Below are positions 1 through 27,990 of a stretch of 27,990 nt of DNA, in pieces. A program made the position numbers and the translations under genes. Under the pieces are notes generated by a model. The model worked only from the letters and a program-made list of their open reading frames with translations. It was not told where the DNA came from and ran no database searches. The stretch is from a virus, in the IMG/VR virus record IMGVR_UViG_3300030110_000920, positions 15,205-43,194 of that record; one strand, given 5' to 3'. Each line of letters starts with the position of its first letter. Position 1 is the stretch's first letter.

Positions 1-279
1 AGATTAAAAAGAAATCTTAGAGATGATATAAGTGGATATCTAACTGCAGGTGCACAGCATTTAATGAAAGAAGGTTTTGTACCTTTATATATTGTAGATA
101 GATTAAAAAACTATGGATTAAGTTTTGATCAAATATGGGAAAGAGTAACAAACAGAGCAGACTTAATGAATACAACTATTTTAGATAGATTAATTAAAAA
201 AACAAATGCATTACAATACAACGATAGGGTTAGTAAATTACGAGAGATGGCAGAGACTCGTGGTTTTCAGTTAGACTAA
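1..279 (+). CDS. C-terminal part of a larger phage protein (5' end outside the window)
   Basis: The reading frame is open from the first base to the stop at 277-279, so these 92 residues are the C-terminus of a longer protein. The first in-frame Met is residue 22, but 21 well-formed codons precede it without a stop. The piece is helical and charged, with no membrane segment. It sits at the upstream end of the small accessory genes that close the late operon, so it is probably the end of a large late (virion) protein. I do not recognise the family from this fragment. Confidence 0.75.
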   Translation, partial: RLKRNLRDDISGYLTAGAQHLMKEGFVPLYIVDRLKNYGLSFDQIWERVTNRADLMNTTILDRLIKKTNALQYNDRVSKLREMAETRGFQLD

Positions 280-494
280 TGGCTAAACAACCAAAAACAA
301 CTAGTGAACATTTAATATCTATATATGGATATATAACAGGGTTAAAAAGAGAAATAAGTACAATAAAAAATAATCACTTAAAACATTTACATCAAGACGT
401 AGATAAATTACATGGTAAAATAGATAGAATATTATATGTAATAGTAGGTGGATTAGGTGCAGTAGTGGCAACATTAATAGGATTATTAGGATAA
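279..494 (+). CDS. small coiled-coil protein with C-terminal membrane anchor
   Basis: A 71-residue protein. Residues 1-50 are polar and helical with a likely coiled coil; residues 52-71 form one hydrophobic segment rich in V, G and L. This soluble-helix plus tail-anchor layout resembles hemolysin XhlA-type phage proteins that accompany holins, but I see no diagnostic motif. The ATG overlaps the previous stop by one base (TAATG), implying translational coupling. A lysis accessory role is inference from topology and position. Confidence 0.8.
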   Translation: MAKQPKTTSEHLISIYGYITGLKREISTIKNNHLKHLHQDVDKLHGKIDRILYVIVGGLGAVVATLIGLLG

Positions 495-505
495 TAGGAG
501 TAAAC

Positions 506-610
506 ATGATAGAACAAATTAAAAGTAAAATGATGGAAATATGGACAAAACATAGATGCTGCGTCATATCTGCAGTTGCAGGTTTTGTTGTTGGTGCTAT
601 AATACTATAA
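506..610 (+). CDS. 34-residue single-membrane-span miniprotein
   Basis: A short ORF with a clear ribosome site (AGGAG at 497-501, 4 bases before ATG 506). Residues 1-17 are basic and amphipathic, followed by a Cys-Cys pair (18-19) and a hydrophobic segment (20-34) ending at the stop. The gene fills the gap between the flanking genes exactly. It is probably an inner-membrane peptide, perhaps part of the holin/antiholin set. No family recognised. Confidence 0.6.
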   Translation: MIEQIKSKMMEIWTKHRCCVISAVAGFVVGAIIL

Positions 611-612
611 GT

Positions 613-816
613 ATGTCCCAACCTGAATATCAGGAAATTATTTCAGAGTACAAAGAGCAAGTTAGAATCCTAAAGCAAGAAGTTGCTGAGTTACAGGATG
701 CTGGCAAGGCTAAAGATAGTGCTAATAAACGTACTTTGCAAAAACTAGAACATGTTACACAGGATCTAGATGATGCAAATAAAAAAATAAAAGAACTAGA
801 AGATAACAAAGATTAA
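613..816 (+). CDS. small coiled-coil protein
   Basis: 67 residues from ATG 613, almost entirely one predicted coiled coil (EYKEQVRILKQEV-type heptads) rich in E, K, Q and D, with no membrane segment. The frame stays open upstream to 556, but that extension would overlap the 34-residue gene and has atypical Cys-rich composition, so the ATG three bases after the upstream stop is preferred. It is probably a scaffold or adaptor peptide. Function unknown. Confidence 0.75.
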   Translation: MSQPEYQEIISEYKEQVRILKQEVAELQDAGKAKDSANKRTLQKLEHVTQDLDDANKKIKELEDNKD

Positions 817-817
817 T

Positions 818-1189
818 ATGATACCATACAATATACTATTTAAGTTAGGCTCAAGAGCCGTAGGAACTTATATGAATAGACGATCAGAAAAAAGTGAACG
901 TAAGCATCAGATTGCTTTACAAGAAATGCAAACTGGTAATGAAAGAGCCAAAAGAAATGGTTCATTAATTTTAGATTTAGTATTAGGTGCATTTATACTA
1001 GCACCTCTAGGCATACTTGCTTACGCTACATTTTATGGTGATGTAACTATGCTAGAGAAAGTTGAGTTTTATTTTGAGCAGTTAAAAAATATACCAGAAG
1101 TATATTTATATTTAATTTTTATAGTAGTTGGTGGAAACTATGGGATATCTGTTACAAATTTATTAAGTAATAAGAAGTTTAAAAAATAG
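818..1189 (+). CDS. two-span membrane protein, candidate holin
   Basis: 123 residues. Residues 1-45 are basic and soluble; two hydrophobic segments lie at about 49-70 and 96-116, separated by an acidic loop, and the C-terminus is Lys-rich. This resembles the multi-span holins of gene transfer agents and tailed phages, which open the inner membrane at lysis. The setting among small membrane proteins supports a holin-like role, but no signature motif proves it. The start follows the upstream stop directly. Confidence 0.75.
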   Translation: MIPYNILFKLGSRAVGTYMNRRSEKSERKHQIALQEMQTGNERAKRNGSLILDLVLGAFILAPLGILAYATFYGDVTMLEKVEFYFEQLKNIPEVYLYLIFIVVGGNYGISVTNLLSNKKFKK

Positions 1190-1191
1190 TA

Positions 1192-1416
1192 ATGAAGTTT
1201 GCTTTAATACTATTTCTTTGTTCATACACAGCTGATGCTTGTCTTGAACCACATTATTTCCCTAAAGAATTTAAGGATGAATACTCTTGTTTGATGGAAG
1301 GTTATAATCAATCTAAATCTAAATTACGAGAGGTAGGTAGAGAAGAAGTTAATGAACATAGCATATATATAAAATTTGTATGTGCTGGAATTATACAAGA
1401 GGAATCTGAAACTTAA
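1192..1416 (+). CDS. small exported Cys-containing protein
   Basis: 74 residues with an N-terminal signal peptide (hydrophobic 3-12, likely cleaved near Ala16/Cys17). The mature part has three Cys (17, 33, 64), consistent with periplasmic disulfides. Cys17 might be a lipidation site, but Asp at -2 is atypical for a lipobox. From memory, similar small exported proteins recur in uncultured marine phages. The location suggests an envelope or lysis role, possibly spanin-like; this is not provable here. Confidence 0.75.
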   Translation: MKFALILFLCSYTADACLEPHYFPKEFKDEYSCLMEGYNQSKSKLREVGREEVNEHSIYIKFVCAGIIQEESET

Positions 1417-1418
1417 AT

Positions 1419-2045
1419 ATGAAAAACATTATTATAGGAATTATATCATTTCTAATATTTATATCAGCATATGTAGCTTTATCATATGCAGGAAGCACCC
1501 AGTCAAATGTATCTGGGGGAAACACAGCTATTGAAGGTGGATATACTAGTTCAACAACATATCAATCAGGATCTAGTTCTAATAGTACAACTACAAATAG
1601 TACAACATCTAACATAAGATCTTCACCACCATCAGCTTATGCACCAGGGGTAAACTCATCAGGTATTGATGTATGTTCTACTGGGGCTAGTATGGGAGTG
1701 CAAACATTTGGTTTTGGTATATCTGGTGGTAAATCTTTTAGAGATGAAAATTGTGAAAGAATTAAACTATCTAGACAATTAGATTCTATGGGTATGAAAG
1801 TTGCAGCTGTAGCATTATTGTGTCAGGATGAAAGGGTATTTTTTGCTATGGAACAAGCAGGTACACCATGTCCATTTCAAGGTAAGATTGGTAAAGACGC
1901 TACTAAACTTTGGAAAAAATATGATAAATTAAGACCAGACTATGAAATATATGTTAAGAATTTAAAAGTAATACAAAAGAAAAATAAACAAGAAGAAGAA
2001 TTAAGAAATAAAATTAAAATAGAAAAATTAAAACCAATTAAATAA
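1419..2045 (+). CDS. exported Ser/Thr-rich protein of a marine-phage family, unknown function
   Basis: 208 residues. An N-terminal hydrophobic segment (4-24) ending in SYAG looks like a signal peptide. Residues 25-80 are a Ser/Thr/Gly/Asn low-complexity linker. Residues 84-155 form a compact domain with conserved-looking Cys (86, 111, 134, 151) and the motif KSFRDENCERIKLSRQL, which I remember from many marine phage genomes where it is unassigned. The C-terminus is Lys-rich and helical. Probably periplasmic or virion-associated. Confidence 0.8.
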   Translation: MKNIIIGIISFLIFISAYVALSYAGSTQSNVSGGNTAIEGGYTSSTTYQSGSSSNSTTTNSTTSNIRSSPPSAYAPGVNSSGIDVCSTGASMGVQTFGFGISGGKSFRDENCERIKLSRQLDSMGMKVAAVALLCQDERVFFAMEQAGTPCPFQGKIGKDATKLWKKYDKLRPDYEIYVKNLKVIQKKNKQEEELRNKIKIEKLKPIK

Positions 2046-2206
2046 TGCCAAGACCTGTAAGAAAATGGATAGTTAAATTAAGAATGTGGTGGGCAGACAT
2101 TCGTGGTCATCATGGTAAGCGATGGGATTATGAACCATCAGAGCATTATATGGGTAGAAAGAAAAAAAAGAGAGTATCACCAGAGGATTTATTTAACGGG
2201 GCATAA
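2045..2206 (+). CDS. 53-residue basic Trp-rich protein
   Basis: ATG 2045 overlaps the previous stop (TAATG) and the stop at 2204-2206 overlaps the next ATG in the same way, so the ORF sits exactly in an otherwise unexplained gap. The product is basic and Trp-rich (WIVKLRMWWADIRGHHGKRW), with a KKKK stretch (39-42) and an acidic tail. No signal peptide. It could bind nucleic acid or membrane lipid. No family recognised. Confidence 0.65.
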   Translation: MPRPVRKWIVKLRMWWADIRGHHGKRWDYEPSEHYMGRKKKKRVSPEDLFNGA

Positions 2207-2583
2207 TGTCTAACAAACCACTTAAAATATCAGAACAGGCAGCCGTACAGATGCCTATGAAGACAGTTGCTAGTTTGATCGTGCTCGTTGCAGCTGGGGT
2301 GTTCGCATACACAGAATTAACTGCAAGGCTAGTATCATTAGAGACATCTAGAGAATTATTTGAAAATGATTTGCTTAAAAAATCTGAGCAAGTACCTGTA
2401 GATCAAGAGCAACATTTTTTATTGGAAGATCTTTACAAGTCCGTAGAGAAGATGGAGAAGACTCAGGAGATGAACATGACTAACAAAGTTAACATAGAGT
2501 TTCTTACTTCACAATTAAACAAAGCATTGGCTGATATCGAAGAATTAAAAGATAAAGTCAGAGAAAATGGAAAAGGCTATTAA
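2206..2583 (+). CDS. membrane-anchored coiled-coil protein conserved in marine phages
   Basis: 125 residues: a short cytoplasmic head whose 'PLKISEQAAVQMPMKTVASL' block I remember as near-invariant in cyanophage and pelagiphage homologues, one membrane span (about 21-36), then a long charged coiled coil (45-120). The topology resembles an Rz-type inner-membrane spanin, but no partner outer-membrane lipoprotein is nested in it, so the role stays open. Both ends overlap neighbours by one base. Confidence 0.8.
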   Translation: MSNKPLKISEQAAVQMPMKTVASLIVLVAAGVFAYTELTARLVSLETSRELFENDLLKKSEQVPVDQEQHFLLEDLYKSVEKMEKTQEMNMTNKVNIEFLTSQLNKALADIEELKDKVRENGKGY

Positions 2584-2801
2584 TGACAGAGTTAGTGGTA
2601 GCTTTACTTATGATTGCGCAAGGAGAGATCAAGGAGGCTCGTATTCAAAACTCAATGAGTGAATGTCTCAAAGGATCTCGTATTGCAAAAAGAGAATTAA
2701 AATCTAATAGCACTATAAAATACCAATGTATAAAATCTATGGCAGAATTAGAATTAAATATTGATGGGTCAAAATCAATTAAAAAATTAATATTACAATG
2801 A
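2583..2801 (+). CDS. small protein with hydrophobic N-terminus, marine-phage family
   Basis: 72 residues. Residues 1-12 are hydrophobic but short; Cys28 and Cys49 could pair, and the segment around YQCIKSMAELE looks conserved by memory in related marine phages. Coupled by one-base overlap to the upstream gene. Function unknown. Its constant partnership with the previous gene in such phages (remembered, not checked) suggests they work together. Confidence 0.75.
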   Translation: MTELVVALLMIAQGEIKEARIQNSMSECLKGSRIAKRELKSNSTIKYQCIKSMAELELNIDGSKSIKKLILQ

Positions 2802-2914
2802 TTTGGATAACACTAATTATAATAGGAACTATATATGCGATGTACACTATTGGTAAGTTTGCTGATGATATTAATCCATACAATTTCTTCAGCAGAAGAG
2901 ATAACGACAGGTAA
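2798..2914 (+). CDS. 38-residue single-span membrane peptide
   Basis: The ORF starts at an ATG overlapping the upstream stop (ATGA). A hydrophobic segment (2-22) is followed by a polar, basic tail (FADDINPYNFFSRRDNDR). It overlaps the next gene by 80 bases in a different frame. The tail composition looks like real protein and the start is coupled, so I accept it. Function unknown. Confidence 0.55.
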   Translation: MIWITLIIIGTIYAMYTIGKFADDINPYNFFSRRDNDR

Positions 2915-4391
2915 TTTATTACCTAATGTTGGAAATAATGCATCTAGTGCACAAAGTGTAGATAATACTATACCACAAATAGGTAATGATTTTAATAGCT
3001 TTACATCTAGTAATGCAACAAATTTTACAAGTGAAATAGAAGTTACGGGAACTGGATCAATATCATATTCAAGTTCATTATTAAATATTACAACTGGTGA
3101 TGATACTACTACTCAACAAAAATTAAATAATGGTATAACACTACAAGGTAATACTGTTGTACAAAATTGTGAATGGTCGCAGTCATCTTATGCATGTGGT
3201 AACAGAGGTATAGGTCAAGATAGCTATAGTACAAAAATACAAATATTAGATGATAATGGATCTGTTATATCAGAAACTAATCAGATAAGAAACAATGACG
3301 CAGGCTATGGATCTACTGCACATAAATATACAGATACATTAATATATAATAATACAGGTGCATATACATTTAATTGGCAATGGACAGGTATAGATGGTGA
3401 ATCTAGTCCTAGAAATTTAGGTGGTCCTAATTTACTAGGTGCAGATTTATTTATGACTTATGATAATACTATATTAGATGAAAGTATAACAGAAGAATTA
3501 ACTAATATAACAGAAGTCTTGACAAATATGTTAAATGAGGTTATAATAGAAGAAGAAGTAGAAATAAAAACACAACCAATTTTAACTGTAACAGCTACAC
3601 CTATGCTAACTAGAACACCAATAGCACCATCACAACCAGTTGCAAAAGCAACACCTATGATGGCTCCTACACCAGTTACTACACAACCTACTCAAACTAC
3701 TACACCGCCACCTTCAACAAATACCCCAGTACAAACTAAAACAGCACCTGCTGCCACTACAACAAGTACTACTACAACAACTGCTACTAAAAGTACATCA
3801 CAACAAACAACACAACAAGTAGCACAAAAATCAACAAGTAATACTCAAACTAAAGGTAATAAGAATGCTAAACCTAATGCTACTACAACGTCTTCAAGAA
3901 GCACAAAGAATACAAAAAATGAATCAAAAAAGGAGATCAGTAAGGAATCCAATAGCAAAACTGCTAAGACTACCACTGCTAAAAAAGAGGATAGTAGCAA
4001 GCAAGAAACTGTACAATCGAAAGAAACTACAGGAGAAAATAAGACAGCAAGTAGCGAAATACAATCACAATCAGGATCTATAGATTTACAAATGGCTAAA
4101 GTAGATAGTGATATTAAAGATATTAGTAAGAATTTAGAAGTTAAAAATATTATAAAATTAAAAGCTATGGTTAATAATGATATGATCACAGCTTATAATA
4201 TACCCTTTTATATAGGTAAAGATATATACATCGATCAATTAAATATATTTGATAAGCCTATATATCAAGATGTAAATTTGGGACAATATATATTAAATGA
4301 TCCAGTTGTTCAATCTAAAATAAAAATTATGGATATACAAAACAAAAAGCAAAAACTATTAAATGAAATAGAGGTATTAAAAAATGGGTAA
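2835..4391 (+). CDS. large exported protein with beta-rich head and Thr/Pro/Lys-rich stalk
   Basis: 518 residues. A signal peptide (1-20, cleavage near SSA-EE) precedes a beta-rich globular region (about 21-240; Cys112 and Cys120; Trp/Asn/Gly-rich). Then come a Pro/Thr/Gln stalk (about 245-335), a Ser/Thr/Lys stretch (335-410) and a C-terminal helical domain (about 415-518). I recognise the N-terminal region as a widespread marine phage protein of unassigned function; its stalk is often acidic, whereas here it is neutral to basic. An extracellular or periplasmic adhesin or structural role is plausible. A perfect promoter-like sequence lies inside it at 3519-3547. Confidence 0.8.
   Translation: MRCTLLVSLLMILIHTISSAEEITTGNLLPNVGNNASSAQSVDNTIPQIGNDFNSFTSSNATNFTSEIEVTGTGSISYSSSLLNITTGDDTTTQQKLNNGITLQGNTVVQNCEWSQSSYACGNRGIGQDSYSTKIQILDDNGSVISETNQIRNNDAGYGSTAHKYTDTLIYNNTGAYTFNWQWTGIDGESSPRNLGGPNLLGADLFMTYDNTILDESITEELTNITEVLTNMLNEVIIEEEVEIKTQPILTVTATPMLTRTPIAPSQPVAKATPMMAPTPVTTQPTQTTTPPPSTNTPVQTKTAPAATTTSTTTTTATKSTSQQTTQQVAQKSTSNTQTKGNKNAKPNATTTSSRSTKNTKNESKKEISKESNSKTAKTTTAKKEDSSKQETVQSKETTGENKTASSEIQSQSGSIDLQMAKVDSDIKDISKNLEVKNIIKLKAMVNNDMITAYNIPFYIGKDIYIDQLNIFDKPIYQDVNLGQYILNDPVVQSKIKIMDIQNKKQKLLNEIEVLKNG
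3519..3547 (+). promoter_or_regulatory. perfect sigma70-like promoter inside the 518-residue gene
   Basis: TTGACA (3519-3524), a 17-base spacer and TATAAT (3542-3547) match the bacterial consensus exactly. It lies inside coding sequence, so it may be fortuitous, but from base composition an exact match is expected well under once per window. It would serve the downstream small-gene block ending at the 6.6 kb terminator. Confidence 0.4.
3590..4080 (+). repeat. low-complexity ACA/ACT-rich stretch encoding the Thr/Pro/Gln/Lys stalk
   Basis: Strongly biased codons (aca, act, caa, aaa) with runs of Thr (for example TTTTTT near residue 314-319). The repeats are imperfect rather than tandem. Likely to vary in length between relatives. 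Confidence 0.7.
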
Positions 4392-4626
4392 AATTAAAGA
4401 TCAACTTGCAGGTATCGCAGCATTAGTAGCAGCTATTGTAGCTATTGGTGGTGGATTTGCTAAGTATGGAGAAATTACTACTAAACTTGCAGATATAGAA
4501 AGTAGAAAAACAGTAGATATTGCTCCTATAGAAAAGAGTATTGCTATATTACAAAAACAAATAGAAGTACTAGAGTTAGACTTACAAGAATTAAAAGAAC
4601 AAGCTAAAAATCCATTGGCTAACTAA
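4384..4626 (+). CDS. membrane-anchored coiled-coil protein
   Basis: 80 residues: an Ala/Ile/Gly-rich membrane segment (9-26) followed by coiled coil (30-75). It overlaps the end of the exported protein by 8 bases and its stop overlaps the next ATG. The design matches the 125-residue protein at 2206, so this operon carries several anchored coiled coils. Function unknown, likely envelope-associated. Confidence 0.75.
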   Translation: MGKIKDQLAGIAALVAAIVAIGGGFAKYGEITTKLADIESRKTVDIAPIEKSIAILQKQIEVLELDLQELKEQAKNPLAN

Positions 4627-5294
4627 TGTATTTAAATGCTAACATACCCCCTATAGAATGCTATGTACGTGGTAATTATTTAAGAGATCAAAAAGATTCT
4701 CATGATAAATATTTTGAGTGCGTAATATTTGGATTTACTTCTATACCTAAACAAGTTCCCCTATTTCATTACATGATGACAGATGGTGGTATCTGGTGGA
4801 GAGCACCAATATCTGCATTTTGTAAAAAACCAGATGTAAAAGAACTACCTTTAAATGAATTAATGTTATGGGATTCTTTTAGTTATAATGTAAGTGTTAC
4901 AAAGTTTTATCAATTAGATGGTTGTAAAATGATATATACATCTAGAAGAAAGAAACAAAGAGAAGGTACATACTTATTTACAATTGACTGGTGTGCTGGT
5001 GACTATAATGAATTAGATTTTGGTTATGCAGAAAAACCAGATCAACACAAGTGTGGACATGTAATAGAATTAGATGATGGTAATTATGCAATTCAACCCA
5101 ACAATAGACTAAGGATATTTGATCCTTCTATGGCTGCTGACCCCAGCAAACCTCTTATCCATAGATTAGTTAATACTAGAATTTGGTCCGTAGAAGATAC
5201 TTCTAAATGGATTACAGATGAAGTACAGGAAGGAAGTTATGACTATGAATATAAGGAGATAAAAGATGGCAAAGAAGAAAAGCACAGTAAATAA
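4626..5294 (+). CDS. conserved marine-phage protein of unknown function (222 aa)
   Basis: A soluble 222-residue protein, aromatic-rich (GGIWWRAPISAF at about 54-65; LFTIDWCAGDYNE at about 120-132) with several Cys and HKCGHVIELDDGNYAIQPNNR at about 146-166. I remember this overall pattern (start MYLNANIPPIEC, central GGIWWR) from many uncultured marine phages, always unassigned. No catalytic motif seen. The high Trp/Tyr content and length would suit a virion or binding protein. Confidence 0.8.
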   Translation: MYLNANIPPIECYVRGNYLRDQKDSHDKYFECVIFGFTSIPKQVPLFHYMMTDGGIWWRAPISAFCKKPDVKELPLNELMLWDSFSYNVSVTKFYQLDGCKMIYTSRRKKQREGTYLFTIDWCAGDYNELDFGYAEKPDQHKCGHVIELDDGNYAIQPNNRLRIFDPSMAADPSKPLIHRLVNTRIWSVEDTSKWITDEVQEGSYDYEYKEIKDGKEEKHSK

Positions 5295-5445
5295 AGCAGG
5301 TAACTATACTAAACCTGGTATGAGAAAACGTATGTTTAACTCTATCATGGCTAGTTCAAAAGGTGGCAGACCTGGTCAATGGTCAGCAAGAAAAGCCCAG
5401 ATGTTAGCAAAAAAATACAAGGCAGCAGGAGGGGGATATAAATAA
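5266..5445 (+). CDS. 59-residue basic protein with KGGxPGQWSARKAQ motif
   Basis: ATG 5266 has a good ribosome site (AAGGAGAT, 5253-5260). The protein is strongly basic. Residues 32-58 carry KGGRPGQWSARKAQ followed by an AAGGGYK end, a motif I remember from small phage proteins and from one half of DUF5872-type proteins of giant viruses and algae. It overlaps the upstream gene by 29 bases in another frame. Probably nucleic-acid-binding or virion-packaged; function not known. Confidence 0.75.
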   Translation: MAKKKSTVNKAGNYTKPGMRKRMFNSIMASSKGGRPGQWSARKAQMLAKKYKAAGGGYK

Positions 5446-5573
5446 TGGTTAAGAAAATAAAAAAAGTTGCTAGAGCATTAAAGAAAGCATCAGCTTTACA
5501 TAAAAAGCAAAGCAAGATTATTGAGAATCATATTAAAGAAATGAGATCTTATGGCAAAAAAAAGAGATCCTAA
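5445..5573 (+). CDS. 42-residue basic helical protein
   Basis: ATG 5445 overlaps the previous stop (TAATG). Almost entirely Lys/Arg/Ala helix, with no hydrophobic core. The last 23 bases overlap the start of the next gene. It fills the gap in a run of small basic genes. No family recognised. Confidence 0.55.
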   Translation: MVKKIKKVARALKKASALHKKQSKIIENHIKEMRSYGKKKRS

Positions 5574-5838
5574 AATAGGTACAGGCAAAAAACCTAAAGG
5601 ATCTGGTAGGAGGCTTTATACGGATGAGAATCCTAAAGATACTGTTGGTATTAAGTTTGCAACTCCTTCTGATGCTCGTAAGACTGTTGCAAAAGTTAAA
5701 AAGATATCTAAACCATTTGCAAGGAAAATACAGATATTAACTGTAGGTGAGCAAAGGGCAAAGGTTATGGGTAAAACGCAGGTGGCATCTATATTTAAAA
5801 AGGGAAAAGAAAGTATAAGAAAAAGGAGAAAATCATAA
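5551..5838 (+). CDS. basic phage protein, KKPKGSGRRLYTDENPKDTV family
   Basis: 95 residues. The first 31 residues contain KKPKGSGRRLYTDENPKDTV, which I remember as an almost invariant N-terminal block of small proteins in marine phages; the C-terminal 60 residues are a basic helical region. Charge suggests DNA or RNA contact. Its stop overlaps the next ATG region, so it is coupled to the downstream DUF5872-like gene. Confidence 0.75.
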   Translation: MAKKRDPKIGTGKKPKGSGRRLYTDENPKDTVGIKFATPSDARKTVAKVKKISKPFARKIQILTVGEQRAKVMGKTQVASIFKKGKESIRKRRKS

Positions 5839-6086
5839 TGGCACTTGCAAAAAGTCAAAGGAGTTTAAAAGCATGGGGAAAGCAAAAATGGAGAACGAAA
5901 TCTGGGAAGAAATCTTCGGAAACTGGGGAGCGATATTTGCCAGAGAAAGCTATCAAGAGTCTATCGTCTGCGGAGTATGCGGCAACGACAAAAGCAAAGC
6001 GGCAAGGAACAAAAAAGGGCAAACAACATGTGAAGCAACCGAAAGGGATTGCAAAAAAAACAGCTAAATATAGGAGATACAGCTAA
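5838..6086 (+). CDS. DUF5872-like basic protein
   Basis: 82 residues with the ordered motifs SLKAWGKQKWRTKSGK (9-24), TGERYLPEKAI (29-39), EYAATTKAKRQGTKKGK (46-62) and QPKGIAKKTAKYR (68-80). I remember this order from DUF5872-type domains, where in larger viral and algal proteins it can be fused to the KGGxxGQWSARKAQ block that is a separate gene here at 5266. Very basic; no enzymatic motif. Probably nucleic-acid-associated. Confidence 0.75.
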   Translation: MALAKSQRSLKAWGKQKWRTKSGKKSSETGERYLPEKAIKSLSSAEYAATTKAKRQGTKKGKQHVKQPKGIAKKTAKYRRYS

Positions 6087-6232
6087 TGATGTACGGAAAA
6101 ATGAAACCCATGAAAAAGAAAAATGGTAGTAAAAAAGTAATGGGTAAAAGAAAAAAACTAGACATGGACAAAGATGGTAAACTTACTAAAAGAGACTTTG
6201 CTATGTTAAGAAATAAAAAGAAAAAAGCATAA
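6086..6232 (+). CDS. 48-residue basic protein with a single EF-hand-like loop
   Basis: ATG 6086 overlaps the previous stop. The Lys-rich protein contains a complete 12-residue calcium-loop pattern at residues 26-37: Asp26, Asp28, Asp30, Gly31, Leu33, Thr34, Asp37. This is the D-x-D-x-D-G-x-L-T-x-x-D form seen in single-loop EF-hand/dockerin-like motifs. The rest is Lys/Met-rich. The loop could bind Ca2+ or Mg2+ in the virion; that is inference. Confidence 0.7.
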   Translation: MMYGKMKPMKKKNGSKKVMGKRKKLDMDKDGKLTKRDFAMLRNKKKKA

Positions 6233-6363
6233 TGAGAAAAGGACTATATGCTAACATACACGCTAAAAGAAAGCGTGGTGGTAAGATGAGAAAGAAAGGT
6301 GCTAAAGGTGCACCCACTGCAGCACAGTTTAAACGTGCAGCAATGACAGTTAAGAAAAAATAA
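6232..6363 (+). CDS. 43-residue basic protein (GLYANIHAKRKR type)
   Basis: Starts and ends with one-base overlaps to its neighbours. The N-terminal GLYANIHAKRKR and KGAPTAAQFKRAA at 25-37 are motifs I remember from small proteins in many marine phage genomes. Strongly basic, with no membrane segment. Function unknown. Confidence 0.7.
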   Translation: MRKGLYANIHAKRKRGGKMRKKGAKGAPTAAQFKRAAMTVKKK

Positions 6364-6596
6364 TGGTAGCAAAAAAATATCAAAATCCATCAGGTGGTTT
6401 AAATGAGGCAGGTCGTAAGTATTTTAAAAGAACGACAGGTGCTAATTTAAAAAGACCTAGTAAAAAGGTTGGCAATAAAAGACGTGCTAGCTTTTGTGCA
6501 AGGATGAAAGGTATGAAGAAAAAATTAACTTCAGCTAAAACTGCTAATGATCCTAATAGTAGAATCAATAAAGCATTAAGGGCTTGGAACTGTTAA
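6363..6596 (+). CDS. DUF6321-like basic protein
   Basis: 77 residues: GGLNEAGRKYF (11-21), RRASFCARMKGMKKKL (40-55) and a C-terminal TANDPNSRINKALRAWNC. I recognise this order as a DUF6321-type domain found in phages and giant viruses. Two Cys (45, 77). It is the last gene before the strong terminator and closes the run of basic miniproteins. Function unknown. Confidence 0.8.
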   Translation: MVAKKYQNPSGGLNEAGRKYFKRTTGANLKRPSKKVGNKRRASFCARMKGMKKKLTSAKTANDPNSRINKALRAWNC

Positions 6597-6614
6597 TATA
6601 ATATAAATAAAAAA

Positions 6615-6635
6615 GGGGAGCCATATAGACTCCCC
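6615..6635 (+). terminator. GC-rich hairpin after the late operon
   Basis: GGGGAG (6615-6620) pairs with CTCCCC (6630-6635) around a 9-base loop, 19 bases after the last stop codon. No U-tract follows, so it is probably an RNA-stabilising or first-stage element ahead of the main terminator. Confidence 0.5.
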
Positions 6636-6651
6636 CTCGCAGGCAACAACA

Positions 6652-6688
6652 AGACACTTAGAGTTTTACTCTAGGTGTCTTTTTTTTT
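6652..6688 (+). terminator. strong rho-independent terminator, probably bidirectional
   Basis: A 12-base stem (AGACAC-T-TAGAG with CTCTA-G-GTGTCT, one T-G pair) with a short loop is followed by about nine T (6680-6688). It closes the plus-strand operon. Read on the minus strand the hairpin is followed by TTGTTGTT, so it may also stop the convergent early transcript that ends at 6703. Confidence 0.85.
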
Positions 6689-6702
6689 GGTCAACCAAAA
6701 CT

Positions 6703-6936
6703 TTAAATTTTTTGTATAATCTGTTTGATATCATCTTCTAATTTTTTACCCATTGAGTTAGCATGATTTATAATGGCAGCACATAGATTACCATGGTAAG
6801 GTAAACCCTTTAAGGCTTCTCTTATTTTACCTACAGGTTTACCTCCATAATCTATTACAATAGTATTCTTCTCATTCAATCCTATTTTTAATTCAAATAA
6901 TAACCCAGTATAATGTTTGTTATTATTTTTTTCCAT
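6703..6936 (-). CDS. small hypothetical protein, last gene of the leftward operon
   Basis: 77 residues, soluble, mixed charge; a GLLFELKIGLNEKNTIVIDYGG segment (about 11-32) suggests beta strands followed by a helix. Ribosome site GAGGAG lies upstream within the preceding gene. The stop is 15 bases from the convergent terminator. Not recognised. Confidence 0.7.
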   Translation of the reverse strand: MEKNNNKHYTGLLFELKIGLNEKNTIVIDYGGKPVGKIREALKGLPYHGNLCAAIINHANSMGKKLEDDIKQIIQKI

Positions 6937-7096
6937 TATCTTTCTCCTCAGCTTGTGACTTGAAAGGTGTTAATGTTGCTAAACTATTCATAAGAGTTAT
7001 AACTTCTCCATATGGTCTAGTCATTAAGTATTTCATAATATCTTTTAACTTTTCAGAATCAATAAGATATTGTTTTGGTTGTATTTGTTTTTCCAT
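6923..7096 (-). CDS. 57-residue hypothetical protein
   Basis: Starts at ATG 7096 with an excellent ribosome site (AGGAGGA) and overlaps the next gene by 14 bases. Helical and soluble (YLIDSEKLKDIMKYLMTR); it fills an otherwise empty interval. Function unknown. Confidence 0.65.
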   Translation of the reverse strand: MEKQIQPKQYLIDSEKLKDIMKYLMTRPYGEVITLMNSLATLTPFKSQAEEKDNGKK

Positions 7097-7107
7097 ATGT
7101 CCTCCTA

Positions 7108-7332
7108 TTAAAATGGAATATCATCCTCATCTGGATAATATTTATCTATTACTCTTATTTTATCACATGCACAAGATATTGCTTCTAATAGTTTATCTAT
7201 CTCTTCAGCAATTTGTGGATGCTCACCTATACCTACAGGTTTAGTGAGATATACTTGTATAGTAGCTTTTGCTACATCTACTTCAGCTTCGTATTTTTTT
7301 TTCAAAGCCTTTATCATTGGACTTGCTTCCAT
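7108..7332 (-). CDS. small helical protein of a marine-phage family
   Basis: 74 residues with PMIKALKKKYEAEVDVAKATI and a central YLTKPVGIGEHPQ motif, ending YYPDEDDIPF. I remember this arrangement from uncharacterised marine phage proteins. It looks like a two-helix hairpin. One-base overlap with the upstream gene. Function unknown. Confidence 0.75.
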   Translation of the reverse strand: MEASPMIKALKKKYEAEVDVAKATIQVYLTKPVGIGEHPQIAEEIDKLLEAISCACDKIRVIDKYYPDEDDIPF

Positions 7333-7517
7333 TACTCTGCTCCTTTAAATTGGTAGTATTTGTTTTCTACTAAATCCTCATCAATTAAATAAGGATTATC
7401 TTTTGCTTCTTTAGATTCTCTAGCATCTCGTATAGTTTGGTTTAGCGTTCTACCATCACGTAAACAATTACATACAAAATCTTCTAGTTCTAACAATGCT
7501 TGTTTAACTTGTCCCAT
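7332..7517 (-). CDS. 61-residue acidic hypothetical protein
   Basis: Helical N-terminal half with Cys16 and Cys18, acidic C-terminus. Coupled on both sides (one-base overlap downstream, 14-base overlap upstream). No family recognised. Confidence 0.7.
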   Translation of the reverse strand: MGQVKQALLELEDFVCNCLRDGRTLNQTIRDARESKEAKDNPYLIDEDLVENKYYQFKGAE

Positions 7518-7803
7518 TGCTAACCTCTTTAAGTAATCTATTAAGATACCATTGAGCCTTTTGTAAATCCTCTAATGGTTCTCCTTTAAATTTATATCTT
7601 GCAACATACTTCAAGACATTACCTTTAAGATATCCATGATACTCATCACCTTCCATAGCATCACGAATGACATCTATAGTTTCTTTTTTACCATGCATAT
7701 AGTGTGAAGGAGAGTGCACATTATCATGCTTTCTCTCATTCTCATATGACATATCGTGACCATGGTCTATCTTATTTGTATATGTACGCTTATCTTTTAC
7801 CAT
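7504..7803 (-). CDS. DUF3310 domain protein
   Basis: 99 residues. The domain spans about 30-92: SPSHYMHGKKETIDVI (31-46), HGYLKGNVLKYVARYKFKG (56-74) and LEDLQKAQWYL (77-87). These are the hallmarks of DUF3310 (PxHY...GNvxKYvxRyxxK...EDLxKAxWYL), a family common in tailed-phage early regions that includes the SaV-like protein linked to AbiV sensitivity; biochemical role unclear. TAAGGAGGG ribosome site before ATG 7803. An internal Met18 is a weaker start. Confidence 0.88.
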   Translation of the reverse strand: MVKDKRTYTNKIDHGHDMSYENERKHDNVHSPSHYMHGKKETIDVIRDAMEGDEYHGYLKGNVLKYVARYKFKGEPLEDLQKAQWYLNRLLKEVSNGTS

Positions 7804-8533
7804 ATTCCCTCCTTATAGTTTTGATATTGATTAACTCCATATTATAATTACCATCTGTAACTTCTCTTTTAATAACTAAACCACTCCACCACATATGCTG
7901 AGTATCTCTAGCAAAATGTTCTTTATGATTTAGATAGCATCCAGCAGATAAAGCATGTAACTTTTTACCATTAGGTAGTGTTGATACTGCATAATCTAAT
8001 AAATGACTATGCCCTACTGTAGCAGAAACTTTATGCTTTGTCAAGATACTTCTTGCAATATTTTCACCAGATATTGCAGATCCCATAATACCAGAGGGTA
8101 AGTGGTGAGAATAGTGTACACCATTTACTACCTTTATATTTTTGTATCTAACTTCTTCCCATCCATACTTTTTAAATTCTAAATCATCTATACTTATAGA
8201 TCCTTCTAACTCTGGATTATCATCTACAAATCTGTCAATTCTATCTTCATGATTACCATGTAACATAATCTTTTTAGGTTTATGATTACCTAATCCTTTA
8301 TTAAATAAAGATAATGCTTCATGTGAACAATCCATATCTTTTTGATATCTTCTACCTTCAAATGATTTTTTACCTCTATCGTAACTAGATAGAGAATCCA
8401 TACTACAAAAGTCGCCCATACATATTACATGGGACACTTTATAATCTGCAGCCAATCTACCTGCCCACAGAAATCTTTCATTGCTTGCTTTAGGTGTACA
8501 ATGAGGATCACCTATAACTAAGTGCGTTGCCAT
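7790..8533 (-). CDS. calcineurin-like metallophosphoesterase
   Basis: 247 residues with the metal-binding signature in order: GDPH (Asp9, His11), GDF (Asp41), GNHED (Asn94, His95), the His140/His143 region and GHSH (His175, His177). This is the two-metal phosphoesterase fold acting on phosphomonoesters, phosphodiesters or nucleotides. In phage early regions such enzymes are thought to process DNA ends or nucleotides; the substrate here is unknown. The length suits a single-domain enzyme. One-base overlap with the upstream gene. Confidence 0.9.
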   Translation of the reverse strand: MATHLVIGDPHCTPKASNERFLWAGRLAADYKVSHVICMGDFCSMDSLSSYDRGKKSFEGRRYQKDMDCSHEALSLFNKGLGNHKPKKIMLHGNHEDRIDRFVDDNPELEGSISIDDLEFKKYGWEEVRYKNIKVVNGVHYSHHLPSGIMGSAISGENIARSILTKHKVSATVGHSHLLDYAVSTLPNGKKLHALSAGCYLNHKEHFARDTQHMWWSGLVIKREVTDGNYNMELINIKTIRREYGKR

Positions 8534-8874
8534 TAGTTTAACTCCTTATCTCGTTTCATTTTTAAAAACTCAAGAAAGTCTATAACATTTGAATCATCAT
8601 CAAATTCTGCAACAGAACTAATAGTTAAGTCTTTATCATTTTTCTTTTTATCTTCAGCATATCCACGTAATCCCCACAGAAACGTGGAATGAGGATCAGT
8701 AGTTGCCATCTTTATCATGCCTCTAGCTATTGTAGAACATAATTCATATTCTTCTGTAGACATTTTGGATTTACTATCCATAACTATACTACAATTGAAA
8801 CCTTTTTCCCAAGGACTAACTATTACCTTGACAGAATTTATATAATTAAGTGCACCTATTTTTTTATTTTTCAT
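8533..8874 (-). CDS. conserved marine-phage protein of unknown function
   Basis: 113 residues from ATG 8874, which overlaps the upstream stop (TAATG). A TTG three codons upstream is possible but unneeded. Contains KVIVSPWEKGFNCSIV and ARGMIKMATTDPHSTFLWGLRGYAED, a pattern I remember from many marine phages without a function. Mixed alpha/beta, acidic C-terminus. Its constant neighbours in this operon are nucleic-acid enzymes. Confidence 0.78.
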   Translation of the reverse strand: MKNKKIGALNYINSVKVIVSPWEKGFNCSIVMDSKSKMSTEEYELCSTIARGMIKMATTDPHSTFLWGLRGYAEDKKKNDKDLTISSVAEFDDDSNVIDFLEFLKMKRDKELN

Positions 8875-9002
8875 TAATACCAATACCTATCACAATTTTC
8901 TTTATTATATTCAACAACTTTAAAATCATAATTTCTTTTTTTACTTTTACTTGCAAACTGTGTAGCTTCTTCTTCTCTACTAAAAATCATATTTGTATAC
9001 AT
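8874..9002 (-). CDS. 42-residue hypothetical protein
   Basis: The frame is open to 9065 but the upstream ATGs (9053, 9050) lack ribosome sites, whereas ATG 9002 has AAAGGA seven bases upstream. The product is charged and Tyr-rich at its C-terminus (CDRYWY) and looks like a small 'convert field' type domain (SREEEATQFASKSKKRNYDFKVVEY). Coupled to the next gene. Function unknown. Confidence 0.6.
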   Translation of the reverse strand: MYTNMIFSREEEATQFASKSKKRNYDFKVVEYNKENCDRYWY

Positions 9003-9040
9003 TCTATAATCCTTTTCTTTTTTTTGTTTATATATTACAA

Positions 9041-9069
9041 AGTATATCATCATAACAAGAGTCAATGGT
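9041..9069 (-). promoter_or_regulatory. possible extended -10 promoter after the nuclease gene
   Basis: On the minus strand TGA-TATACT (about 9049-9041) forms an extended -10. A TTGACT lies only 13 bases upstream, too close for a normal -35; the 17-base position reads ACCATT. It sits between the nuclease stop and the ATG at 9002, where a secondary promoter would make sense. Confidence 0.3.
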
Positions 9070-9085
9070 GAACAGACCCCTTAAA

Positions 9086-9988
9086 CTATTCACCACTAAA
9101 CTCTTTGGTTTTCTCCTTTGGATTTGTAACAGAAGTGTACCAAACCCATTTAGGATTTTTACCTTTAGATTGCTGTTGTGGTAACAACTGCAATTTATCT
9201 CTTCCCCAACAAGGAAGTTTGTATGGGCAATATGAACACACAAAGCCCAAAACTCTATTACCAGTAGGTTTCGTTCTAAAAGTTTCAGCAACATCACTAT
9301 AACATCTTTTAAAAGGTTTACCTTCTTTCAATGCTTTAAAATTATCTTTAGCTAATTTTAGTGCTTTCTGTTTATGCTCATCTACAGATGCAGGAGTTTC
9401 GCATACTGTCCATTCCCCTGTAGATTTATTTATAACTATCCAACCACCGAACTTTTTAGATTGACTTTCCCCATACAAAAATCCTTGTGACGCATAACCA
9501 AATGAATCTTCTCTAACGACTTCATTAAATCCACCTGACTCTCCAAACTTTTTTTCAAATGAATATGGTGATGCACTTTTAATATCCCAAACTTTTTCAT
9601 CAATTTCAACGTCTTGTCTACCTTCAATTTTATCTCCATTAAATTTATATGTAACTTTCTTTTGCTCATTTTTAATATCTACACCAGCTGATTTCATAAT
9701 TAATATTGCTAATGCTTCTATTATATCCCCAAATGTATTTCTCATTTTTACATTGTAAGGTTGTCCTTCTCCTTTAACACCTTTAGCTTCCATCTGTAAT
9801 TGGCACAAAGGTCTACCTATATTTGACATTCTAGGTTCAAACTTATCTCTTCTACCTTCTTCAAACTGTTTAAGCAAGGCGTTTTTACACGCCTCACCAA
9901 ACTCCTGGACTAGTTTTGTATCAAGTTTTACAGGAGACTTTGATACATTGTCAAGATACTTTTGAACTTGTAAAAGAATAGTATTCAT
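9086..9988 (-). CDS. Cas4/RecB-like PD-(D/E)XK nuclease with Fe-S cysteines
   Basis: 300 residues. The catalytic core is visible as GRQD (Asp126), then WDIKSAS (Asp135, Lys137). Four Cys are placed as in Cas4 and AddB-type Fe-S nucleases: Cys62 near the N-terminus and Cys251-x2-Cys254-x5-Cys260 near the C-terminus (FVCSYCPYKLPCW). Family knowledge: such enzymes resect or nick DNA during recombination and replication. The gene follows directly on a probable ssDNA-binding protein (one-base overlap), matching the exonuclease-plus-SSB pairing of phage replication modules. A CRISPR role is not suggested, since no array or cas gene is near. Confidence 0.85.
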   Translation of the reverse strand: MNTILLQVQKYLDNVSKSPVKLDTKLVQEFGEACKNALLKQFEEGRRDKFEPRMSNIGRPLCQLQMEAKGVKGEGQPYNVKMRNTFGDIIEALAILIMKSAGVDIKNEQKKVTYKFNGDKIEGRQDVEIDEKVWDIKSASPYSFEKKFGESGGFNEVVREDSFGYASQGFLYGESQSKKFGGWIVINKSTGEWTVCETPASVDEHKQKALKLAKDNFKALKEGKPFKRCYSDVAETFRTKPTGNRVLGFVCSYCPYKLPCWGRDKLQLLPQQQSKGKNPKWVWYTSVTNPKEKTKEFSGE

Positions 9989-10836
9989 TATGATGCTAAG
10001 ATTTCTTCTGGAGAATCTTCATTAACTTCTTCAACAATCTTTGCGTCTATATTATCTTTACTATTCTTTGCTTTATTATAACCAGCAATTATTTCAGTAT
10101 TCTCTGTAGTTATAGAATCTTGAAATACTTTTAATGTTTCCATATCCATATCAGATAACTGTAAGTTTTCTTCAGCGTTTACACTTATCTCAGGAACATA
10201 AAAAACATTACCACCTTTCTTTTGCCTTTTAGTATCTATAGTGAAAGTACAATTAAACATAAGTTTCTTTCTCTTCTTCAATTGATCTAGGGCAGCACTT
10301 ACAGGTGAAAATGCAGTACCAGTTACTCTGTACAATGCAGGTAAATTTTCTACATTGTGAGCATTACCTTGTGCAGTTTTACCATTGTTAAAAGACAATA
10401 AGCCATACACAAGTTTATAACATCTTATTGTTCTTTGTCTCTCTAACTCTTGAGGTGTTAGAGTTGATCTATCTTTAAAAGGGATCTTGCCACATCTTGT
10501 GCCACCAAGAATATCTATGGCTTCTTCTTTCCAGCTTTTAAATATAATAGATCTATTTACATACTCTCCCTTATCTGCATCATAGTGCATGTATTGCATT
10601 GCACTTATGAATGGTCTAAATGTAATTGGTTTACCATAAACATTTTGACCTACATTTGAATCATATGTAGAGAAGTGACCAACTGGTAATTGATTACCAT
10701 CGTCATCTTCTGGTGTGCGATTGATACTTAATCTAGGTATGTTTGTACCCATATTAGATCCATCGTCTTGTCCGATTGCTTGCATTATTTGCTCATCAGA
10801 CATTCCTTTTATATTTACTAAGTTATTATCAGACAT
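9988..10836 (-). CDS. probable ssDNA-binding / replication accessory protein
   Basis: 282 residues, unassigned by motif. Features: a disordered N-terminus with PRLSINRTPEDDDGNQLPVG (34-53), a beta-rich centre with several Lys/Arg and aromatic residues, and an acidic C-terminal tail (EEVNEDSPEEILAS) like that of SSB and T7 gp2.5. It lies between DNA polymerase and a Cas4-like nuclease and has its own promoter, as expected for an abundant ssDNA-binding protein. Assignment is inference from tail and context. Ribosome site AGGAGGA before ATG 10836. Confidence 0.6.
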   Translation of the reverse strand: MSDNNLVNIKGMSDEQIMQAIGQDDGSNMGTNIPRLSINRTPEDDDGNQLPVGHFSTYDSNVGQNVYGKPITFRPFISAMQYMHYDADKGEYVNRSIIFKSWKEEAIDILGGTRCGKIPFKDRSTLTPQELERQRTIRCYKLVYGLLSFNNGKTAQGNAHNVENLPALYRVTGTAFSPVSAALDQLKKRKKLMFNCTFTIDTKRQKKGGNVFYVPEISVNAEENLQLSDMDMETLKVFQDSITTENTEIIAGYNKAKNSKDNIDAKIVEEVNEDSPEEILAS

Positions 10837-10860
10837 TTTGTCCTCCTATTTTTAATATAC

Positions 10861-10889
10861 TGTATACCATATTTTGAATAAAAAATCAA
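10861..10889 (-). promoter_or_regulatory. promoter for the ssDNA-binding-like gene
   Basis: Minus strand: TTGATT (10889-10884), 17-base spacer ending TGG (extended -10), TATACA (10866-10861). The expected start near 10854 gives a leader of about 18 bases with AGGAGG. The -35 overlaps the stop of the 31-codon gene upstream. Confidence 0.65.
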
Positions 10890-10981
10890 TAAAAAAATAA
10901 ACTCAATGTCAAGTATATCATTAAAAATATAACGCATAGTGTCGCACATCCACACAAATAAGTAAATAATTTAGCTAACAT
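10886..10981 (-). CDS. 31-residue membrane miniprotein
   Basis: ATG 10981 overlaps the upstream stop and has a GGGGAG ribosome site. After a short basic start, residues 5-31 are nearly all hydrophobic with three Cys (10, 12, 16), giving one membrane span. No family recognised; one of several tiny membrane peptides in this phage. Confidence 0.55.
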   Translation of the reverse strand: MLAKLFTYLCGCATLCVIFLMIYLTLSLFFY

Positions 10982-11193
10982 ATTTTAGTCTCCCCATTAA
11001 TAATTTTAATATCTAAACCATCAGATTGTGCAAAGTATTTCCACTCTGAAAAAAACTCATGGTCATTGTCTATATACAATGTAGTTGGTTCTATCATGCA
11101 TTGATCTTTTAATGCAGTGTATTCTAAAAAAGCAGAATACTGATCATCAGAAAACTCATCCATAGTTTCTAATGCATCTATTTCTTTGGTCAT
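10975..11193 (-). CDS. 72-residue acidic hypothetical protein
   Basis: Strongly acidic with a helical first half (EIDALETMDEFSDDQYSAFLEY) and a beta-like second half. Overlaps the polymerase stop by four bases. It has its own consensus promoter inside the polymerase gene and a GAAGGAGG ribosome site, suggesting it is needed in more copies than polymerase. Acidic small phage proteins are often inhibitors or DNA mimics, but nothing here proves that. Confidence 0.7.
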   Translation of the reverse strand: MTKEIDALETMDEFSDDQYSAFLEYTALKDQCMIEPTTLYIDNDHEFFSEWKYFAQSDGLDIKIINGETKIC

Positions 11194-13226
11194 TCAACCT
11201 CCTTCATGTTTAACCAATCATAACCGATTTTAAGATCAGTGTCAAGCGGAACATTAAAATCAATTTTGTAATACTGTTTAAGTGCAGGTATTACATCTGC
11301 AGTGCCCTGTTTAAATATTTTACTCATCACATCTTCTTCTCCAGGATAAACATCAGCCACAATAGAATCGTGAACTGTATTTACAAGTAAACTTTTTACT
11401 CCTTGTTCTTTCATTAGTTTATATATATTTATACAAGCTAATGGTACAATGTCAGCTGTTGCAAAACCTTGCACAGGATAATTTTTTATTTGTGTACCAT
11501 ATGTAGAACCACCCCAAGGTGTTCTTTCTGCGTATGGAAATGAATATTCTCTACCAGTTGGTAATTTAATTTGTTTAAATCTTATTGCTTCACTTTGTAG
11601 TTTATCATGCCAAACTTTTATATCTTTATATTTTTCTAAAAATTTAGTGTAATATCTTTTCTCATCTTCTGTACCAGTAACACCACCATACAAAGGTTTA
11701 AATGTATGAGCCTTTGCATCTTGCCTAGATACACCTATAATATCTGCAGTGTATTGATGGACATCTATTTTATTTTTTATATCTTCCATACCTTGTTTAT
11801 CTTGTGCTAAGTAAACTGCAGTTCTAAATTCTAGTTGTGCAAAGTCTACCTCAAGTATACTACCTTTTTCAAATCTAGAAGTAACAACTTTTCTTATTGG
11901 AAATGTTTTACCTCTTGGTTGGTTTTGAAAGTTAGGATCTCTACTAGATAATCTACCAGTTGCAGTAACTGCTTGCATAAATTTAGGATGTAAAAAACCT
12001 TTTTCGTTTGTAAAATTTTTTAATCCTTCTACAAAAGTATTTAAATATGTATCAACTGCATTGTGTCTAACAATAGAATCTATAAATTCTTTAAACTCAC
12101 CCTCTGCTTCAGATGCAATTTTATTTAATGTAATCTTATCAGTTCTAAATCCAGACTCTGCAACATCATAAACACTTCTAGGTCTTTGTCTAAATCCTGC
12201 ATACTTTGCCATAGGTGTATATAAATAACCATCACCATCACAGTCAGGACATTTAGTATAATTTTTATATGGACTACCATCTTTTTTAATTCTTTTAATT
12301 ACACCTTTACCTTTACATGTATGGCATTGTTGTGCAGATGTTCTATAAAGTTTTTCTACATTATTATCTACTAGATTTCTAAACTGTTGTCTAGAATAGT
12401 TTGGTCTTCTTTTATTTTTACCAGTGCTTTTGTCTATACCAATATTAAATATCTTACACCATTCTTTTTTGTCTTTTGGTTTAACAGAATATATTAACCA
12501 TGATAGTTGTTCTGGACTAGATAAATTTATTTTTGTGTCTCCCATTTGTTTATATACTATCTTATCTATCTTTTGTTTTAGATAAGCAAACTCTGCACGA
12601 TATTCTTTTTCTACATTAGATAAGTCTTCTAAATTTATATTAATACCATTACGTTCCATGTCAGTTAATACAACTAAAAATTCATTCATCATCTTGAGAG
12701 TCATCAATAAACCCTTATTTTTAGCCATTTTTAGATCATCCATCTGTGAATCAAATAGTCTTCTAGTTATAGCTACGTCTATTCTACCATACTCTTCTAC
12801 TAAATATGCTGGTATATTTTGAAATGGTATACCCCTGTCTGTAAATTCTTTTATTCTACTATCCTTAGATCCTATCTTTCTTCTACGACAAGACATCTCT
12901 AGTGTTAAACTTTTTCTTATACCTCTATTAAGTATATACTCCCCCAACATAGTATCATAAACTTTACCTGTATATTTAAATCCAGATTCTAATAACCACA
13001 TTAAATCAAATTTAATATTGTGACCTATCAATAAAGTTGTCTTATCTAATATGGATTGTATTTTATGATAGCAACCTTGATCAACTCTTTCACTATGATT
13101 TGTAAAATAGTATTCATCATTGATACCCACACTAACTAATATATTATCTGCATGGAATGGAGATGGATCATACCCACCTGTACTTGTTACTTGCCACGAT
13201 GTTTCTACGTCTACTGTTGTTATCAT
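11190..13226 (-). CDS. polA: family A DNA polymerase with 3'-5' exonuclease and DnaJ-type zinc insertion
   Basis: 678 residues. Exonuclease motifs: Asp6/Glu8 (VDVETS), Asn70/Asp74 (GHNIKFD), Tyr146/Asp150. Polymerase motifs: TATGRLSSRDPNFQN (421-435), motif A VDFAQLEFR (Asp461), motif B with Arg501, Lys505, Phe509, Tyr513, motif C VHDS (His619, Asp620). Between the domains lies CHTCKGKG (301-308) and CPDCDGDG (326-333), two of the four zinc repeats of a DnaJ central domain. From memory this insertion marks HMO-2011-type phage polymerases. Phe509 is the position equivalent to E. coli 762. It replicates the phage genome with the primase and helicase encoded just upstream. Confidence 0.95.
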   Translation of the reverse strand: MITTVDVETSWQVTSTGGYDPSPFHADNILVSVGINDEYYFTNHSERVDQGCYHKIQSILDKTTLLIGHNIKFDLMWLLESGFKYTGKVYDTMLGEYILNRGIRKSLTLEMSCRRRKIGSKDSRIKEFTDRGIPFQNIPAYLVEEYGRIDVAITRRLFDSQMDDLKMAKNKGLLMTLKMMNEFLVVLTDMERNGININLEDLSNVEKEYRAEFAYLKQKIDKIVYKQMGDTKINLSSPEQLSWLIYSVKPKDKKEWCKIFNIGIDKSTGKNKRRPNYSRQQFRNLVDNNVEKLYRTSAQQCHTCKGKGVIKRIKKDGSPYKNYTKCPDCDGDGYLYTPMAKYAGFRQRPRSVYDVAESGFRTDKITLNKIASEAEGEFKEFIDSIVRHNAVDTYLNTFVEGLKNFTNEKGFLHPKFMQAVTATGRLSSRDPNFQNQPRGKTFPIRKVVTSRFEKGSILEVDFAQLEFRTAVYLAQDKQGMEDIKNKIDVHQYTADIIGVSRQDAKAHTFKPLYGGVTGTEDEKRYYTKFLEKYKDIKVWHDKLQSEAIRFKQIKLPTGREYSFPYAERTPWGGSTYGTQIKNYPVQGFATADIVPLACINIYKLMKEQGVKSLLVNTVHDSIVADVYPGEEDVMSKIFKQGTADVIPALKQYYKIDFNVPLDTDLKIGYDWLNMKEVE
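11217..11245 (-). promoter_or_regulatory. consensus promoter in the 3' end of the polymerase gene
   Basis: Minus strand: TTGACA (11245-11240), 17-base spacer, TATGAT (11222-11217). The predicted start near 11210 leaves about 17 bases of leader containing AAGGAGG before ATG 11193. It would drive the acidic 72-residue protein and the membrane miniprotein independently of polymerase. Confidence 0.65.
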
Positions 13227-13396
13227 TCTTTCATCTTTCTTATTGTTAATACATAATTTTGTCCACCATATCTAATATCTAAATCTCTTTCTGGTTCTTC
13301 ATCATACCACATACCTCTACCGATTTCATCTATCTCTTTATGTTTATCAATAAAGTCTTCAAATATTTTACTAAGATTTAATATATCATACTTCAT
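13223..13396 (-). CDS. 57-residue hypothetical protein between helicase and polymerase
   Basis: ATG 13396 to TGA 13223; overlaps the helicase end by 11 bases and the polymerase ATG by four (ATGA). Acidic helix (IFEDFIDKHKEIDEIGRG) then MWYDEEPERDLDIRYGGQNYVLTIRK, beta-like. It fills the gap exactly. Function unknown, perhaps a replisome accessory. Confidence 0.65.
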   Translation of the reverse strand: MKYDILNLSKIFEDFIDKHKEIDEIGRGMWYDEEPERDLDIRYGGQNYVLTIRKMKE

Positions 13397-14600
13397 ATCT
13401 ACTTATACTCCTTCTAATGGTACACACAGGTTCACCATGATATCCATTTATTTTATTTTTACTTACACATAATGTTCTTATTTTATTCTCTGTATCTGTA
13501 TTAGAGTTTCTACCTATACCAATAATTAGATCAGCTTCAGCAGCTTTACCTGTCTTAGAGTTTTCCATTTGATCAAATGAAATACTATTTCTATTATGTG
13601 CATCAGCTGATGCTTGTGATATTGCAATAACTGCACACTCTCTCCTCTTAGCTATCTCTCTAACACTAGTATATATCTGTCTTAATTTTTCATCAGTTCT
13701 TGCATAAGTTCCTTTTACATTTACCTTATCTAGCTGATCTATAACTATTATGTCTGGTTTATTTTTTTCACAATGTGCATCAATATCTTCTATTGACCAA
13801 TCAACTGTATCAAACATAAATAGATTATCTTTTATACCACCCCATTTTATTTGTGCAGATGATTTATTATCTAATATCTCATCTCTAGTCATACCTGTGT
13901 ATGCAGAGATGGCTCTTATTTGTGTCCTTATAGCTGGTTCTTCATTTATAAATGCATGTACCTTTGCACCTTGAGCACAAAATCCATCTGGTCCAGCACA
14001 TAAGCTAACCCAAAAAGCAGTCTTACCTGTCTCTGGTCTAGCAAATGCTATCATAAGATTACCACCACCTATACCACCTACATTTTCTCTTAGCACAGGT
14101 ATATTAAATTTCCATCTAGTAGTAACATCTAATAGTTTAATAACTTCTGATATGTCTTTTGTTACAGGAGGTTCCTTATCTTCTGATATGCTAGTCTTAT
14201 GTTTATCTATCATACCACTAATCTCTGTAAAGTTTGCTTCTTTACCATTAAATATTTCAGTAGCTTCAACTGCTATTCTTTGAGCCAAGTCTCTATCAGA
14301 TAGAGTTCTCATTATATCTTCAGCAATTTCTTTGCTAGGTTCTTGAACTTCTTTTATATCTTCTACTAACTCACTAAACTTTTCTTTGGCAGCACGAGTC
14401 AATGCAGGATTAAATATTGCAGTATGCAAAGAATATAACTCACCTATCTTTATGTCAGTATCATATTTGTCGTGTGCCTTTTGTATTGTATCATATAAAG
14501 ATTTAGTATCTCCATAAAATATAGTAGGAGATATTGAACCTTTGTATTGGTTATAAAACTTTTTATTTAACATTAATTTAATCGCTTGCTTTTCTATCAT
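13386..14600 (-). CDS. DnaB-like replicative helicase (SF4, RecA fold)
   Basis: 404 residues. The N-terminal region (1-145) is helical as in DnaB N-domains. The RecA-like domain has Walker A ARPETGKT (187-194), catalytic Glu220-Glu221 (INEE), Walker B DIIVID (283-288), a sensor Gln329 in AISQAS, and RRSISRYEV at the C-terminus where an arginine finger is expected. It unwinds DNA 5'-3' as a hexamer on the lagging strand. The primase is a separate gene upstream, unlike fused T7 gp4. A little shorter than typical bacterial DnaB (about 470). Confidence 0.92.
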   Translation of the reverse strand: MIEKQAIKLMLNKKFYNQYKGSISPTIFYGDTKSLYDTIQKAHDKYDTDIKIGELYSLHTAIFNPALTRAAKEKFSELVEDIKEVQEPSKEIAEDIMRTLSDRDLAQRIAVEATEIFNGKEANFTEISGMIDKHKTSISEDKEPPVTKDISEVIKLLDVTTRWKFNIPVLRENVGGIGGGNLMIAFARPETGKTAFWVSLCAGPDGFCAQGAKVHAFINEEPAIRTQIRAISAYTGMTRDEILDNKSSAQIKWGGIKDNLFMFDTVDWSIEDIDAHCEKNKPDIIVIDQLDKVNVKGTYARTDEKLRQIYTSVREIAKRRECAVIAISQASADAHNRNSISFDQMENSKTGKAAEADLIIGIGRNSNTDTENKIRTLCVSKNKINGYHGEPVCTIRRSISRYEV

Positions 14601-14742
14601 CTAACTCCTTTAATAATATTTGATCTATTGTTTCTGCTATTGATTGATCTCTTTGAGTCCAGTTGTTTTTATTAGCTTCCCAAAGATCATACTTCCACTC
14701 ATTCCATTTATCTAGTATTTCTTTTTTCATATTCTCATTCAT
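14578..14742 (-). CDS. 54-residue hypothetical protein between primase and helicase
   Basis: ATG 14742 overlaps the primase stop by 8 bases; an internal Met at 14730 is an alternative. A Trp-rich acidic helix (WNEWKYDLWEANKNNW), ending within the helicase start (23-base overlap). The region is otherwise empty and coding-like. Possibly a helicase/primase accessory; unproven. Confidence 0.65.
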   Translation of the reverse strand: MNENMKKEILDKWNEWKYDLWEANKNNWTQRDQSIAETIDQILLKELDDRKASD

Positions 14743-15529
14743 AAAATATATTCCTTATCTGTTCTGTGTTGTAGTATTTAAGATCATCTTCTAAAGGTTT
14801 AACTATTACATTTTCAAATCCAGAGGATCTTAAATCTTTTGCCATGTCGTATGCTTTTGTTGTAGCGTCTCTATCTAAACATACATATAAATTTTTATAT
14901 GGTTTTATATGATCCATATGTGTACGTTTTAATTTAGTACCCATTATAGATATACCAGTTAATATATTAGATACAGCACAAGCAGATGGACAATCTTCTA
15001 CTATAACTGCATCTTCACATACACCACATTTAAATGGAATATCTTTATTGCCATACATAAACCATTTTGGAAATTCATTTTTATTTAATGCTCTACCCAC
15101 TGCACCAACTATTTTATGTGTGTCTCTATTTTTAATTAAGAATACAACTCTATCTTGTTTAACATCATATTTAAAATCTGCTCTACCCCAAGACCAAGAC
15201 TCCCAACAATTATTATTAGCTAACCAATGCATAGCTTTGTTATTAGAATATATTGATTGAAAACTATCTGGTAATTCAAAGTCTCTGTCTTCTATATGTA
15301 AATCTTTATTACCTTGAAAAACTTTTTGTACATACTGCATATCTTTTTCTCCTTCTTTTTTTCCTCGTGCTTTACAAGATGCATGAAAACAATACCAATA
15401 TATATTATTATTTGTAGTGTCTATTGATAATGTATTTTTATTATTACAAAATGGACAATCTATTCTTGTCTGTATGTCTTTTGCAAGATACAAACTTTGT
15501 ATAACATTTAATTGTTGTTTATAATTCAA
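14735..15529 (-). CDS. DNA primase with zinc finger and TOPRIM domain
   Basis: 264 residues. An N-terminal zinc-binding region (Cys25, Cys28, Cys47, Cys52) recognises template; TOPRIM follows with VIVEDCPSA (Glu178) and CLDRDA (Asp219, Asp221). It makes RNA primers for polymerase with the helicase two genes downstream. The only workable start is TTG 15529, which overlaps the upstream stop as TTGA; the next Met is residue 64, beyond the zinc finger. Confidence 0.9.
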   Translation of the reverse strand: MNYKQQLNVIQSLYLAKDIQTRIDCPFCNNKNTLSIDTTNNNIYWYCFHASCKARGKKEGEKDMQYVQKVFQGNKDLHIEDRDFELPDSFQSIYSNNKAMHWLANNNCWESWSWGRADFKYDVKQDRVVFLIKNRDTHKIVGAVGRALNKNEFPKWFMYGNKDIPFKCGVCEDAVIVEDCPSACAVSNILTGISIMGTKLKRTHMDHIKPYKNLYVCLDRDATTKAYDMAKDLRSSGFENVIVKPLEDDLKYYNTEQIRNIFYE

Positions 15530-15723
15530 ATAGATACTTCCTCGTATGTTAATGTATATCTATCTGCTGAATAAAATTTATCTGGTTTAACTGTTAGTAA
15601 TTTTTCATTAAGATATAATGCTGTTTCATTTTCTATTTCTTCAACTGTTGGATATTGTTGAAATGATATTATGCCTACTGCGTGTATTCCCATTCCGTAT
15701 AGTCTTATCTTGTATTTTTTCAT
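15526..15723 (-). CDS. 65-residue hypothetical protein
   Basis: The frame is open to a GTG at 15741, but ATG 15723 is preferred. Beta/alpha small protein (KYKIRLYGMGIHAVGIISF; EEIENETALYLNEKLL). Coupled to the primase by four bases. A promoter with consensus -35 lies just upstream, putting the transcript start almost at the ATG. Confidence 0.65.
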   Translation of the reverse strand: MKKYKIRLYGMGIHAVGIISFQQYPTVEEIENETALYLNEKLLTVKPDKFYSADRYTLTYEEVSI

Positions 15724-15844
15724 TGTTATTTTCCCTATCACACTTTTGATTATTTGTCAAGTTATATTCTTTTAAAGTCATAACTTTTATTTTAAACCCT
15801 TTTTCTTTTAGTTCCTTTAGTCTTTTTGGATTCCAATAAAACAT
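15641..15844 (-). CDS. 67-residue basic hypothetical protein overlapping its neighbours
   Basis: ATG 15844 has one of the best ribosome sites here (AGGAGGAGC). Residues 1-30 (NPKRLKELKEKGFKIKVMTL) look like genuine protein; the last 25 residues are Asn/Arg-rich and overlap the next gene in another frame. The start is believable and the tail is questionable. Confidence 0.5.
   Translation of the reverse strand: MFYWNPKRLKELKEKGFKIKVMTLKEYNLTNNQKCDRENNNEKIQDKTIRNGNTRSRHNIISTISNS
15732..15760 (-). promoter_or_regulatory. candidate promoter ahead of the primase group
   Basis: Minus strand: TTGACA (15760-15755), 17-base spacer ending TGA, then TAGGGA (15737-15732). The -35 is perfect and the -10 poor, but the extended TGn element compensates. 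It would start transcription at about the ATG at 15723. Confidence 0.45.
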
Positions 15845-15950
15845 TTTGCTCCTCCTTTTTAAACCACGATGTGTCTCTACCTTCTTTCTTACACCATTCG
15901 TGATGTAGTATTTCTATAGGTCTTATGTTTTTATAACTCATACCCCTCAT
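15792..15950 (-). CDS. 52-residue basic hypothetical protein
   Basis: ATG 15950 overlaps the upstream stop (ATGA). Residues 4-34 (SYKNIRPIEILHHEWCKKEG) read as real protein; the C-terminus is Lys-rich and overlaps the gene starting at 15844 by 53 bases. Function unknown. Confidence 0.55.
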   Translation of the reverse strand: MRGMSYKNIRPIEILHHEWCKKEGRDTSWFKKEEQNVLLESKKTKGTKRKRV

Positions 15951-16174
15951 AGTTTACCTTTTCTTTCTTTTCTTGTTATGTATGGTAGTTTATATTTATA
16001 AAAACTAACATTACCTTTACGGCTTTTCCATTCTACTAATACATCTTTTGCATCACCTGCTTTTGTATTAAAAGATATCATAGCTTTTTTTAAACTCATA
16101 GCTTCCATATCTTGTGATTCTGGACCAATACCATTATCTGTTTTTTTCATGTATATAAATTTATATGTTATCAT
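15947..16174 (-). CDS. 75-residue hypothetical protein
   Basis: Beta-rich start (MITYKFIYMKKTDNG), helix, then strands with a basic C-terminus; resembles small DUF-type phage domains but is not recognised. Four-base overlaps on both sides imply coupling. Confidence 0.68.
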   Translation of the reverse strand: MITYKFIYMKKTDNGIGPESQDMEAMSLKKAMISFNTKAGDAKDVLVEWKSRKGNVSFYKYKLPYITRKERKGKL

Positions 16175-16431
16175 TGTTTATATCCTTCTATTTGATCAAT
16201 TAAATTTTTTAAACATTGTTCAAAGTCTTTTGATATTGAATCTTGATAATCACATATTATAGATCTTACCTCTGCTATTATGGCATCAAGAATAACATCT
16301 TCTTTAACTCGTTTGGCTTGTGGGTATACACGTGCTTTTCCTTTTGCATATACACTATCAGCCATTGCTTTCTTTTTTTCATACTCTTCTGCTTTGTTCT
16401 TACTTATCATGTAGTCTTTCATATCATTCAT
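16171..16431 (-). CDS. 86-residue helical hypothetical protein
   Basis: Long charged helix (residues 5-30, rich in K, E and A) followed by a second helical region. Cys63 and Cys72. The start overlaps the lipoprotein stop (TGATG-like). Function unknown. Confidence 0.68.
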   Translation of the reverse strand: MNDMKDYMISKNKAEEYEKKKAMADSVYAKGKARVYPQAKRVKEDVILDAIIAEVRSIICDYQDSISKDFEQCLKNLIDQIEGYKQ

Positions 16432-16544
16432 TTTGCTAACCCATTTGTTATTATTTTTTTTACTATTGATTGTAAAGGATTTACATTATTTTTATTAGAA
16501 CTACAAGACGTAAGTAGTAATAATATAATTATTATTCTAATCAT
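16428..16544 (-). CDS. 38-residue predicted lipoprotein
   Basis: ATG 16544 overlaps the upstream stop (TGATG). A run of Ile/Leu (4-11) leads to the lipobox LLTSC with Cys14, followed by SSNKNN and a short basic tail. This is a classical lipoprotein signal, so the mature peptide (about 25 residues) should be membrane-anchored. In an early region it could act in superinfection exclusion; as a spanin-type Rz1 it would be oddly placed. Confidence 0.65.
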   Translation of the reverse strand: MIRIIIILLLLTSCSSNKNNVNPLQSIVKKIITNGLAK

Positions 16545-17179
16545 CAATGCTCCTTATAACTTACTTGTTTAACTTTACGACTCCAACAGGTACGGCAACT
16601 ACCACACTCACCTTTTTGTTTTGGTGCAGGACACTCACGACCTATTGCAGATTTATCTTTATGTACACCAGAAGTCCACTTCCAAAAGTTAGGTGGTGGA
16701 CTATCTACTTTGATTGCTGATACACGCAAACATAAATTCTTTGGCACATCTTCTTCCTTGATTTGTTTTATTATTTGATATTCTCTTGTAGCTAACCAAT
16801 GTTTTATCTTTGGTGTATGCTCACATACTTCAAATATCTTCATTAAATGAGAGTAAGATTGTATATCACCAGCATCAAACCACCTATGATATCTCTTTGA
16901 TTTATCTAGGTTTTTGTATTTTATGGTCAGTAACATTGTCATATAATCTACCCACTCGTTTAGTTCAATTGCTTTTCTTCTAACTTCGTGTGCATCAAAT
17001 ACATTTTTAAATACATATCTACCTTTCAATGCATAACAAGAATGACAGATAGTACCTTTTATTTTTGCTAACTTTGATCCTGTCTTGCAATGCTTTGCAG
17101 ATATACCCCAGCCAAATGCTGGCATCTTACTAGGATTAGATAGTGTGCCTATCTTTTTTTCTATTTGTTTTAGTTTCAT
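16544..17179 (-). CDS. GP88-like Cys-rich phage protein
   Basis: 211 residues with seven notable Cys: Cys31, Cys45-x2-Cys48 (TICHSCYALKGRY), and Cys183, Cys192, Cys195, Cys198 (GECGSCRTCW). Other motifs: RWFDAGDIQS (99-108) and HWLATREYQ (127-135). I match this order to the phage 'gene product 88' family from memory. The cysteines suggest an Fe-S cluster or zinc site, and the fold may be TIM-barrel-like, but reaction and partner are unknown. Located upstream of the primase in the early operon. Confidence 0.75.
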   Translation of the reverse strand: MKLKQIEKKIGTLSNPSKMPAFGWGISAKHCKTGSKLAKIKGTICHSCYALKGRYVFKNVFDAHEVRRKAIELNEWVDYMTMLLTIKYKNLDKSKRYHRWFDAGDIQSYSHLMKIFEVCEHTPKIKHWLATREYQIIKQIKEEDVPKNLCLRVSAIKVDSPPPNFWKWTSGVHKDKSAIGRECPAPKQKGECGSCRTCWSRKVKQVSYKEH

Positions 17180-17180
17180 A

Positions 17181-17432
17181 TTATCTCTTCTTCTTGCTCG
17201 CTTGTTGTTTACTTTCTACCCACACATTATGTCCTTCACCTGTGTATCTGCCCGCAATTTCAACGTGATTGACGTAAGTCCCTTTTTTACCACCTTCAAC
17301 CCATTTTGTATTAGTAACGTTCCAAGCACCATCATCTAAATTAAGCAAAGTTTCGGTATCGTGATTAAAAAATAAAACTTGTTTTGTTTGTGGCATTTTT
17401 TTTAAATGTTTTATTAAATCTTTTACTTTCAT
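17181..17432 (-). CDS. 83-residue hypothetical protein
   Basis: N-terminal MKVKDLIKHLKKMPQTKQVLFFNHD resembles a small domain found in phages and plasmids in which KxLIxxLxxxPxdxxV precedes a strand. Basic C-terminus. Four-base overlap with the upstream gene. Function unknown. Confidence 0.7.
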   Translation of the reverse strand: MKVKDLIKHLKKMPQTKQVLFFNHDTETLLNLDDGAWNVTNTKWVEGGKKGTYVNHVEIAGRYTGEGHNVWVESKQQASKKKR

Positions 17433-17734
17433 AATTTTAACTCCAATCTTCTTATAGCAAATCTTAATTGCTCTTTTGTTATTTGTCCAGTCTTATACTT
17501 GTCTGATAACTTATTATATAGTTTTAATAAATGATCTCTTGTTGTACCCAAGTGATCACACATTATTGAACAACCTCTAGTATAAAACCAATTCCTAGAT
17601 TGTTGTATGTCTGACATAGTTAGATTAGTAGATGTACTTAATTCAAATGCATCTTCCATTGTCTGTTGTATTATTGCAATAAGTAATTTTTCTTCTGGTG
17701 ATCTTTCTTTTATTTGTATAGTTGCTTTTTCCAT
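17429..17734 (-). CDS. 101-residue helical early protein behind a leaderless-type promoter
   Basis: Helical, with EEKLLIAIIQQTMEDAF at the N-terminus, a Trp/Cys-containing middle (SRNWFYTRGCSIMCDHLG) and a basic C-terminal helix; it could be a DNA-binding regulator. I remember similar phage proteins of unknown role. The promoter (TTGACT-17-TATACA) ends seven bases before ATG 17734, so the mRNA probably starts at or next to the start codon. Confidence 0.72.
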   Translation of the reverse strand: MEKATIQIKERSPEEKLLIAIIQQTMEDAFELSTSTNLTMSDIQQSRNWFYTRGCSIMCDHLGTTRDHLLKLYNKLSDKYKTGQITKEQLRFAIRRLELKL

Positions 17735-17740
17735 AATGAT

Positions 17741-17769
17741 TGTATATCATATTTCTTGCATAAAGTCAA
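17741..17769 (-). promoter_or_regulatory. strong early promoter, probably leaderless
   Basis: Minus strand: TTGACT (17769-17764), 17-base spacer ending TGA (extended -10), TATACA (17746-17741). The predicted start coincides with the A of ATG 17734. It would drive the long leftward replication operon. Confidence 0.75.
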
Positions 17770-17840
17770 TTTGTCTCATTGAGTTTTAACTTAAAATATG
17801 ATATGATTACCTGTCAATGCAGGGGGGGTTAGTATATATC

Positions 17841-18011
17841 TTATGCAGTATCGTCTCTTCCATACTTTTTTCTACCTGATAGATATTCTAAATTCTCTTT
17901 TCGTTTTCTTTCTTTTTCTATTTTGTTAATAATATAATAGGCAATGATTGCCCCAATCAATAGGGCAACCATATTAAATAAATACATACCTAGTCCATGA
18001 TAGAACGTCAT
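17841..18011 (-). CDS. 56-residue membrane protein with basic tail
   Basis: ATG 18011 overlaps the upstream stop (ATGA). Hydrophobic segment at 9-29, then a highly basic tail (EKERKRKENLEYLSGRKKYGRDD). Positive-inside rule places the tail in the cytoplasm. Function unknown. Confidence 0.65.
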   Translation of the reverse strand: MTFYHGLGMYLFNMVALLIGAIIAYYIINKIEKERKRKENLEYLSGRKKYGRDDTA

Positions 18012-18952
18012 GCTATTTTTCTCCCAAGATTACCTAGGGCTTTGTGATAGTAATATACAAAGTGATCACTAGCTACATAGTTTTCTATCTCTGAGTCTCT
18101 CATTACATTACTCTTGATAGAGTCCATAGTACTATTGTCTATTCTGTATTCTTTGCTATCTTTCTTACCAATCTTAATTGCTCTTTTATTATGAGAACTA
18201 TAATTAGTTAAGGCATTGTATACATCATACAAAGTAGATTTATGCATATCTGTTTCTAATACTTGTTTTAATAAATTGTATTTATTATCAGAACCATTAG
18301 AAAACTTTGTAAATATACTATCTACTTCATTAGCTGATAATGGTAAACTATTATACACTTCAAATGTATCTTGCATCTTTTCAAATGTAAGACCAATGTG
18401 TTGTAGTCTTAAAAAAGAATCATCAACATCAAAATGTGTTGTGTGTTTCTTAATTGTTTCACCTAAACTATCAAATGATTTCATGCCATTCTGACAAACT
18501 AATCTTAGAAACATTGCTCTAATCTTGTATACTATAGTTGCGTCATAACTAGATACAACTTCAATACCAAACTTTAGTTTATCTTTTGGATTAGTTCTCA
18601 TTGCGTGTGGACTAAATTTACTATTATCATTAAACAATATTCTTAGTCTAAGATAATTTAGATCAGGGTGTACATTAAATTGTATAGATGTATTTGCTAA
18701 TCCAATACCATACTTTAATAATGCATCTGATAATCCATTTAGTATTTTAGCATAAGGCACTAGTTGATAATTAGATCCATGCAAATGTATTGCACGTTTA
18801 TTATCTGTATCTACTACAGCCCAAGCAGGTTTATTTAATTTAAAAAGAACTGGATCACTAACATAATGTATTTGTTGTAAGTCAACTTCAGTTGTTGCTC
18901 TGTCATACATGTCTGAGTGATTGTCTTTTAATGTCTTTATAAGTGTAGACAT
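18008..18952 (-). CDS. DUF932-like early protein
   Basis: 314 residues. Matches the general pattern of phage/plasmid DUF932 proteins: an N-terminal AWAVVDTDNKRAIHLHGSNYQLVPY region (43-67), a central RLVCQNGM (150-157, where DUF932 has VRVVCxNxL), and a C-terminal domain with NALTNYSSHNKRA. The function of DUF932 is not established. The gene has its own consensus promoter and a 250-base structured leader, suggesting high or controlled early expression. GGAGG ribosome site before ATG 18952. Confidence 0.72.
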   Translation of the reverse strand: MSTLIKTLKDNHSDMYDRATTEVDLQQIHYVSDPVLFKLNKPAWAVVDTDNKRAIHLHGSNYQLVPYAKILNGLSDALLKYGIGLANTSIQFNVHPDLNYLRLRILFNDNSKFSPHAMRTNPKDKLKFGIEVVSSYDATIVYKIRAMFLRLVCQNGMKSFDSLGETIKKHTTHFDVDDSFLRLQHIGLTFEKMQDTFEVYNSLPLSANEVDSIFTKFSNGSDNKYNLLKQVLETDMHKSTLYDVYNALTNYSSHNKRAIKIGKKDSKEYRIDNSTMDSIKSNVMRDSEIENYVASDHFVYYYHKALGNLGRKIA

Positions 18953-18959
18953 ATTTATC

Positions 18960-19206
18960 CTCCATTGTTGGTTGGTTTATTTGTGGGTTAGCAACTCTCT
19001 AGAGTTTCCTCCACCCATAGCTATTGGGGCGTTACTAACCCTTGATCAGCGAGACCGAGCAGTTACAGATGGTAAACAACCCAAATCTTTCTCCACTCTG
19101 GACATCGTTTAACAATAGTCAGTTGCCCGCTAATCTCAGTACTAAATGTCCAGCGTGTAACTATAGACACAGCTGACGCAAACGCTTTGCAAAACGTGTA
19201 CTGATT
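18960..19206 (-). promoter_or_regulatory. long, GC-enriched, structured 5' leader of the DUF932-like gene
   Basis: No good ORF lies between the promoter start (about 19206) and ATG 18952. Hand count of 18961-19200 gives about 45% GC against roughly 25-30% in nearby genes. In the minus-strand RNA an 8-base stem (19153-19146 with 19105-19098) encloses 40 bases. Just before the ribosome site an 11-base stem with one wobble (19041-19031 with 18995-18985) encloses 35 bases, including a GAG-GAAA-CTC hairpin (19011-19002). It could be a riboswitch-like leader, a protein-binding site or a separate small RNA; I do not recognise a known class. Confidence 0.5.
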
Positions 19207-19212
19207 AAATAC

Positions 19213-19241
19213 TGTATATCACAGTTATATGATTATGTCAA
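19213..19241 (-). promoter_or_regulatory. consensus promoter for the DUF932-like gene
   Basis: Minus strand: TTGACA (19241-19236), 17-base spacer ending TGA, TATACA (19218-19213). The -35 overlaps the end of the upstream 154-residue gene, whose stop (19235-19233) falls in the spacer. Confidence 0.8.
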
Positions 19242-19697
19242 ATTATTTTTTTGCTCGAAGTCTTCAAAGTTTTTAGCATAAAGATTTTTGATTAGTGTTC
19301 TTGTGGCTTTTGGAAACTCAACTTTGAATGAGTCTGAATCGGCTAAGTAATTGAATTTTAAGCATTTTTTGCCGATCAATAAATATCTTAGTCTCTGGTT
19401 CATTGGTACATTTCTAAACTTAAATCCTTCTCTTATGTCTAGATCATTAACTAACATATTAAGTTCTGGTCTAGTAGTTCTCTTACCACCTTTTTTATAC
19501 AACCTCTTACCAGTTGCACCATCTATTTGAAACTTTCTATCTTTGGTATCAAATCGCATTACTCTTTTATCACCAACGATCTCTAATCTTTTTGGTTTCT
19601 TATAAAAGAATGCACGACCTTTTTTAGATTTATACTTGTCTATTTCATTATCAACAAAGATATGAAGTTGTTGTTTTGTTATGTGTATTGTTTTCAT
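19233..19697 (-). CDS. 154-residue basic early protein, not recognised
   Basis: Strongly basic (many K and R), mixed alpha/beta: KTIHITKQQLHIFVDNEIDKY at the start, a basic beta-rich middle (about 30-80, KKGGKRTTRPELN) and RLRYLLIGKKCLKFNYL at about 102-118. It could bind nucleic acid. It has a ribosome site (AGGAGC) and a long non-coding region upstream. Its stop codon overlaps the promoter of the next gene. Confidence 0.72.
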   Translation of the reverse strand: MKTIHITKQQLHIFVDNEIDKYKSKKGRAFFYKKPKRLEIVGDKRVMRFDTKDRKFQIDGATGKRLYKKGGKRTTRPELNMLVNDLDIREGFKFRNVPMNQRLRYLLIGKKCLKFNYLADSDSFKVEFPKATRTLIKNLYAKNFEDFEQKNNLT

Positions 19698-20045
19698 TGT
19701 TGCTCCTATTATGTTTGATTATTTTTTTAGGGCGGTGAAGTACTCGGTTGGTTTCCCACGATCCCCATACATACCGCCCGTATCTAAATTGTTAGTCGAT
19801 CATTATACAAGTTGTCTATGTAGTTCCTTACATTAAAGGGGAGATCACCCCATCAACTTGTGGTTCGTTAGAAAAACAAAAAAGATTTCGGGGTGAGTAT
19901 GGATAATCCAATAGTTACTATATCCAAGTCTGTACAGATGTAATACCCACCCCCCTTCAATATGAACTATCGCCACAGTTTATTTACGCCAGTTACTTAT
20001 CTCGCTAAAGACTTTCGTCTGGTAAATTATACACAGTCGTATGGA
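19698..20045 (-). promoter_or_regulatory. non-coding, structure-rich leader of the 154-residue gene
   Basis: About 350 bases without a plausible gene; 19741-20040 is about 40% GC by hand count. Read as minus-strand RNA it holds three modules. (i) An 11-base stem, one wobble (19953-19943 with 19900-19890), followed by CTTTTTTGTTTTT, possibly an attenuator. (ii) A three-way junction: 8-base stem 19861-19854/19814-19807 enclosing stems 19851-19848/19841-19838 and 19833-19829/19822-19818. (iii) A 7-base GGGCGGT/ACCGCCC stem (19779-19773/19736-19730) containing a UGG-GAAA-CCA hairpin (19758-19749). Not a class I know. Confidence 0.5.
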
Positions 20046-20082
20046 CAAAAAAAGGGCAATCCCCTCTCGGTTGATTGCCCTT
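20046..20082 (-). terminator. rho-independent terminator of the 76-residue gene
   Basis: Minus strand: AAGGGCAATC (20082-20073) pairs with GATTGCCCTT (20061-20052), 10 bases perfect, then a run of about seven T (20052-20046). It ends the transcript of the two genes at 20551-20115. A promoter lies immediately upstream with its start inside the 5' arm. Confidence 0.85.
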
Positions 20083-20084
20083 AA

Positions 20085-20113
20085 TTAATATCAGATTATT
20101 TGATTGATGTCAA
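20085..20113 (-). promoter_or_regulatory. promoter overlapping the terminator, for the structured region and 154-residue gene
   Basis: Minus strand: TTGACA (20113-20108), 17-base spacer ending TGA, TATTAA (20090-20085). The predicted start (about 20078) is inside the 5' arm of the terminator, so RNA from this promoter lacks half the stem and should read through. Confidence 0.65.
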
Positions 20114-20114
20114 G

Positions 20115-20345
20115 TTAGTTTGCGTTATCTTTACTTCTTCTAACTTTTACATATATTTCCCACTCTTCAGGATTTTTGAATTGACAAGTAGCAAACTTAT
20201 CTTCAGCCTCTCGCCAACCATCAGCGTCTACATATACTTGAAGATTATACTTCCTATTAGTAAACATATATTCACCATTAATAGTTTCTTCAACAAACAT
20301 ATCAGACACAATATCTAGTTTTGGTTTTGATGGACTCTTAGCCAT
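20115..20345 (-). CDS. 76-residue hypothetical protein
   Basis: Soluble, mixed charge; a YNLQVYVDADGWREAEDKFATC segment (33-54) looks like a small beta-hairpin plus helix. One-base overlap with the upstream gene, then a terminator. Function unknown. Confidence 0.7.
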   Translation of the reverse strand: MAKSPSKPKLDIVSDMFVEETINGEYMFTNRKYNLQVYVDADGWREAEDKFATCQFKNPEEWEIYVKVRRSKDNAN

Positions 20346-20551
20346 TAGTTACCGCCAACGTGATCGTCAGGGTAATTGGTAGGAGTAAGTGTAAATTCTT
20401 TCTTGACACTTATAAACTCTATTGAGTTTATTTCTTGTATCATAGTAATACACTTACGAAAGTCATCACATATATCTAAAGGTATACCATCAGCATCAGT
20501 TAATCTTTTAGCTGTAGCAAGAACCTTAGATATGATATCTTTTTTCTTCAT
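20345..20551 (-). CDS. 68-residue hypothetical early protein
   Basis: Helical N-terminal half (DIISKVLATAKRLTDADG) and a short beta-like C-terminal half. AGGAG ribosome site before ATG 20551. First gene behind the composite terminator-promoter at 20586-20632. Not recognised. Confidence 0.7.
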   Translation of the reverse strand: MKKKDIISKVLATAKRLTDADGIPLDICDDFRKCITMIQEINSIEFISVKKEFTLTPTNYPDDHVGGN

Positions 20552-20585
20552 AATTGTTCTCCTGTAATTGATTAATTATGTTTTA

Positions 20586-20614
20586 TTGATACCAAATAAA
20601 AAACCCCATGTCAA
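20586..20614 (-). promoter_or_regulatory. promoter embedded in a terminator
   Basis: Minus strand: TTGACA (20614-20609), 17-base spacer ending TGG, TATCAA (20591-20586). The -35 is part of the terminator's 3' arm and the T-tract is the spacer. It drives the 68- and 76-residue genes. Confidence 0.7.
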
Positions 20615-20632
20615 GTGAATGACACAGGGTTT
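20594..20632 (-). terminator. terminator of the 27-residue gene, interlocked with the next promoter
   Basis: Minus strand: 13-base stem (20632-20620 with 20613-20601, two G-T pairs) around a 6-base loop, then TTTATTT. It lies 8 bases after the stop of the upstream miniprotein gene. Confidence 0.75.
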
Positions 20633-20639
20633 ATCTTTA

Positions 20640-20723
20640 TTATCCAGCTAGAAGCTGTATGATGGGCAGTATCACAATCATATAGAAAGGTATGCCCATA
20701 ATTAAAGTATATATCAAGTACAT
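20640..20723 (-). CDS. 27-residue membrane peptide
   Basis: ATG 20723 with AAAGGA ribosome site, between its own promoter (-35 at 20786) and its own terminator (20632). The whole peptide (MYLIYTLIMGIPFYMIVILP then IIQLLAG) is one hydrophobic span. The complete promoter-RBS-ORF-terminator unit argues that it is real despite its size. Function unknown; a membrane-targeted early peptide. Confidence 0.6.
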   Translation of the reverse strand: MYLIYTLIMGIPFYMIVILPIIQLLAG

Positions 20724-20757
20724 ATTAGCTATCCTTTCGTTTATTGATTATATAAAT

Positions 20758-20786
20758 AATCTAATATAATAAATAAATAATGTCAA
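20758..20786 (-). promoter_or_regulatory. leftward promoter for the 27-residue gene
   Basis: Minus strand: TTGACA (20786-20781), 17-base spacer, TAGATT (20763-20758). Expected start about 20751, giving a 28-base leader. Its -35 forms an inverted repeat with a rightward TTGACA at 20792-20797. Confidence 0.6.
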
Positions 20787-20797
20787 GTGCATTGACA
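20781..20797. repeat. inverted repeat TGTCAA-N5-TTGACA (operator-like)
   Basis: Two -35 hexamers face each other across 5 bases, a 6-base palindrome arm each. The same spacing recurs in near-identical form at 20609-20625 (TGTCA-N6-TGACA). It could be a repressor site that blocks both -35 elements. Confidence 0.5.
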
Positions 20798-20820
20798 TAG
20801 CCCTTGTAATATTATACAAG
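20792..20820 (+). promoter_or_regulatory. weak rightward promoter candidate
   Basis: TTGACA (20792-20797) followed at 17 bases by TACAAG (20815-20820), or at 15 bases by TATACA (20813-20818). Divergent to the leftward promoter. It would transcribe the structured region 20821-21000. Confidence 0.35.
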
Positions 20821-21000
20821 TATATCTGTACACGCACATATTGGGAAAATCAGTATAGCTTAACCATCTGTGCAGGGAGTAGGTCGTAAATCCTAGGCGA
20901 TACCTATTGTAAGGTTTCTGGCAAGAAACCATTTGAACTATAGTGTTGGTTGCAGTTAGTGCATAATGATTCAGTAAGTAATTCCCCAACACAATACCCG
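20815..21000 (+). ncRNA. candidate structured RNA at the strand switch
   Basis: 180 bases at about 40% GC with no convincing gene. Successive stems: 20834-20838/20869-20873; 20880-20886/20898-20906 (7 pairs, two-base bulge); 20913-20919/20924-20930 (GGTTTCT/AGAAACC, 4-base loop); 20943-20949/20986-20992 (GTGTTGG/CCAACAC). The strand is uncertain because stems work on both; plus is favoured by the upstream TTGACA. It could equally be a protein-binding DNA region. Part of the 330-base gap between the genes at 20723 and 21058. Confidence 0.4.
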
Positions 21001-21001
21001 C

Positions 21002-21030
21002 TTGACACCACTCACCACAAATGCTATAAA
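21002..21030 (+). promoter_or_regulatory. rightward early promoter
   Basis: TTGACA (21002-21007), 17-base spacer ending TGC (extended -10), TATAAA (21025-21030). Start near 21037; drives the 85-residue gene at 21058. Confidence 0.75.
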
Positions 21031-21057
21031 TAGATAATCAATCAATGGAGAACATAT

Positions 21058-21315
21058 ATGCCAAATAATGAAGAACAAATAATGGGTTTATATTGGATTG
21101 GATTACCTGATCCAAAGCCTATTAAGAATGTAACTAATTCGAGTACGAGTAAGGATCGTCTTATTAAATCCAACAAACTACTTGCAGAGGATTTAAAAGA
21201 ACTTGAACCAGCTATTCGTATGTTGAAAAATAATCAATGGTCGTTTGATGTTGATCCCAATTGTCATAAAAAAAATATGATAATGGATATATTAAATGAC
21301 TTTGATGCTCCCTAA
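21058..21315 (+). CDS. 85-residue hypothetical protein
   Basis: Soluble, helical (KDRLIKSNKLLAEDLKELEPAI at about 32-53), with an acidic C-terminus. ATGGAG ribosome site and a consensus promoter 28 bases upstream. First rightward gene after the strand switch; by position it may be a regulator, but no DNA-binding motif is clear. Confidence 0.7.
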   Translation: MPNNEEQIMGLYWIGLPDPKPIKNVTNSSTSKDRLIKSNKLLAEDLKELEPAIRMLKNNQWSFDVDPNCHKKNMIMDILNDFDAP

Positions 21316-21363
21316 AGGTTAGTTGTAACATAAGGACAAGATGTAGCGGAGAGTTTATCTTCG

Positions 21364-21380
21364 CTATGTCTTAATCAAAA
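21364..21380 (+). repeat. direct repeat A, copy 1
   Basis: CTATGTCTTAATCAAAA, identical to 21414-21430; period exactly 50 bases. Confidence 0.85.
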
Positions 21381-21413
21381 TTATATAAGTTTCTCCACAC
21401 AGTTTTTTATTCA

Positions 21414-21430
21414 CTATGTCTTAATCAAAA
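21414..21430 (+). repeat. direct repeat A, copy 2
   Basis: Identical 17-base copy of 21364-21380; flanks also share TC upstream. Confidence 0.85.
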
Positions 21431-21442
21431 CACCACAATTTT

Positions 21443-21454
21443 TTTCACGTGAAA
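21443..21454. repeat. perfect 12-base palindrome
   Basis: TTTCACGTGAAA, a possible protein-binding site; a related ACACGTGT palindrome lies at 21482-21489. Confidence 0.7.
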
Positions 21455-21467
21455 GTTGTAGAACATT

Positions 21468-21484
21468 TGTGGAACATTTCCACA
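21468..21484. repeat. 17-base inverted repeat
   Basis: TGTGGAA-CAT-TTCCACA. Each arm reads as an 8-of-9 DnaA-box-like element; operator- or initiator-like. Confidence 0.7.
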
Positions 21485-21517
21485 CGTGTAAGTGTTCTTG
21501 CTTTGTTCTCATTTATA

Positions 21518-21546
21518 TTTTTAGGTATGCGTAAATTGCATATAGT
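21518..21546 (+). repeat. direct repeat B, copy 1
   Basis: 29 bases beginning TTTTTAGGTATGC and ending CATATAGT; matches 21619-21647 with three differences, period 101 bases. Confidence 0.8.
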
Positions 21547-21618
21547 TTAGATCCATTTAAAAGTTGTTTCGGTAGAGCTTGTTTTCAATAAGTTAATAAA
21601 ATCAACACTTATTAAAGA

Positions 21619-21647
21619 TTTTTAGGTATGCACAAATTACATATAGT
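21619..21647 (+). repeat. direct repeat B, copy 2
   Basis: Second copy of the 29-base repeat; ends 35 bases before the promoter of the 345-residue gene. Confidence 0.8.
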
Positions 21648-21682
21648 AAATTAAATTAAAAATACTTTTTTTAGATACATAG

Positions 21683-21711
21683 TTGACACAATCCCGCCAT
21701 ATATATATAAG
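21683..21711 (+). promoter_or_regulatory. promoter of the 345-residue gene
   Basis: TTGACA (21683-21688), 17-base spacer, TATAAG (21706-21711). Start near 21718; the leader carries AAGGAG before ATG 21753. Confidence 0.75.
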
Positions 21712-21752
21712 ATATTCAAGATACTTTTATTAACTAAAAAAAGGAGTACTAA

Positions 21753-22790
21753 ATGAAAGTAAACAATAAGAAAGTAGATCAAGTTCAAAATGATCTACAA
21801 ACAAAAACTTGGGACATGGTTAAAAGTGTTGCAAGTAATGAAAAGAGTAATAACGGGCGGATGCTTTATATTGCTCAAAATACGTTCAAGATGTTTGAAA
21901 ATAATCAATTAGATTTTTCAAATTATTTTGATAAGTCAGCAAATGATACTTCAGCAAAGAAAATATTTTTTGATGCTGAAGAAAGAAAAACATTAATTGC
22001 AAAGGACTATGGTAAGTTTACAAACCAAGTTTTAGTGCCAGCAATGGGACAAAATTTGGCGGATATTCAAGTTAAATCGCCTTATGAATATAGGGTTTTA
22101 ACTGATGTATCACCGCTTATTATGTTTATGATTTGCAATGCTGACGTATATAAAAATGGTGAGTTCTTAAACGAGGAAACTGATCCAGTAGAATTTAGGA
22201 TTTTCAAAAAAGTTTTTTCAGTTGGTAAGAATGACATCGAAAGTGAAAGAGTTTTTAAAGAAGGTTTATTTGAAAACTTTTTCCAAAAAGCTGAAAAGGG
22301 CAAAGACTATTATTGCACTTTTCGGGGTGAACGTGGGGTTATAGAGTTTGTTAAACAATACTTTATGCCTAAAAAAATAGCTAGTGAAAACGTTGCTAAT
22401 GCTGTAGAGTCGCCATTATATAAAGCAATGATAAAAATAAATGATTTGGAAAAAGGTTCATTAGGAACTACCCATCATTTAACAAACGTTGCTAAAGCGG
22501 AGCAAGGCAAAGGAGGCAACGCGGATCAAAGACTTCAAAATGAAGTTACACAAATAAAAACTTCAGCTGAGAAGTTCATTGATTTGCTGGCTAAGAATGA
22601 CAATCCAATTGCGCAAAAAGGTTTATTGGATATTCATTTATATATAATTGAGAAGTTAGAGGATCAGAACTTTAAAAATTATATAAAAGGAAAAACGAAA
22701 GCCAACTTAAAGTTTTTCCCAACTATCAACAACAAGGAGTTTGATAGTATTTCTGGAGACTTCCATAAATACGTTTCGAACTTTAAATAA
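21753..22790 (+). CDS. 345-residue protein of unknown function
   Basis: A soluble acidic/basic-mixed protein with no signal peptide or membrane span. N-terminal helix, a region with EERKTLIAKDYGKF (about 76-89), a central alpha/beta part with FRGERGVIEFVKQYF (about 190-204), and a helical C-terminal third. I recognise no motif of polymerases, nucleases, regulators or virion proteins. It stands alone behind a strong promoter and the repeat region, with two miniprotein genes after it. Position suggests an early host-takeover, initiator or repressor protein; this is inference. Confidence 0.8.
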   Translation: MKVNNKKVDQVQNDLQTKTWDMVKSVASNEKSNNGRMLYIAQNTFKMFENNQLDFSNYFDKSANDTSAKKIFFDAEERKTLIAKDYGKFTNQVLVPAMGQNLADIQVKSPYEYRVLTDVSPLIMFMICNADVYKNGEFLNEETDPVEFRIFKKVFSVGKNDIESERVFKEGLFENFFQKAEKGKDYYCTFRGERGVIEFVKQYFMPKKIASENVANAVESPLYKAMIKINDLEKGSLGTTHHLTNVAKAEQGKGGNADQRLQNEVTQIKTSAEKFIDLLAKNDNPIAQKGLLDIHLYIIEKLEDQNFKNYIKGKTKANLKFFPTINNKEFDSISGDFHKYVSNFK

Positions 22791-22805
22791 TAGGAGCAAC
22801 AAACA

Positions 22806-22892
22806 ATGGCATGGTTAGTTTATAAAACTAAAGTAGTCGGGACATATACTTTTATATATGCCCAAAAGGTATGGGGTTTACTTCCGTTCTAA
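22806..22892 (+). CDS. 28-residue hydrophobic/basic peptide
   Basis: ATG 22806 with AGGAGC ribosome site 15 bases after the previous stop. Aromatic-rich (W, Y, F) with a weak amphipathic character. Its stop overlaps the next ATG (TAATG). Function unknown. Confidence 0.45.
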   Translation: MAWLVYKTKVVGTYTFIYAQKVWGLLPF

Positions 22893-22957
22893 TGACTGAA
22901 GAACTCATACTAATTATTTGTGGATATATAATTTGTTATTTAATATTCACTAGATAA
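22892..22957 (+). CDS. 21-residue membrane peptide
   Basis: Starts at the TAATG overlap; residues 5-19 are hydrophobic (LILIICGYIICYLIF), one membrane span, ending Thr-Arg. Very short, so accepted only because of coupling and clean composition. Confidence 0.4.
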   Translation: MTEELILIICGYIICYLIFTR

Positions 22958-22973
22958 AAACATGGTTAACTTT

Positions 22974-23007
22974 AGGGGGTCTTAGGTACAAAAACCTATG
23001 ATCCCCT
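22974..23007 (+). repeat. large hairpin after the 345-residue operon
   Basis: 14-base arms (22974-22987 with 22994-23007) with one mismatch and one G-T pair around a 6-base loop ACAAAA. No T-tract follows, so it is a terminator only if rho or another factor helps; it may be a packaging or processing signal. Confidence 0.65.
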
Positions 23008-23262
23008 GAGTGTTTCTGGGTGGTAACTATAGGTTGCATTAAATTTTTTTTAATTTTGGCATGGGGTAAACCCCCTACAACCCCCAATAATGAACTACGT
23101 ACTTAAATTTTCCCATATATTTGTACCAAAAATTTTCTAGGTACACCCTATGCGTGTGCCAGGGGGGTAGTCCTATATACTATATATGCAGAAGCCAGAA
23201 AATCCCCAAAGTCTATGTTAACTACACTGGGGGCTATATTCTAGGGCTAAATATTCCGACAA

Positions 23263-23276
23263 TATTCCTAGGAATA
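23263..23276. repeat. perfect 14-base palindrome
   Basis: TATTCCTAGGAATA, centred on CCTAGG. Possible binding or cleavage site of a dimeric protein, within the non-coding region before the terminase genes. Confidence 0.75.
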
Positions 23277-23414
23277 CCCTAAGTACCCACCTGTAAATAT
23301 ACGATAGCTATAGATATATAGGCTCCCCTGGGGGTTCCTATGAACATTATACACCCCACACACAATTTTGTCTATGTCTATAGTGTCGCAGACTATAATA
23401 TGTAAAAATAAAAC

Positions 23415-23443
23415 TTGACAAAATTGATATTAACCCCTATAAT
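23415..23443 (+). promoter_or_regulatory. perfect consensus promoter for the terminase/portal operon
   Basis: TTGACA (23415-23420), 17-base spacer, TATAAT (23438-23443). Start near 23450, 78 bases before ATG 23528. The long rightward operon has no other promoter in view before the portal. Confidence 0.85.
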
Positions 23444-23527
23444 AGAAACTATATATTATTCAAAGGACACACAGACACGCATACAGTTAATAAACAAAAA
23501 GAGGTCATCACGAATAATAAATAAATT

Positions 23528-23929
23528 ATGAAATTTGAAGCAAACATACCAAGTTATCTTAGAACAGGACAGGGAGTATTCCCAGTCAAAGGTCGAACTG
23601 CAACTAAAGCAGACACAGACATGCCAGAAGATGCTAATTTTTTTGAATTAATGAAGAAAGGTGTTAACATGCCTGTAGATAATCAGTTAACAGGAACAGA
23701 ATCTGCACCACTTGGCTCACCAGGTATGAATGAGCCACTAGATGTTGAAGGTTTCTTAGAACCAATGCAAAAAAAGATGCAAAAGTTTAAACCAAGAATG
23801 GAAATAGAGCCTAAAATAGACCCTAAGTTTGGCACTGACCCTGTAATGCCTCAAATTAAACCACAGATTATAAGAAAACCTGATCAATTGGAGGCTAGTG
23901 CAGAAGATGCAGATATCTTCATCGGCTAA
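23528..23929 (+). CDS. 133-residue Pro/Met-rich protein before terminase
   Basis: Low in hydrophobic core, rich in Pro, Met, Lys and acidic residues (MPEDANFFELMKKG; EPMQKKMQKFKPRMEIEPKIDPKF). Looks partly disordered. First gene of the late operon. I do not recognise it; a packaging or scaffold-like accessory is possible. Confidence 0.7.
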   Translation: MKFEANIPSYLRTGQGVFPVKGRTATKADTDMPEDANFFELMKKGVNMPVDNQLTGTESAPLGSPGMNEPLDVEGFLEPMQKKMQKFKPRMEIEPKIDPKFGTDPVMPQIKPQIIRKPDQLEASAEDADIFIG

Positions 23930-23964
23930 AGACCTCCCATTTAAAGAATTAATGGAGATTATAA

Positions 23965-24387
23965 ATGCAAACAATGGATTCTTCTATAACAAAGACTCAA
24001 AAAAGAAACTTAACAGATATGCAAGAAAAGTTTCTAGACGTATTGTTCGGAGAAGCGAGAGGAAACCCAAGAGAAGCAGCTCGTTTAGCTGGTTACTCGG
24101 AAAATAGTTATCCAAAAGTTATTCGTAATCTCAAAAAAGAAATTACAGAGTTAGCGGAAACGCATTTATCAACACACTCTGCAAAAGCTGCTACTCGGTT
24201 AACAGACCTACTAGACGAAGACGGGACTACACCACACTCTAACATTCGTCTAGCAGCAGCGAACTCAGTATTAGATAGAGTGGGTATAACAAAGAAAGAT
24301 CAATTAGATATAAATATGAAATCATTACATGGAATATTTATATTACCACCAAAAGATGGAACCAATAAAGATAAAAAAGAAAGCTAG
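23965..24387 (+). CDS. terS: probable terminase small subunit
   Basis: 140 residues. The N-terminal half has a helix-turn-helix of small-terminase type: LTDMQEKFLDVLFGEARGNP then REAARLAGYSENSYPKVIRN (about 36-55). The centre is helical (oligomerisation) and the C-terminus basic. Small terminases bind the packaging site and present it to the large subunit, encoded 160 bases downstream. GGAG ribosome site before ATG 23965. Assignment rests on the motif and order. Confidence 0.78.
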   Translation: MQTMDSSITKTQKRNLTDMQEKFLDVLFGEARGNPREAARLAGYSENSYPKVIRNLKKEITELAETHLSTHSAKAATRLTDLLDEDGTTPHSNIRLAAANSVLDRVGITKKDQLDINMKSLHGIFILPPKDGTNKDKKES

Positions 24388-24658
24388 AGTAGTTCCATTT
24401 GGTTTTAAACAATCAAGTGATCCCGATTATTTAGAACCAGTAAAAGAAGAATTAGATGCTCTTAGACAAGCAAAAGAATATTCTAAAACTTGTTCATTAA
24501 GAGAAACTGCAACTTGGCTACATAGAAAAACAGGAAGATATATATCACATGTCGGACTTAGAAAAAGACTCGCAAGAAATAGCACCACCGAAACCGAAGA
24601 AAATAATTCGACAGAAAGCCAAGAAGTCAGTCAAACAGATTCTAGCTCGCACTCGTAA
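24356..24658 (+). CDS. small protein between small and large terminase
   Basis: 100 residues from ATG 24356 (the frame is open to 24329 but that start sits deep in terS). PVKEELDALRQAKEY and CSLRETATWLHRKTGRYISHVGLRKRL (about 46-72) read like a small helix-turn-helix domain that I remember next to terminases in marine phages. The Ser/Thr/Glu-rich tail is encoded in a 110-base out-of-frame overlap with the large terminase gene. Possibly a packaging accessory that binds DNA. Confidence 0.72.
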   Translation: MEPIKIKKKARVVPFGFKQSSDPDYLEPVKEELDALRQAKEYSKTCSLRETATWLHRKTGRYISHVGLRKRLARNSTTETEENNSTESQEVSQTDSSSHS

Positions 24659-26177
24659 GAAAGTTGCAAAGGCAGAACAATCTCTACGTTCTGCTAAACG
24701 TCACGCAGAAAATACTAAAAGTAAACTGTTAACTATTGATAAAGCATTAACAGGCAAAGACACACAACTACTTACTGAGGACATAATCGAGAGTGCTCCT
24801 AAAAATGTACAAGAGCATATCAACCAGCAAGAAGTAATCTTTAAACCTAACTCAGGTCCACAGACAGAATTTCTTGCATCTTCTGAAAGAGAAGTATTTT
24901 ATGGTGGAGCAAGAGGTGGCGGTAAATCATATGCGATGCTAGTAGACCCACTTCGATATTGCTCTAAAGCAAATCACCGAGCACTCCTAGTAAGACGGAC
25001 AATGCCAGAGTTAAGAGACTTAATACAAAAGTCTCAGTTATTATACTCGAAAGCATTTCCAGGAGCAAAATGGAGAGAACAAGAAAAAGAGTGGAGATTC
25101 CCTTCGGGGGCAAAGATAGAGTTTGGTTACGCAGAAAACATGACAGATGCGTTAAGATACCAAGGTCAATCTTACACGTGGATAGGAATAGACGAACTTC
25201 CACAATATCCTTCACCCGACATATATAATTTTTTAAGATCTTCTTTAAGATCCGTTGATAAGGATATACCTGTCTACATGAGAGCAACAGGTAATCCAGG
25301 TAACGTAGGATCACAATGGGTTCGAGAAATGTTTGTTGAACCTAGTGAACCAAATATTGCGTTTGATGTAGGGATTGATACGCCTAATGGTAAGAAGTAT
25401 ATTACCAGAAGATTTATTCCAGCAAAGCTACAAGACAATCCTTATTTGATGCAGACAGATGATTATTATATCATGCTTGCATCTTTACCTGAAGTACAAC
25501 GTAAACAATTCTTAGATGGAGATTGGGATGCATATGAAGATTCAGCTTTTCCAGAATTTAGTAAACCAACTCACGTGGTCGAACCTTTTGAGATACCTAG
25601 AGGCTGGTACAAATTTCGTGCTGCTGACTGGGGTTATTCTTCTCCTGCTTGTGTGTTATGGTTTGCTATTGACTATAATAATAATATCTGGATTTATAGA
25701 GAATTGTATACTAAGAAAGTAACAGCAGATGTTTTTGCAAGACAAGTGCTAAGTTTAGAAAGAGATGAGTATATTCATTATGGTGTATTAGATGTTAGTA
25801 CATGGGCAAAGAGAGGTGATGTAGGTCCAAGTATTGCAGAGACAATGATACAAAATGGATGTAGATGGAGACCATCAGATAGATCACCTAAAAGTAGAAT
25901 TAATGGTAAGTTAGAAGTTCATAAAAGATTAAAAGTAAATGATACAGAACCTGGTATAAGAATCTTTTCTAATTGTAGAAATTTAATCAGAACATTATCA
26001 ACATTACCAACAGACGACAAAAACCCTGAAGACGTAGATACAAACGCAGAAGATCATGCATATGATGCATTAAGATATGGGTGTATGAGTAGACCAACAC
26101 ATCCTAAGTTTAGAAATAGATTTAATCCATCAATGCAAAATACGTTTGAAGTATCAGATAATAAATTTGGATATTAA
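24549..26177 (+). CDS. terL: terminase large subunit
   Basis: 542 residues. ATPase: Walker A GGARGGGKS (119-127), Walker B WIGIDE (211-216, Asp215-Glu216), coupling motif ATGNPG (246-251). Nuclease (RNase H-like): AADWGY (Asp360), VLDVST (Asp415), AEDHAYDALRYG (Asp502, Asp506). It cuts concatemeric DNA and powers packaging through the portal. Residues 1-95 form an unusual basic, coiled-coil-like N-terminal extension before the ATPase. The start lies 110 bases inside the previous gene. Confidence 0.95.
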   Translation: MSDLEKDSQEIAPPKPKKIIRQKAKKSVKQILARTRKKVAKAEQSLRSAKRHAENTKSKLLTIDKALTGKDTQLLTEDIIESAPKNVQEHINQQEVIFKPNSGPQTEFLASSEREVFYGGARGGGKSYAMLVDPLRYCSKANHRALLVRRTMPELRDLIQKSQLLYSKAFPGAKWREQEKEWRFPSGAKIEFGYAENMTDALRYQGQSYTWIGIDELPQYPSPDIYNFLRSSLRSVDKDIPVYMRATGNPGNVGSQWVREMFVEPSEPNIAFDVGIDTPNGKKYITRRFIPAKLQDNPYLMQTDDYYIMLASLPEVQRKQFLDGDWDAYEDSAFPEFSKPTHVVEPFEIPRGWYKFRAADWGYSSPACVLWFAIDYNNNIWIYRELYTKKVTADVFARQVLSLERDEYIHYGVLDVSTWAKRGDVGPSIAETMIQNGCRWRPSDRSPKSRINGKLEVHKRLKVNDTEPGIRIFSNCRNLIRTLSTLPTDDKNPEDVDTNAEDHAYDALRYGCMSRPTHPKFRNRFNPSMQNTFEVSDNKFGY

Positions 26178-26323
26178 TGCCACTAAATAAAAAAGGTAAA
26201 AAAATTAAAAAATCTATGGTAAAACAATACGGCAAGAAAAAAGGTGAAGCCGTATTTTATGCTATGGAAAATTCTGGAAAGTTAAAGGGTGTCAAAAAAA
26301 ATAAAAATACCAGAAACAAATAG
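26177..26323 (+). CDS. 48-residue basic protein after terminase
   Basis: ATG 26177 overlaps the terminase stop (TAATG). KSMVKQYGKKKGEAVFYAMENSG (12-34) is a motif I remember from tiny proteins beside terminases in marine phages. Lys-rich, no membrane segment. Overlaps the next gene by 35 bases in another frame. Function unknown. Confidence 0.68.
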   Translation: MPLNKKGKKIKKSMVKQYGKKKGEAVFYAMENSGKLKGVKKNKNTRNK

Positions 26324-26582
26324 AAAAAATTTTCCTTACACATTAAGTTTAGTATGGTGGGAAGATATCGTTAGTGAGTCTAGCTGGTCTGATATAGTAG
26401 ATATCAAAAAAGCAAAAACAGCTGTATGTTGTAGTATAGGATGGATAGTAAAAGAAGATTCTAAATCTACAATATTAATGGCTGATTATTCTTTTGAAGA
26501 TAATAAAGAAATAAAACAAGGTGGTAGCTATACTACTATACCAACTAAAAATATACTAAAGATTAAAAAAATAAAAATATAA
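26289..26582 (+). CDS. 97-residue hypothetical protein
   Basis: Starts at GTG 26289. Beta-rich small domain: YTLSLVWWEDIVSESSW (17-33), AVCCSIGWIVKE (45-56), then strands and a basic end. I remember this WxDIxxxxxW type of domain from phages; its role is unknown. It runs through to an AGGAG ribosome site for the next gene. Confidence 0.68.
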   Translation: MSKKIKIPETNRKNFPYTLSLVWWEDIVSESSWSDIVDIKKAKTAVCCSIGWIVKEDSKSTILMADYSFEDNKEIKQGGSYTTIPTKNILKIKKIKI

Positions 26583-26594
26583 CAGGAGACAACA

Positions 26595-26816
26595 ATGGAA
26601 ACAAAATTTGATCCAAAAGCTAAAGTTAAGCAAGGTCAATTAAGTGATGGACCTGATGGGAAAAACCCAAACAGGGAACATACTAATATTGATTTTTCTA
26701 AACATACGCATAGAAAACAAGAACCTTTTGAATATGATGTAACTGTTCCAACTAAATCTGGTGCAGAGCATGTTCAAGATTCTTTATTTAAAATGGCTGA
26801 TGAAAAGGATTATTAA
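26595..26816 (+). CDS. small hydrophilic protein, paralogue of the gene at 27109
   Basis: 73 residues, hydrophilic and probably disordered. It shares with the protein at 27109 the order DPxxKVxQGxxxxG near the N-terminus and a C-terminal F-x-MA-[DE]-E-x-DY (FKMADEKDY). AGGAG ribosome site. Position before the portal suggests a head-assembly accessory. Confidence 0.72.
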   Translation: METKFDPKAKVKQGQLSDGPDGKNPNREHTNIDFSKHTHRKQEPFEYDVTVPTKSGAEHVQDSLFKMADEKDY

Positions 26817-27094
26817 TGGAAGAAAATAATTTAGGACCTAGTAGTAATTTTATACCTAAAATTTTTGCAGGTGCTGATACTAAAAACAAAAAAGCACCTA
26901 AAGAAATTAAAGATAAAGATTTACGAGAAGCTGCTCAAAAAAGAGATGTAGCTAAAGTAAATAATAAAATTACAAAAGAGCAGCCTAAACGTAATATGAA
27001 TTACGGAGTAACCCAAGGAATGAATACTATATTCCAAAAAGGCAAAGATAAAGTTTATGGAACGATAGACTTACTCAAGGTAAAAATAGATTAA
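26816..27094 (+). CDS. 92-residue basic hydrophilic protein
   Basis: Lys/Asn-rich, mostly helical or disordered; NFIPKIFAGADTKN near the start and NYGVTQGMNTIFQKGKDKVYG near the end. One-base overlap upstream. Lies between the two paralogous small proteins. Function unknown. Confidence 0.7.
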   Translation: MEENNLGPSSNFIPKIFAGADTKNKKAPKEIKDKDLREAAQKRDVAKVNNKITKEQPKRNMNYGVTQGMNTIFQKGKDKVYGTIDLLKVKID

Positions 27095-27108
27095 GGAGGA
27101 CAACAACT

Positions 27109-27300
27109 ATGATGAAAAGATATATGCATGGAGAACTAGCACCTGATGCACCTAAGAAACCAAATGAACCAATGGCTATAGATCCTAATTCAAAAGTGAA
27201 TCAAGGAGATATGACTGGTGATGGTAATGATAAAAAAGGTAAATCAAAATCAAAAGTAGATCCAGCAATTTTTAGAATGGCTGAAGAAAGAGATTACTAA
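27109..27300 (+). CDS. 63-residue hydrophilic protein, paralogue of the gene at 26595
   Basis: Contains KRYMHGELAPDAPKKP at the start, DPNSKVNQGD (25-34), and ends in FRMAEERDY, parallel to FKMADEKDY of the gene at 26595. AAGGAGG ribosome site. Immediately upstream of the portal gene. Probably disordered; role unknown. Confidence 0.72.
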   Translation: MMKRYMHGELAPDAPKKPNEPMAIDPNSKVNQGDMTGDGNDKKGKSKSKVDPAIFRMAEERDY

Positions 27301-27312
27301 GGATATTAAATA

Positions 27313-27990
27313 GTGGAAGAAGAAAAAAAAGCAACTGATGAGGTTAGCGAATCATCTTCTATTGTCGGACATATAAGAGAAAAGTTTTATCAATCTGAAA
27401 ACTCTAGATTGTACGATGAGAAAAGATGGCTAAAGGCTTACAGAAACTATAGAGGACTATATGGTCCTGAAATGGTTTTTCGTTCAAACGAAAAGTCAAG
27501 AGTATTTGTTAAGATAACAAAGACTAAAGTATTAGCAGCTTTTGGTCAATTAATAGAAGTATTATTTTCTAGTGGTAAATTTCCATTAGGTATTAATCCA
27601 ACTCAAGTACCTGAAGAAATGCCTGAGTATGCACATTTAAAACCTAAGAAACCAGAACCACAACAAGAACAGTTACAAGATCCATATGGATTTAAAGGTG
27701 ATGGTAGAGAAATACCACCTGGTGCTACAGCAGATATGCTGATGAAAAATTTAGCACAAGAGTTTGAGAATGTTGGTTTTGATGAAGGACCTGCTAATCA
27801 AGGTGAACCACAAATACAACCAGCAGATATAGCTGCAAAACATTTAGAAAAATTATTACATGATCAACTAGAAGAGTCTAGTGCTATAACAGTTTTAAGA
27901 CATGTATTTTTTGAAATGTGTTTATTAGGAACTGGTATATTAAAAGGTCCATTTAGTTTTGACCATACATATCATGCTTTTGATGTAGGT
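27313..27990 (+). CDS. portal protein, N-terminal 226 residues (cut by window edge)
   Basis: Starts at GTG 27313 after AAGGAT and stays open to the last base. Helical N-terminus with RWLKAYRNYRGLYGP, then RVFVKITKTKVLAAFGQLIEVLFSSGKFPLGINPT (about 66-100), a pattern I remember from marine podovirus portal proteins, and a later LRHVFFEMCLLGTGILKG (about 196-213). Portal forms the dodecameric DNA gate on which the terminase docks, and its place right after the terminase block agrees. Confidence 0.82.
   Translation, partial: MEEEKKATDEVSESSSIVGHIREKFYQSENSRLYDEKRWLKAYRNYRGLYGPEMVFRSNEKSRVFVKITKTKVLAAFGQLIEVLFSSGKFPLGINPTQVPEEMPEYAHLKPKKPEPQQEQLQDPYGFKGDGREIPPGATADMLMKNLAQEFENVGFDEGPANQGEPQIQPADIAAKHLEKLLHDQLEESSAITVLRHVFFEMCLLGTGILKGPFSFDHTYHAFDVG

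Follow-up and report, generated by a model that had tools for sequence, protein, structure and literature searches.

Results

Genes and features of the locus

The window, by which we mean the whole stretch of 27,990 nucleotides of viral DNA analysed here (positions 15,205 to 43,194 of IMG/VR record IMGVR_UViG_3300030110_000920), carries on its minus strand a gene for a DUF932 protein preceded by a promoter and a non-coding interval, slot 1, and upstream of this a gene for a 154-aa protein preceded by a second slot (slot 2, 20113-19698). The features around slot 1, in the direction of transcription, are:

19233..19697, minus strand: gene for the 154-aa protein, between slots 1 and 2; its relatives follow slot 2
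19213..19241, minus strand: slot 1 promoter read from the sequence, -35 TTGACA (19241-19236), 17-nt spacer, -10 TATACA (19218-19213)
19136..19204, minus strand: module 1 ('A'), closing stem TCAGTAC/GTACTGA enclosing two hairpins, beginning at the predicted 5' end; from the fold (z -1.65 alone)
19044..19135, minus strand: module 2 ('W2'), closing stem GATTAGCGGG/CTCGCTGATC with a branched interior; from the fold (z -2.4)
18985..19041, minus strand: module 3 ('W3'), three-way junction with P1 GGGTTAGTAAC/GTTGCTAACCC, P2 with loop CAATAGCTAT, GAAA-capped P3 and conserved CTAGAGAG; from the fold and covarying relatives
18953..18984, minus strand: A/C-rich, unstructured, constant spacer and ribosome site AATAAACCAACCAACAAYGGAGGATAAAT; near-identical in 20 relatives
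18008..18952, minus strand: DUF932 protein gene (PF06067, E 5e-11), the first gene behind slot 1

The genes downstream form a replication module, with a DNA polymerase A (PF00476, E 2e-48), an adjoining DnaB-type helicase and a weak Toprim match; a match of the polymerase to the DnaJ central domain (26.3 bits) lies below the Pfam cut-off of 32.7. The 154-aa protein belongs to no Pfam or PHROG family and its AlphaFold model (pLDDT 80) has no significant match in the PDB, while the model of the DUF932 protein (pLDDT 49) was too poor for use. Slot 2 and the 154-aa family are common to the window phage and HTVC033P, a pelagiphage of the HMO-2011-type group. We assign the window phage to the pelagiphage branch of the HMO-2011-type phages, and by its resemblance to HTVC033P, an abundant cultured phage of SAR11 (PMC9038755), it is probably a SAR11 phage.

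Slot 1 of the window

A preliminary description of this DNA had placed a consensus promoter about 250 non-coding bases before the DUF932 gene, with a GC-rich structured leader in between. The promoter was recovered as TTGACA-17-TATACA; its -35 overlaps the final codons of the 154-aa gene, and its predicted +1, at about 19206, lies some 250 nt upstream of the start codon at 18952. The GC content, put at about 45%, was also estimated correctly, being 44.7% over the 237 nt of 18970-19206 and 31.8% in the whole window. A scan with 2776 sliding 237-nt windows gave only 1 value as high, so that this is the most GC-rich segment of its length in the window. The interval is non-coding, and a search for a conserved ORF across it found none; the length and content of the slot vary completely among relatives. 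The opinion that no known RNA class fits holds as well: cmscan with 4227 Rfam families gave no match in the window at the gathering threshold, the best sub-threshold match near slot 1 was a togavirus element with 20 of 120 bits, relaxed thresholds brought nothing credible in the interval, and 17 related loci had no match at the gathering threshold. A tRNA search of the interval found none.

The minus (transcribed) strand of slot 1 folds with a z of -2.80, none of 200 shuffles being as good, against -0.83 for the plus strand, and its best fold consists of three closed domains in tandem, modules 1, 2 and 3. The proposed leader thus stands as a non-coding RNA that folds on the transcribed strand, but it is made of three independent modules in a hypervariable slot and is not one RNA. 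Both ends of the slot are constant, the promoter on one side and an A/C-rich ribosome-site segment on the other, and hairpin-closed RNA modules lie between them. The three modules show no relatedness to one another. In the window, slot 1 has no intrinsic terminator or attenuator, as there is no T-run and ACAAATAAACC stands directly after module 3. Module 1 has a 98.7% identical copy, found in the related locus L001 only, and module 2 has no relative among the fetched loci; because no diverged relatives exist, the folds of both come from energy calculations alone. The 8-base stem CTGGACAT/ATGTCCAG noticed earlier (19153-19146/19105-19098) is present as written, with perfect pairing. It is, however, unsupported: one arm lies in module 1 and the other in module 2, it is incompatible with the best fold, and L001 does not have it. 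As L001 keeps module 1 without the partner sequence, the stem is probably due to chance.

Slot 1 among relatives

A search of viral contigs with the DUF932 protein yielded 25 loci (numbered with the prefix L, as are all contigs below). In 22 relatives whose DUF932 proteins are 73-95% identical over full-length matches, slot 1 holds from none to three different modules between borders that are nearly constant, the promoter on one side and AATAAACCAACCAACAAYGGAGGATAAATATG on the other. It may contain a 41-nt hairpin with a T-run (X), alone or with a further module, it may contain three modules, as it does in the window and L001, or it may have no module at all, and it turns over much faster than the DUF932 gene: L011 and L013 have DUF932 genes 99.1% identical, yet one of them has a 102-nt extra module, and the window and L001 (DUF932 95.4% identical) have module 1 in common and nothing after it. 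In L004, L007, L008 and L012 both promoter and leader are absent and the two genes are joined directly, which makes the slot dispensable. Module exchange, the second slot and these module-less relatives are not visible from the window alone.

Wherever a promoter could be scored (20 DUF932 leaders), the -35/-10 spacing is 17; in these leaders, for which +1 is predicted, the first paired base lies 1-8 nt past the -10, and in most of them the last stem is 18-21 nt from the ribosome site. A T-run follows the stem in about half of the slot-1 leaders of relatives, as it does in hairpin H of slot 2 (see below). Over 14 distinct slot 1 sequences the median fold z was -4.2, compared with -0.56 for 70 length-matched coding segments (p = 4e-7); the segments of L005, L006 and L020 fold weakly (z -0.6 to -1.4). 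Distant DUF932 genes (53-57% identity) mostly keep the plan: the promoter is followed at the predicted +1 by a short hairpin and T-run, then by the ribosome site and the gene. Their hairpin shows 4 pairs with compensatory double changes among 4 distinct sequences, 100% paired. Upstream of DUF932 in L073-L075, the tip of the leader hairpin carries a multibranched insert of well over 100 nt; L079/L080 have the form without this insert, with a compensated pair in the stem.

A single conserved structured leader specific to the DUF932 gene, either a riboswitch or a protein-binding attenuator, was implied by the preliminary description, and a long structured 5' UTR behind a good promoter would agree with it. 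We consider this reading very improbable, being contradicted by the relatives with 73-95% identical DUF932 that have unrelated leaders or none, by the same modules serving other genes (see below) and by the absence of an Rfam match.

Module 3 belongs to a new RNA family

The 11-base stem and GAAA-capped hairpin described earlier (19041-19031/18995-18985) are real, the stem being the P1 (GGGTTAGTAAC/GTTGCTAACCC, 11 bp with one wobble) that closes module 3, whose fold has a z of -3.28. Exact matches to a 17-mer from its P2 hairpin were found in 13 contigs. Six of them, where the match was due to chance or lay in coding sequence, were left out; the other seven (L131, L132, L133, L135-L138) carry the same three-way junction, which makes eight phage contigs with the window. 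All share a P2 with loop CAATAGCTAT, a short P3 mostly GAAA-capped, and then CTAGAGA. As the P2 loop was the search key, its conservation follows from the search itself; that of CTAGAGA does not. The closing P1 has a different sequence in different phages. Double-change cells number 14 in seven sequences, where shuffles gave 5.5 (0 of 500 as high); the P2 and P3 pairs are kept in all of them (fully paired) and P1 covaries, its figure being reduced by a one-base bulge in two sequences. A covariance model (R1) gives window positions 19042-18983 a score of 73.4 bits (E 6e-19), the window copy being among its seven training sequences. The relatives had no Rfam matches. We therefore regard module 3 as a member of a new covarying three-way-junction RNA family, absent from Rfam. 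Of the two stems described earlier, covariation across phages confirms the one in module 3; the leader as a whole is not conserved in HMO-2011-type relatives.

The surroundings of this RNA differ from contig to contig. The L131 copy begins where transcription from a TTGACA-17-TATATA promoter is predicted to start. In L136 and L138 the module belongs to tandem arrays, as one of several units that have constant clamp ends CTTGAGCCCTG..CTGGGGTCAAG, with a conserved U-U mismatch, and differing interiors; and in L132, L133 and L135 the same core is enclosed by CTGATCCCTGG..CCTGGGATCAG. Clamp-like constant ends were seen in L132, L133, L135, L136 and L138 and are absent from the pelagiphage slots.

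Some further observations concern these contigs. The P2 loop of module 3 (window 19026-19017, minus strand) contains the palindrome AUAGCUAU, which could permit loop-to-loop pairing of two copies. Tandem hairpin cassettes with imperfect constant clamp ends and differing interiors lie at L136 6640-7145 (minus strand), at L138 2065-2350 (plus strand), where they are upstream of a GP88-family gene, and in L135. The marine phage contig L138 also carries at 7674-7795 (minus strand) a match to the Rfam Flavobacterium-1 RNA (RF02976, 96.9 bits).

Slot 2 and hairpin H

Slot 2 follows the order of promoter, hairpin H at +1, variable module V1, a clamp GGGGGGT..ACCCC with hypervariable interior (C) and ribosome site. 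In the window it comprises:

20085..20113, minus strand: slot 2 promoter, TTGACA, 17 nt, TATTAA
20047..20082, minus strand: hairpin H, stem flush with the predicted +1, GAGA loop and T-run (terminator-like); conserved and covarying
19961..20045, minus strand: module V1, resembling a core common to V1 of L104/L125 and the C interior of L005 (window by eye; L104, L125 and L005 by BLAST)
19890..19955, minus strand: module C, clamp GGGGGGTGGG..CTCACCCC with hypervariable interior
19796..19871, minus strand: module B, with copies of 94-97% identity in other contigs; at its left border lies a copy of the H/V1 junction, TTTTTTGTTTT
19730..19779, minus strand: last module, GGGCGG..CCGCCC, enclosing the V1 module of L021/L022 (89%)

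A pattern scan for H returned 36 stretches; wherever the contig was long enough, such modules and a 154-aa family gene came after it. Most of its loops are of the GNRA type (GAGA; one GGAA). H is 100% paired in 17 sequences, whose 14 double-change cells compare with 5.2 for shuffles (0 of 500 as high); covariation counts such as these treat related sequences as independent, which the slid controls do not, and the slid controls fail. For the C clamp, 28 distinct arm pairs, in a register set by purine/pyrimidine run length only, are 87% paired over the six positions past the G-run and 57% when re-dealt (the maximum of 5000 being 70%). Counted from the table, the clamp cells contain 17 G-U and 4 A-C, and this indicates pairing in the transcribed strand.

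Slot 2 has its counterpart in the cultured pelagiphage HTVC033P, where positions 2070-2283, upstream of gp10, show the same arrangement; this genome has additional hairpins at 3128-3172 and 4258-4376. Because the slot is present in this cultured phage, its transcription, stability and function are directly testable. The paper describing HTVC033P makes no mention of non-coding or intergenic features. DUF932 was not found in this phage; the hairpin-closed module at 4258-4376 (L126) lies between gp12 and gp13, the place of DUF932 in other phages.

Modules are exchanged between slots, genes and phages

Module eps (75 nt) occurs in slot 1 of L005, in slot 2 of L009 and of L127/L128, and also in L136, which has a different array type. 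Between L005 and L136 its first hairpin keeps the loop ACGAA while 4 of 5 pairs are changed on both sides, and 6 compensated pairs are found in 4 sequences; we take eps, which behaves like module 3, to be a second new RNA family with covariation. The patterns of module 3 and eps had no matches in 84,980 bacterial and archaeal genomes. Similarly, L006 carries module L6 before DUF932, and in L101 this module stands before an unrelated 68-aa gene, at +1 of that gene's promoter, the two copies differing by one compensated pair and by the loop (GTAA to GTGA). Cores of 30-38 nt are common to V1 and C positions inside different outer stems, in what appear to be nested cargo swaps, and the copy of the H/V1 junction before module B in slot 2 of the window is best read as a trace of array recombination. 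In L010, a 111-nt module that recurs elsewhere in L020 lies between gene and promoter. Matches between slots numbered 153 on the same strand and 0 on the opposite strand. These sequence comparisons show modules appearing, disappearing and changing places among slots, genes and phages, with RNA pairing on the transcribed strand. The cultured phage genomes searched with the leader DNA and with DUF932 gave no match. IMG/VR contigs are fragments, and for this reason the absence of a module elsewhere is weak evidence.

REP and MITE hairpin elements and integron attC cassettes are likewise hairpin units that are gained, lost and arranged in tandem. The modules might then be selfish hairpin elements, non-autonomous mobile DNAs of the REP/MITE kind that settle in or beside other hairpins in non-coding DNA with no benefit for the phage. 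Nested and tandem insertions, the insert of L010 found again in L020, and the constant ends CTTGAGCCCTG..CTGGGGTCAAG around differing interiors in the arrays of L136 and L138 would be expected of them. Nevertheless, slot modules are strictly sense (153 against 0), their stems accept G-U and seldom A-C (17 against 4), as RNA pairing does, their position is tied to promoter and ribosome site, no recombinase is known to act on them, and the pelagiphage slots have no constant ends. We think this explanation unlikely.

Discussion

We propose that the interval before the DUF932 gene serves as a slot, close to the promoter, in which structured-RNA modules can be exchanged; heading an early/replication operon, it would act as a 5' stabiliser or attenuator and carry recombined cargoes, a reading in which our confidence is somewhat better than even. 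The sequences show the pairing and the exchange; the function we infer. A stem at the 5' end followed by an unpaired ribosome-loading stretch protects E. coli mRNAs (ompA, papA) from 5'-end-dependent decay (work cited in PMC3997798). The borders of the slots, a constant promoter and a constant ribosome site with a stem that begins at the predicted 5' end, have this layout. The modules would be transcribed as the 5' part of the DUF932-operon mRNA, where the terminal stem and the constant unpaired spacer may shield the message from 5'-end-dependent decay and keep the ribosome site open. Where a T-run follows the stem, the leader could attenuate transcription close to the promoter, with a short RNA as one product and some read-through mRNA as the other. 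With a stem at the predicted 5' end and an open spacer, unrelated modules can replace each other. Because any stable stem would serve the stabilising purpose, the slot tolerates replacement and may have become a landing site into which co-infecting phages recombine cargo modules. At least some of the cargoes, those with conserved loops and covarying stems, may have a function that depends on their own sequence; they would probably be small RNAs with a regulatory or decoy role.

A pure cis-stabiliser role leaves unexplained the conserved loops inside changing stems and the reuse of cargoes at unrelated genes; for such cargoes a specific function is likely, perhaps in trans. Each module might even be a small RNA 'gene' whose product, as a decoy, as antisense RNA or by binding a protein, is directed at the defences or regulators of the host or at competing phages; the leader position would then merely supply the promoter. 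This would account for the fast turnover, for the recurrence of one cargo before several genes and in several phages, for conserved loops kept within swapped stems, and for several modules that are a complete promoter-hairpin-T-run unit; phages can also escape type III toxin-antitoxin systems by mimic RNAs. However, no target is known, the modules are often arranged in tandem downstream of terminator-like hairpins and would then be made in smaller amounts, and every slot feeds straight into a gene at near-fixed spacing. We hold such accessory trans-acting RNAs to be possible and rather doubtful. The wider form of this idea, that marine phages of this group have a common pool of trans-acting structured RNA cassettes kept in fixed promoter-proximal slots and clamp arrays, is put forward just as tentatively; if true, the pool would be the RNA counterpart of swappable accessory genes, for conflict with hosts or rival phages.

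Whichever role the modules have, the slots can be compared with known systems. Lambdoid Q-dependent late leaders and the HK022 put RNAs have a promoter, a short structured leader and a terminator-like hairpin before an operon. The slots have the same layout, but no antiterminator was identified for them, their sequences are unconserved, and many slot-1 leaders, that of the window included, have no T-run. Like the stabilising stem-loops of ompA and papA (work cited in PMC3997798), the slots have a stem directly at the predicted 5' end, behind which the ribosome-loading region is unpaired; in contrast, the slot stem is replaced by unrelated, multi-branched, tandem modules common to genes and phages. 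Type III toxin-antitoxin systems (ToxIN, AbiF; PMC8860590, PMC12373285) also consist of a promoter, a structured RNA, sometimes a terminator-like hairpin, and then a protein gene. In the window, by contrast, there are no tandem repeats of one RNA unit, the downstream gene matches DUF932 only and not the ToxN/AbiF family, and it is the slot RNA that is hypervariable and the slot protein that is conserved. GOLLD and ROOL are, like the modules, structured non-coding RNAs of phages, but they are single large conserved RNAs, whereas the slot modules are interchangeable and of 40-110 nt (PMC12286853). We found no description of such slots in the open-access literature, and as far as the searched libraries go their organisation is new in kind.

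Phage mosaicism has been described for protein genes. Here, small structured RNAs behave likewise, with defined slots, sense orientation, fast turnover and reuse in different phages. The analysis has yielded at least two new RNA families with covariation, those of module 3 and eps; it also gives a promoter-proximal hairpin (H) that is conserved and covaries, and a rule by which others can be found.

Other non-coding features of this phage group were observed. At window 20632-20586 (minus strand) a terminator and a promoter are fused, the TTGACA -35 lying in the 3' arm of the terminator and the T-run forming the spacer before the -10. Such fusions, also present at L020 ~1862-1912, L101 upstream of 1267 (minus strand) and L126 ~1248-1290, recur at several gene borders of these phages. 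Just upstream, window 20723-20640 (minus strand) holds an unannotated ORF with a ribosome site for a 27-aa hydrophobic peptide, and similar tiny membrane peptides occupy the same place in L020 and L101. Finally, there are two GC-rich non-coding islands: one between divergent genes at window 20790-21050, 73-90% conserved in L001 and L006 and a candidate structured region, and one at 22960-23440 (plus strand), with many G/C-run hairpins and about 80% conserved in several relatives.
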